A stretch of DNA of 64,000 nt. Source: Flavobacterium piscisymbiosum (GTDB lineage Bacteria > Bacteroidota > Bacteroidia > Flavobacteriales > Flavobacteriaceae). Every line of letters starts with the position of its first letter. Within the stretch, counting starts at the first letter, position 1. The stretch spans positions 4,464,001 to 4,528,000 of the forward strand of contig NZ_JAJJMM010000001.1 of the NCBI RefSeq assembly GCF_020905295.1, in the 5' to 3' direction. The notes below the pieces were generated by a model. That model worked only from the letters and a program-made list of their open reading frames with translations, was not told where the DNA came from and made no database searches. Below are positions 1 through 64,000 of this stretch, in pieces. Position numbers and translations under genes: made by a program.

Positions 1-82
1 TTTGTCATTAAAATTGATTTCTGCCATTGCTATTGAATTTTGATATTGAAATTGATTTTTGACATTGAATAAAAGATATACT

Positions 83-1771
83 ATGAAAATATCAGGGGCA
101 GAAGCCGTTATAAGATGTTTATTAGCAGAAGGAGTAGATTTGGTTTACGGATATCCCGGAGGAGCCATAATGCCTGTTTACGACGAATTATATAAATTTC
201 AGGATCAATTACACCATGTTTTAGTACGTCACGAACAAGGTGCAACACATGCAGCTCAGGGATATGCAAGAGCTACAGGAAAAGTAGGTGTCGCAATTGC
301 TACTTCCGGACCTGGAGCAACTAATTTAGTTACAGGAATTGCAGATGCTCAGATTGATTCAACGCCAATGGTTTGTATTACAGGCCAGGTAGGGAAACAC
401 TTACTGGGTTCTGATGCTTTTCAGGAAACTGATATTATCGGAATTTCGACTCCGGTGACTAAATGGAATTATCAGGTTACTGAGGCTTCAGAAATTCCTG
501 AAATCATTGCAAAAGCATTTTATATTGCACGTTCCGGTCGTCCGGGGCCTGTATTGATTGATATTACTAAAAACGCTCAGTTTGATGAGTTCGAATTTAG
601 TTATGAAAAATGTACAGGAATCAGAAGTTATACTCCAGTCCCTAAATTAAACGTAGATAAAGTAGCCGAAGCTGCTGCTTTAATCAATAGCGCTAAAAAA
701 CCATTTATCGTTTTTGGTCAGGGAATTATTCTTGGTCAGGCCGAAGAGCAGTTAAAAGCGCTTATCGAAAAGTCAGGAATTCCTGCAGGATGGACAATTT
801 TAGGACTTTCGGCTTTACCAACAGATCATCCTTTAAACGTAGGAATGTTGGGGATGCATGGAAATTATGGACCAAACATGCTGACTAATCAATGTGATGT
901 TCTAATTGCATTGGGAATGCGTTTTGATGACCGTGTAACCGGAAGTTTAAAAACGTATGCAAAACAAGCAAAAGTAATTCACTTTGAAATTGATCCTGCA
1001 GAAGTTGATAAAAACGTAAAAACAGAAGTAGCAGTTTTAGGAGATGTAAAAGAAGCGTTGAATGCTTTATTACCTCTAATCGAAAAGAATTCTCATGAAT
1101 CATGGCACAATGAATTTAAGGAATTGCATAAAATCGAAGTAGAGACTGTTATAAACGAAGAGTTGAATCCAACAAATGGTAAAGGTATTTCGATGGGTGA
1201 AACCATGGAAATGATCAATAAACACTCAAAAGGTGATGCTATTATTGTTTCAGATGTTGGACAACACCAAATGTTTGCTTGTCGTTATGCTAAGTTTAAT
1301 TCGACCAAAAGTAATATTACTTCAGGAGGTTTAGGAACTATGGGATTCGCCTTGCCAGCTGCAATTGGAGCTAAAATGGGAAGACCGGATCGTGAAGTGG
1401 TTGCTATTATTGGAGATGGTGGTTTTCAGATGACAATTCAGGAATTAGGAACTATTTTCCAGACAAAAGTGCCGGTAAAAATTGTCATCCTAAACAATGA
1501 ATTCTTAGGAATGGTTCGCCAATGGCAGGAATTGTTTTTTGATAACAGATATGCTTCAACAAATATGATCAATCCAAATTTTGTTGCTATTGCTGAAGGA
1601 TATTATATTAAATCTAAAAAAGTAACACAAAGAGAAGATCTTGATGCAGCTGTCGCAGAAATGATGGCTTCAAAAGATTCTTATTTCTTAGAAGTTATGG
1701 TTGAAAAAGAAAACAATGTTTTCCCAATGATTCCAACAGGAGCTTGTGTTTCTGAAATTAGATTAAGCTAA
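83..1771 (+). CDS. ilvB: Acetolactate synthase large (catalytic) subunit
   Basis: Condenses two pyruvates to acetolactate, or pyruvate with 2-oxobutyrate, as the first common step of valine, leucine and isoleucine synthesis; ThDP- and FAD-dependent, cytosolic. The N-terminal ThDP domain has the catalytic glutamate at about residue 51 (VRHEQGATHAAQGYAR). The C-terminal cofactor signature starts at IIGDGGFQM and ends at ILNN. I chose the ATG at 83 over an in-frame TTG at 59, because family proteins begin close to MKISGAEAV; this gives 562 residues, the normal length. It is followed by ilvN and ilvC on the same strand. ilvD is usual upstream but lies outside the window. Confidence 0.95.
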   Translation: MKISGAEAVIRCLLAEGVDLVYGYPGGAIMPVYDELYKFQDQLHHVLVRHEQGATHAAQGYARATGKVGVAIATSGPGATNLVTGIADAQIDSTPMVCITGQVGKHLLGSDAFQETDIIGISTPVTKWNYQVTEASEIPEIIAKAFYIARSGRPGPVLIDITKNAQFDEFEFSYEKCTGIRSYTPVPKLNVDKVAEAAALINSAKKPFIVFGQGIILGQAEEQLKALIEKSGIPAGWTILGLSALPTDHPLNVGMLGMHGNYGPNMLTNQCDVLIALGMRFDDRVTGSLKTYAKQAKVIHFEIDPAEVDKNVKTEVAVLGDVKEALNALLPLIEKNSHESWHNEFKELHKIEVETVINEELNPTNGKGISMGETMEMINKHSKGDAIIVSDVGQHQMFACRYAKFNSTKSNITSGGLGTMGFALPAAIGAKMGRPDREVVAIIGDGGFQMTIQELGTIFQTKVPVKIVILNNEFLGMVRQWQELFFDNRYASTNMINPNFVAIAEGYYIKSKKVTQREDLDAAVAEMMASKDSYFLEVMVEKENNVFPMIPTGACVSEIRLS

Positions 1772-1796
1772 AAAGAAAAAAGTTTCAGGTTTCAGA

Positions 1797-1841
1797 TTTC
1801 AAGTTTCAAGTTCTCAGCAACGTGAAACATGAAACTTGAAA
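1797..1841. repeat. Inverted repeat between ilvB and ilvN
   Basis: Arms TTTCAAGTTTCA (1797-1808) and its exact complement (1830-1841) surround a 21-base loop in the 95-bp ilvB-ilvN gap. There is no T-tract, so it is not a clear terminator. Tracts of the GAAACTTGAAAC type are common flavobacterial intergenic repeats, and a related stretch occurs near 16365-16385. It could form an mRNA hairpin that separates ilvB from ilvN. Confidence 0.6.
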
Positions 1842-1866
1842 CAAGAAAAACTTTAAACAAAACAAC

Positions 1867-2388
1867 ATGGAAGATAAAACATTTACCATATCGGTATATT
1901 CAGAGAATAACGTGGGATTGCTAAATAGAATATCAGGAATATTCTTAAAGCGACACATTAATATATTAAGTCTAAACGTTTCAGAATCAGAAATAGAAAA
2001 TGTTTCAAGATTTATTATTGTAGTAGATACAACAGAAAAATGGGTTAAGAATATTGTTGGTCAAATCGAAAAACAAATCGAAGTCATAAAAGCTTTTTAT
2101 CACACAGATGAAGAGACTATTTATCTTGAAAATGCTTTGTTTAAAATTGCATCAAGCTTGTTGTTTGATGAAAAGCAAATTCAAAATATCATCAAAGAAA
2201 GTCAGGCTACTATAGTTACAGTTTCTCGTGATTTCTTTGTGATTTCAAAATCAGGACGACGTTCAGAAATAGAAGAATTATATGCAAAATTTAAACCGTA
2301 CGGCATTATGCAATTTGTACGTTCGGGAAGAATATCAGTTTCTAAACAAAAAATGGAAATTTCAACATTATTAGAAACATTCAAATAG
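1867..2388 (+). CDS. ilvN: Acetolactate synthase small (regulatory) subunit
   Basis: Regulatory partner of IlvB that raises its activity and, in the family, mediates feedback inhibition by valine. An N-terminal ACT domain covers about residues 5-80 (TISVYSENNVGLLNRISGIF), followed by the C-terminal small-subunit domain (KSGRRSEIEEL). The 173 residues are typical. It starts 95 bp after ilvB, with an inverted repeat in between, and 64 bp before ilvC, so the three genes are probably co-transcribed. Confidence 0.93.
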   Translation: MEDKTFTISVYSENNVGLLNRISGIFLKRHINILSLNVSESEIENVSRFIIVVDTTEKWVKNIVGQIEKQIEVIKAFYHTDEETIYLENALFKIASSLLFDEKQIQNIIKESQATIVTVSRDFFVISKSGRRSEIEELYAKFKPYGIMQFVRSGRISVSKQKMEISTLLETFK

Positions 2389-2452
2389 TATCATCTTAGT
2401 TACATATTAATCAATTATTAAATTACAACATTCATTAAATATTAAAAACAAA

Positions 2453-3922
2453 ATGGCAAATTATTTCAATACATTACCACTTAGATTACAATTAGAACAA
2501 TTAGGAGTTTGCGAATTTATGGAGCAATCAGAATTTGCAGACGGAATTTCGGCATTAGCAGGAAAAAAGGTTGTCATTGTAGGCTGTGGTGCACAAGGTT
2601 TGAATCAAGGTTTAAACATGAGAGATTCTGGTTTAGACATTTCATATGCATTACGTGCAGACGCAATCGCTGAAAAAAGAGCTTCTTATAAAAATGCTAC
2701 TGAAAACGGTTTCAAAGTAGGTACTTATGAAGAATTAATTCCAACTGCTGACTTAGTTTGTAACTTAACACCAGACAAACAACATACTGCTGTAGTTACC
2801 GCCATTATGCCATTAATGAAAAACGGTTCGACTTTATCTTACTCTCATGGTTTTAATATTGTTGAAGAAGGAATGCAGATTCGTAAAGATATTACAGTAA
2901 TTATGTGTGCTCCTAAATGTCCTGGTTCTGAGGTTCGTGAAGAATACAAAAGAGGATTTGGTGTACCAACTTTAATTGCTGTTCACCCAGAGAATGATCC
3001 AAACGGTTTTGGTTTAGATCAGGCAAAAGCTTATGCAGTTGCAACCGGAGGACACAAAGCAGGGGTTTTAAAATCATCTTTCGTTGCTGAAGTAAAATCA
3101 GATTTAATGGGTGAGCAAACTATTCTTTGTGGATTATTGCAAACCGGATCTATTTTATGTTTTGATAAAATGGTAGAAAAAGGAATCGATCCTGCGTATG
3201 CTTCAAAATTAATTCAGTACGGATGGGAAACCATCACTGAAGCTTTGAAACATGGAGGTATTACAAACATGATGGATCGTCTTTCTAACCCTGCAAAAAT
3301 TGAAGCTTATGAAATTGCTGAAGAATTAAAAGACATCATGCGTCCTTTATTCCAAAAACACCAGGATGATATTATTTCAGGAGAATTCTCTAGAACGATG
3401 ATGATTGACTGGGCTAACGACGATAAAAATTTATTGACCTGGAGAGCTGCAACAGGAGAAACTAACTTCGAAAAAACAGCTCCACAAGATGCTCCAATTT
3501 CTGAACAAGAATATTTTGATAATGGAGTTTTAATGATTGCAATGGTAAAAGCTGGTGTAGAATTGGCTTTCGAAACAATGACAGAAGCTGGAATCATCGA
3601 AGAGTCAGCTTATTATGAGTCATTACACGAATTACCTTTAATTGCAAATACAATCGCAAGAAAAAAATTGTTTGAAATGAACCGTGTTATTTCGGATACA
3701 GCAGAATATGGTTGTTATTTATTCGATCATGCCTGTAAGCCGTTATTGACTGAGTACATGAAAACTGTTGAAACTAATATCATAGGAAAACCATTCTCGA
3801 CTTCTAACGGAGTAGATAATGCTATTTTAATTGCAGTAAACAAAGAAATTCGTCAACATCCTATCGAAGAAGTAGGAACATGGTTGAGAGAATCAATGAC
3901 TGCAATGAAAAAAATTGGATAA
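2453..3922 (+). CDS. ilvC: Ketol-acid reductoisomerase, class II (long form)
   Basis: Second enzyme of branched-chain amino acid synthesis: isomerises and reduces acetolactate or acetohydroxybutyrate to dihydroxy acids using NAD(P)H and Mg2+. The Rossmann signature [21 protein letters not shown] is near residues 37-57, followed by acidic metal-site segments in the C-terminal knotted domain. At 489 residues with an N-terminal extension and duplicated knot region it is the long class II form of enterobacteria and Bacteroidota, not the roughly 330-residue class I form. It is the last gene of the ilv cluster in view; ilvA or leu genes do not follow. Confidence 0.95.
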
Positions 3923-4037
3923 TAAATTGGGAATTACCACATATTCGATTGTGGAATTTGCACTGTATCTCTGTTTTATGTAATATTTTGAATTAGTAAG
4001 CACTTATTAAGAAAAATGGATATAGATGCATATTGCA

Positions 4038-4073
4038 TTCACTTAACTTCTAGTAGTGAGTAAGTTAAGTGAA
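4038..4073. repeat. Perfect 12-bp hairpin downstream of ilvC
   Basis: TTCACTTAACTT at 4038-4049 pairs exactly with AAGTTAAGTGAA at 4062-4073 across a 12-base loop. No T-tract follows, so it is not an intrinsic terminator. It could be part of a structured 3' UTR, a small RNA or a protein-binding palindrome. Confidence 0.5.
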
Positions 4074-4220
4074 GCTAATCCCTAAAAGGGGTATATTTAG
4101 TAAAATAGATGTACTTGTTGAAGTTTCATTATAATTAATATAGCTGCTACTATTTTCAAAATAGACTAAAGCATTGTAATGCAGAATTACAAAATTAATT
4201 GTTATTGAAATTGTTAAAAT

Positions 4221-4254
4221 AAAAAGGCATAGTATTCATTTACTGTGCCTTTTT
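4221..4254 (+). terminator. Rho-independent terminator
   Basis: A 14-bp stem (AAAAAGGCATAGTA with TACTGTGCCTTTTT, one wobble) closes on a 6-base loop and is flanked by A and T tracts. It ends transcription arriving from ilvC or from an RNA in the 3923-4220 stretch. Confidence 0.85.
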
Positions 4255-4415
4255 TGCGATACGCTTTTTTGTTAAAAAAAGTAAAATTTTGTGGTAAATG
4301 CAGAAAAAAGCAATATTTTTTTTAATATGTGTTTTTTTTAGACAAAATTTATGAACTAAATAATTTTAAGAATACGCTGATATTTAATACATTTATAAAA
4401 AAATTCCAAAAACAT

Positions 4416-6326
4416 ATGAGTTATTATAAAATTGAAAATTTAGAACAATATTTTAAACATTACAATAAGTCAATAAGGGAGCCAAGGAAGTTTTGGGGGA
4501 AGATTGCTGAAGAAAATTTTACCTGGTACCAACAATGGGAAAAAGTAGTTGATTTTAATATGGCCGATGCTGAAGTAAAATGGTTTACAGAGGCAAAAGT
4601 TAACATTACAAAAAACTGCATTGATAGACATTTAAGTAAAAGAGGAGAAAAAACGGCTATTATTTTTGAACCGAACGATCCTTCTGAAGATGCTTTACAT
4701 ATAACGTATAACGAATTATACGAAAGAGTTTCGAAAATGGCGAATGTTTTGCGTGAGCAAGGTGTTCGTAAAGGTGATAGAGTTTGTATCTATTTACCAA
4801 TGATTCCGGAATTGGCTGTTTCTGTATTGGCATGTGCCAGAATTGGAGCTATTCACTCTGTTATTTTTGCAGGATTTTCTGCTTCGGCGGTTTCTGCCAG
4901 AATCAATGATTGCGAATGTAAAATGGTAATTACTGCTGATGGAGGTTACAGAGGAAATAAAACAATTGATTTAAAGGGAATTGTAGACGAGGCATTAGAT
5001 ACTTGTTCTTCAGTTTCTAAGGTTTTGGTTGTAAAAAGAACTTATACCACAATAAAAATGAAAGACGGTCGTGACCAGTGGTTACAACCTTTATTAGATG
5101 AAGCTTTAGATAACAGTGTTGCTGAAATTATGGACGCTGAAGATCCGTTGTTTATTTTATATACTTCAGGGTCAACAGGAAAGCCTAAAGGAATGGTGCA
5201 TACCACAGCGGGATACATGGTTTATACGGCTTATACGTTTAAAAATGTTTTTAGTCACGAAGAAAATGATATTTTCTGGTGTACGGCAGATATTGGTTGG
5301 ATTACAGGTCACTCTTATATATTATACGGACCATTATTGAACGGTGGAACAACTGTAATTTTTGAAGGAGTTCCTTCTTATCCTGATTTTAGCCGTTTTT
5401 GGGATATTATCGAAAAACATAAAATCACACAATTCTACACAGCGCCAACAGCAATTCGTTCGTTAGCTAAAGAAAGTTTAGACTATATCCAGAAATATCC
5501 TCTAAAATCGCTTAAAGTTATCGGATCTGTTGGAGAACCAATCAACGAGGAAGCCTGGCACTGGTTTAATGACCACGTTGGTGACAAAAGATGTCCTGTG
5601 GTTGATACTTGGTGGCAAACAGAAACCGGTGGAATCATGATTTCTCCAATTGCTTTTGTAACGCCAACAAAACCAACTTATGCTACTTTGCCATTACCGG
5701 GAATTCAGCCTGTTTTAATGGATGAAAAACGCAATGAAATTGAAGGAAACCAAGTAGTAGGAAGTTTATGTATTAAATTTCCGTGGCCAGGAATCGCCAG
5801 AACTATTTGGGGCGATCATCAACGTTACAAAGACACTTATTTCTCTGCTTTCCCTGGAAAATATTTCACAGGAGATGGTGCATTAAGAGACGAAGTTGGA
5901 TATTACAGAATCACCGGTAGGGTTGATGATGTTGTGATTGTTTCAGGTCATAATTTAGGAACAGCTCCTATCGAAGATGCTATTAATGAGCATCCTGCAG
6001 TTGCAGAATCTGCGATTGTTGGATTCCCACACGATATTAAAGGAAATGCTTTATATGGTTTTGTAATTCTAAAAGAAACTGGAGAAGTTAGAGACAGATC
6101 AAACTTAAGTAAAGAGATCAATCAATATATTTCTGATCACATTGGGCCAATTGCAAAACTGGACAAAATTCAGTTCGTTTCTGGTTTGCCAAAAACGCGT
6201 TCAGGAAAAATCATGCGTAGAATTTTACGTAAAATAGCTGAAGGAGATTTTTCTAATTTTGGAGATACTTCAACTTTATTGAATCCGGAAATTGTAGAAG
6301 AAATTCAGAAAGATAGAATTGCTTAA
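4416..6326 (+). CDS. acs: Acetyl-CoA synthetase (AMP-forming)
   Basis: Activates acetate to acetyl-AMP and then acetyl-CoA. The ANL-superfamily P-loop YTSGSTGKPKG lies near residue 249, followed by WWQTETGG near 398, YFTGDGA, and GRVDDVV at the hinge. The C-terminal PKTRSGKIMRR carries the catalytic lysine (about residue 597) that is the known acetylation-control site in this family. I chose the ATG at 4416 (MSYYKIENLEQYF), giving 636 residues; an upstream in-frame non-ATG start would add 29 unlikely residues. A terminator follows directly, so it is probably monocistronic. The exonuclease/DUF294 pair nearby is a recurrent acs neighbour in bacteria. Confidence 0.95.
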   Translation: MSYYKIENLEQYFKHYNKSIREPRKFWGKIAEENFTWYQQWEKVVDFNMADAEVKWFTEAKVNITKNCIDRHLSKRGEKTAIIFEPNDPSEDALHITYNELYERVSKMANVLREQGVRKGDRVCIYLPMIPELAVSVLACARIGAIHSVIFAGFSASAVSARINDCECKMVITADGGYRGNKTIDLKGIVDEALDTCSSVSKVLVVKRTYTTIKMKDGRDQWLQPLLDEALDNSVAEIMDAEDPLFILYTSGSTGKPKGMVHTTAGYMVYTAYTFKNVFSHEENDIFWCTADIGWITGHSYILYGPLLNGGTTVIFEGVPSYPDFSRFWDIIEKHKITQFYTAPTAIRSLAKESLDYIQKYPLKSLKVIGSVGEPINEEAWHWFNDHVGDKRCPVVDTWWQTETGGIMISPIAFVTPTKPTYATLPLPGIQPVLMDEKRNEIEGNQVVGSLCIKFPWPGIARTIWGDHQRYKDTYFSAFPGKYFTGDGALRDEVGYYRITGRVDDVVIVSGHNLGTAPIEDAINEHPAVAESAIVGFPHDIKGNALYGFVILKETGEVRDRSNLSKEINQYISDHIGPIAKLDKIQFVSGLPKTRSGKIMRRILRKIAEGDFSNFGDTSTLLNPEIVEEIQKDRIA

Positions 6327-6347
6327 TTTAGAGCATTAAGTAAAAAT

Positions 6348-6380
6348 AAAAATGCCTCTTAATTTTTAAGAGGCATTTTT
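6348..6380 (+). terminator. Terminator of acs
   Basis: A 13-bp perfect stem (AAAAATGCCTCTT and its complement at 6368-6380) with a 7-base loop and a trailing T-rich run, 22 bp after the acs stop. Confidence 0.9.
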
Positions 6381-6451
6381 ATTTTATGTAATCAAAAACT
6401 AAAAACAAAATCTTCTGGATAACATAAATTCTTTATAAGCGTAAATTATAC

Positions 6452-6482
6452 AAATTGTCTTAGTTCGTTAAAAAGACAATTT
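6452..6482. repeat. 10-bp inverted repeat upstream of GNAT gene
   Basis: AAATTGTCTT (6452-6461) and its exact complement (6473-6482) lie 24 bp before the start codon of the acetyltransferase gene. It could be an operator or a leader hairpin. Confidence 0.4.
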
Positions 6483-6505
6483 AAAATAAAATTCAATTAA
6501 TATTC

Positions 6506-6991
6506 ATGAATATAAGGTTAATTTCTCCTGCTGACAATCTTGTGATGGCAGGTATATTGCGAAAAAGTTTAGAAGAGTTTGGGTTAAACATTCCGGGAAC
6601 AGCTTATTTCGACGAAAGCACAGATAGATTATTTGAATCTTTTCAATTGAAAAACTCTGCCTATTTTGTTGCTGAAGAAAATGGTGAAATTTTAGGAGGC
6701 GCAGGAATTTATCCAACAGAAGGATTGCCTGAAGACACTGTAGAATTGGTCAAAATGTATATGTCGGCATCGAGTAGAGGTAAGGGGATTGGTAAAATGT
6801 TGATGCTGAAGTGTATTGAATTTGCTAAAAGTAGTAATTTCAAAAATATCTACTTAGAAACCATGCCGGAATTATACGCTGCGGTTTCTGCTTATGAAAA
6901 ATTAGGTTTCAAATCAATGAATAAACCATTGGGTAATACCGGACATTTTTCCTGTACGATCTGGATGTTGAATGAATTAAAAGAAGAATAA
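6506..6991 (+). CDS. GNAT family N-acetyltransferase
   Basis: A single-domain GCN5-related acetyltransferase of 161 residues. The acetyl-CoA pyrophosphate-binding motif A is visible as SRGKGIGKMLM (about residues 89-99), followed by YEKLGF of motif B. Substrate unknown. It sits alone between acs and the exonuclease gene, bounded by terminators on both sides. Its position beside acs makes acetylation of Acs, as by AcuA or Pat in other bacteria, an idea to test, but nothing in the sequence proves it; it lacks the large regulatory domains of Pat/PatZ. Confidence 0.85.
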   Translation: MNIRLISPADNLVMAGILRKSLEEFGLNIPGTAYFDESTDRLFESFQLKNSAYFVAEENGEILGGAGIYPTEGLPEDTVELVKMYMSASSRGKGIGKMLMLKCIEFAKSSNFKNIYLETMPELYAAVSAYEKLGFKSMNKPLGNTGHFSCTIWMLNELKEE

Positions 6992-7037
6992 AATAAAGAA
7001 ATCCGCATTACAGATTGTAATGCGGATTTCTTTATTT
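6991..7037. terminator. Bidirectional terminator, 21-bp perfect stem
   Basis: The segment 6991-7011 pairs perfectly with 7017-7037 around a 5-base loop, with A/T tracts at both ends. It serves the GNAT gene on the plus strand and the exonuclease gene on the minus strand. Confidence 0.92.
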
Positions 7038-7052
7038 TATAAATTTCAAAAA

Positions 7053-7649
7053 TTATTTAATTCCCAATCTTGACTTTAATTTCAAAAACAAAAGTGCAAT
7101 TTTGTATGCATCTTCAGATGATGAGTTTCTATCGCTTTTAGGAATTTTATAAATTTCGCTTAAATCATCCAGAGAAAATTGTTTGTCATTAATATCCATT
7201 AATTTTCTGTACATCATATCAATATCCAATGCTTCATTTTTAAGTCGTCCACAATCCAGGCGTTCTAATGCAGCATTTAGCATTTCGATATCAAAATTAA
7301 TGTGATGACCAACTAAAATAGAATTACCTATAAAATTCACAAATGCCTCAATAGCATCTGGTTCAGGCATTTTGAGCATTTTGCTTTCAATGATAAACTC
7401 ATTCGAAAGACCATTGTCCTGCAAAAATTTGTATTGCAGTAAAACAGCTTCGAAATTATCTTTGATCACAATTCCATCATCGATTACTGAAAAAGCACCC
7501 AAAGATAAAATAACATCTTTATTGGGGTTTAACCCAGAAGTTTCAGTAGATAAAACTACAAATCGATTTGGTTTTGTTTCGAATTTAGTCAGGTATTCTT
7601 TCCAGAAATCCGGATATTCTTTATTGATATTTTTAATCCAGTCTAGCAT
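7053..7649 (-). CDS. DEDDh-fold 3'-5' exonuclease (PolC/epsilon-like), partly degenerate active site
   Basis: The fold is that of DNA polymerase III epsilon-type exonucleases: Exo I region FVVLSTETSGL (residues 30-40), Exo II GHHINFD (about 114-120) and Exo III NSSSEDA (about 175-181). The Exo I aspartate of the usual DxE is serine (S34-T-E36), and the Exo III histidine position is asparagine (N175), while D120 and D180 remain. Metal-dependent catalysis is therefore doubtful. It starts 2 bp after the stop of the upstream DUF294 gene, so the two are translationally linked. DUF294/exonuclease pairs near acetate genes recur in many bacteria. Confidence 0.82.
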   Translation of the reverse strand: MLDWIKNINKEYPDFWKEYLTKFETKPNRFVVLSTETSGLNPNKDVILSLGAFSVIDDGIVIKDNFEAVLLQYKFLQDNGLSNEFIIESKMLKMPEPDAIEAFVNFIGNSILVGHHINFDIEMLNAALERLDCGRLKNEALDIDMMYRKLMDINDKQFSLDDLSEIYKIPKSDRNSSSEDAYKIALLFLKLKSRLGIK

Positions 7650-7651
7650 AT

Positions 7652-9568
7652 TTATGAGAATTGTGTAAGTTGAAATTTACTCTTAATCAGTTCCTCAAGG
7701 TCTTTCATTGGGGTTAAGGCATTTTTTAACTTTTCTTTGTCTGTTTTAGACATTTCTCGCAAATTGATATATTGTCCTGAGTCATCATTCTTTAATCCTT
7801 CAACAGTTCTAAATTTTGATAATGTTAAAAAAGCTTCGGCGCAGCTCAGATAAATTTCGGCATTTTTAGAATCAGTTATAGCTAATTGTTTGAATCTTAA
7901 ATAAGTATTTTTGATTCCTTTGATATTAGCATTCAAAATTAACAAACGTGCAGCATCAATTAATGGCATTAATGCACGGGTTTTAATATCAAATTTTGTT
8001 TTATGCGGGCCTTCTTCCTCTACAATAAATTTTTTGAAGAAACTCAAAGGAGAATTTCTTTTTAAAGCATCGTTACCTAAAAAGTCGAAGAATAAGGTGT
8101 TATTTACAGCATTCTTGAAAATGACATTTTCTATTACTTCTTCGATTTTTGGTTCTCCAAAAACAATTTCATAATCAAAGAAAATGCTACTTAAATCATT
8201 GCTGTTTTCACCTGGAGTATTCATCCAGCTATTGTACTGTTTTGTCCAGTCTGTCAATGATTTACACCATAACATATTACTTCCCATATGTCCATTTGGG
8301 CAATATTCGTAACCTACTTTTTCTAAGATAGAAGTCGTTCTTTTGGCCAGCCTTAAAAAGTAATCTTTTACTTCTCTGTATTTTTCAGGAGCAACATCTT
8401 CAAAAATAAGAATACTATCCTGGTCTGTCAGTAACAATTGTTCTTTACGGCCTTGACTACCAATGCTTAACCATGCAAAACGAGCAGGAGGTGAGCCTAA
8501 ATCTAAAATAGAAAGCTCAACAGCGCGTTTTATGATCGCCAGATTAATTTCGCTCGCAATATTGCTAATATGTGAAATCGGAATATTCTTCTGAATCGAG
8601 TTCTGAATCAAATCAGACAAACGATCGCGTATTTGTTTTAAGTCTTTTGGAAGCTGAGAACGTTTAATTTCTTTAATTAAAACACCAGGGTTACTAGCTT
8701 GAGCCACAATTAAATCGTGCTCAGAAATAATTCCTTTTACAGCAGATTTACTTGTACCGTCTTTGGTAACACATAAATGCGTGACATTATTTTTAAGCAT
8801 AAGCAATTGCGCTTCTGCCAGAGAAACATTTTCGATCACAGTAACAACGGGCGAAGACATGATCTTATCAATTGTTTCGGTAATAGGATAGCGGCCTGTC
8901 GCAATTTTAGAAGATAAATCGGCATTTGTTACAATACCAATCGGGTTATTTTTTTCGCAAATCACAATGTTATCTACCATTGATTCTGTCATCAATATCG
9001 CAACATCTTTGATGATACGATTAGATTCAGTGGTTAATGGCGAATTATTATACGCAAGTGACTGAATATATTGCATTTCTGATTGCTGATCTACGTAAAA
9101 AGCAGTATCAGAAATCAGTTTTCCGTTAGAATTTACATTGTCTTTCGCATGTCTTGAATTGATAGCGAAATTCTCTAGTAAAAAGTTTAAAACGTCTGAA
9201 TTATTTGCTACAAAAGGTCTGAAAACAGCAATCGGGATAGCATAAACAATACTTTCTTCACGTGCTTTGGCTGTCATCATATAGTTGTTTTTGGCAAAAA
9301 ACGGACGTAAACCAAAAATATCGCCTTCATGGCATTTGTTTATAATAGTTTCTTCAGCATCAGCAATTGTTGTTAAATTTATAACACCAGAAGCCACTAC
9401 ATAAAAGCTATCATGCAGCAAATCATTTATTTGAAAAAGTACAGCGTGTTTTTCTAAATTGAGAACACGAATATTGGTAGCAATATCAGATAATTCCTGA
9501 AAAGTTAAATTATCAAATGGCGGGTATTCTTTTAAAAAATCTGCAATATGCTCAGCAATTGTATTCAT
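7652..9568 (-). CDS. cNMP-binding / CBS / DUF294 nucleotidyltransferase-like protein
   Basis: A 638-residue multidomain protein: an N-terminal cyclic-nucleotide-binding-like domain (about 10-125), a tandem CBS pair (about 170-290), a GlnD-like nucleotidyltransferase domain with SIGSQGRKEQLLLTDQD (about 370-386), and the DUF294 C-terminal helical region. The CBS and cNMP domains suggest adenylate or cyclic-nucleotide sensing, and the G-S-x(n)-D-x-D signature suggests nucleotidyl transfer; the target is unknown. It is first in an operon with the exonuclease. Related proteins in Proteobacteria sit beside acs/actP, fitting a role around acetate metabolism. Confidence 0.88.
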   Translation of the reverse strand: MNTIAEHIADFLKEYPPFDNLTFQELSDIATNIRVLNLEKHAVLFQINDLLHDSFYVVASGVINLTTIADAEETIINKCHEGDIFGLRPFFAKNNYMMTAKAREESIVYAIPIAVFRPFVANNSDVLNFLLENFAINSRHAKDNVNSNGKLISDTAFYVDQQSEMQYIQSLAYNNSPLTTESNRIIKDVAILMTESMVDNIVICEKNNPIGIVTNADLSSKIATGRYPITETIDKIMSSPVVTVIENVSLAEAQLLMLKNNVTHLCVTKDGTSKSAVKGIISEHDLIVAQASNPGVLIKEIKRSQLPKDLKQIRDRLSDLIQNSIQKNIPISHISNIASEINLAIIKRAVELSILDLGSPPARFAWLSIGSQGRKEQLLLTDQDSILIFEDVAPEKYREVKDYFLRLAKRTTSILEKVGYEYCPNGHMGSNMLWCKSLTDWTKQYNSWMNTPGENSNDLSSIFFDYEIVFGEPKIEEVIENVIFKNAVNNTLFFDFLGNDALKRNSPLSFFKKFIVEEEGPHKTKFDIKTRALMPLIDAARLLILNANIKGIKNTYLRFKQLAITDSKNAEIYLSCAEAFLTLSKFRTVEGLKNDDSGQYINLREMSKTDKEKLKNALTPMKDLEELIKSKFQLTQFS

Positions 9569-9927
<359 letters not shown>

Positions 9928-10308
9928 TTAATCGTATAGTTTCGTTAAAATGGTTTCTTTGGGAACTAAATCAGAACCACCTCTTTTGGTGAACTGTAAA
10001 ACTCCTTCATTTGCATAAAGTACTGCGCTTACAGAACCATTTTTAGATTTCATATTAATTTGAGCTTTTTCACCAAGCACGTACACGTATCCGGTAATTT
10101 CCATAACACCGGTAACGAATTTTTCATTTGTGCTCGTGATTTCTCCGGTTCCAAATATCTTACTGTTAGATTGTGCTATGTTTAAAGTTAAAACATATTC
10201 TTTACTACAATCCTTGCAATTCTCAGTGCTCCATGTGCCTGTAAATCGATTTGTTTGTGAATGTGCTGAAAAAGAAATTAATAGCAACAAAAGAATGATT
10301 TTTTTCAT
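9928..10308 (-). CDS. Small secreted protein, unknown function
   Basis: Start taken at 10308 (MKKIILLLLLISFSAHSQ), 19 codons inside the longest frame, because this is where a standard signal peptide begins. The mature protein is about 110 residues, beta-rich, with a CKDC pair early in the chain (NCKDCSKEY) and a threonine/glycine-rich body; no recognised domain. The promoter box TATATTTG is at 10345-10338. It is separated from the next upstream gene by a terminator. Confidence 0.7.
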   Translation of the reverse strand: MKKIILLLLLISFSAHSQTNRFTGTWSTENCKDCSKEYVLTLNIAQSNSKIFGTGEITSTNEKFVTGVMEITGYVYVLGEKAQINMKSKNGSVSAVLYANEGVLQFTKRGGSDLVPKETILTKLYD

Positions 10309-10337
10309 TGGGATTGTCTTGTTTGTAAATTTTGTTT

Positions 10338-10345
10338 CAAATATA
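10338..10345 (-). promoter_or_regulatory. Bacteroidota -7 box for the 9928-10308 gene
   Basis: Minus-strand TATATTTG matches TAnnTTTG exactly, 30 bp upstream of the chosen ATG, which supports that start. No clear -33 TTG. Confidence 0.55.
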
Positions 10346-10353
10346 AACCAAAA

Positions 10354-10381
10354 AAAAGCATTCACCGTGGCGAATGCTTTT
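10354..10381 (-). terminator. Terminator of the 10402-10821 gene
   Basis: A 10-bp stem AAAAGCATTC / GAATGCTTTT with an 8-base loop. On the minus strand it is followed by a run of T (the A tract at 10349-10357). Confidence 0.85.
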
Positions 10382-10401
10382 ATTTTGAATATAAAATTAA
10401 A

Positions 10402-10821
10402 TTATTTTATTTTTTTCAAATAAACAGATTTTCCGTTTAATGCTACGTTAATTTCATTGTTTTTTTCTGAAAAAGTTGTTCTAAGTGCATTTCCTTTAAA
10501 AATGGTAACATCACCGTAAACCTTTCCTGTTTCATCAGAAACGTATTCAAATAATAATTTTTTGTTATCTGGCTCAATTCCAATTTTATAACTTGAAAAT
10601 TTCGAAGTGTCCAGATTAAATTCTTGCTGAGTGTCAATAATTTTTCCGTCTGCATAAAAATTAGTAACAGACTTGTTTAAAGTTATATCAGGATAATACT
10701 GATTTACTTTTTGAAGAAGCGCGTATTGCTCAACGTTTGCGTCTTCTTTTTTAGATGTAATTGTCTGAGCAAATGAAACTGTTGTAAAAATAAGAGCGAA
10801 TAGTAAAGAGAAATTTTTCAT
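10402..10821 (-). CDS. Secreted protein, unknown function
   Basis: 139 residues with a clear signal peptide (MKNFSLLFALIFTTVSFAQ). The mature chain is lysine-rich and predicted beta. No family recognised. It has its own terminator and a divergent relation to the MFS gene at 10976. Probably a periplasmic or surface protein; function open. Confidence 0.7.
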   Translation of the reverse strand: MKNFSLLFALIFTTVSFAQTITSKKEDANVEQYALLQKVNQYYPDITLNKSVTNFYADGKIIDTQQEFNLDTSKFSSYKIGIEPDNKKLLFEYVSDETGKVYGDVTIFKGNALRTTFSEKNNEINVALNGKSVYLKKIK

Positions 10822-10938
10822 AAATTTTAATTTTTAGGATTAGTTTGAAAATCAATTATTGAAGTTCAATTTAGATTTAAAATCAATACACTTTTTATAT
10901 AAAAATGCATAAGATTATATAACAAGGTACTAAATATT

Positions 10939-10946
10939 TACCTTTG
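10939..10946 (+). promoter_or_regulatory. -7 promoter box for MFS gene
   Basis: TACCTTTG matches TAnnTTTG exactly, 29 bp before the ATG. No convincing -33 TTG at the expected distance. Confidence 0.6.
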
Positions 10947-10975
10947 CAGAAAATTAAAAGCAATTATTTAAGGAA

Positions 10976-12205
10976 ATGACAACAAAAAAATATATTAAAC
11001 TCATTCTGATTTTAGGTTCTTTAACAGCACTTGGTCCTTTTTCGATCGACATGTATTTGCCGGGCTTCTCTGGCATTGCTAAAGATCTAAATACCACTGT
11101 TGCAAAAGTTTCGATGAGTTTATCGAGTTATTTTATCGGAATTTCAGCCGGACAATTGCTTTACGGGCCTTTATTGGACCGTTTTGGACGCAAAAAACCG
11201 TTGTTTATTGGTCTTTTAGTTTACATAATAGCTTCATTAGGTTGTGTTTATGTAGCAGATATTGATTCTTTTATCCTTTTACGATTTGTTCAGGCAATTG
11301 GTAGTTGTGCAGCAACAGTAGCTTCTGTAGCCATGGTGAGAGATTTGTTTCCGGTAAAAGATATTCCAAAAGTTTTCTCTTTATTAATGCTGGTTTTGGG
11401 GCTTTCGCCGATGTTGGCACCAACAATTGGTGGTTATGTTACAGAAGATTATGGATGGCATACCGTATTTTTTATCCTAATGTGTATGGGAATCGCTATT
11501 TTAATTGCTGCCCAGGTCGGTTTGCCAAACAGCTATAAACCTGATACTTCGATCTCATTAAAACCAAAACCAATCATTTCGAACTTTTTAAAAGTATTAA
11601 AAGAACCTCAGTTTTTTACTTATGCCTTTACAGGATCTATTTCTTTTTCAGGCTTATTTACTTACGTAGCGGCCTCCCCTATAATTTTTATGGATATCTA
11701 TCATGTAGATGCTAAAACCTACGGATGGATTTTTGCTTTTATGTCGGTAAGTTTTATTGGTTCAAGTCAATTGAATTCCGTTTTATTGAAGAAATTTTCA
11801 AGTGAGCAAATGATTTTTGGCGCATTAATTACACAATCTGTAATTGCCATCGTTTTTCTGGTGCTGGCTGTCAATAATTTATTAGGATTATACGAAACAA
11901 TCGCCATGCTTTTCTTGTTTTTGGGATGTTTAGGAATTTCAAACCCAAATACAGCCGGACTTACAATGGCGCCTTTTGCTAAAAACGCCGGAAGTGCTTC
12001 CGCTTTAATGGGAGCTATTCAGTTAGGATTAGGGGCTTTAGCATCATTTGCTGTTGGTGTTTTTGTAAAAGATTCTGTAGCGCCAATGGTTCTTATTATG
12101 ACATCGACAACGATTATCGCCTTTATAGTTTTAAATATCGGTAAACGTTTTATTAAAGAAAAAGTTGAAGTTTCTAAAGATGATGATGTTTTGGTGGGAC
12201 ATTAA
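10976..12205 (+). CDS. MFS drug efflux transporter, Bcr/CflA family
   Basis: A 409-residue, 12-helix major facilitator. It begins with the Bcr/CflA-type segment LGPFSIDMYLPGF in helix 1 and has the loop 2-3 signature GPLLDRFGRKKPLFIG (motif A). This DHA1 subfamily exports drugs such as bicyclomycin or chloramphenicol; the substrate here is unknown. An AAGGA stretch 2 bp before the ATG resembles a Shine-Dalgarno site, unusual in this phylum. Monocistronic. Confidence 0.9.
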   Translation: MTTKKYIKLILILGSLTALGPFSIDMYLPGFSGIAKDLNTTVAKVSMSLSSYFIGISAGQLLYGPLLDRFGRKKPLFIGLLVYIIASLGCVYVADIDSFILLRFVQAIGSCAATVASVAMVRDLFPVKDIPKVFSLLMLVLGLSPMLAPTIGGYVTEDYGWHTVFFILMCMGIAILIAAQVGLPNSYKPDTSISLKPKPIISNFLKVLKEPQFFTYAFTGSISFSGLFTYVAASPIIFMDIYHVDAKTYGWIFAFMSVSFIGSSQLNSVLLKKFSSEQMIFGALITQSVIAIVFLVLAVNNLLGLYETIAMLFLFLGCLGISNPNTAGLTMAPFAKNAGSASALMGAIQLGLGALASFAVGVFVKDSVAPMVLIMTSTTIIAFIVLNIGKRFIKEKVEVSKDDDVLVGH

Positions 12206-12313
12206 ATTAAAAATTCCAAATTTTTTATCCCGAAGCATCTGGACCAAATTCCAATTAAACAAGCGTTTTTTACACATATTGTCATTTCGATTTCTATTAT
12301 AAAAACATTTTTT

Positions 12314-12396
12314 TTAGGAGCTAATCCCGCTATACGTTCCAATCTTTTGTGTCCGCGGTGGCGGACACAAAAGGATTTCCACTTCTATCGGGGCTA
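12314..12396 (-). repeat. Structured dispersed repeat, copy A
   Basis: The core is a perfect 13-bp hairpin: CTTTTGTGTCCGC (12343-12355) and its complement (12360-12372), loop GGTG. It is bracketed by an AGC...CCCG / CGGG...GCT outer pairing. Read on the minus strand it aligns along its whole length with copy B at about 16184-16265, sharing the ends CTAGCCC...TAGCTCCTAA, while the hairpin stem differs in sequence yet stays paired. Such covariation points to a folded RNA or cruciform element. Whether this is Rfam Flavo-1 was not tested. Confidence 0.7.
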
Positions 12397-12429
12397 GGAC
12401 AATCATTTTCATAACAATATTTTCGTGTG

Positions 12430-12538
12430 GTTTGTCATTTCGATTTAGAGTGAGAAATCACATTCGTTGATCGACAAAGATTGGCGATAGGCTATGTCAA
12501 ATTTCTAGTGTGATTTCTCATTCTTCGAAATGACAAAC
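12430..12538. repeat. Long inverted repeat (GTTTGTCATTTCG family)
   Basis: The left arm 12430-12462 and right arm 12509-12538 are complementary over about 30 bp (GTTTGTCATTTCG at one end, GAGAAATCACA at the other) with a few mismatches. Looks like a REP/MITE-type flavobacterial intergenic element. No coding capacity. Confidence 0.7.
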
Positions 12539-12581
12539 TAGATCTAAACTGAAGGATTTAAGATATATTCTAAATGAAATG

Positions 12582-12613
12582 AAAAAGCCAGAATTTAATA
12601 ATTCTGGCTTTTT
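12582..12613. terminator. Bidirectional terminator
   Basis: A 13-bp perfect stem AAAAAGCCAGAAT / ATTCTGGCTTTTT with a 6-base loop lies between the converging MFS and ndh genes. Confidence 0.9.
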
Positions 12614-12672
12614 GCATTTATTGATATTGGAATTTGGAATTTAAAAAAATTGGAATTTATTATCCAATTTAT

Positions 12673-13941
12673 CTATTCGCTTTGTTGTCTTTTATCCGGT
12701 CTGATAATCATTCTCAATGATTGATCTCTGGCAAAATACGCGACCATCCAGTTCCAGAATGTATTTAATCTGTTTCTATAAGTAATTAGGGATATCAAGT
12801 GGATAAACAGCCAGATAATCCAGGCAAAAAATCCTTTAAAATGCCATTTTGGACTTGGTAAATCAACCACAGCTTTGTTTTTACCAATGATCGCCATAGA
12901 ACCTTTGTCATTATAAGCAAAAGGTTTTAAAGGTTTGTTTTGTACCAATGCTTTAAAGTTTTTAGCTAAATTTAATCCTTGCTGAATAGCGACCTGAGCC
13001 ACTTGCGGATGTCCGTCAGGGAAATTTTTATCTCCGGCTGAAATAGCTGTGTCACCAATGGCATAGATATTAATCAAGCCATTTACTTTATTATATTGAT
13101 CTGTTGCCATACGTCTTCCGCGGCCATAACTTTCTTTCGGAATTCCGTCAAAAAGTTTTGCAGAAACTCCGGCAGCCCAAATTAAGTTTTTGGTTTTGAT
13201 CGTTTCTCCGTTTTCAAAATGTACCGTATCATCAATATAATCGACTACGCGGGTATGCAGCTTGACTACAACTCCTAATTTGGTAAGCGCGTCTAATGTG
13301 TCTTCTTGCGAAGCTTTGCTCATTGGTGCCAATAAAGCGTCTCCCCCATCGACCAAATACACATTACTGGCAGATGTTTCTAATTCCGGATATTCCTTAA
13401 GAAGTATATTTTTACGCATTTCGGCAAACATTCCTGAAACCTCTACTCCTGTTGGTCCTCCTCCGGCAACCACAATCGTTAATAATTTACGGCGTTTACG
13501 AATATCTTTGGTAATAGCGGCCTTTTCCAGGTTTTTAAGTAATGTATTACGCATTTCGATGGCATCATTTAAGGTTTTCATCGGAATGGCGTTTTTCATT
13601 ACGTTTTCCATGCCAAAATAGCTGGTTTCGGCGCCTGTCGCAAAAACTAGATGATCGTAAGTTAGTTCACCATTATTAAGGATTATTTTATTTTCGGCAG
13701 GAACTACAGAAAGCAATTCGCCTAAACGAAATTGAAGGTTTTTTTTACCTGCAAAGAATTTTCTAAAAGGATAACTGATACTTGATGGCTCTAAAAAAGC
13801 GGTAGCAACCTGATATATTAGTGGCGGAAAGAAATTATAATTGTTTTTGTCTACAAGGGTTACTTGTATTTGAGGATGGTTTACAAGCTCTTTTGCTAGA
13901 TTTAGACCTGCAAAACCACCTCCTATAATGACTATTTTCAT
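12673..13941 (-). CDS. Type II NADH dehydrogenase (NDH-2 family)
   Basis: A non-proton-pumping NADH:quinone oxidoreductase, membrane-attached FAD enzyme of 422 residues. The N-terminal FAD Rossmann motif is IGGGFAGLNLAKEL (about 5-18), and a second dinucleotide motif VAGGGPTGVEVSGMFAE (about 158-174) binds NADH. AIGDTA near residue 295 is the third FAD contact. The C-terminus has a hydrophobic stretch (FFAWIIWLFIHLISLITY) expected to anchor it to the membrane. It feeds electrons from NADH to the quinone pool. Monocistronic, ended by the bidirectional terminator. Confidence 0.9.
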   Translation of the reverse strand: MKIVIIGGGFAGLNLAKELVNHPQIQVTLVDKNNYNFFPPLIYQVATAFLEPSSISYPFRKFFAGKKNLQFRLGELLSVVPAENKIILNNGELTYDHLVFATGAETSYFGMENVMKNAIPMKTLNDAIEMRNTLLKNLEKAAITKDIRKRRKLLTIVVAGGGPTGVEVSGMFAEMRKNILLKEYPELETSASNVYLVDGGDALLAPMSKASQEDTLDALTKLGVVVKLHTRVVDYIDDTVHFENGETIKTKNLIWAAGVSAKLFDGIPKESYGRGRRMATDQYNKVNGLINIYAIGDTAISAGDKNFPDGHPQVAQVAIQQGLNLAKNFKALVQNKPLKPFAYNDKGSMAIIGKNKAVVDLPSPKWHFKGFFAWIIWLFIHLISLITYRNRLNTFWNWMVAYFARDQSLRMIIRPDKRQQSE

Positions 13942-14065
13942 GTGTATTGTCTTTTTAAGTAGGATTCATGAGTAAAAACTTTTCTGCCTGAGCAGTTCTA
14001 TAAATTTAACATTATAATTTCATATATAAAACCTCATTCGAGTTTTCTTTTATATTCTTATGGAA

Positions 14066-14590
14066 TTAATTTGCCAATTTAAGCTTCATCATAATATCTG
14101 TTTGTTCCTCATTTCCAAGTTTAAAAATGTGTTTGTCAAATTCGACAAAACCATTTTTTGTATAGAAACTGATGGCTCTTAGATTTTCTTCCCAGACTCC
14201 TAACCATACATAGTCAATATTTTTGTCTTTTGCTATCTGGATTGCTTTCTCATACAGTAATTGTCCGACTTTTTTTCCGTGAAATTCTTTTGAAACGTAG
14301 ATTCGTTCGATTTCAAGTGATTTACTGTCTTTTAATTCAGTTTGAGATTCTCCAAAATTCACTTTTAAGTAACCAATTACTTCATTTTCTAATGTGGCAA
14401 AATAAAACTGGGAATCTTTATTGGTAAGTTCTTGTGTTAGCTTTTCATTAGAAAAACCTTCTTCAAGATAATTTTTCATGTTTTCTTCAGAATTTGATTC
14501 TGAAAATGTCTCCTGAAAAGTCTGTCTTCCAATTTTTTGCAATTGGTCGATGTCGTTTATTGAAATTTCTTTTATTTGGATATTAGCCAT
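14066..14590 (-). CDS. GNAT acetyltransferase, PaiA-like (spermidine/spermine acetyltransferase family)
   Basis: The 174-residue sequence follows the Bacillus PaiA pattern closely throughout: QTFQETFSESNSEENMKNYLEEGF near residues 28-51, LEIERIYVSKEFHGKKVGQLLYEKAI (acetyl-CoA motif A), WLGVWEENLRAISFYTKNGF, and EEQTDIMMKLKL at the end. PaiA acetylates polyamines; that activity is likely here but inferred from resemblance. It lies 76 bp downstream of the DEAD-box helicase gene on the same strand, with a hairpin in the gap. Confidence 0.87.
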   Translation of the reverse strand: MANIQIKEISINDIDQLQKIGRQTFQETFSESNSEENMKNYLEEGFSNEKLTQELTNKDSQFYFATLENEVIGYLKVNFGESQTELKDSKSLEIERIYVSKEFHGKKVGQLLYEKAIQIAKDKNIDYVWLGVWEENLRAISFYTKNGFVEFDKHIFKLGNEEQTDIMMKLKLAN

Positions 14591-14596
14591 GCTTAC

Positions 14597-14636
14597 GTTG
14601 TATTTTTAAGATAATATTACCTTATAAAAATACAAC
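14597..14636. repeat. 12-bp inverted repeat just upstream of the PaiA-like gene
   Basis: GTTGTATTTTTA (14597-14608) pairs exactly with 14625-14636, ending 6 bp from the PaiA-like ATG on the minus strand. It may attenuate read-through from the helicase gene or mask the start region. Confidence 0.5.
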
Positions 14637-14666
14637 ATAAATTCGCAAAATCTGTGGATCAACGGG

Positions 14667-16001
14667 CTACTTTTTGAATTTTTTAACAGGTTTTTCTGTT
14701 ACTTCAACTTTGTTTTGCAAAACGTAATTGGCTAACAATTTTTCGATTAATTCATCTTTAGTCAGATGATGAAAAACGGTTTTTACTTTTGTTTTTAAAT
14801 CGACTGAAATATCGTGATTGGGTTTTGTTTTGAAGATTTGTTTCGCCCATAAAAGCGTGTTGTTTTCTTCTAAACTTACTACAGAAGGTTTCTGAAATTG
14901 GGTAAATTTAATACCTAATTCTTTTTCGAATTCCGGGATTTCAGCTGTTTCTTCTTCTTGTAAAACGGTCAGAGAAAGTCCCTTTGCTCCTGCCCTTGCG
15001 GTTCTACCACTACGGTGAACGTAATTTTCGTACGTATCAGGCAAATGATAATTTACGACATAAGAGATTTCTTTTACGTCGATTCCTCTTGCTGCTAAAT
15101 CGGTTGCAACCAGAATATTGATATGTCCTTCACGAAATTGCTCCATGATTCTGTCACGAATTCCTTGAGATAAACTTCCGTGTAATGCTCCTGACGAAAA
15201 ACGATTAATTGCTAAGTTTTTCGCTAATTTGTTTACTGCAGCTTTGGTTTTACAAAAGATGATTCCGCGTTCTCCGTCTTTTGAATTTAGGAAATGCATT
15301 AAAACATCCAATTTTTCGATTGGATCAACAACAATATATTCGTGGTCAATCCCTTGGTTACCAACAGTTTCCATATCAGCACTTACCTGAACTACATTTT
15401 TGTTTAAGTAATTCTGGATCAGTTGTTTGATTGTTCCCGGTAAAGTGGCCGAGAATAATAAAGTTCTGTGTTTTTTAGGAAGTTCGGCTACGATTTCGTC
15501 CAAACTTTCTTTTAGTATCGAAACCATTTCATCGGCTTCATCTAAAACTAAATATTGTGCTTGTTTTAAGTCAATTGCTTTACGTTGAATCAAATCGATT
15601 AAACGTCCCGGTGTTGCTACAACAATATGTGTGGGTTGTGATAAACGCTCAATTTGAGGTTTGATTGGGATTCCGCCACAAGTTGAAGCGATTGAAATAT
15701 GTGGAATATGTTTTCCGAAATCTTCTAAATTTCTAAAAATTTGTTGTCCAAGTTCTCTGGTTGGTACCAAAATTATAGCTTGTACAATTGAAGATTCAGT
15801 ATCGATTAATTGTAATAAAGGTAATCCGAAAGCGGCTGTTTTACCCGTTCCGGTTTTGGCTAAACCTACAACATCGTGGTTTTCAGAAAGCAATAACGGA
15901 ATTGTTTTTTGTTGAATTTCTGTTGGTTCAACAATGTTCAATTCGCTTAAAGCTTTTAAAATTGGTGCTGAAATTCCTAATGATGAGAATTGTTTAGACA
16001 T
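14667..16001 (-). CDS. DEAD-box ATP-dependent RNA helicase
   Basis: 444 residues with the complete SF2 DEAD-box series: Q motif region FSSLGIS...EPTEIQQ (about 5-32), Walker A AKTGTGKT (about 47-54), PTRELGQQ, TPGRLIDL, DEAD (about 152-155), SAT, and C-lobe IIFCKT, ATDLAARGID and HRSGRTARAG. The short lysine-rich C-terminal tail lacks an RNA-binding domain. RhlE/CsdA-type roles in ribosome assembly or cold RNA unwinding are typical, but the exact paralogue cannot be named. Confidence 0.92.
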   Translation of the reverse strand: MSKQFSSLGISAPILKALSELNIVEPTEIQQKTIPLLLSENHDVVGLAKTGTGKTAAFGLPLLQLIDTESSIVQAIILVPTRELGQQIFRNLEDFGKHIPHISIASTCGGIPIKPQIERLSQPTHIVVATPGRLIDLIQRKAIDLKQAQYLVLDEADEMVSILKESLDEIVAELPKKHRTLLFSATLPGTIKQLIQNYLNKNVVQVSADMETVGNQGIDHEYIVVDPIEKLDVLMHFLNSKDGERGIIFCKTKAAVNKLAKNLAINRFSSGALHGSLSQGIRDRIMEQFREGHINILVATDLAARGIDVKEISYVVNYHLPDTYENYVHRSGRTARAGAKGLSLTVLQEEETAEIPEFEKELGIKFTQFQKPSVVSLEENNTLLWAKQIFKTKPNHDISVDLKTKVKTVFHHLTKDELIEKLLANYVLQNKVEVTEKPVKKFKK

Positions 16002-16392
16002 TGTTTTTATTATTGTAGAGTTCTGATTTTAGATTTTAGATTCTGCCACAGATTACTCAGATTTAAATGATTTTTTTAGAACCTTTGGTTCTGTTTTTTC
16101 TCTCAATTATGTCATCCCTCGTTCCTCGGGATGAAATATATTGTGTATAAATGTTACTATTACTTCTTATGAATCCTAAAGCCCTAGCCCTGATGGGAGC
16201 GGCATCCTTTTGTGCCGGTGTTCGGCGCAAAAGATATAGCGGACAGCAGGAAATAGCTCCTAATTATTAAAATTCCAAATTCTTTATCCCGAAGCATTGG
16301 GACCAAATTCCAATGTTGAACGCGCTTCTCCCGATTTCTATCGGGATCGCTCAGCGTGACAATATGAAACTAAAAAAAACTTGAAACATTTT
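16002..16392. other. 391-bp repeat-bearing intergenic region
   Basis: No gene. Contains TAGATTTTAGATTCTG tracts, a small CATCCC...GGGATG hairpin near 16110-16132, structured repeat copy B (about 16184-16265), the AATTCCAAAT/CCCGAAGCAT unit (about 16268-16316) and a CCCGATTTCTATCGGG palindrome near 16330-16347. Confidence 0.7.
16184..16265 (+). repeat. Structured dispersed repeat, copy B
   Basis: Homologous to copy A in reverse orientation. The hairpin CTTTTGTGCCG (16207-16217) / CGGCGCAAAAG (16223-16233) keeps base pairing, with one G-T wobble, although its sequence differs from copy A. The conserved ends CTAGCCC and TAGCTCCTAA are retained. In both places it lies next to an AATTCCAAAT...CCCGAAGCAT unit, so the two repeats may travel together. 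Confidence 0.7.
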
Positions 16393-17937
16393 TTAATCTT
16401 CGTCCGGTTCGTTCATGATTTTCTCACGATACTTTTTACCTATTAATAGGACTAGTTTTAGCTTGTAATCGTCAACTAACCATTCGCGGTAATTTTTACT
16501 ACATTGACTTAAACATTTAGAATAGCGTTTGATACGACAGTCGATATCGTCGTCTAGTTCTCTTCCTAATGATTTTGCTTCTTGCAGCGTTTCTGTATTG
16601 TCTACACACATTGCTGCGTGTTGTTCTAATGACTTATCTAAAACTACTTTTGAACGTAAATTTTGTTTGATGATCAATTTATGTTCTTCATCAACATCAA
16701 AAGTAACGTCGGCAGTTTTAGCGAATTTCGCACGTAATTCCGGTGGCATGCTGTATTTGAAATACAATTCGATCTCGGTATCATCACGTAGATTTTCTAA
16801 ATAGAATTCTGGTGATTTAAAGATGTGCTGCCAGTTTACAGGCTCGCTCCATAAACCAAAACGTGCTGCATTATTACCTAAATCAATAACTGTAAACTCG
16901 TCTTTACCAGGTAATTTACGAGATCCACGGCCGATCATTTGGTAGTATAATGTTAGCGATTTTGTTGCTCTGTTCAGGATAATAGTTTCTACTGTTGGCT
17001 CATCAAAACCTGTTGTTAAGATTCCTACAGAGGTTAAAATCGCATCAGGAGTCTTTTTGAACCATGCCAGGATATCTTTACGTTCTTCTGAACTACTTGT
17101 ATTATCAAGGTGTCTAATGTCGTAACCGGCTTCTCTAAAGGTTTCATATACATATAATGAGGTATGAATACCGTTGTTGAAAATCAGGGTTTTTTTGCCA
17201 AGAGAACGTTCTGTATACGCATGCAAAAGTTTTTCCTGCATGATGGTATTCGTATATAGATCATCTGATGATTTTACGGTGTAATCTCCGTTGATACCTA
17301 CTTTTAGCGATGTTAATCCCACATCATAACTATAGGTGGTTGCGCGGGCAAGGAAACCTTTGTCGATCAATGAACTAATGGTGTCTCCCACAATAAGTTC
17401 GTCGTAACTCTGGTGCATTGGTAATTTTATATTCGAACTCAACGGTGTTGCTGTTACCCCAAGGATAAAAGCGTTTTTGAATGAGTTTAATAATTTTCTG
17501 AATGAATTGTAGTGTGCCTCATCGATAATAACCAAACCAATGTTATCAAGGTGTAATTTTTCATCATTGATACGGTTTTTTAAAGTCTCGACCATGGCCA
17601 CAAAACAAGAAAAATCGTTCTGGTCAGGTAATTCTTTTACTTTGCTGTTAATGATTTTGTTAGAAACGCCAAACCCTTTAAGCATTTTTGAGGTTTGTTT
17701 ACAAAGTTCGATACGATGCGTTAAAACCACCACTTTTTTATCATTATTAGCTAAATAACGACGTACGATTTCGGAAAAAATCACTGTTTTTCCACCACCA
17801 GTAGGCAATTGATATAATAAATGATGTTTCGAAGGAGCATTGTCTAAACGTTCAAAAATGGCATCGATATCGCCTTTTTGGTATGCATAAAGTTCTTTTT
17901 TCTCTTCTCTTTCTATTTCTAAAGTGTTTTGAGACAT
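16393..17937 (-). CDS. DEAH-type superfamily 2 helicase
   Basis: A 514-residue ResIII/SSL2-like helicase. Walker A PTGGGKT (residues 45-51), motif Ia LTHRIEL, DEAH (139-142), motif III TATPL, and C-lobe TTGFDEP and QMIGRGSRK (motif VI). No nuclease domain is visible, and no restriction or modification gene lies nearby, so this is probably a stand-alone DNA or RNA translocase of unknown job. The C-terminal roughly 100 residues are charged and include a cysteine-containing stretch (CRIKRYSKCLSQC). A promoter box lies 21 bp upstream. Confidence 0.87.
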   Translation of the reverse strand: MSQNTLEIEREEKKELYAYQKGDIDAIFERLDNAPSKHHLLYQLPTGGGKTVIFSEIVRRYLANNDKKVVVLTHRIELCKQTSKMLKGFGVSNKIINSKVKELPDQNDFSCFVAMVETLKNRINDEKLHLDNIGLVIIDEAHYNSFRKLLNSFKNAFILGVTATPLSSNIKLPMHQSYDELIVGDTISSLIDKGFLARATTYSYDVGLTSLKVGINGDYTVKSSDDLYTNTIMQEKLLHAYTERSLGKKTLIFNNGIHTSLYVYETFREAGYDIRHLDNTSSSEERKDILAWFKKTPDAILTSVGILTTGFDEPTVETIILNRATKSLTLYYQMIGRGSRKLPGKDEFTVIDLGNNAARFGLWSEPVNWQHIFKSPEFYLENLRDDTEIELYFKYSMPPELRAKFAKTADVTFDVDEEHKLIIKQNLRSKVVLDKSLEQHAAMCVDNTETLQEAKSLGRELDDDIDCRIKRYSKCLSQCSKNYREWLVDDYKLKLVLLIGKKYREKIMNEPDED

Positions 17938-17957
17938 TGTTTATTTTTGGATTTTTG

Positions 17958-17965
17958 CAAAAATA
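17958..17965 (-). promoter_or_regulatory. -7 box for DEAH helicase gene
   Basis: Minus-strand TATTTTTG matches TAnnTTTG, 20 bp upstream of the ATG. Confidence 0.5.
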
Positions 17966-18045
17966 CACCGAAAAAACAGTTATTCATCTTATTTTAACGT
18001 AAAATAAATGATTTTTTTAAATAAGATTTTTTATGAGAAAAGCCT

Positions 18046-18579
18046 TTAAAAGTCAATTTTTTCTAAAATTGCCTCAAAATCATACTTGTTTTTCCATTTT
18101 TGTTGAATAGTTTCTTGTTTGATTGCCAGAATTCGATCTTTAAAATCATGTAAAATTCCGTTAGAAATGACAAAATTTACTGCCTGCTCGAAAGAATTTA
18201 AAATGCTTTTGTAAAATAATTCCTGCTTAATGAAATTATTTGACGAATAGGTTTGCGCTATTTCGATGTTATAGAGCATAATATCGGCAATGACAAAAGG
18301 ATCAACTCCTATCATTATAAAATGTTTAATGATTTTTTGAGCAACAGAACGACGCATTTTGGCTTTTGGACGCCATTTTGCGTTGGGTTTCTTTATAGGA
18401 AAATATTCGTGCGAAATTTTGACTTTAGATTCCTGCAAAAGTTTATCCTCCTTTGGATTAAAAACAAAATCATAGTACACTTTTACGGGGGCAAATTTTT
18501 CGTACAACTCGATAATTTGTTCTTCGAGTTGTTCCTTGTTTAATTCGGCCAAATATTTTTTTAAATCGCGCTTACTCAT
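18046..18579 (-). CDS. DUF6155-like protein, unknown function
   Basis: Start moved to the ATG at 18579 (MSKRDLKKYLAELNKEQLEEQ); the longer frame begins with TTG two codons earlier. 177 residues, highly charged, helical, no signal peptide, so cytosolic. The N-terminal helix-rich SKRDLKKYLAEL region resembles proteins annotated as DUF6155 in Bacteroidota; I rely on memory of that family. Divergent from the DUF3817 gene. Confidence 0.7.
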   Translation of the reverse strand: MSKRDLKKYLAELNKEQLEEQIIELYEKFAPVKVYYDFVFNPKEDKLLQESKVKISHEYFPIKKPNAKWRPKAKMRRSVAQKIIKHFIMIGVDPFVIADIMLYNIEIAQTYSSNNFIKQELFYKSILNSFEQAVNFVISNGILHDFKDRILAIKQETIQQKWKNKYDFEAILEKIDF

Positions 18580-18597
18580 TATCAAAGTTTAAGATTA

Positions 18598-18605
18598 CAA
18601 AAATA
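18598..18605 (-). promoter_or_regulatory. -7 box for the 18046-18579 gene
   Basis: Minus-strand TATTTTTG, exact TAnnTTTG, 19 bp upstream of the chosen ATG. Forms a divergent promoter pair with 18649-18656. Confidence 0.5.
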
Positions 18606-18648
18606 AATTACTTTCCTGATTCATACCGCAAAAACCAACGATAATACT

Positions 18649-18656
18649 TAATTTTG
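18649..18656 (+). promoter_or_regulatory. -7 box for the DUF3817-mscS operon
   Basis: TAATTTTG matches TAnnTTTG exactly, 27 bp before the ATG at 18684. Confidence 0.55.
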
Positions 18657-18683
18657 CGCAAACAAATTTAAAATATCATATAG

Positions 18684-18971
18684 ATGCTCAAGATTTTCAA
18701 AATTACCGCAATTTTAGAAGGGATTTCTTATTTAGTATTATTTGCTAATATGCTTGTTATTAAAAACAGTAATCCGGAATTATATCATACTTTTTTACGT
18801 CCGTTAGGAATGACTCACGGAGTATTATTTATAGGATACATTATATTGGCTATGTTACTTAGAAAATCTCAGAATTGGGATCTCAAAACTTTTGGAATCA
18901 TACTTATTGCTTCTCTTATTCCGTTTGGAACTTTTTATATCGAGAAGAAATACTTAGAAAATAATGCATAA
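18684..18971 (+). CDS. DUF3817 small integral membrane protein
   Basis: 95 residues with three predicted membrane helices. The N-terminal FKITAILEGISYLVLF and central PLGMTHGVLFIGY are hallmarks of the DUF3817 family. Function unknown. Its last 8 bases overlap the start of the downstream channel gene (ATGCATAA), indicating translational coupling. Confidence 0.85.
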   Translation: MLKIFKITAILEGISYLVLFANMLVIKNSNPELYHTFLRPLGMTHGVLFIGYIILAMLLRKSQNWDLKTFGIILIASLIPFGTFYIEKKYLENNA

Positions 18972-20220
18972 ACTTTTGGATAAAATATTTAACTTTTTAT
19001 ATCCGCTTTTTCGGGACTGGGGAATGAGCCGCAATTTTGCGTCGTATATTAGCCTTTTCCTAAATATTGCTATCATGGTAGCTTTGGCATTTGCCATTTA
19101 TTATGCAGCAAAATTTGTTTTGGTAACCTTAACGGCAGTTTTTGCCCAGAAAACCAAAACAAAATTTGATGATTATCTTATTCATAACAAAACAACGAAA
19201 TACACAGCATATTTAATTCCGTTTTTCTTTGTCTACAAAGCTGTTCCTATTATTCTCGATAAATACGAATATTGGGAATCGCTGTTTGGAAAAATAGTGG
19301 GTATTTATATTGTTTTGATTAGTTTATGGATCATCAGAACCATTTTTAATGCTTTACGCGATTATCTAAAACAAAAACCTGAATACAGCGACAAACCTAT
19401 TGACAGCTTTGTTCAGGTTATTATGATCGTCCTTTGGATTTTTGGTGTAGCAATGATTATTTCGACGCTTTTCGGGATCAAAAAAGGGGAACTTTTAACG
19501 ATTCTGGGAACACTTTCGGCTATTATTATCTTGATTTTCAGGGATACTATTTTAGGATTTGTATCGAGTGTTCAGGTGGCCATAAACGATATGGTGCGCA
19601 TTGGTGACTGGATTACAATGGATAAATTTGGTGCCGATGGTGATGTTATCGAAATAAACCTGACTACGGTAAAGGTTCGAAATTTTGACAATACAATTAC
19701 CACGATTCCGACTTATGCTTTGAGTTCAGACTCTTTCCAGAACTGGCGTGGAATGCAAAAATCTGACGGAAGACGTATCAAAAGACATATTCTCATCAAA
19801 AGCAGCAGTATTCGTTTCCTTAATAATGATGATTTGAATCATATGAAACGCGTGCAGCTTATAAGTTCTTATATCGAAACCAGACAAGCCGAAATCGAAA
19901 AATACAATGATTTGCGTGGTATTGATAAATCGCTTTCGCTAAATGGCCGCAATATGACGAACTTAGGTTTGTTTCGTAAATATATCATGCAATATTTGAT
20001 AACACATCCGGGACTGAATAAAGATATGCATATCATGTGTCGTCAGCTACAATCGACTGCGCATGGCGTTCCGTTAGAGATTTATGCTTTTTCGAGCGAT
20101 AAACGCTGGGCAAACTACGAATATATCATGGCGGATATTTTTGATCATGTTATGGCTTCGGTTATTTATTTTGATCTTGAAATTTTTGAATTGCCTTCGA
20201 CAATTGGGCCTTTAAGTTAG
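18964..20220 (+). CDS. Mechanosensitive ion channel, MscS family (YbdG-like)
   Basis: 418 residues. Four or five N-terminal membrane helices lead into the MscS pore helix and beta-domain: GTLSAIIILIFRDTILGFVSSVQVAINDMVRIGDWITM (about 177-214), then VIEINLTTVKVRNFDNTITTIP. This core is diagnostic of small-conductance channels that relieve osmotic pressure. A long C-terminal cytosolic region resembles the YbdG type. Co-translated with the DUF3817 gene. The last 80 bases of the gene are repeated 322 bp downstream. Confidence 0.9.
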   Translation: MHKLLDKIFNFLYPLFRDWGMSRNFASYISLFLNIAIMVALAFAIYYAAKFVLVTLTAVFAQKTKTKFDDYLIHNKTTKYTAYLIPFFFVYKAVPIILDKYEYWESLFGKIVGIYIVLISLWIIRTIFNALRDYLKQKPEYSDKPIDSFVQVIMIVLWIFGVAMIISTLFGIKKGELLTILGTLSAIIILIFRDTILGFVSSVQVAINDMVRIGDWITMDKFGADGDVIEINLTTVKVRNFDNTITTIPTYALSSDSFQNWRGMQKSDGRRIKRHILIKSSSIRFLNNDDLNHMKRVQLISSYIETRQAEIEKYNDLRGIDKSLSLNGRNMTNLGLFRKYIMQYLITHPGLNKDMHIMCRQLQSTAHGVPLEIYAFSSDKRWANYEYIMADIFDHVMASVIYFDLEIFELPSTIGPLS

Positions 20221-20786
20221 TTTTTCGGTTGCTTTCTTTGAGGATAATTTTTACCGCAAAGAACGCTAATATTTTAATCTGTTTTATGTTTTAGAAAAAG
20301 TAAAGTTCGCAAAGCTTTGTGTCTTTTTATTTTTTTAATCTCGCAAAGGCGCGGAGTCGCAAAGTTTTTTAAGCTTTATGTGCTTATTTTGGGATTAATT
20401 TGAGATGGCAAATTCTATAAATACTATAAACTTAGCGTCTTTGCGCCCTGTGCGAGATTATTTTGATCATGTTATGGCTTCGGTTATTTATTTTGATCTT
20501 GAAATATTTGAATTGCCTTCTAAAATTGGACCACTTAATTAGTTTCAGGTTGCTTTGCTTTGAGTGTAATTTTTACCGCAAAGAACGCTAAGATTTTAAT
20601 CTATTTTATGTTTTAGAAAAAGTAAAGTTCGCAAAGCTTTGTGTCTTTTTATTTTTTTAAATCTCGCAAAGGCGCGGAGTCGCAAAGTTTTTTAAGCTTT
20701 ATGTGCTTATTTTGGGATTAATTTGAGATGGCAAATTCTATAAATACTATAAACTTAGCGTCTTTGCGCCTTTGCGAGATTATTTT
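20141..20786. repeat. 322-bp tandem duplication including the mscS 3' end
   Basis: Copy 1 (20141-20462) starts inside mscS; copy 2 (20463-about 20786) repeats it with a fixed 322-bp offset. The coding 80 bp differ at 8 positions, while the last roughly 220 bp are almost identical (a one-base indel and a small change near GCGCC). Each copy contains inverted CGCAAAGGCGC / GCGCCTTTGCG arms of a common flavobacterial repeat. Confidence 0.9.
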
Positions 20787-20862
20787 AGCCCAGTAAAAAA
20801 AAACTTAGCGTTCCTTGCGGTTAAAAAAAATTGAAACTGAAAACTGCCACTGAGACTTAAAA
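20221..20862. other. 642-bp gene-free repeat region
   Basis: Apart from the duplicated mscS tail it consists of GCAAAG-type repeats (CCGCAAAGAACGCTAAG, TTCGCAAAGCTTTG, CTCGCAAAGGCGC). No independent ORF. Confidence 0.75.
20463..20542 (+). pseudogene. Detached copy of the mscS C-terminal tail
   Basis: Encodes the last 26 codons and stop of the channel (DHVMASVIYFDLEIFELPS...) with no upstream gene body. Relative to the real end, three codons change the residue (F to I, T to K, S to N) and four are synonymous. A non-functional remnant. Confidence 0.85.
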
Positions 20863-21288
20863 CTATTTTTTGGCCTCTTCAAAAACAAACTTCGAATTAT
20901 CATATTCTATTGGAGTTCCGGGCATGAAACACGGAAGATTGAAATATGTGGTTATGATGCCGCTTCCTAAATATAATTTGTTTTCTTTTTTGAGCAAAGC
21001 CAGCGGAATCCTTTTCCAGCTTCCTCCGTTGGATATAAAATGAAAATCGCCTCTTAAAGTATCGCCTTTAATATCTCCCCTTACATCTCCGGAGTCTTTA
21101 CCTTGTTGGTAATAAGATCTTTCGTAATGACCGAAAAATCGTTTATCATTAATATTTAAGGTTAAAACTGCCGTGTCTTTATCGTGTACAGCGTGATATA
21201 CCATATGCTTGTACTCGCTTTTTTTATCTTTAGAATTGCAGGACACAATTGTGATTACAATTAAAAACAGTAAATATTTTATATTCAT
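20863..21288 (-). CDS. Small lipoprotein, unknown function
   Basis: Start taken at 21288 (MNIKYLLFLIVITIVSCNSK) because the signal peptide with lipobox (TIVSC) begins there; the longer frame adds 10 charged residues. About 141 residues; mature part beta-rich with repeated GDxxGD segments (GDVRGDIKGDTLRGDF), seen in many Bacteroidota lipoproteins of unknown function. Likely anchored to the outer or inner membrane. Confidence 0.72.
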   Translation of the reverse strand: MNIKYLLFLIVITIVSCNSKDKKSEYKHMVYHAVHDKDTAVLTLNINDKRFFGHYERSYYQQGKDSGDVRGDIKGDTLRGDFHFISNGGSWKRIPLALLKKENKLYLGSGIITTYFNLPCFMPGTPIEYDNSKFVFEEAKK

Positions 21289-21312
21289 AGATTGAAGGAT
21301 TTTTTCTTTTTT

Positions 21313-21431
21313 CACCATATAAGTTATGTAAGTTCATTTAAAGCTATTGGGTTATTTTTTCTGGATTATTTAAGTTGCTTTGTAAACTCATTTCAGATAA
21401 CCTTATAATATCTTATATAACTTATATGGTG
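21313..21431. repeat. Inverted repeat CACCATATAAGTTATATAAG, left block
   Basis: Arms 21313-21332 and 21412-21431 are complementary over 20 bp with one mismatch. The same sequence pair recurs at 23529-23593. The two elements bracket the genes from 21503 to 23506. Confidence 0.75.
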
Positions 21432-21502
21432 AAATTTAATATATAAGTTACAAGGTAAAATTAATTTCGCATTAGATTTTTTTCTAAATTTAAAGAAAAA
21501 AC

Positions 21503-21904
21503 ATGGAAGATAGAGACGCTTTTTTAAGAGAATTCAGAGGAGAGACTTTAGGAACAGTAAGTGCTCAATCTTCAGCCGATGAGCTGTTTCAAAATCAGAC
21601 GATTAGGCCTATTTTAAAACTTCAAAATGATTTGTTTATTGCGGTTTTTATCAATTACGTCAATAAAAACAAAGCCGATTTTTATTCTTATACGGTTGAA
21701 AAGAAGCTTCAAACAATCGAAAATTCAATACAAAAAGATATTAAGTTTAGAAATTCTCTTAAGGGAATTGTCATGGCGCTTTTTACTATTGAAGAATATG
21801 ATATTTATATTCAGAACTCTTCCAGTTTAAACAAACGAATGATGAATTTATTGGTTGATCGCTTGAAAAGTCAGGTGCAGTTGTTTGAATTGGAAACTAA
21901 ATAA
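21503..21904 (+). CDS. Conserved helical protein, unknown function
   Basis: 133 residues, no signal peptide, predicted largely alpha-helical (SSADELFQNQTIRPILKLQNDLFIAVF near residues 22-48). Similar flavobacterial proteins are often labelled glyoxalase, but no VOC metal-ligand pattern is visible, so I do not support that name. First of a probable four-gene run. Confidence 0.65.
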   Translation: MEDRDAFLREFRGETLGTVSAQSSADELFQNQTIRPILKLQNDLFIAVFINYVNKNKADFYSYTVEKKLQTIENSIQKDIKFRNSLKGIVMALFTIEEYDIYIQNSSSLNKRMMNLLVDRLKSQVQLFELETK

Positions 21905-21916
21905 TTAAATATAATA

Positions 21917-22432
21917 ATGTCGATTAGAACCTTTTGGAACATGTTAATTAAAATTTTAGGGTTGTTTTTAATTTTTCAAGCTGTATCAATAATTCCTGAG
22001 TGGATTTCATCCATTTATTTTTTATATGAAAATGGAGACGCTAAAAATTTGATTATTCTCATTTTTAGTATTTTACTTGTTCTTTTTATATTTTATTTAG
22101 TTTGTCGATTATTTCTTTTTAAAGCGAATTGGATCATTGACAAATTAAAACTTGACACAGGTTTTGAAAGTAATACCATAGAATTAAATTGGAGTCAAAG
22201 TAAAATAATTTCAATAGCTGTAATTGTTATTGGAGCATTAATGCTTATTACAAATGTTCCGATTTTGTTCAAGGAATTTTTTATCTTTTTCCAACAGAAA
22301 ATTCTTTTCAAAGACTATCCGAAATCTGGTTGGCTTATCTTTTATTTTTGTAAAGCTATAATTGGTTATTTATTAATGACAAACAGTTTTCGAATTGCAA
22401 AGCTATTAAGTGATAAAAAAAGAAAAGAATGA
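21917..22432 (+). CDS. Membrane protein, unknown function
   Basis: 171 residues with about four hydrophobic segments (near 8-30, 42-70, 95-120, 140-160). No recognised family. The stop overlaps the next start by 4 bp (ATGA), so the two are translationally coupled, and it begins 12 bp after the previous gene. Confidence 0.7.
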   Translation: MSIRTFWNMLIKILGLFLIFQAVSIIPEWISSIYFLYENGDAKNLIILIFSILLVLFIFYLVCRLFLFKANWIIDKLKLDTGFESNTIELNWSQSKIISIAVIVIGALMLITNVPILFKEFFIFFQQKILFKDYPKSGWLIFYFCKAIIGYLLMTNSFRIAKLLSDKKRKE

Positions 22433-22893
22433 AATTTGATTTGAATTTTATAACTGATTATGGTCAGTTTTACATTAATGATATAAATGCTACCGGAGAT
22501 ACTAGTTCTGATAATTTTTGGTCAAACCAAGCTTTTGCAGATAAATTGGCTATCGAAAAGGAAATCTTAGGAATTTCGATTGCAAATGATCAAGGAATAG
22601 TAAATTGTGAGTTAGAAATATTAGATTCTAAAAGCCAAATTTCTGATTTTAGTAAATTTGATCATGTTGTAGAAGCAAGTATCGAAATCAAATCTGGTAT
22701 TTTACAGGTTATTGATTGTCCTTTTTCTGAAATTATACTTGAAACAAAGATTGAAAACGCAAATTATAGAGCCCGTGTTTATTCAAGTAATTTAGAATCT
22801 GCCTACTCCGAAGAACGAAAAGATTATTATAAAATAGAAATTTGGAAAGAAGCTTATTCAGATAGAGATGTTCTTAAGCGATATTTTGAATAA
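22429..22893 (+). CDS. Cytosolic protein, unknown function
   Basis: 154 residues, acidic, no signal or membrane segment. Begins MKFDLNFITDYGQFYINDINATGDTSSDNFW. The size, acidity and coupling to a small membrane protein recall toxin-immunity or competence-ComJ-like proteins, but I see no diagnostic motif. Translationally coupled to the upstream gene. Confidence 0.65.
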   Translation: MKFDLNFITDYGQFYINDINATGDTSSDNFWSNQAFADKLAIEKEILGISIANDQGIVNCELEILDSKSQISDFSKFDHVVEASIEIKSGILQVIDCPFSEIILETKIENANYRARVYSSNLESAYSEERKDYYKIEIWKEAYSDRDVLKRYFE

Positions 22894-22930
22894 TATATCG
22901 AAATAATATTCTACTAAAGAGAAACAACCA

Positions 22931-23506
22931 ATGTTTAACCAATTCCGAAAAAAATTCCCTTTAACTGATGAAAAATGGCTGAAATACACCAGTTATTTCA
23001 ATCGCATTGAAGTTGCTTCAAAAACAATTCTTTTAGAAGAAGGTGAAATCTCGAAAAAGCTTTTTATCATCGAAAAAGGCTGCATCAGAGTTTGGTTCAA
23101 TAATAACGGAAAAGATCTCACGACTCAGTTTTTTTTCGAAAATCAGAGTGTGGCTTCGATCGAAAGTTTCATGAAGAAATTTCCAAGTCAGGCAGCTGTT
23201 GAAGCCATTGAATCTTCAGTTTTGTGGTGGATTTCTAAAAGTGATCTGGATAAAATTCTGGAAGAAATCAAAGAAATTCCGGAATTAAGAGATCGTTTAA
23301 TCACTATGCTTTTTCAACGCACATTCGATTATATGAAGTATTTTGTGTCTTTTATAAAGGACTCTCCTACTCAGCGTTATCTTAATTTAATTGAAGAAAG
23401 ACCTCAAATCATTCAGCGCGTTCCTCAGCATTATATTGCTTCTTATCTTGGCGTAACTACAGTTCATTTAAGCCGAATCAAAAGTAAACTGGTTCATAAG
23501 AAATAA
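22931..23506 (+). CDS. Crp/Fnr family transcription regulator
   Basis: 191 residues. The N-terminal cyclic-nucleotide-binding beta-roll (about 20-115: KTILLEEGEISKKLFIIEKGCIRVWF) lacks the classical cAMP-binding arginine/serine pattern, as usual in Bacteroidota paralogues. The C-terminal helix-turn-helix is QHYIASYLGVTTVHLSRIKSKL (about 166-187). No Fnr-type cysteine cluster. It lies 168 bp upstream of an oxidoreductase whose promoter holds a perfect palindrome, its likely target. Confidence 0.88.
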   Translation: MFNQFRKKFPLTDEKWLKYTSYFNRIEVASKTILLEEGEISKKLFIIEKGCIRVWFNNNGKDLTTQFFFENQSVASIESFMKKFPSQAAVEAIESSVLWWISKSDLDKILEEIKEIPELRDRLITMLFQRTFDYMKYFVSFIKDSPTQRYLNLIEERPQIIQRVPQHYIASYLGVTTVHLSRIKSKLVHKK

Positions 23507-23528
23507 TTAAAATTCACCATAATATCTT

Positions 23529-23593
23529 CACCATATAAGTTATATAAGAAATTTATAAGCTAAACTTAAATTAACTTATATAGCTTATATGGT
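23529..23593. repeat. Inverted repeat CACCATATAAGTTATATAAG, right block
   Basis: Arms 23529-23548 and 23575-23593 match those at 21313-21431 with a 1-base change. Located between the Crp/Fnr gene and the oxidoreductase promoter. Confidence 0.75.
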
Positions 23594-23609
23594 TTAAAAA
23601 AAAATATTT

Positions 23610-23625
23610 GATAACAAATGTTATC
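23610..23625 (+). promoter_or_regulatory. Perfect palindromic operator (Crp/Fnr-type)
   Basis: GATAACA-AA-TGTTATC is a perfect 7-2-7 palindrome centred at 23617.5, about 41 bp before the expected transcription start set by the -7 box at 23647-23654. That is the class II activator position, and a -33 TTG is absent, fitting activation by the adjacent Crp/Fnr protein. Confidence 0.65.
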
Positions 23626-23646
23626 GCCTCCCCATAAATGACTGCC

Positions 23647-23654
23647 TAATTTTG
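23647..23654 (+). promoter_or_regulatory. -7 box of the oxidoreductase promoter
   Basis: TAATTTTG matches TAnnTTTG exactly, 20 bp before the ATG at 23675. Confidence 0.6.
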
Positions 23655-23674
23655 CTTTATAAAATTTAATAATT

Positions 23675-24646
23675 ATGAAAGCAGCAGTTATTTATAAAAA
23701 AGGCGAATTGCCAAAATATGCAGAATTTGCAGAGCCAATTGTACAAAACGAAAATGAAGTTTTAATTTCGGTTAAAGCCGTTGCGATTACCAATCTCGAT
23801 AAAGGAATCGTAAACGGACATCATTATTCATCAGAAAATGAAAATCAAAACGGAACTGTAATTGGCAGCGACGCCGTTGGTATTTTAGAAGATGGAACCA
23901 GAGTTTATGCCCGCGGAATCTCCGGCACCATTGCCGAAAAAGCCCTTGTCGAAAAAACCAGAATGGTAAAATTGCCTGACGGAATAAGCGATGCTACAGC
24001 GGCAGCAATGCCAAATGCAGTGGCAGGTTCCGCAATGGCGTTGAGATTTAGAGCACAAATACAAGCCGGAGAAACAGTTTTGATCAACGGAGCTACTGGA
24101 TTTACTGGTCAAATGGCAATTCAGATTGCGAAACATTATGGTGCGAAAAAGATAATTGTAACCGGAAGAAACGAAAAAACACTTCAAAATCTTTTAGCCT
24201 TAGGTGCTGACGAAATTATTTCTTTAAAACAAGATGATGAAACGATTATTAAACAACTTAAAGCGATTCACTTAAATACTCCTATAGATATTGTTTTAGA
24301 TTATTTATGGGGACATCCCGCTGAATTAATTCTTACGGCTTTAAAAGGAAATGGCTCGTTTACAACCAAAGTAAGATATGTAACAATTGGAGGAATGGCC
24401 GGTGATACTATTCAATTATCATCAGGAATCTTAAGAAGCGTCGATCTTCAATTATCAGGTTCCGGTTTAGGAAGCTGGACAAAAGAGGAAGTAAAATTAT
24501 TGTTCTCGGAGATATTACCTGAAATGTTTCTTTTGGCTGCGCAAAATCAATTAAAAGTAAATATTGAAACTGTTTCTTTGGTTGATATTGAAAAAGCCTG
24601 GAATATTGAAGTTCCGGATGGTAAACGGTTAGTTGTGATCATTTAA
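23675..24646 (+). CDS. Quinone oxidoreductase / zinc-independent medium-chain dehydrogenase
   Basis: 323 residues of the MDR superfamily. N-terminal GroES-like domain (MKAAVIYKKGELPKYAEF), then the NADPH-binding Rossmann region VLINGATGFTGQMAIQIAKHYGAKKIIVTGRN (about 136-167). The AxxGxxG-type NADPH loop, and the absence of the cysteine cluster of structural zinc, point to a QOR-like reductase of quinones or enals. Probably induced through the upstream Crp/Fnr gene. Confidence 0.85.
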   Translation: MKAAVIYKKGELPKYAEFAEPIVQNENEVLISVKAVAITNLDKGIVNGHHYSSENENQNGTVIGSDAVGILEDGTRVYARGISGTIAEKALVEKTRMVKLPDGISDATAAAMPNAVAGSAMALRFRAQIQAGETVLINGATGFTGQMAIQIAKHYGAKKIIVTGRNEKTLQNLLALGADEIISLKQDDETIIKQLKAIHLNTPIDIVLDYLWGHPAELILTALKGNGSFTTKVRYVTIGGMAGDTIQLSSGILRSVDLQLSGSGLGSWTKEEVKLLFSEILPEMFLLAAQNQLKVNIETVSLVDIEKAWNIEVPDGKRLVVII

Positions 24647-24741
24647 AAATGCAATTGAATTGAACGCAGATGAAACGGATTGCTAAAGCAAAACGCGGAT
24701 AAAAACGGATTTTTTTAGTTGTTTTTATTATCATCAAAATT

Positions 24742-24905
24742 ATTTATCCCATAGGGATTTCATATTGGTAGAAAATGGTAGACAACGTTTTCTGTGTCCC
24801 GTAAGGGACTACATATCTTTTTTCGGCTCGTATTGTCCTTAACGGGACAAATATGTTTCGCGTTAATTTGATGCTACCAATATGAAATCCCTACGGGATA
24901 AAAAT
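24742..24905. repeat. Large inverted repeat with internal hairpins
   Basis: Outer arms 24742-24771 and 24874-24905 (TATCCC.TAGGGATTTC) pair over about 30 bp with one internal mismatch. Inside, TGTCCCGT (24795-24802) pairs with ACGGGACA (24842-24849), and GTCCC-GTAA-GGGAC forms a local hairpin. The whole 164 bp could fold into one branched structure. Resembles a MITE or REP-type element; no ORF inside. Confidence 0.75.
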
Positions 24906-24964
24906 TATAGTTGTAGCGATAAATCTCTATTTGTGATTTTATTTTTAAAATTCATATAAAAGAA

Positions 24965-25001
24965 AAAAGGTTTGATAAGAATTACTCTCATCAAACCTTT
25001 T
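24965..25001 (-). terminator. Terminator of the DUF885 gene
   Basis: A 12-bp stem AAAAGGTTTGAT / ATCAAACCTTTT, loop of 13, followed by a minus-strand T tract. Confidence 0.85.
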
Positions 25002-25022
25002 CTATTAAAATCGCTGTAAAAA

Positions 25023-26765
25023 TTACTCTTTAGACAACATCAATTCTTTGATGTATTTTACCGGAGCACTTCCAAAGCTTAAGAATTTTTCGTGGAATTT
25101 TTTCAGGTTGAATTTATCTCCTTCTTTCTTTTTAAGTTCTTCTCTTAGGTTATAAATTTCAGTATATCCTGTAAAATAAGAACATAATTGTACTTGAGAT
25201 AAAGTTACACGTCTCCATTTTCCGTCAGCTTCTGCTTGTTGCTGAAAAGCTTCTTTGGTCAATAGATCGATTGCAGCTTCTTTGGACATGTTTTTAGTGT
25301 GAACACTAATGTCAAGAATTGTGTTGCAAGTAGCTCTTAAATTCCATTTATAGTACATCAACCACATTTCATCAGAATTTTTATAACCACTTTCTAACAT
25401 CATTTTCTCAGCGTAAACTGCCCATCCTTCAACCATAGCGCCATTTCCTAAGATTGACTTAATGATACTTGGAGATTGATTGCTGTAAACCAATTGAGTG
25501 TAATGTCCGGGAACTGCTTCGTGAATATTTAAGATCTGAAGAATATAATCGTTATATTCTCTTAAATAACTTTCTGCATTTTCAGCAGTCCATCCTGTCA
25601 TGCTTCCCACGTTATAGTAAGTGTTGGCATTTTTATCATAAGGACCAGGTGCAGAAATGGATGCTCCTGCAACACCTGCCATATAAGCTGGTTCTTTACG
25701 TACTACAAGTGGTTTTGACGGATCGATGTACAATAAATCTTTAGCTTTTACATACGCCGTTAATTCCGGAATTTGTTTCTCAATTTCAGATTGAAATTTT
25801 TCCGGAGTGGTGTGTTGTAAAGAAATTTTATCAATAACTTGTTTGATTAACTCCAGTTTGTTTGTTGGTTTTGCTTCAGTTCCTTTGTATTTAGTCCAAA
25901 GTTTATCTGCCAAAACAAACATTTTATCGTGTAAGTCTTTTTTGTGATCGTTTGCCACTTTAAAAATCTCGTCAGCAGTATAGCTTGACTGGATATCAAA
26001 ATTGAACTTTTTAGCATATAATGCAGATCCTAATCTAAAAGAACGTGGCGTTTTGTTTGGTAAGTTTTTCAACCAATCAGCGTAATCTGTAATTGCTTTT
26101 TTAGCTGTTTTTGCTTTGTCAAGCATTTCTTTTTTCTCAGCTTCGCTTAATTTACTTTGTTTTAAAGCTGCAGCTAAATCTGTATCAAAAACAGATGAAC
26201 CGCCTAAATTTTGCGCAATTGCAAGTTCAGTATGCTCAACAGTTGGATTTTTGATATTCTTTTTGGCAGCTTCATAATAAGCCGGAACATTGTTCATTTT
26301 AGCATTAAAAGCACGCAAACGAACTTCTAAAGAATCGTATTTTCCGTTTAAAATCTCAGCAAATGATCCGCATACATTGTATTCAGAAGGATTCCATTCA
26401 GACGATTTTAATTCTTTTATACTAAAAATAGTAGCTTCAAGCTGGTTTTTAATCATTTGAAAATCAGTCTTGTTGTTATCAGACAAATTTTCAACGTTGT
26501 ATTGTTTTAAAGAATCTAATTGTGCGTTGACAAAATCAAGTTGTATTTTTTCTTCGTTAGCATCCGGAATAGACAAAATACTATCGTATTTATGATACCC
26601 AACACCAGAAGCCCAACCCGGATTAATTTTCCATAAAGAAGTTACAAAACCATCTTTATACTTGTCAAATTTTCCGTCTAAAGCTTTATCTTCGTTAGAC
26701 TTACCACTTTTATTACAGGAAAAAAGGAGCGAAATTGCAAAAATTGAAACAAATAGTTTTTTCAT
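25023..26765 (-). CDS. DUF885 family lipoprotein (putative metallopeptidase)
   Basis: 580 residues. Lipobox signal peptide MKKLFVSIFAISLLFSC, then the DUF885 body with the diagnostic HEAVPGHYTQL near residue 415 and EGWAVYAEKMM about 40 residues later; these supply the two histidines and a glutamate expected for zinc. Family members are thought to be peptidases or hydrolases acting outside the cytoplasm. Monocistronic with its own promoter box and terminator. Confidence 0.87.
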   Translation of the reverse strand: MKKLFVSIFAISLLFSCNKSGKSNEDKALDGKFDKYKDGFVTSLWKINPGWASGVGYHKYDSILSIPDANEEKIQLDFVNAQLDSLKQYNVENLSDNNKTDFQMIKNQLEATIFSIKELKSSEWNPSEYNVCGSFAEILNGKYDSLEVRLRAFNAKMNNVPAYYEAAKKNIKNPTVEHTELAIAQNLGGSSVFDTDLAAALKQSKLSEAEKKEMLDKAKTAKKAITDYADWLKNLPNKTPRSFRLGSALYAKKFNFDIQSSYTADEIFKVANDHKKDLHDKMFVLADKLWTKYKGTEAKPTNKLELIKQVIDKISLQHTTPEKFQSEIEKQIPELTAYVKAKDLLYIDPSKPLVVRKEPAYMAGVAGASISAPGPYDKNANTYYNVGSMTGWTAENAESYLREYNDYILQILNIHEAVPGHYTQLVYSNQSPSIIKSILGNGAMVEGWAVYAEKMMLESGYKNSDEMWLMYYKWNLRATCNTILDISVHTKNMSKEAAIDLLTKEAFQQQAEADGKWRRVTLSQVQLCSYFTGYTEIYNLREELKKKEGDKFNLKKFHEKFLSFGSAPVKYIKELMLSKE

Positions 26766-26811
26766 AAGTTAATTTTTTAATGGTTTAAAGATAAAAAAAA
26801 TGTTCTTTCTG

Positions 26812-26819
26812 CAAAACTA
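26812..26819 (-). promoter_or_regulatory. -7 box for the DUF885 gene
   Basis: Minus-strand TAGTTTTG matches TAnnTTTG, 46 bp upstream of the start codon, in the gap after the E1 gene. Confidence 0.55.
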
Positions 26820-26833
26820 TTTGCTATTTGTAA

Positions 26834-28810
26834 TTAATATTTCAATAAATCTGATAAAACTTCCTCGAAACGATTTTTAGGTAAAAACTGATCTTCTAGT
26901 GCTTTTGTAAACGGAATTGGCGAATCTAAACTTGCTACTCTTTTAACCGGAGCATCCAGATATTCAAAGCATTCTTCCATAATTAAGGCCGAAATATCGC
27001 TTGCCATTCCTCCAAACAAAGTATCTTCCTGATAAATAATTACTTTTCCTGTCTTTTTTACAGAAGCAAAAATAGTTTCGGTATCCAAAGGCTGTAAAGT
27101 TCTTAAGTCGATTAAATCAGCTGAAATTTCAGGATTATTAGCCAAAGTTTCTAAAGCCCAATGCACCGGAGCGCCAAAAGCAATAATAGTAACCTGGTTT
27201 CCTTCTTTTAATAAAGCTGCTTTTCCTAACGGAATCGTATAATAATCAACCGGAACATCCTGATAAACGCTGCGATACAATTGTTTATGTTCGAAAAATA
27301 AAACCGGATTAGGGTCATTTATAGAACTATTCAATAACCCTTTTGCATCATACGGAAAAGCGGGATAAACGACTTTTAAACCCGGAGTTTTGGTAAACCA
27401 GGCTTCGTTGGTTTGTGAGTGAAATGGCCCGGCCTGAGTTCCTCCGCCACAAGGCATTCGAACGACAACATCGGCATTTTCGCCCCAGCGATAATGAGAT
27501 TTTGCTAATAAATTGACAATTGGGTTGAATCCTGTAGAAACAAAATCGGCAAATTGCATTTCGACAATGGCTTTATAACCATTTATAGATAAGCCCATTG
27601 CGGTCGAAACAACGGCGCTCTCGCAAATTGGTGTATTTCGTACGCGATCTTTTCCAAATAAGTCTACAAAACCATCTGTGATTTTAAAAGCGCCGCCATA
27701 TTCTGCAATATCCTGCCCCATTATGATCAGTTTTCCATAGCGTTTCATAGATTGCTCTAAACTATATCTGATAGCATCTATAAAACGTATATTTTTAACT
27801 TCTTCTGACGGATTAACTTCTTCATGTTCATAACGTTTATAAACATCATCTAATTCTCCGCTGTAAGTTGGTATAATTTCAGGTTCGGCGTTGGCAATGG
27901 CCAAATTTTCGTCGATTTCCTGTTTGATTTCAGCGTGTAACTGCTCGTCGAATTCGGCTGTAAGAACCCCAATTTCAGTTAAGTAATTTCTGTAATTACT
28001 TACCGGATCTTTGGCGGCCCATTCGTCCATCAATTCCTGCGGAACGTATTTTGTACCACTCGCCTCTTCATGACCGCGCATTCTAAAGGTTTTAAATTCT
28101 AATAAAACCGGATGCGGATCTTTTTGCATGTCTTCTTTTAACTGAGACAGTTTATTGAAAACTTCAACAATATTATTTCCGTCAATAATATAACTTTCAA
28201 TGCCGTAACCAATTCCTTTATCAGCAAGGTTTTCGCACAAATACTGTTCGTTTGTAGGCGTCGAAAGTCCGTAACCATTATTTTCGATGATAAACATTAC
28301 CGGCAATTTCCAGACAGCAGCAATATTTAGTGCTTCATGAAAATCTCCCTCGCTTGTAGCACCTTCTCCTGTAAAAACAGCGGTGACTTTTTTATTGTTC
28401 TGAAGTTTATCAGCTAATGCGATTCCGTCTGCGATCCCTAATTGCGGGCCAAGATGCGAAATCATCCCGATAATTTTATATTCCTGAGTGCCAAAGTGAA
28501 AGCTACGATCCCGCCCTTTTGTAAAACCATTTGCTTTTCCTTGCCATTGCGAGAATAAGCGGTGCAACGGAATGTTTCTTGTGGTAAAAACGCCTAAATT
28601 TCTGTGCATTGGCAATACATATTCAGAGTCATCTAAAACAGCGGTAACCCCTACTGCAATTGCTTCCTGCCCTATTCCGGAGAACCATTTTGATACTTTT
28701 CCTTGTCGAATCAGGATCAGCATCTTTTCTTCGATCAAACGAGGTTTAAGAATTTTTTTATATAAATCTAATAATTGAGCATCAGTAAGGTTTTGTCTGT
28801 AAAAGATCAT
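26834..28810 (-). CDS. 2-oxoacid dehydrogenase E1, fused alpha and beta subunits
   Basis: ThDP-dependent decarboxylase component of a branched-chain 2-oxoacid (or pyruvate-type) dehydrogenase complex. Residues 1 to about 330 are E1-alpha, with the ThDP/Mg motif GEGATSEGDFHEAL...ENN; residues about 335-658 are E1-beta, starting IRFIDAIRYSLEQSM and containing GMGLSINGYKAIVEMQF-type segments. In most bacteria these are two genes; the fused form is known in Bacteroidota. E2 and E3 genes are not nearby, so they are supplied from elsewhere. Confidence 0.9.
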   Translation of the reverse strand: MIFYRQNLTDAQLLDLYKKILKPRLIEEKMLILIRQGKVSKWFSGIGQEAIAVGVTAVLDDSEYVLPMHRNLGVFTTRNIPLHRLFSQWQGKANGFTKGRDRSFHFGTQEYKIIGMISHLGPQLGIADGIALADKLQNNKKVTAVFTGEGATSEGDFHEALNIAAVWKLPVMFIIENNGYGLSTPTNEQYLCENLADKGIGYGIESYIIDGNNIVEVFNKLSQLKEDMQKDPHPVLLEFKTFRMRGHEEASGTKYVPQELMDEWAAKDPVSNYRNYLTEIGVLTAEFDEQLHAEIKQEIDENLAIANAEPEIIPTYSGELDDVYKRYEHEEVNPSEEVKNIRFIDAIRYSLEQSMKRYGKLIIMGQDIAEYGGAFKITDGFVDLFGKDRVRNTPICESAVVSTAMGLSINGYKAIVEMQFADFVSTGFNPIVNLLAKSHYRWGENADVVVRMPCGGGTQAGPFHSQTNEAWFTKTPGLKVVYPAFPYDAKGLLNSSINDPNPVLFFEHKQLYRSVYQDVPVDYYTIPLGKAALLKEGNQVTIIAFGAPVHWALETLANNPEISADLIDLRTLQPLDTETIFASVKKTGKVIIYQEDTLFGGMASDISALIMEECFEYLDAPVKRVASLDSPIPFTKALEDQFLPKNRFEEVLSDLLKY

Positions 28811-28832
28811 TTGGTTCTTGGTTTTAGTGTTT

Positions 28833-28840
28833 CAAATATA
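28833..28840 (-). promoter_or_regulatory. -7 box for the E1 gene
   Basis: Minus-strand TATATTTG, exact TAnnTTTG, 22 bp upstream of the ATG. Confidence 0.55.
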
Positions 28841-28923
28841 GAAAAATATAACAATTTTATTAATTTTTGTTACAAATTTTTAATTTTATTATAACTTTTA
28901 AAATTCAAATCTAAAATATTCTC

Positions 28924-28931
28924 TACCTTTG
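28924..28931 (+). promoter_or_regulatory. -7 box for the oxygenase gene
   Basis: TACCTTTG, exact TAnnTTTG, 50 bp upstream of the ATG at 28982. Confidence 0.55.
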
Positions 28932-28981
28932 TTATTAGAAGGTTTATGACACCTTTTATCCTATAAATAAAAATGTAAAGT

Positions 28982-29932
28982 ATGCAAAACATTCCTAGTG
29001 TAGACTTACGTGATTTCCTTTCGGACGACCCGAAACGTAAACAAAAATTTGTAAATGAAATCGGCAGTGCATTTGAAAACATTGGCTTCGTAGCCCTAAA
29101 AGGTCACTTTTTAGATGATCAGTTAGTAGACGAGCTTTATGGCGAAATTAGAAAATTTTTCGCTTTGCCAGTAGAAACTAAGCATAATTATGAGATTCCC
29201 GGAATTGGCGGGCAAAGAGGTTATGTTTCTTTTGGAAAAGAACATGCTAAAGGACGTAAAGAGGGGGATTTGAAAGAATTCTGGCATTTTGGTCAGTATG
29301 TTGATGCATCTTCTAAGTATGCATCTGAGTATCCTGAAAATGTAGAAGTAAAAGAATTACCTCGTTTTAATGTTGTAGGTAAAGAAGCGTATCAAATGCT
29401 TGAAAAAACAGGTGTTTATGTGTTAAGAGCTTTGGCTTTGCATTTGGGTTTAGATGAGTTTTATTTTGACCAATATGCAAAAGAAGGAAACTCTATTTTA
29501 AGACCAATTCATTACCCACCAATTACTTCTGAGCCGGAAAACGCCATTCGCGCCGCTGCTCACGGAGATATTAATTTGATTACCCTATTAATGGGTGCTC
29601 AGGGTAAAGGATTACAGGTTCAGAATCACGATGGCGAATGGATTGATGCTATCGCTGAAGATGATCAATTGGTTATTAATGTGGGAGATATGTTGTCAAG
29701 ACATACCAACAACAAGTTGAAATCAACGATTCACCAAGTGGTAAATCCACCAAGAGAATTATGGGGAACTTCACGTTATTCTATTCCGTTTTTTATGCAT
29801 CCTGTAAGCGATATGCGTCTAGATTGTTTAGAAAACTGTATTGATGCCGAGAATCCTAAAAAATTCGAAGATATTACTGCGGGAGACTATTTGTACGAAC
29901 GTTTAGTAGATTTGGGATTGATTAAAAAATAA
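28982..29932 (+). CDS. 2-oxoglutarate/Fe(II) oxygenase, isopenicillin N synthase-like
   Basis: 316 residues of the plant-type 2OG oxygenase family. N-terminal DIOX_N region (IPSVDLRDFL...FENIGFVALKGH), then the double-stranded beta-helix with iron ligands H194-x-D196 (AAHGDINL) and H251 (STIHQVVN), and the 2OG-binding R265-x-S267 (SRYSIPFF). Substrate unknown; in bacteria such enzymes hydroxylate or desaturate small metabolites. Divergent from the E1 gene with its own promoter. Confidence 0.9.
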   Translation: MQNIPSVDLRDFLSDDPKRKQKFVNEIGSAFENIGFVALKGHFLDDQLVDELYGEIRKFFALPVETKHNYEIPGIGGQRGYVSFGKEHAKGRKEGDLKEFWHFGQYVDASSKYASEYPENVEVKELPRFNVVGKEAYQMLEKTGVYVLRALALHLGLDEFYFDQYAKEGNSILRPIHYPPITSEPENAIRAAAHGDINLITLLMGAQGKGLQVQNHDGEWIDAIAEDDQLVINVGDMLSRHTNNKLKSTIHQVVNPPRELWGTSRYSIPFFMHPVSDMRLDCLENCIDAENPKKFEDITAGDYLYERLVDLGLIKK

Positions 29933-29940
29933 ACTTAAAT

Positions 29941-30024
29941 AAATTCCAATATTAAAATTCCAAATTCCAACATTATGATTGGGATTTGGAATTTGATTTT
30001 TACAAACTATAACTATTGGAATTT
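29941..30024. repeat. AAATTCCAATA repeat cluster
   Basis: AAATTCCAATA near 29941 and its complement TATTGGAATTT near 30014-30024 bracket further AATTCCAAATTCC / GGATTTGGAATTT units. Same repeat type as at 12627-12660 and 30506-30540. Confidence 0.6.
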
Positions 30025-30045
30025 ATTTTTTAGCATAAAAAATTT

Positions 30046-30378
30046 ATGGACTTACAAGATCAATTAAAAAACTTATTCCCGGATCACGTAGAATCTAATG
30101 AACCTGAAGAAGTTCAGGAGCAGGATCATGTGCTTTACATTCAAAAAGAGCCTATGATTTGTAAATTCGAAAAACGAAAAGGAAAAGCGACAACCATAAT
30201 CGAAGGCTACGAAGGATCTGATGAAGATTTTAAAATTCTGGCCAAAGAAATTAAAACAAAATTGAGTGTTGGCGGAACTTTTAAAGATGCTTCGATTATT
30301 ATTCAGGGCGATTATCGTGATAAAATAATGGCGATTTTAAAAGAAAAAGGATTTAAAACGAAACGTGTTGGAGGGTGA
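30046..30378 (+). CDS. SUI1/eIF1-like translation factor (YciH family)
   Basis: 110 residues with the SUI1 fold pattern: CKFEKRKGKATTIIEGYEG (about 39-57), a glycine-rich SVGGTFKDASIIIQGDYRDKI (about 76-96) and a C-terminal KGFKTKRVGG. YciH-type proteins proofread initiation complexes on the 30S subunit. The N-terminal roughly 35 residues are acidic and variable. Isolated between repeats. Confidence 0.88.
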   Translation: MDLQDQLKNLFPDHVESNEPEEVQEQDHVLYIQKEPMICKFEKRKGKATTIIEGYEGSDEDFKILAKEIKTKLSVGGTFKDASIIIQGDYRDKIMAILKEKGFKTKRVGG

Positions 30379-30422
30379 TAATTGTAGATTTATGATTTTA
30401 GATTGTAGATTAATGTATTGTG

Positions 30423-30630
30423 GATAATTTAACCGCAAAAGAGCGCTAAGAATATATTTCTAAGCTTTGTAAAAGTTCGCAAAGCTTTATCTTCAAACAA
30501 TATCAATTGGAATTTGGAATTTAAAAATTTGGAATTTCAGAAAAAAAATCCGTCGAATCCGTGGGCAAAAAAAGTTTACGCCCTAAAGAAAACCTCAGAA
30601 CCTTAGTCACTCAGTAACTTAGAACCTTAA
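30423..30630. repeat. Mosaic of four repeat types before the phosphorylase gene
   Basis: CCGCAAAAG...TTCGCAAAGCTTT unit (about 30432-30490), GGAATTTGGAATTT tracts (about 30506-30540), AATCCGTCGAATCCGTGGGCAAA (about 30548-30567) and an AACCTTAGTCACTCAGTAAC tract (30593-30628). The last two recur in inverse orientation at 34345-34445. Confidence 0.6.
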
Positions 30631-30636
30631 AAAAAT

Positions 30637-31506
30637 ATGATACAAAATTCAGAATTAATACTTAATCCAGACGGAAGCGTTTACCACTTAAACCTTCTTC
30701 CTGAACATATAGCAAACGATATAATTTTTGTTGGAGACCAAAACAGAGTTGAAAAGATCACTCAGTTTTTTGATTCGATTGAATATTCTACGCAAAAAAG
30801 AGAATTTAAAACCCAAACCGGAATTTATAAAGGCAAAAGAATATCTGTAATGTCAACCGGAATTGGTCCTGACAATATTGATATTGTGGTGAATGAATTA
30901 GATGCCTTGGTAAACATCGATTTAAAAACACGTCAGCCAAAAGAAGAACTGACTTCTTTGAATATTATCAGAATTGGAACTTCAGGTTCTTTGCAGGCTG
31001 ATATTCCTGTGGATAGTTTTGTAATGTCTAAATTCGGTTTAGGATTAGATAATATGCTTCGCTCCTATTTGATTGATGAAGTTTCGAATGCAGCGATCGA
31101 AGATGCTTTTATTCATCATACTAATTGGGATATTAAAAAAGGAAGACCTTATGCGATTGCTTGTTCTGAAGCATTAGAAAAAATAATCGAATCGGATAAA
31201 ATATTCAAAGGAATTACAGCAACTGCCGGAGGTTTTTACGGACCACAAGGACGTGTATTGCGTTTGAATATACAGGACGAAGAATTAAACAGTAAAATGG
31301 ATAATTTTAGTTTTAATGACGAAAGAATTACTAACTTAGAGATGGAAACCGCTGCTATTTATGGATTATCGGCGCTTTTAGGACATAATGCATTGTCATT
31401 GAATGCTATTATTGCCAATCGTGCAACCGGAACTTTTAGTGAGGACCCATACAAAGCAGTTGATGAATTGATTACGTATACGTTGAATAAACTGGCTCAG
31501 CAATAA
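30637..31506 (+). CDS. Nucleoside phosphorylase (uridine phosphorylase-like)
   Basis: 289 residues of the PNP/UDP family 1: phosphate-binding GDQNRVEKI near residue 32, STGIGPDNIDIVVNEL (about 73-88), IIRIGTSGSLQ (about 110-120), and the ribose-binding E-M-E stretch TNLEMETAAIYGL (about 230-242). Splits a nucleoside to base and ribose-1-phosphate for salvage. The NLEMET context fits uridine phosphorylase, but purine specificity cannot be excluded. Confidence 0.87.
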   Translation: MIQNSELILNPDGSVYHLNLLPEHIANDIIFVGDQNRVEKITQFFDSIEYSTQKREFKTQTGIYKGKRISVMSTGIGPDNIDIVVNELDALVNIDLKTRQPKEELTSLNIIRIGTSGSLQADIPVDSFVMSKFGLGLDNMLRSYLIDEVSNAAIEDAFIHHTNWDIKKGRPYAIACSEALEKIIESDKIFKGITATAGGFYGPQGRVLRLNIQDEELNSKMDNFSFNDERITNLEMETAAIYGLSALLGHNALSLNAIIANRATGTFSEDPYKAVDELITYTLNKLAQQ

Positions 31507-31541
31507 TTAGGAAATCAGTCCATTAGAAAATGAGATAATTT

Positions 31542-31979
31542 ATGGAAGACGCTATTCTTAAATTTGAGAAATTATTGAATGAGAATGTCAATTATTTTCC
31601 AACGATAAGCAATGAAATTTTAGAAGCTAAAATACCTGGAAAATGGTCTAAAAAAGAAATTTTAGGCCATTTGACAGATTCAGCTATTCATAATCTGGTG
31701 CGTTTTACAGAAATAAATTATGTAGAAAAACCTTATCAGCACAGGCCATATAACCAAATAGATTTAGTAAATTTAAATCAGTATCAAACAATGGATATTG
31801 ATGAATTGACACAATTGTGGTTCGTGGTCAACAAACAGATTATCAGAATTATGAAATCTGTTGATAATGAGGCTTTAGAATATAAAATTGTTTTGAGTGA
31901 TGGATCAATTATTGATTTGAAATTTCTGATGACTGATTACGTAACCCATTTAGAACACCACATAAACCAAATTAGATAA
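31542..31979 (+). CDS. DinB-like four-helix protein
   Basis: 145 residues; PGKWSKKEILGHLTDSAIHNLVRF (about 31-54) is the DinB_2 metal-site helix, with a final DYVTHLEHHINQIR supplying further histidines. The family includes thiol-dependent transferases and many of unknown function. It shares one base with the next start (TAATG), so the two are coupled. Confidence 0.85.
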   Translation: MEDAILKFEKLLNENVNYFPTISNEILEAKIPGKWSKKEILGHLTDSAIHNLVRFTEINYVEKPYQHRPYNQIDLVNLNQYQTMDIDELTQLWFVVNKQIIRIMKSVDNEALEYKIVLSDGSIIDLKFLMTDYVTHLEHHINQIR

Positions 31980-32452
31980 TGGCAGAAGCGCATAAAAAGA
32001 TATTGTTTAAATATTATAGTACCTATCTGGAAGAAATTGTTTCAGAGACCATGTGGGCAGAAATTATTGATGCTGAAAAAGGATATTTTAAATTAGATAA
32101 TATTCCGTTTTTTGGACCTTTGATTGCAACAGACGATATTTTTCGTGCTGAATATGATGAAAATGAGAAAACGTTCATGCACAAGGAAACAATAGAAAGT
32201 TCAGGAAATTCTATTGTTCAGGTTTTAGTATTGGAAAAAGAGTTTGATGCGGCAGTTATCAGAGAAAAGCTAAAAGCTCTGAATTGCATAACTGAAGTTT
32301 TGAATGACACTTTTTTTGCTGTTGAAATTGTGAGAAACACAGATTATTCATTAGTAAAAAGTGTTTTAAACGAATATGAATCACAGGCAATAATAGAATT
32401 TGCAGAACCTTGTCTTTCTGAAAAACACAGAACCGATTTATTGAAAAATTAG
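31979..32452 (+). CDS. DUF4265 family protein
   Basis: 157 residues. MWAEIIDAEKGYFKLDNIPFFGPLIATDDIFRAEYDEN (about 25-62) is the characteristic DUF4265 core. Cytosolic, unknown function. Translationally coupled to the DinB-like gene. Confidence 0.8.
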   Translation: MAEAHKKILFKYYSTYLEEIVSETMWAEIIDAEKGYFKLDNIPFFGPLIATDDIFRAEYDENEKTFMHKETIESSGNSIVQVLVLEKEFDAAVIREKLKALNCITEVLNDTFFAVEIVRNTDYSLVKSVLNEYESQAIIEFAEPCLSEKHRTDLLKN

Positions 32453-32531
32453 CTAATATGTCAATTCGATAATAAGATAATTAAAAGAAACTAAACTTAA
32501 AATACGCTTACCAAACTTAAACTTAACTAAA

Positions 32532-33383
32532 ATGAAAACTGTAAAAATTGTAGGTGTTCCCGAACACTTCAATTTGCCATGGCATTTATGCATCGAAAAT
32601 GGGGAATTTGAAGCAGAAAACATTGATTTACAATGGAAAAATATTCCTGAAGGAACCGGAAAAATGTGTCAGATGCTTCGTGATGGTGAAGCTGATATTG
32701 CTGTAATTTTAACCGAAGGAATTGTAAAAGATATTGTTGCGGGAAATCCAAGTAAAATTGTTCAGATTTACGTGCAATCGCCTTTAATTTGGGGAATTCA
32801 CGTTGCTGCAAAATCAGATTTTCATGCAGTAAAAGATCTTAAAGATAAAAAAGTAGCTATTTCCAGAATAGGTTCAGGATCGCAATTGATGGCTTATGTA
32901 AATGCACATGAAAATGGCTGGGAAACTGATAATCTGCAATTTGAAATCATTAACACCATCGACGGAGCTGTAGAGGCTTTGACAAAAGGAACTGCAGATT
33001 ACTTTATGTGGGAACGTTTTATGACCAAACCACTTGTAGATCAGGGAATTTTCAGGAGAGTTGGCGACTGCCCTACTCCATGGCCTTCATTTGTAATTAC
33101 GGTTCGTGACGAATTCCTGAAAAAGAACCCAAAAATTGTCGAAAAAATATTAGAAATTATAAACAAAACAACGCACGATTTTACTGAAATTCCAAATATA
33201 GACAAAACATTATCAGAGCTTTTCAATCAAAAAATTGAAGATATTCAGGAATGGCTGAAACTGACACAATGGTCTCAGAAGAATTTAAGTGAAAAAGCAT
33301 TCATTAAAATTCAAAATCAGTTATTTGATCTGGGAATTATTGATAAAAAAAGTACTTTTGTTGAAACGGTAAAAGCGCTTTAA
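32532..33383 (+). CDS. Periplasmic-binding-protein-like (NMT1/THI5 fold) protein without signal peptide
   Basis: 283 residues with the type 2 periplasmic-binding fold used by SsuA/ThiY/NMT1 proteins: MKTVKIVGVPEHFNLPWHLCIENGEFEAENIDL at the start, DGEADIAVILTEGIVKDI (about 51-68), LKDKKVAISRIGSGSQLMAYV (about 103-123). The protein begins directly at the first beta-strand with no export signal, and no ABC permease or ATPase is adjacent. A cytosolic ligand-binding or enzymatic role is therefore more likely than transport. Confidence 0.8.
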   Translation: MKTVKIVGVPEHFNLPWHLCIENGEFEAENIDLQWKNIPEGTGKMCQMLRDGEADIAVILTEGIVKDIVAGNPSKIVQIYVQSPLIWGIHVAAKSDFHAVKDLKDKKVAISRIGSGSQLMAYVNAHENGWETDNLQFEIINTIDGAVEALTKGTADYFMWERFMTKPLVDQGIFRRVGDCPTPWPSFVITVRDEFLKKNPKIVEKILEIINKTTHDFTEIPNIDKTLSELFNQKIEDIQEWLKLTQWSQKNLSEKAFIKIQNQLFDLGIIDKKSTFVETVKAL

Positions 33384-33403
33384 ATACTTGCTTTTGAATT
33401 CTT

Positions 33404-34336
33404 ATGATAAAATTCCCTAAAATTGACTTTCCGCAATTAAAATCCAAACTACAGGTGAAATCTCCCTGGGACAGGATTATTATTATGCTGTTGAGTCTTT
33501 TGATAACGATTCCGATTTTTATCATACTGCATCAAAACCTGATCGATTTAGAATGGGCTTTTAATTTAGACCGTATCTTTATTTTTATATTTGTTTTTGC
33601 TGCTATTTTCTTTCTGTTAATGTACCTGCGAACGATAATACTTTTATGTATCGCGGTTTACTTAGTGGTTTTAATTTACGGAAGTGTTATAGGGAATTAT
33701 GGTTTTAGTGAAATCTCCGAAGATTATAATTCGATGATTTATACCATGTCTGATAATCCTTTTCCGCAGGATATTATTGTGGCGAAGCTGCTTCCGTTTC
33801 CTAATAAATCAAAAATTATCAATGCCATCGAATATCAGAATCCAAAGGTTCGAAACTTCGCGATAATGGCTACAACAAAGCATTTTAAAGGCCTTAAAGG
33901 ATATTCTGATTACAGAACTATTATTCAGTGTTTTGCAGTGTTTAAAGAGATTAATAGCCGATGGAATTACGTAAACGATCCCAAAGAAGGTGATTATATT
34001 GCTACTGCGAGCGAATCTTTAGAATATTTTTCAGGAGATTGCGACGATCATTCGATTTTAATGGCCGCCGCAATTCGCTCTATTGGCGGAACTCCAAGGT
34101 TAATTCATACGAAAGGACATATTTACCCTGAAATATTGATTGGTTCTATGATCGATCTGGAAAAGGTCAATTATCTAATTAAAAATGTACTTTTTGTAAA
34201 AGAAAGTTATAAAAAGAAGATCCATTATCATATTGATGAACGTGGTCAGGTTTGGATGAATCTGGATTATACTGCAAAATACCCCGGAGGACCTTTTATG
34301 TATGAAGAAATTTTGGGAGCTTTGACTTTAAAGTAG
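33404..34336 (+). CDS. Transglutaminase-like membrane protein
   Basis: 310 residues. Three N-terminal hydrophobic segments (about 25-43, 52-70, 73-95), then a transglutaminase-like cysteine-protease fold: Cys about 213 in SGDCDDHSILMAAAIRSIG, His about 239 in KGHIYPEI, Asp about 288 in LDYTAKYPG. The catalytic triad is complete. Possible role in protein crosslinking or cleavage at the membrane. It starts 20 bp after the upstream gene, a likely operon. Confidence 0.82.
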   Translation: MIKFPKIDFPQLKSKLQVKSPWDRIIIMLLSLLITIPIFIILHQNLIDLEWAFNLDRIFIFIFVFAAIFFLLMYLRTIILLCIAVYLVVLIYGSVIGNYGFSEISEDYNSMIYTMSDNPFPQDIIVAKLLPFPNKSKIINAIEYQNPKVRNFAIMATTKHFKGLKGYSDYRTIIQCFAVFKEINSRWNYVNDPKEGDYIATASESLEYFSGDCDDHSILMAAAIRSIGGTPRLIHTKGHIYPEILIGSMIDLEKVNYLIKNVLFVKESYKKKIHYHIDERGQVWMNLDYTAKYPGGPFMYEEILGALTLK

Positions 34337-34779
34337 TTTTTTTTAGGTTCTAAGATGCTAAGGTTCTGAGGTGCTAAGTTTTTTTTAGTATTGTATTTTT
34401 TGCCTTTGCCCACGGATTTTACGGATTGGACGGGCTTACGCGGATTTTTTAAATTTTAATCGCAAATTATTGGTATGAAATTCTAAATTCCAAAAAATCC
34501 AGATCTCAAATTTTCTAATAAAATCAGTTTTTAACTTAAAGACACAATGGTGTGCTCTCTACAATCGATACGGGTGTTATGATGAACATGCTTCACAACA
34601 AAACTTTCCTGATATTACAGTAATTCCTTAATTTCCACGCAATCAAAAACTTAAAATTAGTAATGTGAAATTTAATTTTGTAGGTTTATTTTTCTATTTA
34701 TTTATAAATATTTGATTTTTAGATTTTTAATTAAAAATAATTTTGTAATTTTCTAAGGTCTAACTTTAATCACAAAATC
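34337..34779. other. 443-bp intergenic region
   Basis: Repeats at the left: AGGTTCTAAGATGCTAAGGTTCTGAGG type (34345-34378) and GCCCACGGATTTTACGGATT (about 34403-34445), both found inverted at 30548-30628. The right part (34450-34779) is AT-rich with no ORF over 15 codons; I see nothing else. Confidence 0.6.
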
Positions 34780-35148
34780 ATGAGAAAATCTAACTTATTT
34801 ATCTTCGCAATTGCATTATTAGCAGTATTAATGATTTCATGCCATAAAGGTCGCAATAAACTGGTAAACTCTTGGAAAATCACTGCTGTTGAACCTAAAA
34901 TACCGCTTTCGGATTCTTTAAAAAATGTGATTCTGACTAACGGAACATTAACTTTTACAGAAGACGGACACGTAACCGGGTATTTACAAAATGAAATAAA
35001 TAATGGGACTTTTGCATTGACAAAAGGTGGAAAGAATTTAGTGATAAAAGATGAAACGGGAACCCCATATCCTTGTGAAAGCACAATAACAGACGATCAA
35101 CTGATATTAGACAGCAAAGAAATGAAAATAACCCTCAAAAAAATATAA
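34780..35148 (+). CDS. Small lipoprotein, lipocalin-like
   Basis: 122 residues. Signal peptide with lipobox MRKSNLFIFAIALLAVLMISC. The mature chain reads KLVNSWKITAVEP...LTFTEDGHVTGYL, the W-K-x-x-x/F-x-x-D-G pattern of small lipocalin-like Bacteroidota lipoproteins. Function unknown. Followed by a terminator. Confidence 0.75.
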   Translation: MRKSNLFIFAIALLAVLMISCHKGRNKLVNSWKITAVEPKIPLSDSLKNVILTNGTLTFTEDGHVTGYLQNEINNGTFALTKGGKNLVIKDETGTPYPCESTITDDQLILDSKEMKITLKKI

Positions 35149-35182
35149 CGTACGTTTTCAGCATTATAACAAAAAATATATC

Positions 35183-35216
35183 AAGCCACGTTGAAGTAAA
35201 ATTTATCGTGGTTTTT
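35183..35216 (+). terminator. Terminator of the lipoprotein gene
   Basis: AAGCCACG (35183-35190) pairs with CGTGGTTT (35207-35214), one wobble, then TTTTCTTTTT. Confidence 0.75.
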
Positions 35217-35257
35217 CTTTTTAAATCGAATGTATTTTCAAAATCAAACACAAATTG

Positions 35258-35265
35258 TATCTTTG
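35258..35265 (+). promoter_or_regulatory. -7 box for the ABC-F gene
   Basis: TATCTTTG, exact TAnnTTTG, 119 bp upstream of the ABC-F start, giving an unusually long leader. Confidence 0.6.
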
Positions 35266-35290
35266 CAATCTTAAATAATAGTAATAATTT

Positions 35291-35377
35291 ATGTGAAAAA
35301 TAATTTCTTTCGGACAATTTAAAGGGTAAACGGCAATCGCGGTTACTCTATTTATTCATCTTTATAGAAAGAAATTA
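35291..35377 (+). promoter_or_regulatory. Possible leader control region of the ABC-F gene
   Basis: The leader has a start-stop pair ATGTGA (35291-35296) and a perfect inverted repeat TAATTTCTTT (35301-35310) / AAAGAAATTA (35368-35377), whose right arm runs into the start codon. Folding would mask the initiation region. ABC-F resistance genes are often controlled by leader translation, so this is plausible but unproven. Confidence 0.4.
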
Positions 35378-36963
35378 TGCTTACTCTACAAAACATTTCA
35401 TATAAACACAACAACAGTGATTTATTGTTTGACAATATTGGTTTTACAGTAAATAATCACGAAAAAATTGCACTAATTGGTAATAATGGAGTCGGAAAAT
35501 CGACGCTGTTAAAAATCATTGCCGGCGAATTAAAGCCATCAAACGGAGATCTAAGAGTTAGCTCTCATCCTTATTACATTCCGCAAATTTTCGGGCAATA
35601 CAATCATTTTACAATTGCTGAAGCTTTACGCGTTCATGACAAACTCAAAGCACTTAAAGAGATTCTGGTTGGAAATGTTACAGAAGAAAATCTTAATGTC
35701 TTAAACGATGACTGGACTATTGAGGAGCGTTGCAGCAATGCATTAAAGTATTGGCAATTATCTGATCTGGACTTGAACGAAAAAATTGAAAACTTAAGCG
35801 GAGGACAAAAAACAAAAGTTTTCCTCGCGGGTATTTTGATTCACGAACCAGAATTGGTTTTGCTTGATGAACCTAGTAATCATCTTGACAAAGCAACCAG
35901 AGAATTGTTGTATCACTTTATTACATCGACAAACAGTAGTTTAATTATTGTGAGTCATGATCGAAAACTGCTGAATCTTTTGAATACTGTTTATGAACTT
36001 AGTAAACGTGGTATTACTATTTATGGCGGGAATTACGACTTTTATGCTGAGCAAAAACAAGTTGAAAATAATGCTTTAAACCAGGATTTGCAAAGCAAAG
36101 AGAAAGCCTTGAAAAAAGCCAAAGAAAAAGAGCGTGAAACTCTGGAAAGGCAGCAAAAACTGGATGCAAGAGGCAAAAAGAAACAAGAGAAATCAGGTGT
36201 TGCACGCATTATGATGAATACTTTGCGCAATAACGCCGAGAATAGTTCATCGAAACTTAAAAGTGTTCATGTAGAAAAAATCGATGGTATCTCGAAAGAA
36301 CTACGCGAAATAAGATCTGCCCTACCCGATATCGATCAGATGAAATTTGGTTTTGATGATTCGGGTTTGCATAAAGGCAAAATTCTTTTTAAGGCAAATG
36401 CAATTAACTTTAGTTACAAAGATCAATTGCTTTGGAAAAAAGATTTGAATATCGAAATCCTGAGCGGAGAAAGAATTGCTCTAAAAGGCAGCAACGGATC
36501 CGGAAAAACGACTTTAATCAAAATAATATTGGGTAAATTAAACCCTAAATCAGGAACGGTTTATAGTCCGCAAAACAAATCGGTTTATATTGATCAGGAT
36601 TATTCGCTGATCAATAATGAGCTTAAAGTTTATGATCAGGCGCAACAGTTTAACGGTTCAGGATTAGAAGAACATGAGATCAAAATGAGATTGAATCGCT
36701 TTTTATTCCATAAAGAATATTGGGACAAACCTTGCAATGCTTTAAGTGGTGGCGAAAAAATGCGATTAATGCTTTGTTGTTTAACGATTAATAACGAATC
36801 GCCGGACATTATTGTATTAGATGAACCTACGAATAATCTTGACATTCAGAATGTTGAAATCCTGACGGCTGCTATCAATGAATATCAGGGAACATTAATT
36901 GTGGTTTCTCATGATGAATCTTTCTTGGAACAAATTAATATCCAAAAAAGCATTTTGCTTTAA
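35377..36963 (+). CDS. ABC-F family ATPase (ribosome-associated)
   Basis: 528 residues with two ABC domains and no membrane segment. Domain 1: GNNGVGKSTLLKIIAG (about 35-50), LSGGQKTKVFLAG, LLDEPSNHLD. Linker of about 80 charged residues (P-site tRNA interaction motif region, about 225-300). Domain 2: GSNGSGKTTLIKIILG, LSGGEKMRLMLCC, VLDEPTNNLD. ABC-F proteins act on the ribosome, either in translation control or antibiotic protection. Which one cannot be told from sequence alone; the leader structure favours a regulated, resistance-type gene. Confidence 0.9.
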   Translation: MLTLQNISYKHNNSDLLFDNIGFTVNNHEKIALIGNNGVGKSTLLKIIAGELKPSNGDLRVSSHPYYIPQIFGQYNHFTIAEALRVHDKLKALKEILVGNVTEENLNVLNDDWTIEERCSNALKYWQLSDLDLNEKIENLSGGQKTKVFLAGILIHEPELVLLDEPSNHLDKATRELLYHFITSTNSSLIIVSHDRKLLNLLNTVYELSKRGITIYGGNYDFYAEQKQVENNALNQDLQSKEKALKKAKEKERETLERQQKLDARGKKKQEKSGVARIMMNTLRNNAENSSSKLKSVHVEKIDGISKELREIRSALPDIDQMKFGFDDSGLHKGKILFKANAINFSYKDQLLWKKDLNIEILSGERIALKGSNGSGKTTLIKIILGKLNPKSGTVYSPQNKSVYIDQDYSLINNELKVYDQAQQFNGSGLEEHEIKMRLNRFLFHKEYWDKPCNALSGGEKMRLMLCCLTINNESPDIIVLDEPTNNLDIQNVEILTAAINEYQGTLIVVSHDESFLEQINIQKSILL

Positions 36964-37081
36964 AAACAAATGAATTTATCGTGTTAATATATTGTTAATT
37001 TACTTTTTAATTCTTACTTTTACTTAGCTAATTTATTTAAAATCAGCTAAGTAAAAAGGGTATTATTTAAAAGGTAAAACT

Positions 37082-37453
37082 ATGATCTTGAAGCATAAAA
37101 AAATATTTTTAATAGATAGTTTGGGCGCTTTGATTTCAGCTTTTTTCTTAGGAATTGTATTGGTTAGATTTGAAATCGCTGTTGGAATGCCAAAAGAAGT
37201 ATTGATTGTACTTGCTATACTAGCTTGTATTTTAGCCTTCTACTCTTTTATCAGTTATTTATTCGTGATAAAAAACTGGCAGTTCTATATTAGAATCATT
37301 GCTCTGGTGAATCTTGTATATTGCTGTTTAACGATTGGGTTTCTAACTTATTTTCATCGAGAAATTACCGTTTTGGGATGTGCTTATTTTTTTATCGAAA
37401 TTATAGTTATACTCATTCTTGCTAATATTGAAATTAACGTAGCAAAAAACTAA
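37082..37453 (+). CDS. Small membrane protein, unknown function
   Basis: 123 residues with four predicted transmembrane helices (about 8-28, 38-60, 66-88, 95-118), charged termini. No recognised family. Followed by a terminator. Confidence 0.65.
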   Translation: MILKHKKIFLIDSLGALISAFFLGIVLVRFEIAVGMPKEVLIVLAILACILAFYSFISYLFVIKNWQFYIRIIALVNLVYCCLTIGFLTYFHREITVLGCAYFFIEIIVILILANIEINVAKN

Positions 37454-37487
37454 ACAGACCTAATCTCCTTAGGACTAATAAAATTTT

Positions 37488-37521
37488 AAAGCCACTAAAA
37501 GCAGTTGATTTTAGAGGCTTT
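37488..37521 (+). terminator. Terminator of the 37082 gene
   Basis: AAAGCCACTAAAA / TTTTAGAGGCTTT, 13 bp with one mismatch, loop of 8, then a T tract. Confidence 0.8.
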
Positions 37522-37565
37522 TTTTATAACTATCTCATTTTTAGTAAAAAAAAGCGTAAAATATT

Positions 37566-37595
37566 TTGCGCAGTCAAATAACTGCATTATATTTG
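37566..37595 (+). promoter_or_regulatory. Complete promoter of the ArsR operon
   Basis: TTG (37566-37568), spacer of 19, TATATTTG (37588-37595): a full TTG-N19-TAnnTTTG promoter. The expected start of transcription is near 37600, about 14 bp before the ATG. Confidence 0.8.
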
Positions 37596-37610
37596 CAGTC
37601 AAATAACTGC
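37570..37610 (+). promoter_or_regulatory. Twin ArsR operators
   Basis: GCAGTCAAATAACTGC occurs twice, identically, at 37570-37585 and 37595-37610 (25-bp period). Each copy is an imperfect palindrome (GCAGT...ACTGC). The first lies between -33 and -7, the second covers the start of transcription, so binding would block RNA polymerase: the layout of an autorepressed ArsR gene. Confidence 0.8.
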
Positions 37611-37613
37611 ACA

Positions 37614-37937
37614 ATGGAAATTCGTAGAGATGTATTTCAGGCCATAGCCGACCCTACCCGCAGGGCAATATTAAGTTTAGTTGCGATACAAGCGATGACA
37701 CCTGGTGTTATAGCAGAAAATTTCGATTCGTCGCGACAGACGATTTCAAAACACATTCAGATCCTTACAGAATGTGAATTATTAAACCAGCAACAAAACG
37801 GCAGAGAAATTTATTATCAGACTAATGCAAAGAAAATGAAAGAAGTAGCTGATTTTATAGAACCTTTTCGCAAAATGTGGGACGACCGATTTAATACATT
37901 AGAAACCATAATGAAAAACTACAAACCTAAACAATAA
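37614..37937 (+). CDS. ArsR family repressor
   Basis: Start moved to the ATG at 37614 ([22 protein letters not shown]), because the longer frame would translate the operators. 107 residues: winged helix-turn-helix with [24 protein letters not shown] (about 28-51). No metal-binding cysteine pair is visible, so the signal is not arsenic-like metal by this motif. This ArsR type is commonly paired with an SRPBCC gene, as here (6 bp gap). Confidence 0.9.
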
Positions 37938-37943
37938 ACTAAT

Positions 37944-38411
37944 ATGGAATTAAAAACAAAAATTAATGCCAAAGATGGTCAGCAGGATCTTGTGATTAAA
38001 CGAGAGTTTGATCTTCCGTTAGAATTACTGTTCAAAGCTTATGTCGAACCTGAAATAGTAGCGCAATGGATGGGTACAAATGTGCTTAAACTCGAAAGTA
38101 AAAAGTACGGAAGTTATCAGTTTGAAACTACTGATCCTAAAGGAAATGTAGTTTTTAAAGCGAATGGCGTGATTCACGAATGCATCGAAAACCAAAGAAT
38201 TACCCGCACATTTGAAATGGAAAATTCACCTTTTGCTGCCCAGCTTGAGTTTTTAGATTTCGAATCAGTTTCTGAGGAAACGAGTAAACTTACGATGCAT
38301 ATTATTTATAAATCGACAGATCTTCGTGATCAGATGCTAAAATTACCTTTTGCTCAAGGTATGAATATGGCGCACAATAGATTACAGGAAATTACAAACA
38401 AACTAAAATAA
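37944..38411 (+). CDS. SRPBCC / AHSA1 domain protein
   Basis: 155 residues; VIKREFDLPLELLFKAYVEPEIVAQWMG (about 17-44) is the AHSA1 START-like opening. Such proteins bind hydrophobic ligands in a helix-grip cavity. Operon partner of the ArsR gene and likely under its control. Confidence 0.88.
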   Translation: MELKTKINAKDGQQDLVIKREFDLPLELLFKAYVEPEIVAQWMGTNVLKLESKKYGSYQFETTDPKGNVVFKANGVIHECIENQRITRTFEMENSPFAAQLEFLDFESVSEETSKLTMHIIYKSTDLRDQMLKLPFAQGMNMAHNRLQEITNKLK

Positions 38412-38417
38412 TAAGTC

Positions 38418-38801
38418 ATGACAAAAAGAAATAAAATTATCTACTGGATAGCTACTCTTTGGCTTGCATTAGGCATGACAGTAACCGGCGTAGTGCAATT
38501 AATAAAAATGAAAGAAGAAGTAGATATGATGAACCATTTGGGTTATCCAATCTATTTTTTGACCATTCTTGGAATTTGGAAAATATTAGGCGTAATCGCT
38601 GTATTAATTCCTAAATTTACTTTATTGAAAGAATGGGCTTATGCAGGATTCTTTTTTGCAATGTCTGGCGCTATTTTTTCTCATTTGTCTTGTGGCGATG
38701 CTCCTATTGCTTTATTTGGTCCGTTATTGTTGCTTATATTAACAATCATATCTTGGTATTTTAGACCTTTAGAAAGAAAACTTATTTCGGTTCAATCATA
38801 A
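38418..38801 (+). CDS. DoxX-like membrane protein
   Basis: 127 residues with four transmembrane helices; YFLTILGIWKILGVIAVLIP (about 47-66) and LKEWAYAGFFFAMSGAIFSHL match the DoxX-like pattern. Third gene of the ArsR operon, 6 bp after the SRPBCC gene. ArsR-SRPBCC-DoxX is a recurrent trio. Confidence 0.87.
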   Translation: MTKRNKIIYWIATLWLALGMTVTGVVQLIKMKEEVDMMNHLGYPIYFLTILGIWKILGVIAVLIPKFTLLKEWAYAGFFFAMSGAIFSHLSCGDAPIALFGPLLLLILTIISWYFRPLERKLISVQS

Positions 38802-38811
38802 AACAAACGTT

Positions 38812-39369
38812 ATGAAAAATAAATTATCACCAGAACAGCAAGAGGAATTGCTTGATGTTTTAGAAGCTCGCTTTGAAAAGAATATGCAGCGCCATAAAGG
38901 TATTGAGTGGAATAAAGCGCTCGCAAAACTGCAAGCCAATCCGGATAAATTATGGTCTCTGGATGAAATGGAAAGAACTGAAGGAGAACCAGATGTAGTT
39001 GGTTATGATAAAAAAACAGATGAATATATATTTTGTGATTGTGCCGCCGAAAGTCCTAAAGGGCGCAGAAGTATATGTTACGACCACGAAGCTTTAGAAA
39101 AAAGAAAAGAAAATAAACCCGCAGATAGTGCCCTAAATATGGCGGAAGAAATGGGAATTAAAATCCTAAACGAAGAACAATACAAAGAACTTCAGCAACT
39201 GGGTAAATTTGACAGTAAAACCTCGAGCTGGATCGAAACGCCTTCTGATATCAGGAAATTAGGCGGTGCCCTATTCTCAGATTTTCGTTACAATACTGTT
39301 TTTGTTTATCATAACGGAGCAGATTCGTATTATGCCGCAAGGGGTTTTCGCGGATTGTTGCGTGTTTAA
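38812..39369 (+). CDS. DUF4256 family protein
   Basis: 185 residues. The DUF4256 features are W-x-x-x-x-A-x-L (GIEWNKALAKL), SLDEMERTEGEPDVVGYDKKTDEYIFCDCAAESPKGRRS (about 49-87) and a final YAARGFRGLLRV. Function unknown; widespread next to ArsR-SRPBCC genes. 10 bp after the DoxX-like gene, so part of the operon. Confidence 0.85.
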   Translation: MKNKLSPEQQEELLDVLEARFEKNMQRHKGIEWNKALAKLQANPDKLWSLDEMERTEGEPDVVGYDKKTDEYIFCDCAAESPKGRRSICYDHEALEKRKENKPADSALNMAEEMGIKILNEEQYKELQQLGKFDSKTSSWIETPSDIRKLGGALFSDFRYNTVFVYHNGADSYYAARGFRGLLRV

Positions 39370-39389
39370 TTCATTTAAAATAAAATGTT

Positions 39390-39983
39390 ATGAATCCTAA
39401 AGTTGATTTTTATTTTGATGAAGCCAAAAAATGGCAAAAAGAACAAGAAGAACTGCGTAATATTGTTTTAGATTGTCAGTTAACTGAAGAACTCAAATGG
39501 GGCTGTCCTTGTTATACTTTTCAGGGCAATAATATTGTTTTGATACACGCTTTTAAAGAGTATTTTGCGCTTTTGTTTTTTAAAGGAGCTTTGTTAAGTG
39601 ATACCAATGGAATTTTGATACAGCAATCTAAAAATGTTCAGGCAGCAAGACAAATAAGGTTTACGAATCTTCAGGAAATTAAAGATCAAAAATCGATTCT
39701 AAAAACTTATATTTATCAAGCGATTGAAGTTGAAAAATCGGGTCTAAAGGTGAAATTAAAGAAGACCAAAGAGTTTGAAGTTGCTGAAGAATTTCAAAAG
39801 AAATTAGATCGGGATTCAAAATTAGATGCTGCATTCAAAGCTTTAACTCCCGGACGACAAAGAGCTTATTTACTGCATTTTTCATCTCCAAAACAATCTA
39901 AAACAAGAGAATCAAGAGTGGAGAAAGCTATTGATAAGATTTTGGATGGAAAGGGACTGAATGACGATTTTAAAATAAAATAA
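39390..39983 (+). CDS. DUF1801 / YdeI family protein
   Basis: 197 residues. The N-terminal DUF1801 domain (about 10-115, EELKWGCPCYTFQGNNIVLIHAFKEYFALLFF) plus the C-terminal YdeI-like LTPGRQRAYLLHFSSPKQSKTRESRVEKAIDKI (about 151-185). YdeI/OmpD-associated proteins are linked to envelope stress in enterobacteria; the role here is unknown. 20 bp after the DUF4256 gene. Confidence 0.85.
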   Translation: MNPKVDFYFDEAKKWQKEQEELRNIVLDCQLTEELKWGCPCYTFQGNNIVLIHAFKEYFALLFFKGALLSDTNGILIQQSKNVQAARQIRFTNLQEIKDQKSILKTYIYQAIEVEKSGLKVKLKKTKEFEVAEEFQKKLDRDSKLDAAFKALTPGRQRAYLLHFSSPKQSKTRESRVEKAIDKILDGKGLNDDFKIK

Positions 39984-40011
39984 ATATATTAGCCCAAATA
40001 ATCTATAAATA

Positions 40012-40515
40012 ATGATATTAGCCTTCGATACGTATTACTACGACGGAAAAGCAAAAACGGTTTGCCTTGAATTTACAGAATGGAATCAAAGTGAAAATTT
40101 TAAAATTCACACTGAATTCATCGAGAATATAGAAGAATATATTCCGGGAGAATTTTATAAAAGAGAATTGCCTTGTATTCTCAGTTTATTAGATAAAATT
40201 GATTTAACAACTATTGAAGCCATTATTGTGGATGGTTTTGTGTATTTAGATGATGAAAAAAAATACGGTTTGGGTGGACGTTTATACGAAAAACTAAATA
40301 GTAAAATCCCGATTATTGGTGTTGCGAAAACAAATTTTACAGCTATCGAAAAACACAAACGAGCTCTTTTGAGAGGTGATAGCAAAAAGCCGTTATATAT
40401 TACTTCTATTGGTATTGAATTAGATGATGCTTTTGAAAAAGTAGCACTAATGGCCGGTGAATTTAGATTCCCAACTTTGTTAAAAGAATTGGATCGATTG
40501 ACGAAAGAATTGTAA
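40012..40515 (+). CDS. Endonuclease V-like protein, short form
   Basis: 167 residues versus about 220-230 in typical Nfi. The core is kept: D6 (AFDTYYYDG), E52 (YKRELPCIL), D74 (IIVDGFVYLD), then KYGLGGRLYEKL and PIIGVAKTNF (about 100-109) with KPLYITSIG. These fit the DED metal set that cleaves deaminated (inosine-containing) DNA or RNA. The missing termini and lack of a clear final catalytic histidine leave activity uncertain. Confidence 0.8.
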   Translation: MILAFDTYYYDGKAKTVCLEFTEWNQSENFKIHTEFIENIEEYIPGEFYKRELPCILSLLDKIDLTTIEAIIVDGFVYLDDEKKYGLGGRLYEKLNSKIPIIGVAKTNFTAIEKHKRALLRGDSKKPLYITSIGIELDDAFEKVALMAGEFRFPTLLKELDRLTKEL

Positions 40516-40576
40516 TAATTGTCTTTTCTAATTGAATTAAAATACTGTTTAAAATTCAAATGATTAAAACCAAGTA

Positions 40577-41221
40577 ATGAATACTGCAATAAAAAATAAT
40601 CTCTGGAGTCAATTTGAAACGACTAAAGAAATCTTTTTAGCTAAGAAGGACTTACATCCTTTGTTTGAACAATTTAAGTTTTTTATTTCTGAAATAAATA
40701 TAGAAAAACTTATATCACAATTTGAATCTGAAATTGAGCTTAACATATCAGAATGGTGGATAAATAAAGAAAGAGACATAGATTTGAATTCTAAATTATT
40801 TGCCATATTATTTACTTATGGTGATCTAAAGGAAAAATTACCACAGGCGCTTGTTTACGGAATTAACCAAATTGAAACTCCATTAAAAAAACAATTAGAA
40901 ACCTATGATTTAGGTTGGCACGAATATGCCGATGGATATTATGCTTTGCCCGGTATAAATTTAGATTTTTGCCAAGCTTTACAAAAATTAAACTACAAAA
41001 ATTTGGAAGGTAGTCAAGATGAAGAGATCGATTGGTATGAGCTAGAGGGAAGAATAGAACTTTTTAATACTTATAAGTTTGCTATAGCTTATGCTCTTCA
41101 TGAAAGTTTAAATAACCTTATGCAACTAAATAAATTGATAAGCATAAACTCGGTCGTACCGCTTCATTTTTTATTACAGCAATATGATGAAGATGTAACT
41201 CCTTTATTAATATTGGAGTAA
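40577..41221 (+). CDS. Cytosolic protein, unknown function
   Basis: 214 residues, acidic, no signal or membrane segment. Contains EYADGYYALPGINLDFCQAL near the middle. No recognised family. The 127 bp that follow contain two short in-frame peptides (about 20 codons each) in other frames, so the C-terminus may have been truncated by a frameshift, but this is weak. Confidence 0.65.
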   Translation: MNTAIKNNLWSQFETTKEIFLAKKDLHPLFEQFKFFISEINIEKLISQFESEIELNISEWWINKERDIDLNSKLFAILFTYGDLKEKLPQALVYGINQIETPLKKQLETYDLGWHEYADGYYALPGINLDFCQALQKLNYKNLEGSQDEEIDWYELEGRIELFNTYKFAIAYALHESLNNLMQLNKLISINSVVPLHFLLQQYDEDVTPLLILE

Positions 41222-41348
41222 ATTATGAGTTAGTTGAACAATTTAAAACTGAATTTGAAAGCAACTCTAACTAAATAGTTTTACTGAATTTCATTTAAAT
41301 GAATTGATTAAATTTGATAAACCAGATGTATAAATTAAAACAAGTATA

Positions 41349-41768
41349 ATGCAGGATTCAAATAACATAACACACGTCACTTCAAATGATAAGACGCCAA
41401 AAGTAACAGGAATTGGAGGTGTTTTTTTCTTTTCGGAAAATCAAAAGGAAACTAGAGAATGGTATGCCAAAAACTTAGGTTTTGATGTTAATGAATGGGG
41501 TTCGACTTTTGAATCCAGAGATTTTAATAATCCTGATAAAATAAATGCTGTACAATGGAGCCCTTTTAAGAAAGGTGATGAATACTTCTCCCCTTCCAGA
41601 AAAGATTTCATGATTAACTATACGGTTCAAAATATTGAAGGTCTTGTAAATCAGCTCAAAGAAAACGGTGTAACTGTTCTTGATGAAATTGCAACTTACG
41701 ATTACGGTAAATTTGTACATATTATGGACGCAGAAGGCAATAAAATAGAACTTTGGGAACCAATTTAA
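41349..41768 (+). CDS. VOC (glyoxalase/bleomycin-resistance) family protein
   Basis: 139 residues. VTGIGGVFFFSENQKETREWYAKNLGF (about 19-45) is the first beta-alpha-beta module; the end VHIMDAEGNKIELWEP (about 123-138) carries the glutamate ligand in IELWEP. Metal-dependent dioxygenase, isomerase or binding protein; substrate unknown. 5 bp before the next gene. Confidence 0.87.
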   Translation: MQDSNNITHVTSNDKTPKVTGIGGVFFFSENQKETREWYAKNLGFDVNEWGSTFESRDFNNPDKINAVQWSPFKKGDEYFSPSRKDFMINYTVQNIEGLVNQLKENGVTVLDEIATYDYGKFVHIMDAEGNKIELWEPI

Positions 41769-41773
41769 AATGA

Positions 41774-42073
41774 ATGTACATGGAAGATAATAATTATGAA
41801 CATTTTCTAAAAAATGTGGCTTCGCCATTAGATTATTCAGAGGGTTTTTATTTAGTATATATCGAAGTTGCCGTAAAGACTGAAGAGATAAGTAAAATAA
41901 TTTCAGAACATGCCAAAATAATGACAGAACTGGAGTTTGGTTATTTATGCGAAGCTCATATGCAGGCCATTCCTGAAATTGCACGCTCTTTATCCTTAAA
42001 AAATCATGCAATATACCAAATGGTAAGATTGGTTAGGCTGACTAAAAGTTCTGATGATAAAGAGGTAAAATAA
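41774..42073 (+). CDS. Small protein, unknown function
   Basis: 99 residues (or 97 from the second ATG at 41780). No signal peptide or domain recognised. Follows the VOC gene by 5 bp, so probably co-transcribed. Contains HAKIMTELEFGYLCEAHMQAIPEIARSL. Confidence 0.6.
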   Translation: MYMEDNNYEHFLKNVASPLDYSEGFYLVYIEVAVKTEEISKIISEHAKIMTELEFGYLCEAHMQAIPEIARSLSLKNHAIYQMVRLVRLTKSSDDKEVK

Positions 42074-42093
42074 TTCTGTAAATTTTATGTCTT

Positions 42094-43164
42094 TCAGTTT
42101 TTAAATTGAGGTAAAATATATTTTGCCATAATTTCGAAAGCCTGTTTTGCTTTAAACGATTGATAGTTTCCTTGCGTGAAAACAACAGTTAAATTTAAAT
42201 TTTCGATTATAAAAATATACTGGCCTCCATTACCGGATGCAAAGAGTAAATTCTCCTCAAGATCTTTTGTTTTCAGGGTTTCGCGATACCAATAATAACC
42301 ATAATAAGCCGGTTGCGGAGATCCAATTTTACTTTTACTGGTTTTCATATAGGAGAAATCAGGAATTAGGATATCACAAAGAGTAGACTCTAAAATCCAT
42401 TTTTTCGAAATGATTTGTTTGCCTTCCCAAATGCCCTTGTCTTTTACCATCTGCCCTATTTTAAGCATATCTTTAGGTTTAATGTAGAAAGATCCTGCTG
42501 TCATACCATTTCCGCTTGGATCGATTGTCCATTTATAATTTGTGATTCCAAGAGGTTCGAATAAATATTTTTTAGCAAAATCCATAACAGACATTTTTGT
42601 TGCTTTGCGCATGACTCCGCTCAGGATTACGGGATCTATTGAGGTATAAGCCCATACTTCGCCAGGTTTGTCTTTCATAGGAAGATTCAAAGAGTACCCG
42701 ACCCAGTTTTTGCTGGAACTCATTTCGTCCTCACAATCTTTTGTATCATTAAATTCCTCACAATCAAAACCTGATTTCATTTCAAGTAGGTTTTTAATCG
42801 TCATATTTTTTTTTAATGGATCTGTTTTAAGGTATGGATATTCAGGAAAAAACTCATAAACTTTCTGGTTTATATTTTTGATAAATCCTTTATCGATCGC
42901 TATTCCAACGAGTAAACTTGCTATAGATTTAAAAGAAGAACGGGAATCGTGAAGAGAATCTCTCTTATAGCCATTAAAATATTGTTCATAAACTAATTGT
43001 TTGTCTTTTGAAATTAGTACGCTATGAATACCGGGATAATGTTTACTGGAAATAGAATCGGTCATTTCACGCAAAAGAGAATCATCAATTTTATTTTTAG
43101 TTTGACCAGATATATGAAAGATGTTCAAGAATAGAAAAATATAAAAAAAGTAACTGTTTTTCAT
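42094..43164 (-). CDS. Secreted class C beta-lactamase-like serine hydrolase
   Basis: 356 residues. Signal peptide (MKNSYFFYIFLFLNIFHISG). Beta-lactamase/DD-peptidase fold: catalytic S76-x-x-K79 (SSFKSIASLL), a Y-x-S at about 169 (YTSID) in place of Y-x-N, and GNGGQYIF near the end in the KTG position. Likely an esterase or peptidase acting in the periplasm, not a drug-hydrolysing enzyme. Monocistronic. Confidence 0.82.
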   Translation of the reverse strand: MKNSYFFYIFLFLNIFHISGQTKNKIDDSLLREMTDSISSKHYPGIHSVLISKDKQLVYEQYFNGYKRDSLHDSRSSFKSIASLLVGIAIDKGFIKNINQKVYEFFPEYPYLKTDPLKKNMTIKNLLEMKSGFDCEEFNDTKDCEDEMSSSKNWVGYSLNLPMKDKPGEVWAYTSIDPVILSGVMRKATKMSVMDFAKKYLFEPLGITNYKWTIDPSGNGMTAGSFYIKPKDMLKIGQMVKDKGIWEGKQIISKKWILESTLCDILIPDFSYMKTSKSKIGSPQPAYYGYYWYRETLKTKDLEENLLFASGNGGQYIFIIENLNLTVVFTQGNYQSFKAKQAFEIMAKYILPQFKN

Positions 43165-43367
43165 GATTATAGGTTTGTGTTTGGCTAAAAAATAGTTCTG
43201 TAATTTTTGAAGAAAAAAGATTTTTAGAAGCTAAAGATACTATTATTATGAGCCGGTTTCTCAAGTATATGGCCCAGTGTTTTTGGTATTTGCGGTAAAA
43301 AGACTTATATTACGGGAAATTAAAATGTCATTTTACATTAAAAATTATTGGCAGAAAACATTTATAT

Positions 43368-44444
43368 ATGAAAAGATTACTTCAATGGACGATCATCATT
43401 CCGGCACTTGCCTGGATTCTTTTTTTTAGCGGACTTATAGACAACAGCAGCATTTTTCAGGTTATTGCCAGTATATTGCTTATCCTTAGTGTTATGTCGG
43501 CCGTGCATCATTCAGAAGTAATAGCAGAAAGAGTTGGAGAGCCTTACGGAACCATTATTTTGGCCATATCTATAACCGTTATTGAAGTTTCGATTATTGT
43601 ATCGCTCATGCTTTCAGAAGGAACTGAAGCAGCTTCTTTAGCCCGAGATACGGTTTATGCGGCTACAATGCTTATTCTAAATGGAATTATTGGCCTTTGC
43701 CTTTTAATTGGCGGACTAAAACATTACGAACAAAATTTTTCTGTTTCTTCGGTAACTATTGGTTTGGTTTCATTGGTTTCGATTATAGTATTTACATTGG
43801 TCTTCCCTACTTTTACCGAAAGTGTTAAAGGATCTTATTACTCCTTACCACAACTTGTTTTTGCTTCGATTGCATGTCTTGTTATTTATGGCTCTTTTCT
43901 GTTTGCACAAACAAGCAGGTACAGGCAATATTTTCTAACTGTTGGCGATGACGAAAACGAAGATGTAGTTGAGCCCATTGCAATCGATAATAAAACCTTT
44001 TACACCAGTCTTGTTTTCCTGATCGTAAGTTTAGGTATTGTGGTTTTATTGGCTAAAACCCTATCTCCTACTATCGAAAGTATTATTGTGAGTTATCATC
44101 TTCCAAAATCTTTGGTTGGAGTTGTAATTGCTGCAATAATTTTACTTCCGGAAGCTATTGCTGCTATTATTGCGGCAAGAAAAAACAGACTTCAAACCAG
44201 TATCAATTTAGCTTTGGGTTCTGCATTGGCAAGTATTGGTTTAACTATTCCAAGTGTGGCAGTAGTTTGCATTATGATGGATATGCCTATTATTTTGGGA
44301 CTTGATATAAAATCGATTGTTCTGCTGGCATTATCAGTGTTTACCGTAATGTTGTCCTTAAGCAAAGGAAAATCGAATATTGTTTACGGTGTAGTACTTC
44401 TGGTGAATTTATTTGCTTTTGTATTTTTGATGATATATCCTTGA
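43368..44444 (+). CDS. Calcium:proton antiporter, ChaA family (CaCA superfamily)
   Basis: 358 residues, about 11 membrane helices. The duplicated alpha-repeats are visible: GEPYGTIILAISITVIEVSIIVSLML (about 57-82) and LPEAIAAIIAARKNRLQTSINLALGSALASIGLTIP (about 265-300). The acidic residues in these repeats (E in TVIEVS and LPEA) form the ion path. Exports calcium or sodium in exchange for protons. Monocistronic. Confidence 0.87.
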   Translation: MKRLLQWTIIIPALAWILFFSGLIDNSSIFQVIASILLILSVMSAVHHSEVIAERVGEPYGTIILAISITVIEVSIIVSLMLSEGTEAASLARDTVYAATMLILNGIIGLCLLIGGLKHYEQNFSVSSVTIGLVSLVSIIVFTLVFPTFTESVKGSYYSLPQLVFASIACLVIYGSFLFAQTSRYRQYFLTVGDDENEDVVEPIAIDNKTFYTSLVFLIVSLGIVVLLAKTLSPTIESIIVSYHLPKSLVGVVIAAIILLPEAIAAIIAARKNRLQTSINLALGSALASIGLTIPSVAVVCIMMDMPIILGLDIKSIVLLALSVFTVMLSLSKGKSNIVYGVVLLVNLFAFVFLMIYP

Positions 44445-44610
44445 TTTACAATTGATACGAAAATTTGGAAAACTTCATTAGAAATAATGGAGTTTTTTTA
44501 TGCTTACAAAATTAAACAGTAGTGTATTAAGTTTTTACAAGATCTTAATAAAAATCGATTACATTTACTTCGATAGAATAGCAGATATAACTAAAACCCC
44601 AAATTAAAAA

Positions 44611-45426
44611 ATGAAAAAAACAATTTTTACTGTTACAGCAGCATTACTAACAGTTTGCGCTTTTGCGCAGGAAATAAAAATTAAAAACGACGAAGTAAAG
44701 CTTGATGACAAAGCAGTTGCTTATATCGAAGGGAAAAAACCAAATCTTCAAATTCTGAGTTTAGACAAGCAGTATTCTGTAAGTGCTGAATTAAAATTTT
44801 TAGAATCTACCGGAAAAAGATGGATGATTCTAAAGAGTGCTAAATCAGGTAAAACAAATGAAGTTGATTATAAAAAATTCAATCCGCTAAATCAGCAAAA
44901 AAGCGTTATAGAAGCTTTTATAGATAAAGGTTTTGTGAGCGCGGATGGTCTAAATACTGAAGCGATCGAAAATTTTATAAATGGTGAATCTTCAGGTGTT
45001 GGCAATAAAATTAAAAACGAAGCAAATGCAGCAAGTGGAAAACAAAAAAGAATTGAAGGTTATCAGGTTGTAATCGACGATGCCGGTATTATCTATAGCG
45101 CCATAACAAAAGATCCTAATAATAAAAAGATTGGAAATATAAAGATCGTATCAACAACTGCATTAGGAGTTCAAAAATACGAAGTGTATGATTTAGATCA
45201 GAATTTGATAGGAACCTGGTACAACATGAGCAGCAAACATCCCGGTTATGATAAGTTTTTGTACGAAGAACTTATAACGTTTGATAATAAAGTCTTTAAA
45301 ATAAAATACGAAAGTTCAGGAGCTAATATACAATACAGAATAAGTGGAGATAAAACTGCCTTAAATATTGTAAATGAACTAATTGATAACGGATATATTT
45401 TGCAACATCAGGGAATTGCGCGTTAA
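44611..45426 (+). CDS. Secreted protein, unknown function
   Basis: 271 residues with a typical signal peptide (MKKTIFTVTAALLTVCAFAQ). The mature chain is lysine-rich, with no recognised domain. Has its own terminator. Confidence 0.7.
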   Translation: MKKTIFTVTAALLTVCAFAQEIKIKNDEVKLDDKAVAYIEGKKPNLQILSLDKQYSVSAELKFLESTGKRWMILKSAKSGKTNEVDYKKFNPLNQQKSVIEAFIDKGFVSADGLNTEAIENFINGESSGVGNKIKNEANAASGKQKRIEGYQVVIDDAGIIYSAITKDPNNKKIGNIKIVSTTALGVQKYEVYDLDQNLIGTWYNMSSKHPGYDKFLYEELITFDNKVFKIKYESSGANIQYRISGDKTALNIVNELIDNGYILQHQGIAR

Positions 45427-45457
45427 ATAAGAGACATTTAATCTCACTTGAAATATT

Positions 45458-45505
45458 AAAAAAGAGTACCTTCAAAATCATTAATTTTGAAGGTGCTCTT
45501 TTTTT
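45458..45505 (+). terminator. Terminator of the 44611 gene
   Basis: A long stem (AAAAAAGAG.ACCTTCAAAAT with ATTTTGAAGGT.CTCTTTTTT, one wobble) followed by T residues, 32 bp after the stop. Confidence 0.88.
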
Positions 45506-45710
45506 AGTCTTTGTTTATTGGTTTTCAAAATAGTGTTAATAACTCTTACATTAACTTACAAGCATTGATTATTTCGATTAAAGATATTTCTTATATTCGC
45601 TGGCAATAAATGTTAATTTACAGATAAAATTACTTATAATTTAAGAGTATCTGTGCTATTATTAGTATTTAATTGAATAACGTAATTAACCCACCAAAAA
45701 TAGAATTAAT

Positions 45711-47273
45711 ATGAAAAAAGTGAGAATTCGTTTCGCTTCGGTACTCTTTGTTTGTTTGGCCTCAACAACTGCATTTGCCCAATTATCATCTGCAAAAATT
45801 GATTTGGTAATGCAAAATGCTTTGCAAAAGTTTAAAGTTGCGGGAGCATCAATTGCTGTTGTGAAAGATGGAAAAATAATTCACTCGAAGGGATATGGAA
45901 TTAGTTCTATTGAAACCAAAAAACCTGTAGACGAATACACAAATTTTCAAATAGCATCTAACACCAAGGCTTTTACAACCGCTGCGCTTTCTATTTTAGA
46001 AGATCAAGGTAAAATAAAATGGACAGATAAAGTAAAAGATTATTTGCCGGAATTTAAAATGTACAACGATTATGTTACAGAGAATTTCAATATACAAGAT
46101 TTATTAACTCATCGCAGCGGACTAGGATTAGGTGTTGGTGATTTGATGTTTTTTCCTGATGGATCTAATTTTACAGTTACAGATGTGATGAAAAGTTTTC
46201 AGCATTTTAAACCAGTTTCTGCCTTTAGAACCCAATTTGATTATGATAATTTACTGTACATCGTTGCCGGAGAAGTAATTGCTAAAGTTAGCGGTATGAG
46301 TTATGAGCAATTTGTACAACAAAGAATTATAGCGCCTTTGCAAATGAATCATACGTTTGTGGGACCTTTATTAAAAGACAAAACGAATCTTGCTGTACCC
46401 CACTCTTCGGTGTCGGGAACTATAAAAACGATTAATTCTTATGATATTGGAATAGGAAGTGCCGCAGGAGGTATTTATTCGAATGTGGCAGATATGTCGA
46501 AATGGATGATTACACGCCTGAATAAAGGGCAATATGGAGATGATTTGAAATCGTCATTATTCTCTTTAAAAAATCATGATGAAATGTGGCGTATACATAC
46601 TGTTATGCCTGCAGATCCTAATCCCAGATACAATTCTCATTTTAACGGTTACGGTTTAGGATGGGGAATATCAGATGCGAAGGGAAATCTTAAGGTAGAA
46701 CACACAGGTGGTTTGCCTGGAATGCTGTCTATTGTAACCCTGTTTCCTGATCTGAACTTAGGGATTGTTGTTTTAACTAATACCGAAAATGGTGGCGCCG
46801 GTCTTTTTATGGCAGTATCTAATACCATTGCAGACAGTTATTTAGGTTTGGATGATTTTGGCTGGACAGATAAAATGGCCGAATGGATGAGTCAGGATAA
46901 AAATACAAGTGATGATGTTACCATAAATACCTGGAAAAAAGTGACGGCTGCAAAAAACACGAAAGTAAATAATGAAGACTTTATTGGTATTTATGAAGAT
47001 AGTTGGTTTGGAAAAGCAGAAGTATTTGTAAAAAACAAACAATTATGGATTAAATGTCTGCGTTCACCAAAATTAAACGGGCCTTTAGCTTTTTATGATA
47101 CTAATACATTCGCTGTAAAATGGGAATATCAGGCAATGAACTGTGATGCTTTTGTAACGTTTTCGGTTGATGAAAAAGGTAAAGGGCAATCTATTAAGAT
47201 GAAAGGAATCTCTCCAAATATTGATTTTAGTTTTGACTTTCAGGATTTAGACTTTAAAAGAGTAGAGAAATAA
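45711..47273 (+). CDS. Secreted class C beta-lactamase-like serine hydrolase with C-terminal domain
   Basis: 520 residues. Signal peptide ending TTAFAQ. Catalytic S83-x-x-K86 (ASNTKAFTTAAL), Y-x-N at about 178 (YDNL), and H-T-G-G near 331 replacing KTG. A C-terminal beta domain (about 415-515) resembles DUF3471. Family members are periplasmic peptidases or esterases acting on cell-wall or peptide substrates. Distinct from the shorter paralogue at 42094. Confidence 0.88.
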   Translation: MKKVRIRFASVLFVCLASTTAFAQLSSAKIDLVMQNALQKFKVAGASIAVVKDGKIIHSKGYGISSIETKKPVDEYTNFQIASNTKAFTTAALSILEDQGKIKWTDKVKDYLPEFKMYNDYVTENFNIQDLLTHRSGLGLGVGDLMFFPDGSNFTVTDVMKSFQHFKPVSAFRTQFDYDNLLYIVAGEVIAKVSGMSYEQFVQQRIIAPLQMNHTFVGPLLKDKTNLAVPHSSVSGTIKTINSYDIGIGSAAGGIYSNVADMSKWMITRLNKGQYGDDLKSSLFSLKNHDEMWRIHTVMPADPNPRYNSHFNGYGLGWGISDAKGNLKVEHTGGLPGMLSIVTLFPDLNLGIVVLTNTENGGAGLFMAVSNTIADSYLGLDDFGWTDKMAEWMSQDKNTSDDVTINTWKKVTAAKNTKVNNEDFIGIYEDSWFGKAEVFVKNKQLWIKCLRSPKLNGPLAFYDTNTFAVKWEYQAMNCDAFVTFSVDEKGKGQSIKMKGISPNIDFSFDFQDLDFKRVEK

Positions 47274-47283
47274 ATTCCTTAAA

Positions 47284-47320
47284 AACAAAAAACTCCATTA
47301 TTACAATGGAGTTTTTTGTT
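47284..47320. terminator. Bidirectional terminator, 16-bp perfect stem
   Basis: 47284-47299 pairs perfectly with 47305-47320 (AACAAAAAACTCCATT and complement), loop of 5, between converging genes. Confidence 0.92.
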
Positions 47321-47323
47321 TTA

Positions 47324-48199
47324 TTATTCTGATGTTTCCAGTTCTGCATTTGTTCTGCGAATAGATTCTGCATCTTTATAATCCAGCCATTCCTGCCCTT
47401 TTCTTTTTCTCATCCAGTTATCATAATATCGTATAATAGCGACGTTGGCAAAACCTTTCCATAAATTAGACGGTCTTCCGGCGAGGGATCTTAAACTCAG
47501 CGAAAAACCCGGTGTAAGGTATTTCATGTAGTGCCACCAACCTTCTGGCATATAGAGCATTTCGCCGTGATTAAGAGTGGTAATGTATGGTTTGACTTTT
47601 CTAAGTGCCGGAAAACGTTCAAAATCAGGATTATCAAAATCTATATCTTCGTTGCACAACCATGAATATGGCAGTCGGTACATGTATTTTGTTTCTTTGG
47701 GATCGACAAGGACACATTGTTTTTGGCCTTCAAAATGAACGTGAAAAATATTAGGAAAATCAATGTCATAATGCATAAATACCTTGGCATTCTGACCTCC
47801 AAAAAAAACAAGCGGCATGCTTTTAAGTAATCTTATTCCCAAACGCGGCCAATGCATATCAGACTTCATTAAAGGAACGTCTTTCATGAGATTATACAAA
47901 AAGATACGAAGATCGGTTGGGCCTTTTTCAAGAATATCAATATATTCAGACATTGTCATCGTAAAGTCCGGCTCATTGACTTTCTTGGTATAATCGGTTT
48001 TACGGCTATCGTACAAAGGCACTGTTTTATTTCCTGCAACTTCTCTGATAAAATCAAAATTCCATTTACTAAAAGCTGGCCAGTCCTCTATTTGCTTTGT
48101 CATTATCACAGGCTTTTGTGGCTTGTAATAGTTTTCTATGAATTCTTTTTTTGTTAGTTTTTCAACCCTTTCTATCTGTATATAATGATCAAATGCCAT
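47324..48199 (-). CDS. JmjC/cupin_8-type Fe(II)/2OG oxygenase
   Basis: 291 residues. The JmjC metal triad is H143-x-D145 (FMHYDIDFPNIFHVHFEG) and H223 (MPEGWWHYMKYL), with the NLMK-type lead-in near 103. Such bacterial enzymes hydroxylate proteins or small molecules. Monocistronic. No exact TAnnTTTG box upstream. Confidence 0.87.
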   Translation of the reverse strand: MAFDHYIQIERVEKLTKKEFIENYYKPQKPVIMTKQIEDWPAFSKWNFDFIREVAGNKTVPLYDSRKTDYTKKVNEPDFTMTMSEYIDILEKGPTDLRIFLYNLMKDVPLMKSDMHWPRLGIRLLKSMPLVFFGGQNAKVFMHYDIDFPNIFHVHFEGQKQCVLVDPKETKYMYRLPYSWLCNEDIDFDNPDFERFPALRKVKPYITTLNHGEMLYMPEGWWHYMKYLTPGFSLSLRSLAGRPSNLWKGFANVAIIRYYDNWMRKRKGQEWLDYKDAESIRRTNAELETSE

Positions 48200-48552
48200 A
48201 CGTAATTAGGTTTTAAAATTATACTTTGATACAATAAGTAAGTATTATAAATGAACTGTAAATGATAAATTAATTTTGATTTTTATTGTACAACTTTCAT
48301 AGTAAAGGTACACATTCTTAATTAAAACTTAACTTAAGCTTTCGCTAAATGAAACGTCCTTTGTTTATGATAATTTCGATCTTAAATTCAAATAATTTCA
48401 TAAAACAGTGCTAAATATATTTATTATATTAGCAAAAAAATAAAGTAACTCACAGCATTAAAACCAACTAAAAAAGTTGATTAATGACTATTATAAAAGA
48501 GTCTGCGGAATTTTAAACCAAAAACAATTACCAAAATAAATTAACCAATCTT
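48200..48552. other. 353-bp intergenic region
   Basis: Divergent region, AT-rich, with no ORF and no strong repeat. A TATATTTA-like box near 48414-48422 and a short CAACT...AGTTG pair near 48465-48479 are the only signals; neither is convincing. Confidence 0.4.
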
Positions 48553-48816
48553 ATGAAAAAAAACATTTACGAAGAACTTTCAAATGAAGAATTAATTAAA
48601 AAGAGAGATTTATTTAAAGCTGTTTCAATTGGCTTCGGAGTTATTTTTGTGTTGGCCATAGCAGTTATTGTGTATCTTTTTAGTGCAAAAGGATTTAAAA
48701 ACTTTTCGATAGCGACACTTATTCCTATTTTTACCTTACCTATCACATTTGTTCCATTGTTGATCAATTTAAGTTTACTGAACAAAGAAATTAAATCAAG
48801 AGATCTTAAAGTTTAA
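48553..48816 (+). CDS. Small two-helix membrane protein
   Basis: 87 residues, two transmembrane helices (about 23-43 and 52-74) after a charged N-terminus (NEELIKKRDLFKAV). Similar flavobacterial proteins carry the label redox-active disulfide protein, but no CxxC is present, so I do not support that. Function unknown. Confidence 0.65.
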   Translation: MKKNIYEELSNEELIKKRDLFKAVSIGFGVIFVLAIAVIVYLFSAKGFKNFSIATLIPIFTLPITFVPLLINLSLLNKEIKSRDLKV

Positions 48817-48919
48817 TAATTGAAAAAGAACTTTCGTAGCAGTAAATTAAGGAAATAAAAGCATCTTTTTTTTTAGTTACCCTCAATGAGATCATCTGAA
48901 AAAATAATCAAATTAAATA

Positions 48920-49948
48920 ATGATAGAGTCCAACCAGTTGCTTTTCTTTTTTAGTGCTTTAGGAGCTTTTAATGGTTTCATACTTTCGATATATTTTGCT
49001 ATAAATGCCAAAACGAAAAATTTTACCAACTATTTTTTATCCTTACTCCTACTGGTTTTAAGCATTAGAATTATTAAATCAATATTTTTCTATTTTAATC
49101 CGCATTTGTCTAATATTTTTATTCAAATTGGGCTTTCTGCCTGCGTTCTCATTGGGCCTTTTCTTTTTTTATATCTAAAATCATATGGAAATGAAAAATT
49201 AAATTGGAAAAATCATGTCCTGTCCTACCTGACAGTAATAACCATTTTAGGAATTTTTTATCCTTATGTAGAGCATCGCGCAATTTGGAGCAGATGGATT
49301 GTATGTGCCATATATTCGCAATGGCTTATTTACATTATTTTATCTTTAAAATACCTTCGTCCAATTTTTCTAAAAATCAAGAAAAGGGAAACTTTAAAAA
49401 GAATAGATATTTGGTTTCTTAGTATTTATTTTGGTGTTGTAGTGATATGGTTTTCCTATAGCATGGCAGCTTATACTTCCTATATTGTTGGAGCCTTATC
49501 CTTTACGTTTGTTTTGTATTTAATTATGCTGCTTTTAGTTTTTAAAACCAATAGTGAATCAACTTTTTTTACTGAAAAAGAAAAATACAAGAACAAGGAA
49601 ATTGACAAAGAAACTTTGGATGTAATAGATCAAAAATTAGCCGTAATAATTGAAAAAGAACTATTTCTTAATCCAAATTTTAGTCTTGAAGAAGCAGCGA
49701 AAGAATTAAAAGTGACCAAACATATTCTGTCTCAATACGTGAATGAAGTATTGGGCAAATCTTTTTCCAGCCTTATTAAAGAATATCGAATCGAAAAAGC
49801 AAAAAAGTTATTAGAAACCGAAACGAATTATACTATCGAAAATTTAGGTTACGATAGTGGTTTCAATTCAAAATCAGCTTTTTTTACTGCGTTTAAAAAA
49901 ACAACCGGTTTGACCCCTGCAGAATATCAAAAATCATACTTAAAATGA
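48920..49948 (+). CDS. AraC family regulator with membrane-embedded sensor domain
   Basis: 342 residues. N-terminal membrane domain of about 7 helices (residues 1-215), then a cytosolic AraC HTH pair: FSLEEAAKELKVTKHILSQYVNEVLGKSFSSLIKEYRIEKAKKLL (about 249-292) and ENLGYDSGFNSKSAFFTAFKKTTGLTPAEY (about 303-332). This 7TM-AraC design senses at the membrane and binds DNA directly. It stands upstream of, and reads toward, the two secreted genes at 50053 and 50559, its probable targets. Confidence 0.88.
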   Translation: MIESNQLLFFFSALGAFNGFILSIYFAINAKTKNFTNYFLSLLLLVLSIRIIKSIFFYFNPHLSNIFIQIGLSACVLIGPFLFLYLKSYGNEKLNWKNHVLSYLTVITILGIFYPYVEHRAIWSRWIVCAIYSQWLIYIILSLKYLRPIFLKIKKRETLKRIDIWFLSIYFGVVVIWFSYSMAAYTSYIVGALSFTFVLYLIMLLLVFKTNSESTFFTEKEKYKNKEIDKETLDVIDQKLAVIIEKELFLNPNFSLEEAAKELKVTKHILSQYVNEVLGKSFSSLIKEYRIEKAKKLLETETNYTIENLGYDSGFNSKSAFFTAFKKTTGLTPAEYQKSYLK

Positions 49949-50052
49949 GTTTGATATTATAAAATCAGAGTTCTAATTTATAAATTAAAACCTTTTCGGC
50001 ATTCATATACTTGATATTTGCTCTCATTATTAACAATCTAACAATTTTAAAA

Positions 50053-50511
50053 ATGAGAAAAGTACTTTTATTTATTTCCGTTATTCTTTTATCTTTTAAC
50101 CTAAATGCTCAGATAAGCGATACTACAAACGACCTGGCTTTGATAGAAAAAACAATCAATTTGTATTTAGAAGGGCAAGCTACAGGAGATTCCACCAAAG
50201 TAGGCTCGTCATTTGATGATTCCTGGCAATTGAAATATTTCGCTGATAACGAAATTAAAGTGGTAACCAAATCAAAATATATTGCAGGTTTTCAAAAACA
50301 CGACAGACCCAAAAATTGGTCGGCTCGAACTGTATTTGTCGATATAACAAATAATGTGGCTATTGCAAAAGTAGAGATCAGTACGCCAACGCTATTATTT
50401 GTAGATTACTTTCATTTCATGAAAACAAATAAGGGCTGGCTAGTTGTAGATAAAATTTCGGCTCGAACACCTCATAAAACAGTAGAAGCAACAGTTGCTA
50501 AAGCCAATTAA
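50053..50511 (+). CDS. Secreted NTF2-like / lumazine-binding-like protein
   Basis: Start moved to 50053 (MRKVLLFISVILLSFNLNAQ) since the signal peptide starts there. The mature part (about 130 residues) has the SnoaL/NTF2-like cone pattern: LALIEKTINLYLEGQATGDSTKVGSSF...FVDYFHFMKTNKGWLVVDKISA. A very similar domain ends the next protein, suggesting a duplicated unit. Periplasmic; ligand unknown. Confidence 0.8.
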   Translation: MRKVLLFISVILLSFNLNAQISDTTNDLALIEKTINLYLEGQATGDSTKVGSSFDDSWQLKYFADNEIKVVTKSKYIAGFQKHDRPKNWSARTVFVDITNNVAIAKVEISTPTLLFVDYFHFMKTNKGWLVVDKISARTPHKTVEATVAKAN

Positions 50512-50558
50512 TAAATAAGATGTGTTTATTAGATTCGAAACTTTATAATTTTCATTAA

Positions 50559-51689
50559 ATGAATAAAATAATAATCGTATTACTTGTTCTTACAGGTTTA
50601 CAGCCAATATATTCTCAAAACAAAATTTTGTTTGTAACCTCCAATCAGGATTTTTACGGAAGCACTAAAATCCCGACGGCGAATCATTTTGAAGAAATTG
50701 TCCTTCCTTATGATATATTTATAAAAGCCGGATATACAGTCGATTTTGTAAGTCCTAAAGGCGGAGCTATCCCAATTGGATATATTAATACATCTGATAT
50801 TTTGCAAAAAAAGTATTTGTACGACGGTTGGTTTTTGGATAAACTGGAGCGTACCAAGAAACCAAGTGAAATTATAACCGATGATTATTCGGCAATTTTT
50901 TATAGCGGTGGCGGTGCCGCAATGTTTGGAGTTGCAGAGGATGTTACGATTCAAAAAATTGCAAGAAGCATTTATAGCAAGAATGGCGTAATTGCTGCCA
51001 TTTGCCACGGAACTGCCGGAATTGCTTATTTGAAGGATGAAAACCAAAAATCTCTTTATGCCGGAAGAAAAATTACGGGATATCCGGATATATTCGAAAA
51101 TAAAGAAGCAGCATATTACAAAGCATTTCCGTTTTCTATAGACAAAGCGATTAAAAATAATAAAGGCGATTTTGTATATTCTGCAAAAGGCGGAGATGCT
51201 TTTTATAAGGTCGATGGCAGATTTGTGACCGGTCAGGATCCTACTTCGGGTTCAAACGTAGCAAATGAGGTTCTTAAAATTTTAAAGGATAATTCTAAAG
51301 GTACTAATGCTTTTTTAGTGAGTGATTTAGAGAAAATTACAGAAGTATTACTCGACTATATTGAAGGTACTGCAAACGGACAACCCGAAAGATTACGCAA
51401 AGTTTTTGATCCTAATTTTAATTTATATACAGTTTCAAAAGATACTTTATGGATTCGCTCAGGAGAACAGTATATTTCGAACATAAAAAAAGGAGAAAAA
51501 ACGAACAGAATTGGAAGCATCGTTTCTATTGATGTTGAGAACGATACAGCAATGGCAAAAGCAGAAATCTTAATACCCAATCAGCGAATTTTTACAGATT
51601 ATTTTTTAATACTTAAGTATCATGGCGACTGGAAAATAGTACATAAAAGTTATTCCTGGAGAGAATTACCCAAAACAGAAAAAACATAA
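50559..51689 (+). CDS. Secreted DJ-1/PfpI-NTF2-like fusion protein
   Basis: 376 residues. Signal peptide ending IYSQ. Residues about 22-245 form a DJ-1/PfpI class I amidotransferase-like domain (Hsp31 type) with nucleophile C149 in AAICHGTAGI; acidic and histidine partners fit glyoxalase III or deglycase activity. Residues about 255-376 repeat the NTF2-like domain of the upstream gene (LDYIEGTANGQPERLRKVF...FTDYFLILKYHGDWKIVHK). The fusion is unusual. Probably co-transcribed with the 50053 gene. Confidence 0.82.
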   Translation: MNKIIIVLLVLTGLQPIYSQNKILFVTSNQDFYGSTKIPTANHFEEIVLPYDIFIKAGYTVDFVSPKGGAIPIGYINTSDILQKKYLYDGWFLDKLERTKKPSEIITDDYSAIFYSGGGAAMFGVAEDVTIQKIARSIYSKNGVIAAICHGTAGIAYLKDENQKSLYAGRKITGYPDIFENKEAAYYKAFPFSIDKAIKNNKGDFVYSAKGGDAFYKVDGRFVTGQDPTSGSNVANEVLKILKDNSKGTNAFLVSDLEKITEVLLDYIEGTANGQPERLRKVFDPNFNLYTVSKDTLWIRSGEQYISNIKKGEKTNRIGSIVSIDVENDTAMAKAEILIPNQRIFTDYFLILKYHGDWKIVHKSYSWRELPKTEKT

Positions 51690-51720
51690 ATAGGCTAAAA
51701 AATAAAAGCTGAAGCATCGA

Positions 51721-51749
51721 AAAAACTCCTTAAATTTTAAGGAGTTTTT
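51721..51749 (+). terminator. Terminator of the DJ-1 fusion gene
   Basis: AAAAACTCCTTAAA / TTTAAGGAGTTTTT palindrome flanked by T residues, 31 bp after the stop. Confidence 0.85.
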
Positions 51750-51890
51750 CATTATTTCAAAAACCTGTTTAAGAACTTTTTTATAATACATCGTAAATCG
51801 TATAGAATAATTTAATTTATTTATAGTAGCTTAGACATGAATTTTAAATAATTGATAACAACCTATTTTTTCCTAGTAGAGCCTTAAAAT

Positions 51891-52577
51891 ATGACAGTGA
51901 AACAGTTGTCTTGCCTATTCTCATTCATTATAATACTTTTTAGCTGTAATGAAAATAACAGAAAGAAAGTCAGTAATGCAGCTATTTCTGATACGATAGC
52001 GAAAAGTATTAAATTTAATAAATTAAAAAAACTATTTGTAGTTGGCGGCTTTGACGGTAACGGAAAACAGGATACAATTTTTCAGCATAATTATTCAAAA
52101 AAAACAAACACTGAAATAGAAAAATCTCCTGACCCTTTTGAAAATGATTGGGAAATAGTCGAAAATTGGTTTTACAATCAAAAAGCCGATTTGTATTTGA
52201 CTATTAATAAAAAAAATCAAGATACTTTACATCTTGGTACAGCACAAGGACTTTATTGCTTAATAAACATTGGGGACAATAATCAAGATGGTAAAGACGA
52301 AATTGCTTTGGTAATTGATAAACTAGAAATGAGCAGAGTCAATAGTTGTAAAATATATTCACTTTGTAATAAAAAATGGATGCAATTAAAGCAGTTTGGA
52401 GTTCACGAAGATTCGTTTGATTTTAGCACTAACAAAGCCCCGATTTTTGGTGATATAAAAGGTTATCTTGAAAAACAAAATAATAAATGGGTCTTTAAGG
52501 ACTATTCGCGGCAAAGCTATGAAAACGAAGAAGAAGTTGGGAAAATGAAACTGCTAAAACTGGATAAATGCAATTGA
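51891..52577 (+). CDS. Lipoprotein with Asp-rich (FG-GAP/EF-hand-like) motifs
   Basis: 228 residues. Lipobox FIIILFSC. GGFDGNGKQDTI (about 52-63) and NIGDNNQDGKDEIALV (about 126-141) are D-x-D/N-G-x-x-D calcium-binding-type motifs like those in FG-GAP repeats. Function unknown; extracellular face. The gene converges on the propeller protein at 52607. Confidence 0.75.
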   Translation: MTVKQLSCLFSFIIILFSCNENNRKKVSNAAISDTIAKSIKFNKLKKLFVVGGFDGNGKQDTIFQHNYSKKTNTEIEKSPDPFENDWEIVENWFYNQKADLYLTINKKNQDTLHLGTAQGLYCLINIGDNNQDGKDEIALVIDKLEMSRVNSCKIYSLCNKKWMQLKQFGVHEDSFDFSTNKAPIFGDIKGYLEKQNNKWVFKDYSRQSYENEEEVGKMKLLKLDKCN

Positions 52578-52606
52578 ATCAATTATGTTTTGTGTTTGTG
52601 AATTTT

Positions 52607-53683
52607 CTAATAAATCCTTTCAAAAGAAACACCGTTGAATCGATATACCCCACTCGGATTTGCTCCTCCAACCCACAATTCTCCTTTTTTGGTTTTATAA
52701 ATAGTCCAAATATGGTTGCTCCCTACTCCATCCTCTTTCGTGAAATTTTTCACAGACTTCCCATCGTATCGCCATACTCCGGATCCTACAGTCCCAAACC
52801 AAACGTTCCCTAAATTATCCTCTCCAATAGAAAAAACTTTCTCAAGCGAATTGCCTTCCTTTTTTTTTAGTTTTTGTTGCTCTGTGAAATTGATCACTTT
52901 TTTTCCATCATATTTTAAAACACCTATTCCGTTATTGGCAATCCAAAGATTTTCTTTGCTGTCTTCCATTATAGCACGGGTATGCAAATGTCCGGTTTTG
53001 TCACTTAGTCCTAAAAAAGCATCGTCGATTATTTTAAAATCTGAGCCATTATAACCAATTACAGCGCCATAAGTCCCAAACCAAATCGTACCGTTTTTAC
53101 TTTTTACAAAATTTGTCGATATCAAATAATGATTCTCATGCCCCGATTTTGTTTTAACAGGTAATGTGCGAAACGAAAGTTGTTTCCCGTCATACTGATA
53201 CACGCCCGGATTTCCTTCAAGTTTATTGTATGCCTCGATCTCATTACCTTTAAACCAGAGATCATTATCGTTTAATTTCCATTCGTTTTTTGCATTATAA
53301 TTTCTTTCTTTATAAATACTCATTTTATGGCCGTCGTAAGTACTTAATCCTTTGCCACATTCAAACCAGATAACGCTATTTTTATCTTCAAAAATATTCC
53401 TGACCTGATTTTGGCTTAATCCGTTTTCTGTTGTAAAATACAGCAGCTTTCCATTATGCAGCAAACACACCCCTTCGCTGTAACTACCAAACCAAATGTT
53501 TCCTCTACTGTCTTCTAAAATGGAATGAATTCCTGTCGTGTATTTCAATCTTATGCCATCAGTTTTACTTTCACTTTTTCCCTGATTAAATTGATTTTGT
53601 TTATTACAAGAGATTGTTACAGCAATCAGAAAGGTATAGCAAAGGCAGAATATGTATTTGTTATTTAGTTTTATTTTCATCAA
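52607..53683 (-). CDS. Stand-alone two-component-regulator propeller lipoprotein
   Basis: 358 residues. Lipobox AVTISC, then about six Reg_prop-type repeats such as SILEDSRGNIWFGSYSEGV, NIFEDKNSVIWFECGKGL, AIMEDSKENLWIANNGIGV, SIGEDNLGNVWFGTVGSGV and TIYKTKKGELWVGGANPSGV. In hybrid two-component systems these propellers form the periplasmic sensor, followed by a membrane helix and kinase; here neither is present. It is a surface or periplasmic propeller alone. The N-terminal MM offers two starts; either fits. Confidence 0.85.
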   Translation of the reverse strand: MMKIKLNNKYIFCLCYTFLIAVTISCNKQNQFNQGKSESKTDGIRLKYTTGIHSILEDSRGNIWFGSYSEGVCLLHNGKLLYFTTENGLSQNQVRNIFEDKNSVIWFECGKGLSTYDGHKMSIYKERNYNAKNEWKLNDNDLWFKGNEIEAYNKLEGNPGVYQYDGKQLSFRTLPVKTKSGHENHYLISTNFVKSKNGTIWFGTYGAVIGYNGSDFKIIDDAFLGLSDKTGHLHTRAIMEDSKENLWIANNGIGVLKYDGKKVINFTEQQKLKKKEGNSLEKVFSIGEDNLGNVWFGTVGSGVWRYDGKSVKNFTKEDGVGSNHIWTIYKTKKGELWVGGANPSGVYRFNGVSFERIY

Positions 53684-54103
53684 AATGATATTTTCTTTTC
53701 TAATTAATAGCTTGAATATTAAGTACTAAATCTAGTATATTCTTTACGCAATGTAAGTATTTGCGAGCTTTTTTTTAGAGAATCTAAAAAAAACTTTGCT
53801 TGAAAGTATAGTAATCATCTTTATAAAAAAATGCTTTTTGATGCAAAATCACATTCACTAAATTACTTTGTTTTTAACATGTATTTACTTGAAATAAAAA
53901 AATTTTACAGTAAGAATTATTATTATATTCGTTAAAAATTAAAACCCAAATTAAAGTCTTAAAATTAGACAAATACAGTAATATTTGAAGATATTCTGTC
54001 ATAAATAAGTATTAGCACGGCAATTTGAGATCTAACAATTTCAATAGGATAAAAACACATTAAAATTCATTCGAAGGTTACCCATAATTTTTTAAAAAAC
54101 TGT
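53684..54103. other. 420-bp intergenic region
   Basis: Divergent gap between the propeller gene and the hydrolase gene. AT-rich, no ORF. A near-match TATATTCG lies at 53934-53941. I see no repeat or hairpin of note. Confidence 0.4.
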
Positions 54104-54937
54104 ATGTATAAAAGAAATATAGAACTACTTGCGCTCTTTTTAATTTTAACTGTAAATTTTGCTTTTGCACAAAAAAAAGAGTTTCGGGCAACAACTGTTG
54201 ACAGTTTAACTTTTGTAAATAATAGAAAAATATTAAATAGTTTAAATACAGACAGCTTTGTAAAAAAAACATTTACTAAAGAAAACATACAAATTCCTTA
54301 TAGATTTCTAACACCAAAAAAAAGTAGTAATAACCAAAAATACCCTTTGGTAATTACTTTTCATAACTCTACCCGAATTGGAAATGACAATGAAAATCAA
54401 CTTGAACCATTTGCTAAAATTTGGTTGAGACCTGAAATTTATAATAAATATCAGTGTTATGTGATAGCACCGCAATTCAGTTCGCGTTCTTCCACTTATG
54501 AAAAAAATAGTGATGGAATTCAAATTTCAAAACCTTCAAAAGATGTTTTTGCCTTGCTGGAATTAATTGAAAAGGTTGAAAAAGAAAATCCAAACATTGA
54601 TAAAAACAGAATTTATCTGGTTGGTTATTCTATGGGTGGTTCAACAGCGCAAAATTTGCTAAATATTGCACCGGATAAATTTGCGGCTATTGTTTCTGTT
54701 GCGGCCGTTCCTGATTTTTCAAATCTCAAAAAATTAAGCAAGAAAAATATATGGCTTATTCATGGTCAAAAAGATGATGATAATCCATACGTTGGAAGTC
54801 TTGAATTGTTTAATAAATTATCTTCAAACAAGAATTTGGCTTTTACGACTTTAAGTAACCTAAATCATAATAACATTGTTATTCCGTTTTTAATAACTGA
54901 GGAGATTCCAAAATGGTTATTTGAAAAGCATAAATAA
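54104..54937 (+). CDS. Secreted alpha/beta hydrolase (esterase/PHB-depolymerase-like)
   Basis: 277 residues, signal peptide ending FAFAQ. Nucleophile elbow GYSMGGS with S176; Asp in HGQKDDDNPY (about 224-228); His in NLNHNN (about 254). The segment KYPLVITFHNS and APQF fit dienelactone hydrolase/esterase-type proteins. Substrate unknown. Confidence 0.85.
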   Translation: MYKRNIELLALFLILTVNFAFAQKKEFRATTVDSLTFVNNRKILNSLNTDSFVKKTFTKENIQIPYRFLTPKKSSNNQKYPLVITFHNSTRIGNDNENQLEPFAKIWLRPEIYNKYQCYVIAPQFSSRSSTYEKNSDGIQISKPSKDVFALLELIEKVEKENPNIDKNRIYLVGYSMGGSTAQNLLNIAPDKFAAIVSVAAVPDFSNLKKLSKKNIWLIHGQKDDDNPYVGSLELFNKLSSNKNLAFTTLSNLNHNNIVIPFLITEEIPKWLFEKHK

Positions 54938-55058
54938 AAACACTCCGCCTGCTAAGTTTTTTTGTGTGAGACACATTAAAGCAAAAAAGGGCAACAGTAG
55001 TTTTTTACATCAAAGTTATCTGATATTCTATCAAAAAAAACTTTAAAATTTATTAGCT

Positions 55059-55988
55059 ATGAAGTTAAAGTCTGTTTTTACAACACTTTTTATTATTTTT
55101 TGCAACTTGATTTTTGGACAAAGTAATTTCTCAGACAGCCCTTTGGATGCTGTTTTTGAAACAAAGGATTCAAAAAATTTTTGGGAAGCATTTGATAAAA
55201 TGGAGAAATCAAAACAAAATCCATTTATTGAATACATGCAAAAAGGCTCTCCCGGTGTTAAACAATTTACTGAAAACAGAATAATCAATGCAGACTCACT
55301 TTTTGCTGTTGTAAAAAAAAGAAAAGCTGATTATGAACTTTCCAGAAATGTTCTGGACGGAATTTCTTCTAAGCAAAAGAGAGTTGTTGCTATTTATAGT
55401 GCATTAAAATATTGGTATCCAAATGCAAAATTCCCTCCAATTTATTTTGTTTACGGAAGATTTAATTCAGGAGGAACTTCTTCTCCTGAAGGAATTATTA
55501 TAGGTATTGAAATGCTTAAAAATCTTGATGGCGTTTCAGGTTTAATAGCACATGAACTTATTCATTATCAGCAAAAAATAACAGGTAAAGATATGCTGTT
55601 GAAATGGTGTTTGCTTGAAGGAGGTGCAGACTTTATGGGTGAACTTATTTCGGGCGAATCAATAAACCAGTTTTCGTACCAATATGGAGAGCAAAACAAA
55701 GACAAATTGTGTCAGGAATTTGTCACGAGATTAAAAAATGCTGATTATCAGGATTGGTTGTATGGAACTTCTAAGAAAGATGAAAGGCCAAATGATTTAG
55801 GATATTGGATAGGCTATAAAATAATAGAATCTTATTTTAACAAACAAAAAGACAAACAAAAAGCGATTGAAGAAATATTAAATATAAAAGAACCCATGCA
55901 GTTTTTAAAACAAAGCGGCTTTCTGGATGTATATATTGAAAAGTATCAAAAATCAAAAAAGGAAAGTTATGATGATTTTTTTAATTAA
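55059..55988 (+). CDS. Secreted DUF2268-like zinc metalloprotease (GldB-related fold)
   Basis: 309 residues with signal peptide (IIFCNLIFGQ). Zinc motif H165-E-L-I-H169 (IAHELIHYQQ) and a downstream E187 in LEGGADFM give a gluzincin-like site. The order FPPIYFVYGRFNSGGTSS...GLIAHELIHYQQ...EGGADFM matches DUF2268/GldB-type proteins. Periplasmic or surface protease of unknown target. Confidence 0.83.
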   Translation: MKLKSVFTTLFIIFCNLIFGQSNFSDSPLDAVFETKDSKNFWEAFDKMEKSKQNPFIEYMQKGSPGVKQFTENRIINADSLFAVVKKRKADYELSRNVLDGISSKQKRVVAIYSALKYWYPNAKFPPIYFVYGRFNSGGTSSPEGIIIGIEMLKNLDGVSGLIAHELIHYQQKITGKDMLLKWCLLEGGADFMGELISGESINQFSYQYGEQNKDKLCQEFVTRLKNADYQDWLYGTSKKDERPNDLGYWIGYKIIESYFNKQKDKQKAIEEILNIKEPMQFLKQSGFLDVYIEKYQKSKKESYDDFFN

Positions 55989-56130
55989 AAAGTGATTGAC
56001 AAAAGGAAAGCTTATTCAAAATAATATTTCAGAAAATAAAAATACAGCAAAATATATTGATGCCATATTATGACTGGTAGAAAGCAAGTATGAACAGAGT
56101 AACATTCAAATAAAAAAGAGGTATCTAATT

Positions 56131-56631
56131 ATGAAATTTAAATGGACATTATTTCTCCTCATAAATTGTTTTTTAAGCAGTGGACAAACGCAAAATGTCC
56201 AAAAAATCAATTCGAATGTTAAAATTTATGGTTATAAAAGTAAAGCAGTATTAATTAACGATAAAGATGAAAGTAAAATTTGGTGGTTATTTTATAAAAT
56301 TGATTGGGATAAAAAAACGATACAATACGCTCAATTTGAATTTAAAGAAAGAGATAAAGAACCTGATTTAAGCAATGTGACTAAATTATTTAAAAATAGT
56401 ACTATAGATGAGTTTGTTGTTTTAAACCCTAATAAAATTAAGGTAAAAAGAGAAAGGGCTTATAGAAAAAGAGCTTGGTTTGATTTTGCTACACCCGGAG
56501 TAAAAACACCTTCTTCACCTGCTCGGAAATATTGTATAAATAGTGATACACTTGTTGGGAAAAATAAAGATTTGAAATTTGTTCTTGATAAAGATTTGAC
56601 AATGAGATATAATGAACTGAAAAAAAACTAG
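56131..56631 (+). CDS. Secreted protein, unknown function
   Basis: 166 residues, signal peptide ending SSGQ. The mature chain contains IWWLFYKIDWDKKTIQYAQFEF and a lysine/arginine-rich middle (KIKVKRERAYRKRAWFDF). No family recognised. Confidence 0.65.
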   Translation: MKFKWTLFLLINCFLSSGQTQNVQKINSNVKIYGYKSKAVLINDKDESKIWWLFYKIDWDKKTIQYAQFEFKERDKEPDLSNVTKLFKNSTIDEFVVLNPNKIKVKRERAYRKRAWFDFATPGVKTPSSPARKYCINSDTLVGKNKDLKFVLDKDLTMRYNELKKN

Positions 56632-56689
56632 AATTTAATTATAACGGCAATTAGATGTAACCGCCTAAGAATCTTCAAGTACGAACCTA

Positions 56690-56755
56690 AAAACTCCCTA
56701 ATTTCTCAAGGAGTTTATTTGGTGGTTTTTACGAACCATTTTTTGCAGGATTCGA
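56690..56755. repeat. ACTCCCTAATTTCTYAAGGAGT repeat, copy X
   Basis: A small hairpin (AAACTCC...GGAGTTT, 56691-56716) followed by TTTGGTGG and CGAACCATTTTTTGC. Aligned with copy Y at 59744-59805; the hairpin part is also found at 61322-61357, directly before a tRNA relic. May be a decayed tRNA-3'-end-plus-terminator remnant. Confidence 0.6.
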
Positions 56756-56845
56756 GAAAAGCTTTAAAATAGTACCCTATGATTTTGATATTGTAATCTT
56801 TTTTTTTTAAGATCAGCTATCTCTTACCCCATAATTATATATAAA

Positions 56846-57274
56846 TTATTCATTCATTTTCCTAAACAACATTTTCATTGATTCAGTGTCAATGCTATTC
56901 ATATCAATCAGTTTTAATGATTTAACCATTTTAATTGTTGTGGTTTTATATTTTTGAAAATGAGGTGTTTTTAAATGTGATTGATATGCGTCTTGATCAC
57001 TGTAGATTTCTAAGATTCTAATTTGGGTTGAATCGTTTTTTTGATACATCGGAAAAATTGCCAAAACTCCGGGTTCTAGCTTTACTGAGGCCGAAGATTC
57101 TTCTTTTAGTACTGCTTTATATTCGGATAAAAATTCAGGAAAAATTTCAATTTCTGAAATACGAACCATCATGTTTTTATTTTGAGCTGACATAGTGCCT
57201 GGTGTAAAAATTGTAATTGCAAGTATTAAATATAAAAGAAAGCTTTTATAGAGATCAGGGATATATTTTTTCAT
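56846..57274 (-). CDS. Exported ABM-domain monooxygenase-like protein
   Basis: 142 residues. Signal peptide (ILAITIFTPGTMSAQ), then the antibiotic-biosynthesis-monooxygenase ferredoxin-like fold: MVRISEIEIFPEFLSEYKAVLKEESSASVKLEPGVLAIFP (about 36-75), RILEIYSDQDAYQSHLKTPHFQKYK (about 86-110). Such small proteins oxidise quinones or aromatic compounds without cofactor, or degrade haem. Third gene of the cupin-CMD-ABM operon, 16 bp after the CMD gene. Confidence 0.85.
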   Translation of the reverse strand: MKKYIPDLYKSFLLYLILAITIFTPGTMSAQNKNMMVRISEIEIFPEFLSEYKAVLKEESSASVKLEPGVLAIFPMYQKNDSTQIRILEIYSDQDAYQSHLKTPHFQKYKTTTIKMVKSLKLIDMNSIDTESMKMLFRKMNE

Positions 57275-57290
57275 ATAAATTCAATTTTAA

Positions 57291-58013
57291 TTAATCTTTT
57301 TTATTGATTTTGATTACTTTGACTAAAGTATTTCTAACAATTTCGGCCTGTTCTTTACCAATATGTTTTTCAATTATTGTACTTAATTCCATAATTTGAC
57401 CTTCTGTAATTCCAGTATTTAGTCCCATAGAAATATGTGCCTGTAATTGAGGTTCTACACCTGACATTGCAGATAATATTGATATAGTTACAAATTCACG
57501 CTGACGGTAGTCTAAGATATCACGACTGAAAATATCAGCAAATAAATGCTCTTTTAGAAAAACATCAATTATTGGCGCGAAAGCATTTGCTCCTGTTTTT
57601 GGGCCTGTTTCTTCACGTCCGGTTAGTTTTTGGAAAGTCTCTTTTCCAACATCGTATTTATTACCTGTATCAGTAATTGGCGATGCTTCTCTACCAGCTA
57701 CATCAATAATTCCTTTAATTTTTCTTTCCTCCAAAACTTCCATAAAAGCATTTATTGAATTAAGACTTCTGGGAAAACCACAATAAGCATAAAGCTGTAC
57801 TAGTGCTTCCTTAATCTCGTTAATAGTAAGTCCTGAATCAAGACCGGTATTCAATTGTGTTTTGAGTTCTTGAATATTTCCTACCGCAGACAATACAGCA
57901 ATGTTTGCCATGCTCTGTTGATGATTATTTAAATTTGTACCGGGTGTGTTTTTATCTTGTGCGCTCATTGAACTGATATTTATTAGAAGAATTATAAAAA
58001 ATAGATTTTTCAA
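57291..58013 (-). CDS. Exported carboxymuconolactone-decarboxylase-family protein (two CMD domains)
   Basis: 240 residues. Signal peptide (MKNLFFIILLINISSMSAQ). Two CMD/AhpD-like repeats: residues about 30-110 (LTINEIKEALVQLYAYCGFPRSLNSINAF) and about 140-230 (ILSAMSGVEPQLQAHISMGLNTGITEGQI), where the second keeps the H in LQAH. The AhpD CxxC pair is absent, so peroxidase activity is unlikely. Middle gene of the exported three-gene operon. Confidence 0.87.
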   Translation of the reverse strand: MKNLFFIILLINISSMSAQDKNTPGTNLNNHQQSMANIAVLSAVGNIQELKTQLNTGLDSGLTINEIKEALVQLYAYCGFPRSLNSINAFMEVLEERKIKGIIDVAGREASPITDTGNKYDVGKETFQKLTGREETGPKTGANAFAPIIDVFLKEHLFADIFSRDILDYRQREFVTISILSAMSGVEPQLQAHISMGLNTGITEGQIMELSTIIEKHIGKEQAEIVRNTLVKVIKINKKD

Positions 58014-58039
58014 AATAGTTGCTTTTTTTGTTTTTGAGA

Positions 58040-58543
58040 TTATTTATTGGCCTCAGAAAACTCTGCATCTGTGACAGGATTTAACCAAACTGCATTTACT
58101 TCTCCTTCATAGTTTGTAATAGCAATATGAACCATTTTTGAGCCAGCTGAAGCACCATGCCAATGTTCTACATTTTTGGGTATATTTATGATCTCTCCTT
58201 TTTTTATTGATTGTGCAGGTTTTCCTTTTTCCTGATACAGTCCTTCTCCTTCTGTTACTATTAAAACCTGACCTTTGGGATGTGTATGCCAATTTGTTCT
58301 TGCTCCCGCCTCAAATGTTACGCTCCCAATTACAAAGTCGTTATTTTTATCCTTTGCTAATAAAAGCTGCAGGTAAGCTTCTCCTGTAAAATATCCGTTT
58401 GTTAACTTTTCTCCCTTAGGAAAAAGCGTTGTAGTGTTTTCTGTACTCATTTTTTGTTGAATTATTTTGTTATTGCAAGCTGATAGTATTATTAATGATA
58501 CTAAAATTAATCTTTTATATAATGATTTTATAATAGGCATCAT
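58040..58543 (-). CDS. Exported cupin lipoprotein
   Basis: 167 residues. Lipobox IILSAC, then a single cupin barrel: H86-x-H88 (NWHTHPKGQ), Q92 in the usual Glu position, and H127/H129 (EHWHG), so a metal site is likely. Similar cupins are commonly paired with CMD proteins. First gene of the operon; divergent from the AraC gene at 58735. Confidence 0.85.
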   Translation of the reverse strand: MMPIIKSLYKRLILVSLIILSACNNKIIQQKMSTENTTTLFPKGEKLTNGYFTGEAYLQLLLAKDKNNDFVIGSVTFEAGARTNWHTHPKGQVLIVTEGEGLYQEKGKPAQSIKKGEIINIPKNVEHWHGASAGSKMVHIAITNYEGEVNAVWLNPVTDAEFSEANK

Positions 58544-58734
58544 CTTATATTTTATATTACTATAATTATTGAAATAGGAGATCTGTCAAAAAGACTACAA
58601 TGCAAATTTCGTTAGTAATGCCTGTTTTAAATGTAGACAGAACACTGATTTATTTACCACTTTTACTGATATTGTCTCTTGGTTATATTCAGATACTTTA
58701 GTTTCTTTAAATTTGTTTAATAATTTTTCACATT

Positions 58735-59631
58735 ATGGAAGAAATTGAAAGAATAGATACTGTTAAACAATACAATGACTCTGTTGGAGTTGACACTTTG
58801 CATCCTTTGGTCAGTGTTGTTAATTTTGATGAAATACCAACTTATCAATATTTCCGTCGATATATGGGGGTTTATGCTGTTTTTCTAAAATATATTAACT
58901 GCGGAGATATACGTTATGGATGTCAGCCTTATGATTATGAAGATGGAACTTTAGTTTTTATAGCGCCCGGACAGGTTTACGGAATTGACAGTAAAGGTAA
59001 ACTTATAAAACCTGCCGGAAAAGCACTTGTATTTCATCCCGATTTAATTGCGGGAACATCACTCGGAAAACATATAAAAGAGTATTCTTTTTTCTCCTAC
59101 GAAGTTAATGAAGCGCTTCACCTGTCTAAAAAAGAAAGAACAACAATAAACGATTGTCTGGAGAAGATTGCAGTTGAGATTAATTTGAATATTGATAAAC
59201 ATAGTAAAACACTAATTGTATCCAATATTGAACTTTTCCTAAATTATTGTATGCGCTATTATGACAGGCAGTTTATCACTCGTAATAATGTGAATAAAGA
59301 TATATTGGTTCGTTTTGAAGATCTGCTTAATGACTATTTCAAATCAGATTTACCACGAAAATTAGGACTGCCGAGTGTAAACTGGTGTGCAGAAAAATTG
59401 CATTTATCGCCCAATTATTTCGGCGATTTGATAAAAAAAGAAACAGGAAATACTGCATTAGAGTACATTCAATCTAAATTGATTGATGAAGCAAAAGCAA
59501 AAATTTTTGATCCCGTTAAATCAATAAACCAAATTGCTGATGAATTGGGATTTAAATATCAACAGCACTTCACTCGACTCTTTAAACAAAAAACTGGAAT
59601 GACGCCTAATCAATATAAAAATGCAAATTAA
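58735..59631 (+). CDS. AraC family regulator (cupin-operon neighbour)
   Basis: 298 residues. N-terminal ligand-binding cupin-like region (about 20-170) and C-terminal HTH pair: SVNWCAEKLHLSPNYFGDLIKKETGNTALEYIQSKLIDEAK (about 217-257) and INQIADELGFKYQQHFTRLFKQKTGMTPNQY (about 264-294). It diverges from the cupin-CMD-ABM operon over a 191-bp gap, the usual setting for a regulator of that operon. Confidence 0.88.
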   Translation: MEEIERIDTVKQYNDSVGVDTLHPLVSVVNFDEIPTYQYFRRYMGVYAVFLKYINCGDIRYGCQPYDYEDGTLVFIAPGQVYGIDSKGKLIKPAGKALVFHPDLIAGTSLGKHIKEYSFFSYEVNEALHLSKKERTTINDCLEKIAVEINLNIDKHSKTLIVSNIELFLNYCMRYYDRQFITRNNVNKDILVRFEDLLNDYFKSDLPRKLGLPSVNWCAEKLHLSPNYFGDLIKKETGNTALEYIQSKLIDEAKAKIFDPVKSINQIADELGFKYQQHFTRLFKQKTGMTPNQYKNAN

Positions 59632-59743
59632 AGTAATTTACATTTCTTGTGTGTTTTTTGGTAAAACTTGTTATTGAAAATAAAGTTCCGGAGAAGGAAA
59701 ACTTAAAATTTGTAATTACAAAAGTGCTTAACGAAAAAACAAA

Positions 59744-59805
59744 AAAACTCCCTAATTTCTTAAGGAGTTTCTTGATGGACCTTGCGAACCATTTTATGCG
59801 GAATT
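59744..59805. repeat. ACTCCCTAATTTCTYAAGGAGT repeat, copy Y
   Basis: AAACTCC (59745-59751) / GGAGTTT (59764-59770) hairpin, then TTGATGGACCTTGCGAACCATTTTATGCGGAATT, matching copy X. Located between the AraC gene and the peptidase gene. Confidence 0.6.
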
Positions 59806-59832
59806 TTAATAAAATTACAATTGAAAAACTCT

Positions 59833-59869
59833 AAAAAGCACTAAAAACGAATCATTTTCGGTGCTTTTT
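59833..59869. terminator. Terminator of the M28 peptidase gene
   Basis: AAAAAGCAC (59833-59841) / GTGCTTTTT (59861-59869), converging on the peptidase gene stop (59893). Confidence 0.75.
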
Positions 59870-59892
59870 CGATTCTTTATAATTTACTTATG

Positions 59893-61197
59893 TTATTTCA
59901 GTTGAGTAGTATTTACTCTTGTTGGTGTATCTTTTCCACTAATAATCGAAGAAGAACTTAATGCAATTGATTTTATAATTTGAGTCATGTTATCAATATC
60001 TAACGTTTCAAATTCATCATCTACTGTGTGATACGTTGGCTCATTATCCATTTTTGAAGTAGAAATGGTATGAGCAGGAACTCCAAGCTTGGCCAAAGTA
60101 GCGTTGTCTGAGCGATAAAATAATTGTTGTTCAGGATAAGGATCTGCATAAAATTTAAAACTTGTTCCAGTTAAATTTGTTTGTAAAATGGGCCCCATAT
60201 TCGACTTTTCATAGCCTGTAATGTAAGCCGAGTTTTTACCCCATTTAGATTCTGTTCCTATCATTTCAATATTGAACATCGCAATCACCTTTTCTGGTGC
60301 AAGTTGTTTAGAAAAATATTTGGCTCCATAGCCGCCCAATTCTTCAGCTACAAATGTGGTAAAAATAATAGTACGCTCATTGTTATTTTGTTTTTTAAAA
60401 TATTTCGCAAGCATTATTACTGCTGTTGTACCAGCGGCATCATCATTAGCGCCATTATAAATAGAATCTGTTGCAGAACGCGGAGCACCTTCTTCAGGAG
60501 AGCCTACACCTAAATGATCATAATGCCCTGAAAAAATCACATACTCATTTGGCTTAGTTTTTCCGGGTAATATTCCAACAACATTATTCAATGTTTTTTT
60601 GGTGATTGTATTTGTTAATTCAACAGAAAAAGTAGTCGCTTCGATGGTACCAAAAACAAACAGAATTGTATTGTTTCCAGGGCTAGCACTTATTCGATCA
60701 ATATGTTGAATATTTGGTAAAACATTATCAAAAGAAGGATCAACTAGTACCAAAAGATTTTTTGGGCTTTTATAATATTCGTTAAATTTCTCGCCAATGT
60801 TATCCCCTTTATTGATTTTTACAATAGAAATATCGCTTTTTTCAGTTAAAGAAACTTGAGGAAGGTAGGAGAATGTTGCAACTTGATTATTATTTATTTC
60901 TTTGCCATCAATAGTAATTTTTGAAGAAACTGTTTTAGAGGCAGTCATCGAAAATTCTTGTCTGTAATTCTTTGCTGCATCGAAAGTTTGTAAACCAATA
61001 GCCCCAAACTCTGATTCTATAAAGGCAGATGCTTTGTCAATACCGGGAGTAAAAGTTCTCCTGCCCTGCATATCATCAGCCGAAAGTATTTTCTCTATAC
61101 GAGTTACCTCCTTGGTTGTAATAATTTTATCAATCGATTGTCCATGTACATTCAAACATTGACTTAGAACAAAGATACTTACAATAATTTTTTTCAT
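59893..61197 (-). CDS. Secreted M28 family metallopeptidase
   Basis: 434 residues, signal peptide ending VHGQ. The dizinc aminopeptidase site is present: H in SGHYDHLGVG, D in YNGANDDAAGTTAVIM, E-E in FVAEELGGYGAKYF, D/E in FNIEMIG, and H in PTYHTVDDEFETLD. An N-terminal PA-like insert sits at about 110-200. Cleaves peptides at the cell surface or in the periplasm. Monocistronic with a -7 box upstream. Confidence 0.9.
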   Translation of the reverse strand: MKKIIVSIFVLSQCLNVHGQSIDKIITTKEVTRIEKILSADDMQGRRTFTPGIDKASAFIESEFGAIGLQTFDAAKNYRQEFSMTASKTVSSKITIDGKEINNNQVATFSYLPQVSLTEKSDISIVKINKGDNIGEKFNEYYKSPKNLLVLVDPSFDNVLPNIQHIDRISASPGNNTILFVFGTIEATTFSVELTNTITKKTLNNVVGILPGKTKPNEYVIFSGHYDHLGVGSPEEGAPRSATDSIYNGANDDAAGTTAVIMLAKYFKKQNNNERTIIFTTFVAEELGGYGAKYFSKQLAPEKVIAMFNIEMIGTESKWGKNSAYITGYEKSNMGPILQTNLTGTSFKFYADPYPEQQLFYRSDNATLAKLGVPAHTISTSKMDNEPTYHTVDDEFETLDIDNMTQIIKSIALSSSSIISGKDTPTRVNTTQLK

Positions 61198-61230
61198 ATT
61201 TTACTTTTATAAATAACATTTTAGTTAAAC

Positions 61231-61238
61231 CAAAAGTA
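61231..61238 (-). promoter_or_regulatory. -7 box for the M28 peptidase gene
   Basis: Minus-strand TACTTTTG, exact TAnnTTTG, 34 bp upstream of the ATG. Confidence 0.55.
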
Positions 61239-61321
61239 AGTTAATTATTTGCAAAATTTAGCGCTGGTAAAAGTTTTTTAAATTGAAAAAACTGACAACA
61301 TTACTAAATTAATAGCCATAC

Positions 61322-61357
61322 AAAAACGCCTTAATTTCTTAAGGAGTTTCTTGGTGG
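61322..61357. repeat. AATTTCTTAAGGAGTTT hairpin at the end of the tRNA array
   Basis: AAAAACGCCTTAATTTCTTAAGGAGTTTCTTGGTGG borders tRNA relic 1. This is the hairpin half of copies X and Y, tying those dispersed repeats to tRNA 3' flanks. On the minus strand it follows the relic as a terminator-like hairpin. Confidence 0.6.
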
Positions 61358-61449
61358 GCGATGATAGCCTGTTCCGATTTTTATCGGAAGGTTCGCCCAC
61401 CCGACCACTTCCGAAGAAATCGGAATGCTCTGAACCAGCTGAACTAATC
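61355..61449 (-). pseudogene. tRNA-Val-derived relic 1
   Basis: The acceptor 3' side (CGCCCA), parts of the T region, the D-arm side and GATTAG of tRNA-Val are recognisable, but the 5' acceptor strand is gone. A hairpin TTCCGAT-TTTT-ATCGGAA has been inserted beside the T arm, and the anticodon arm is replaced by another TTCCGA/TCGGAA hairpin. The T loop is damaged (GTTCGCCCACC). Not a working tRNA. Confidence 0.8.
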
Positions 61450-61694
61450 TTTGTTTTGTATTAATTCTTGAATTTTAATTCTGCTTTTCCAAGATTTAAT
61501 TTGTAATTCTCTTTTATGTGCAAGCTCTTTTGATGGATAGTTTTCTGTGTAAACAATTTTCCAGTCGTTTACATTTCCTGTAAACCTTTACTTTTCTGAT
61601 TGTGTCTGATGATTTTATCTTCTAAATTAGAAGTAAAGCCAATGTAAAATTTGTTTTTGCTTTCGCTAAAAAGGATGTAAACAGTGAAATTCAT
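61444..61694 (-). pseudogene. Frameshifted GIY-YIG nuclease copy
   Basis: Reads MNFTVYILFSESKNKFYIGF up to HNQKSKG, then a one-base deletion in an A run (61582-61584; three A instead of four in the neighbour copy) causes a stop. With the base restored the frame continues to ...ELIQNKD and stops at TAG inside tRNA relic 1. The VYI/FYIG motif is intact, but the catalytic-arginine position is lysine (LEDK). Homologous to 61845-62096. Confidence 0.85.
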
Positions 61695-61710
61695 AAATAG
61701 ATATAAAGCA

Positions 61711-61744
61711 AAAAACTCCAAAATCAAATGATCTTGGAGTTTTT
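61711..61744 (-). terminator. Terminator hairpin between tRNA relic 2 and nuclease copy 1
   Basis: AAAAACTCCAA (61711-61721) / TTGGAGTTTTT (61734-61744), identical to the hairpin behind the intact tRNA. Confidence 0.8.
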
Positions 61745-61753
61745 GGAATTTTG

Positions 61754-61850
61754 TGGGCGATGATAGCCTGTTCCGATTTTTATCGGAAGGTTCGAACCCC
61801 CGACCACTTCCGATTAAAAATCGGAATGCTCTGATCTATCTGAGTTAATC
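61754..61850 (-). pseudogene. tRNA-Val-derived relic 2
   Basis: Same rearrangements as relic 1: TAGCCTGTTCCGATTTTTATC-type insertion at the acceptor/T junction and a TTCCGATT/AATCGGAA anticodon arm. The T loop GGTTCGAACCCCC is intact here. The 5' acceptor strand is replaced by the end of the nuclease gene (stop at 61845-61847). Confidence 0.8.
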
Positions 61851-62096
61851 TTTGGATTGAATTAATTCTTGAATTTTGATTCTGCTTTTCCAAGATTTGA
61901 TCTGTAATTCTCTTTTGTGTGCAATTTCTTTGGATTCATATTTTTTAGTATAAACAACTTTCCAGTCATTTACATTTACTGTAAAACCTTTACTTTTCTG
62001 ATTGTGTCTGATGATTCTATCTTCTAAATTAGAAGTAAAGCCAATGTGAAATTTGTTTTTGCTTTCGCTAAATAGGATGTAATCAGTGAAATTCAT
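61845..62096 (-). CDS. Small GIY-YIG nuclease, tRNA-associated
   Basis: Start taken at the ATG 62096 (MNFTDYILFSESKNKFHIGF); the longer frame would translate the terminator from a TTG. 83 residues of the URI/GIY-YIG fold: Y in TDYI, FHIG for the usual YIG, LEDRIIRHN with the catalytic arginine, and the glutamate in KRELQIKSWKSR. The Tyr-to-His change in YIG may abolish cleavage. The last codons GAT TAA lie in sequence derived from tRNA-Val GATTAG. Flanked by the intact tRNA upstream and relic 2 downstream. Confidence 0.8.
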   Translation of the reverse strand: MNFTDYILFSESKNKFHIGFTSNLEDRIIRHNQKSKGFTVNVNDWKVVYTKKYESKEIAHKRELQIKSWKSRIKIQELIQSKD

Positions 62097-62112
62097 AAAT
62101 AGATATAAAGCA

Positions 62113-62146
62113 AAAAACTCCAAAATCAAATGATCTTGGAGTTTTT
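62113..62146 (-). terminator. Terminator behind tRNA-Val
   Basis: AAAAACTCCAA (62113-62123) / TTGGAGTTTTT (62136-62146), 10 bp downstream of the tRNA 3' end on the minus strand. Confidence 0.85.
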
Positions 62147-62155
62147 GGAATTTTG

Positions 62156-62230
62156 TGGGCGATGAGGGGTTCGAACCCCCGACCCCCTCGGTGTAAACGA
62201 GGTGCTCTGAACCAGCTGAGCTAATCGCCC
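62156..62230 (-). tRNA. tRNA-Val (anticodon UAC)
   Basis: 75 bases, all arms paired: acceptor GGGCGAT/ATCGCCC, D arm GCTC...GAGC, anticodon arm CCTCG-TTTACAC-CGAGG with UAC at positions 34-36, T arm GGGGG-TTCGAAC-CCCTC, discriminator A. CCA is not encoded. A perfect promoter lies 35-64 bp upstream. Confidence 0.97.
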
Positions 62231-62264
62231 TATTTTAGGTTGCTATCGTTTGTGATTGCGAGTG

Positions 62265-62294
62265 CAAATGTAAAGCTAGATTTTGTATTTGCAA
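62265..62294 (-). promoter_or_regulatory. Complete promoter of tRNA-Val
   Basis: Minus-strand TTG (62294-62292), spacer of exactly 19, TACATTTG (62272-62265): full TTG-N19-TAnnTTTG. Confidence 0.8.
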
Positions 62295-62437
62295 GCCTTT
62301 TTTCGAAAGAAAATCATTTTATTTTAATGTTTTTATTTATTAATCTATTTTTCAGCTTTTTAAAAAAAGAATAAAATTACGATTTCTTTAAATTTAGTTA
62401 AATAATGAAATCTCAAAAGCTAATTTATAATATTCTT

Positions 62438-62467
62438 TTGAGTTCACTTGCTATAATCCTATATTTG
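62438..62467 (+). promoter_or_regulatory. Complete promoter of the ABC exporter gene
   Basis: TTG (62438-62440), spacer of 19, TATATTTG (62460-62467), 22 bp before the ATG. Confidence 0.8.
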
Positions 62468-62489
62468 CGTACCTTAATTGTATACTCAA

Positions 62490-64000
62490 ATGGCTAGATT
62501 TAAAGAAAATGATTTACCAAAATCAAAAATTACCGCTACTTCACTTAATAAAGCGACCATAATATTCAAATACGCCGGAAAACACCAATGGAAATTTTAT
62601 GTTGGATTGGTTTTCTTGTTACTTACTGGGGCTACTGCCCTTGCCTTTCCTAAATTAATGGGAATGTTGATTGATTGTGTCAAGAACAAAGATAACGATC
62701 AGGCCAACCAAATTGCACTGGGATTAATTGTAATCCTGTTTCTACAATCTTTCTGCTCTTTCTTCAGATTGTCATTATTTGTCAATTTTACCGAAAATAC
62801 ACTCGCAAATCTGCGTTTGTCTTTATACACTAATTTAGTAAAACTGCCAATGACCTTCTTTTCCCAAAAAAGAGTTGGCGAGTTAAACAGCCGTATTAGT
62901 GCAGATATTACGCAAATTCAGGATACATTAACATCAACAATTGCAGAGTTTTTACGTCAATTCATACTAATTATTGGTGGTGTTATTCTATTGGCTACAG
63001 AAAGTTTTAAATTGACTTTATTAATGTTGGCTGTAGTTCCTCTTGTAGCGGTTGCTGCAGTAATCTTTGGTCGCTTTATTAGAAAATATTCTAAACAAGT
63101 ACAAGATCAGGTGGCAGAAAGCCAAGTTATCGTAGAAGAAACTATGCAGGGAATTAGTATCGTAAAAGCTTTTGCTAACGAATGGTATGAAGTTGCCCGT
63201 TATAAAGGGAAAATAAGCGAAGTGGTAAAACTGGCTATCAAAGGCGGTAAATACCGTGGTTATTTTGCCTCTTTTATCATTTTCTGTTTGTTTGGTGCAA
63301 TTGTAGCTGTAGTTTGGTATGGTGTACGTTTAAGCATTGCCGGCGAAATGAGCGTTGGTCAATTGATCTCATTCGTACTATATTCTACATTTGTAGGAGC
63401 CTCTTTTGGAGGAATTGCCGAATTATATGCGCAAATTCAAAAAGCAATTGGTGCTACCGAGAGAGTTTTTGAATTATTAGAAGAAACTCCTGAAAAAATA
63501 AATGCAACGCAAAATGGAGAACCTTTAGAAAAAATAAAAGGAAATGTTTCTTTCAAAAACGTTGCTTTTAGTTATCCTTCAAGAAAAGAAGTACAAGTTT
63601 TAAAAGATGTAAACTTTACAGCTGAATTTGGTCAAAAAATTGCAATTGTAGGGCCAAGTGGAGCCGGAAAATCTACTATTTCTTCTTTATTATTGCGTTT
63701 TTATGATATTGAGTCAGGCGAAATTACCGTTGACGGAAAAAATATTTACGATTATGATTTAGAAAATCTTCGTGGTAATATGAGTATTGTTCCTCAGGAT
63801 GTTATTTTATTTGGAGGAACTATCAAAGAAAATATTGCATACGGAAAACCAGATGCAACCGATGAAGAAATTATGCTGGCTGCAAAACAAGCCAATGCTT
63901 TGAATTTTGTTGAAGGTTTCCCTGAAAAATTCGAAACTGTCGTAGGAGAACGCGGTGTAAAACTTTCCGGAGGTCAACGTCAACGTATTGCGATTGCAAG
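62490..64000 (+). CDS. ABC exporter, fused permease-ATPase (partial at the window end)
   Basis: The frame opens at ATG 62490 (MARFKENDLPKSKITATSLNKATIIF) and runs off the window after 503 codons. Six-helix type I exporter membrane domain (about 30-330; VGELNSRISADITQIQDTL), then the nucleotide-binding domain with Walker A GPSGAGKSTISSLLLRFYDIESG (about 390-412), Q loop SIVPQDVILFGGTIKENIAYG, and signature LSGGQRQRIAIA at the edge. The Walker B is beyond the window. MsbA/lipid- or drug-exporter type; homodimer expected. Its promoter is complete. Confidence 0.92.
   Translation, partial: MARFKENDLPKSKITATSLNKATIIFKYAGKHQWKFYVGLVFLLLTGATALAFPKLMGMLIDCVKNKDNDQANQIALGLIVILFLQSFCSFFRLSLFVNFTENTLANLRLSLYTNLVKLPMTFFSQKRVGELNSRISADITQIQDTLTSTIAEFLRQFILIIGGVILLATESFKLTLLMLAVVPLVAVAAVIFGRFIRKYSKQVQDQVAESQVIVEETMQGISIVKAFANEWYEVARYKGKISEVVKLAIKGGKYRGYFASFIIFCLFGAIVAVVWYGVRLSIAGEMSVGQLISFVLYSTFVGASFGGIAELYAQIQKAIGATERVFELLEETPEKINATQNGEPLEKIKGNVSFKNVAFSYPSRKEVQVLKDVNFTAEFGQKIAIVGPSGAGKSTISSLLLRFYDIESGEITVDGKNIYDYDLENLRGNMSIVPQDVILFGGTIKENIAYGKPDATDEEIMLAAKQANALNFVEGFPEKFETVVGERGVKLSGGQRQRIAIA

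Follow-up and report, generated by a model that had tools for sequence, protein, structure and literature searches.

Integrative elements that target tRNA genes keep the tRNA intact and leave a tRNA fragment at their far end, and free-standing GIY-YIG homing endonucleases are encoded beside their target and are present or absent at homologous sites. Chenal et al. are said to have described in 2025 the Ssn family, site-specific GIY-YIG nucleases whose target in Neisseria is reportedly a repeated sequence in single-stranded form. With respect to palindromic repeats, PMC8266576 reports in vitro processing of single-stranded REP by TnpA-REP, and Di Nocera 2013 (PMC3733652) describes CGTC-tagged REPs as having 8-9 bp stems that almost always start with AT, loops of 4-5 and, apparently, no dedicated transposase.

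In the 64,000-nucleotide stretch of DNA analysed here (the window), we identified an array that we tentatively read as two decaying copies of a GIY-YIG/hairpin element that resides, and duplicates itself, at tRNA genes, with the nuclease in a presumed role; we give this reading a little less than an even chance. The original prediction of one intact tRNA-Val(UAC) on the minus strand followed by two units of about 402 bp was borne out. ARAGORN calls a single tRNA in the window, tRNA-Val(tac) at 62230-62155 on the minus strand, and direct repeats after this gene, with a start-to-start spacing of 399-402, delimit unit 1 (62154-61753, 402 bp) and unit 2 (61752-61354, 399 bp). One unit consists of a terminator, a small GIY-YIG gene and a dead tRNA copy with a palindrome for its anticodon arm. 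The order on the minus strand is tRNA-Val(UAC), terminator, GIY-YIG, dead tRNA-Val, terminator, broken GIY-YIG, dead tRNA-Val and terminator. The array is flanked on the plus strand, downstream of 62478, by what we take to be an ABC transporter gene, and on the minus strand (59893-61197) by a gene presumably for an M28-type peptidase. The features are as follows:

62155..62230, minus strand: intact tRNA-Val, anticodon UAC (ARAGORN; Rfam RF00005, 66.6 bits)
62113..62146, minus strand: terminator hairpin of unit 1 ("unit type"), an inverted repeat
61845..62096, minus strand: intact GIY-YIG ORF of unit 1, 83 aa (PF01541, E=7.9e-13)
61753..61850, minus strand: dead tRNA-Val copy 1; 5' acceptor strand absent, anticodon arm and T-arm altered, 3' end intact
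61808..61826, minus strand: palindrome TTCCGATTTTTAATCGGAA in place of the anticodon arm of dead copy 1
61771..61788, minus strand: second palindrome, TTCCGATAAAAATCGGAA, in the T-arm of dead copy 1
61711..61744, minus strand: terminator hairpin of unit 2, its 34 bases identical to those of unit 1
61444..61694, minus strand: GIY-YIG gene of unit 2, broken by a frameshift
61354..61449, minus strand: dead tRNA-Val copy 2, without the 5' acceptor strand
61409..61425, minus strand: palindrome TTCCGATTTCTTCGGAA in place of the anticodon arm of dead copy 2
61372..61389, minus strand: second palindrome in the T-arm of dead copy 2
61326..61347, minus strand: last terminator, behind the array, of the type directly behind tRNA-Val at the unit-free loci L073, L074 and L080

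The GIY-YIG domain of unit 1 scores 49 bits against a curated PF01541 cut-off of 22.6; structure matches by sequence are the UPF0213 GIY-YIG proteins 1zg2 (E=1.4e-9) and 1ywl (E=7.7e-8). The predicted composition of each unit, i.e. a terminator, a nuclease frame and a relic lacking the 5' acceptor strand, applies to both units, except that the frame of unit 2 is broken near 61582, where one T is missing. Likewise, the claim that tRNA sequence supplies the nuclease stop codons is correct for unit 1, in which TAA sits in tRNA-derived GATTAA (61850-61845, dead copy 1), and for the original frame of unit 2, which ends in tRNA-derived GATTAG (61449-61444), but not for the ATG frame of unit 2, which stops at 61569. 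At GIY genes more widely, the stop codon often lies within tRNA-derived sequence and at a few genes falls within the hairpin itself. The Tyr of the YIG motif is present in 139 of the 143 GIY domains compared by motif match, and His is found in window unit 1 alone. With this Tyr-to-His change in unit 1 and the frameshift in unit 2, both window nuclease copies are probably inactive, which makes a decaying example the best reading of the array. The GIY genes compared are under purifying selection: 99 sequences supplied 327 pairs, selected by limits on identity and dS, and the median dN/dS of these pairs is 0.12. Between the two units, 182 nt from the tRNA 3' end into the GIY gene are 98% identical, compared with 85-91% for other repeated stretches, which suggests that part of the unit was homogenised recently.

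The anticodon-arm palindrome, which is an addition to the original prediction, replaces the native tRNA-Val arm CCTCG-TTTACAC-CGAGG with TTCCGAT-TTTTA-ATCGGAA in dead copy 1 and TTCCGA-TTTCT-TCGGAA in dead copy 2. The pattern CCGATN{0,8}ATCGG occurs four times in the window, three of them inside the array (expected, 0.22; 0 of 100 shuffles). TCCGATN{0,8}ATCGGA occurs at four places in the 6.49-Mb genome, three of them in this array, and on this basis we rejected a genome-wide REP insertion as the origin of the hairpin. In type-I loci, dead copies were detected by 3'-half similarity alone, and the hairpin was not a criterion. A stem of at least 6 bp is present at the anticodon position in 74 of 81 such dead tRNAs from Bacteroidota (shuffled mean 4.0, maximum 10) and a stem of at least 7 in 67 of 81 (shuffled mean 0.9, maximum 4); for the 72 distinct copies, the corresponding counts are 65 and 59. 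Among 133 type-I GIY genes, a dead copy was detected at 82, of which 81 have enough sequence, and none was detected by this criterion at 51 (27 of them Val), including the window array because its T-arm is interrupted. The palindrome is not universal, and eight of the 82 detected dead copies have stems shorter than 6 bp. The stems vary yet stay paired (TTCCGAT, TCCCGAT, TCCCGAC, TTCCGC, TTCCGT and CTCCGGC), and those of Pro units differ (TCACGCT or TGGCGC). The dead copy at L151 differs from tRNA-Val at the 5' end, in the anticodon arm and at a few bases beside that arm and matches it elsewhere, which argues that the hairpin is not a product of late decay.

The pattern AGAGYATYCCGATN{0,8}ATCGGRA, which marks dead Val, Ala and Arg(tct) tRNA copies in the fetched loci, was found in 25 of the 121 genomes sampled from the genus, while a reversed-pattern control gave 0 in all. 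In a scan of named genomes, the best 80 of 432 confirmed matches gave 78 loci, 75 of which have at least 100 nt downstream of the GIY gene. Within these best 80 of 432, a CCGA palindrome with a stem of at least 7 lies within 120 nt past the GIY end at 62 of 75 loci versus 2 of 400 control windows taken from these loci, and any hairpin with a stem of at least 7 at 70 of 75 versus 42 of 400.

Comparison of filled and empty sites bears on the original prediction of a mobile unit that inserts at, and rebuilds, tRNA-Val ends. A dead copy at L151 occupies the position of the intact tRNA-Val of L074. The sequences behind the intact copy of L074 and behind the dead copy of L151 align from the second base with 86% identity over 169 bp, and the upstream flanks differ. 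This supports insertion with one tRNA kept intact, while we infer the role of the nuclease as its driver. Comparison of the loci shows that a unit directly behind a tRNA gene leaves one functional tRNA and a 3'-complete dead copy. Among the fetched tRNA-Val loci (n=65, a non-random sample including duplicate records), 51 are filled and 14 empty. The tRNA-Val genes of the unit-free L073 and L080 and the second tRNA of L074 are followed by ACTCCTTAAG..., and the terminator of unit 1 differs from the one at these three places. At L151 and in the window, a unit terminator follows tRNA-Val and a ACTCCTTAAG-type terminator follows the last dead copy. The unit-free L069 has a unit-like terminator behind tRNA-Val. 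By motif counts over 58 loci, the terminator behind an intact tRNA-Val with a GIY gene behind it is of the unit type in 19 of 30 cases, native in 6 and other in 5; without a GIY gene within 420 bp, it is native in 14 of 41, of the unit type in 15 and other in 12; and for terminal dead copies with a hairpin, it is native in 14 of 37, of the unit type in 12 and other in 11. The terminator rule is common and loose rather than strict, which lowered our confidence in the self-duplicating element from even to just below even.

The possibility that all relatives carry one fixed array was contradicted. Among five species with the locus comprising the ABC transporter, tRNA-Val and peptidase genes, two have 2 GIY copies there (with one copy broken in one of these species), two have 1 and one has 1 plus a fragment; the closest two relatives, judged by the ABC gene (87.5 and 85.3% identity), lack a unit at the locus of the window; and units are found at other tRNAs. 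GIY identity correlates weakly with flanking-gene identity (rho 0.30; 120 non-independent pairs from 16 loci). Within eight sets, tandem units are 94.0-99.6% identical, and the nearest outside copy is 81.5-86.7% identical in five sets, 94% in Flavobacterium sp. 11 and 98.8% in F. soyae; identities of L152 and L154 to other genomes were set aside because differing ORF ends shift the comparison. These values show that tandem units multiply and are homogenised locally. In Flavobacterium sp. 11, two loci ~42 kb apart, one of them without an intact tRNA within 700 bp upstream, share units that are 99.2-99.6% identical. The units of F. soyae are as close to those of another genome as to each other, which counts against a self-duplicating element. 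Homologous recombination alone could produce tandem copies, and because arrays of dead copies without GIY genes have also amplified (L060 and L087), it may suffice.

As the original prediction anticipated for related genomes, similar units are found at tRNA-Val and at many other tRNAs, i.e. Ala, Arg, Asn, Asp, Ser, Pro, Gly, Lys and others. The window genome has a second array, L012 (G000:C1:722600-725600), with tRNA-Ala(ggc), three GIY copies and dead tRNA-Ala copies that have TCCCGATGCATCGGGA at the anticodon arm; one GIY copy is an 82-aa ORF of normal length, one reads on into the next unit and one has an internal TGA. By title, the named-genome loci (best 80 of 432) are nearly all from Bacteroidota, and the taxa include Flavobacterium, Chryseobacterium, Christiangramia, Pedobacter, Algoriphagus, Chitinophagaceae and Bacteroidales. 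Three bins with Bacteroidota-type units (L157, L185 and L186) are titled Bifidobacterium breve, Candidatus Kuenenia and Actinomyces viscosus, and these titles look wrong. A tRNA lies within 700 bp upstream of the GIY gene as Val at 58, Arg at 2, Ala at 1 and Asn at 1 of the 78 named loci from the best 80 of 432. A phylum sample of 41 genomes covered most small GIY genes among the matches listed and yielded 93 scored ORFs, some of them duplicated. Among these listed matches, 29 of 93 ORFs have a tRNA within 150 bp upstream, representing 17 kinds by anticodon, and 21 have a CCGA hairpin; nine further ORFs in the sample have an ARAGORN tRNA that overlaps the GIY stop or starts within 7 bases of it. 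In a combined set of 199 distinct GIY domains, biased to Val because the searches were seeded with Val proteins, a tRNA lies within 150 bp upstream at 104, at the stop at 11, within 900 bp upstream at 29 and at neither distance nor the stop at 55; in a few cases, what ARAGORN called as a tRNA here is a dead copy (e.g., L136, L164 as "Cys" and L203 as "Phe").

The units occur in two mirror arrangements, which also go beyond the original prediction: intact tRNA, GIY gene and dead 3' part, or dead 5' part, GIY gene and intact tRNA. At the four mirror loci inspected, a palindrome-bearing 5' part of the same tRNA lies upstream of the GIY gene, with the palindrome in or near the D-loop (L263, L273 and L275) or in the anticodon arm (L270). 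Where a dead copy lies upstream of an intact tRNA, its 5' half is preserved and its 3' half degraded. In two genomes, different tRNAs have a CCTGCCTG-type palindrome in their dead 5' parts (L263, L267 and L273), as if from one shared repeat family. We also observed dead tRNA-Pro copies with a similar arm palindrome and no adjoining GIY gene seen (L084, L094 and L134), a single dead tRNA-Arg copy ~112 kb from the tRNA-Arg locus of its own genome (L085), four tandem dead tRNA-Arg copies with terminators and no intact tRNA-Arg in the fetched stretch (L087), and a tRNA-Ala(ggc) beside a GIY unit (L090:1370-1444) with the anticodon stem CTACG/CGTAG versus CTTGC/GCAAG in the other tRNA-Ala compared.

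A GIY tree of 180 domains, 139 of them tRNA-labelled, was built from few columns and has many unresolved forks. It requires 26 label changes, a few of which are due to miscalled labels, compared with a least possible number of 13 and a shuffled mean of 52.6 (0 of 200 shuffles as low). Seventeen GIYs without a tRNA label group at one end. GIY lineages are thus mostly faithful to their tRNA, in keeping with residence at tRNA genes, and jumps between tRNA types are rare, which counts against a self-duplicating element. The Val-type window protein had zero matches in the plasmids or phages searched, while a mixed GIY alignment gave three distant matches in viral contigs. Because plasmid or phage carriage of the Val-type protein was not found, transfer between cells is left without an explanation, and this also counts against such an element.

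Some GIY genes away from tRNAs accompany other palindromes. Among 34 listed non-tRNA GIY genes of the phylum sample, three (L293, L294 and L303) are flanked on both sides by TGTC-tagged palindromic repeats in inverted orientation, and L299 has a TGTC-tagged palindrome on one side. All four belong to a single genus, in which they were found in two genomes, and one event may account for both L293 and L303; the link between TGTC repeats and GIY rests on these two genomes. One TGTC-tagged repeat has 21 copies in one of these genomes and 91 in the other, and 0 in each of four further genomes checked, that of the window among them. A dispersed palindrome, TCCCGATN{0,6}ATCGGGA, with the centre AGCT at most sites among the matches listed, has 80 sites in the window genome (G000) and up to 105 in another species of the genus. 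It is absent from the 12 Y1-transposase loci of the window genome, and a gene partner was looked for and not found. As a source of the hairpin it was rejected; its numbers in 121 genomes do not, by eye, obviously track the dead-tRNA pattern. Several such palindromes in other genera resemble ordinary terminators, and we therefore do not claim them as targets. In the window, two Flavo-1 RNAs (12319-12399, minus strand, and 16182-16257, plus strand; Rfam RF01705, 76.3 bits each) were detected, and a CCGATTTCTATCGG palindrome lies at 16331, 74 bases past the second.

The mechanism that we propose for the element was shaped by the Ssn work, which lies outside the data analysed here. The nuclease would recognise the palindrome folded as a single-stranded hairpin and introduce a nick, either next to this hairpin or at the corresponding arm of the tRNA gene where the nuclease resides; a new unit would then be copied in when the nick is repaired with an existing unit as template. 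The spare tRNA copy would be harmless, and the tRNA gene would be a conserved target that cannot be lost. In a broader reading, which we consider possible but on balance doubtful, such units would be minimal mobile elements found throughout Bacteroidota that use a GIY-YIG enzyme and a hairpin instead of a transposase, duplicate a tRNA, mark the spare copy by arm exchange and rebuild the working tRNA, and GIY-YIG enzymes would be the missing mobiliser of CGTC-type repeats.

Alternatively, the enzyme could serve the host as an Ssn-like single-strand nuclease encoded beside tRNA genes with a palindromic target in cis, acting on incoming or lagging-strand DNA in uptake or recombination, with tRNA genes as a safe, repeat-rich home and RecA recombination making the arrays. 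Purifying selection on GIY, the tie between palindrome and GIY, the dispersed palindromic repeats that accompany some other GIY genes and the zero plasmid or phage matches all fit such a nuclease. We nevertheless regard it as unlikely, since it leaves unexplained why a dead copy and an arm replacement recur at many tRNA types and why the units are patchily present at orthologous loci. A plain tandem duplication of tRNA-Val and its neighbour gene, with decaying extra tRNA copies and accidental hairpins, would account for the direct repeats, the pseudogene-like relics, the broken GIY gene of unit 2, the amplification of GIY-less arrays and the unit-type terminators behind some unit-free tRNA-Val genes. 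However, the same arm is replaced in 74 of 81 copies, and pairing is maintained. These features, the similar design at many tRNAs and the L151 dead copy, which is near-intact outside the 5' end and anticodon-arm region, strongly disfavour it, and we consider it quite improbable.

In type III toxin-antitoxin systems, tandem RNA repeats neutralise the nuclease, and the dead tRNAs could similarly give rise to tRNA-like transcripts that act on the adjacent nuclease as decoys, regulators or neutralising RNAs. The partly kept cloverleaf (ARAGORN tRNA-Lys calls; Rfam tRNA above threshold in L087), the tandem repeats with terminators between them and the arms paired via different sequences are in line with this idea. 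Against it, the 5' acceptor strand is absent in the downstream copies inspected, the T-arm is destroyed in many copies including those of the window, the dead part is the 5' half at mirror-type loci and, to our knowledge, GIY-YIG enzymes act on DNA; a role at the RNA level is therefore very unlikely. Least probable by far are remnants of integrase-driven elements that target tRNA 3' ends. Such elements would leave the 3' part of the tRNA directly repeated at either end of the insert, as is seen here, but the window units are only ~400 bp, contain no integrase and have GIY as their sole gene, GIY is the component that recurs, and the repeated part begins near the tRNA 5' end or anticodon; this origin is disfavoured.

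Small GIY-YIG nucleases, tRNA genes as sites of integration and palindromic repeats for which no mobiliser is known are usually treated as separate subjects; read as a self-duplicating element, the array brings them together, and it gives a concrete test of what moves CGTC-type repeats. The dead copies also call for caution in annotation: ARAGORN calls some of them tRNA-Lys, -Glu, -Cys or -Phe, and some exceed the Rfam tRNA threshold (L087 and L049). A description of this arrangement of tRNA, GIY-YIG gene and dead copy was not found in the literature searched, whose scope mostly excluded subscription papers, and passages of PMC12306157 and PMC1564403 do not describe it.

Among known systems, the "REPtrons" of REP/RAYT (TnpA-REP) likewise combine a small enzyme gene with short palindromes. 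However, their enzyme is of the HUH Y1 type, whereas that of the window is GIY-YIG and its palindrome is built into a dead tRNA, and CCGA(T/C)..(A/G)TCGG is absent from all 12 Y1 (PF01797) loci of the window genome, where a REPtron would have it. CGTC-tagged REPs have similar stems, and TGTC-tagged ones flank 3 GIY genes in the phylum sample, but the window stems are preceded by the tRNA sequence GAGC where the CGTC tag would be, and one CGTC/TGTC repeat pattern has 0 matches in the window genome. The Ssn family, compared by description only, reportedly combines a small single-domain GIY-YIG enzyme, as here, with a cognate repeated sequence; a candidate counterpart of this sequence in our data is the palindrome, which lies next to 62 of 75 GIY genes from the best 80 of 432. 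In contrast, tRNA residence, dead tRNA copies and tandem units are not known to be part of the Ssn description. The UPF0213 GIY-YIG proteins (1zg2 and 1ywl) differ in being named hypothetical proteins, and we know of no link between them and tRNA. Like tRNA-targeting integrative elements, the unit has an intact tRNA and a tRNA fragment at its far end, but it is ~400 bp and has a nuclease only, without an integrase. Finally, the units resemble homing endonucleases in having a nuclease gene by its presumed target and in being present or absent at homologous sites, the ABC transporter locus included, but they differ in that they have no intron, that an intact target-like tRNA remains and that they form tandem arrays.
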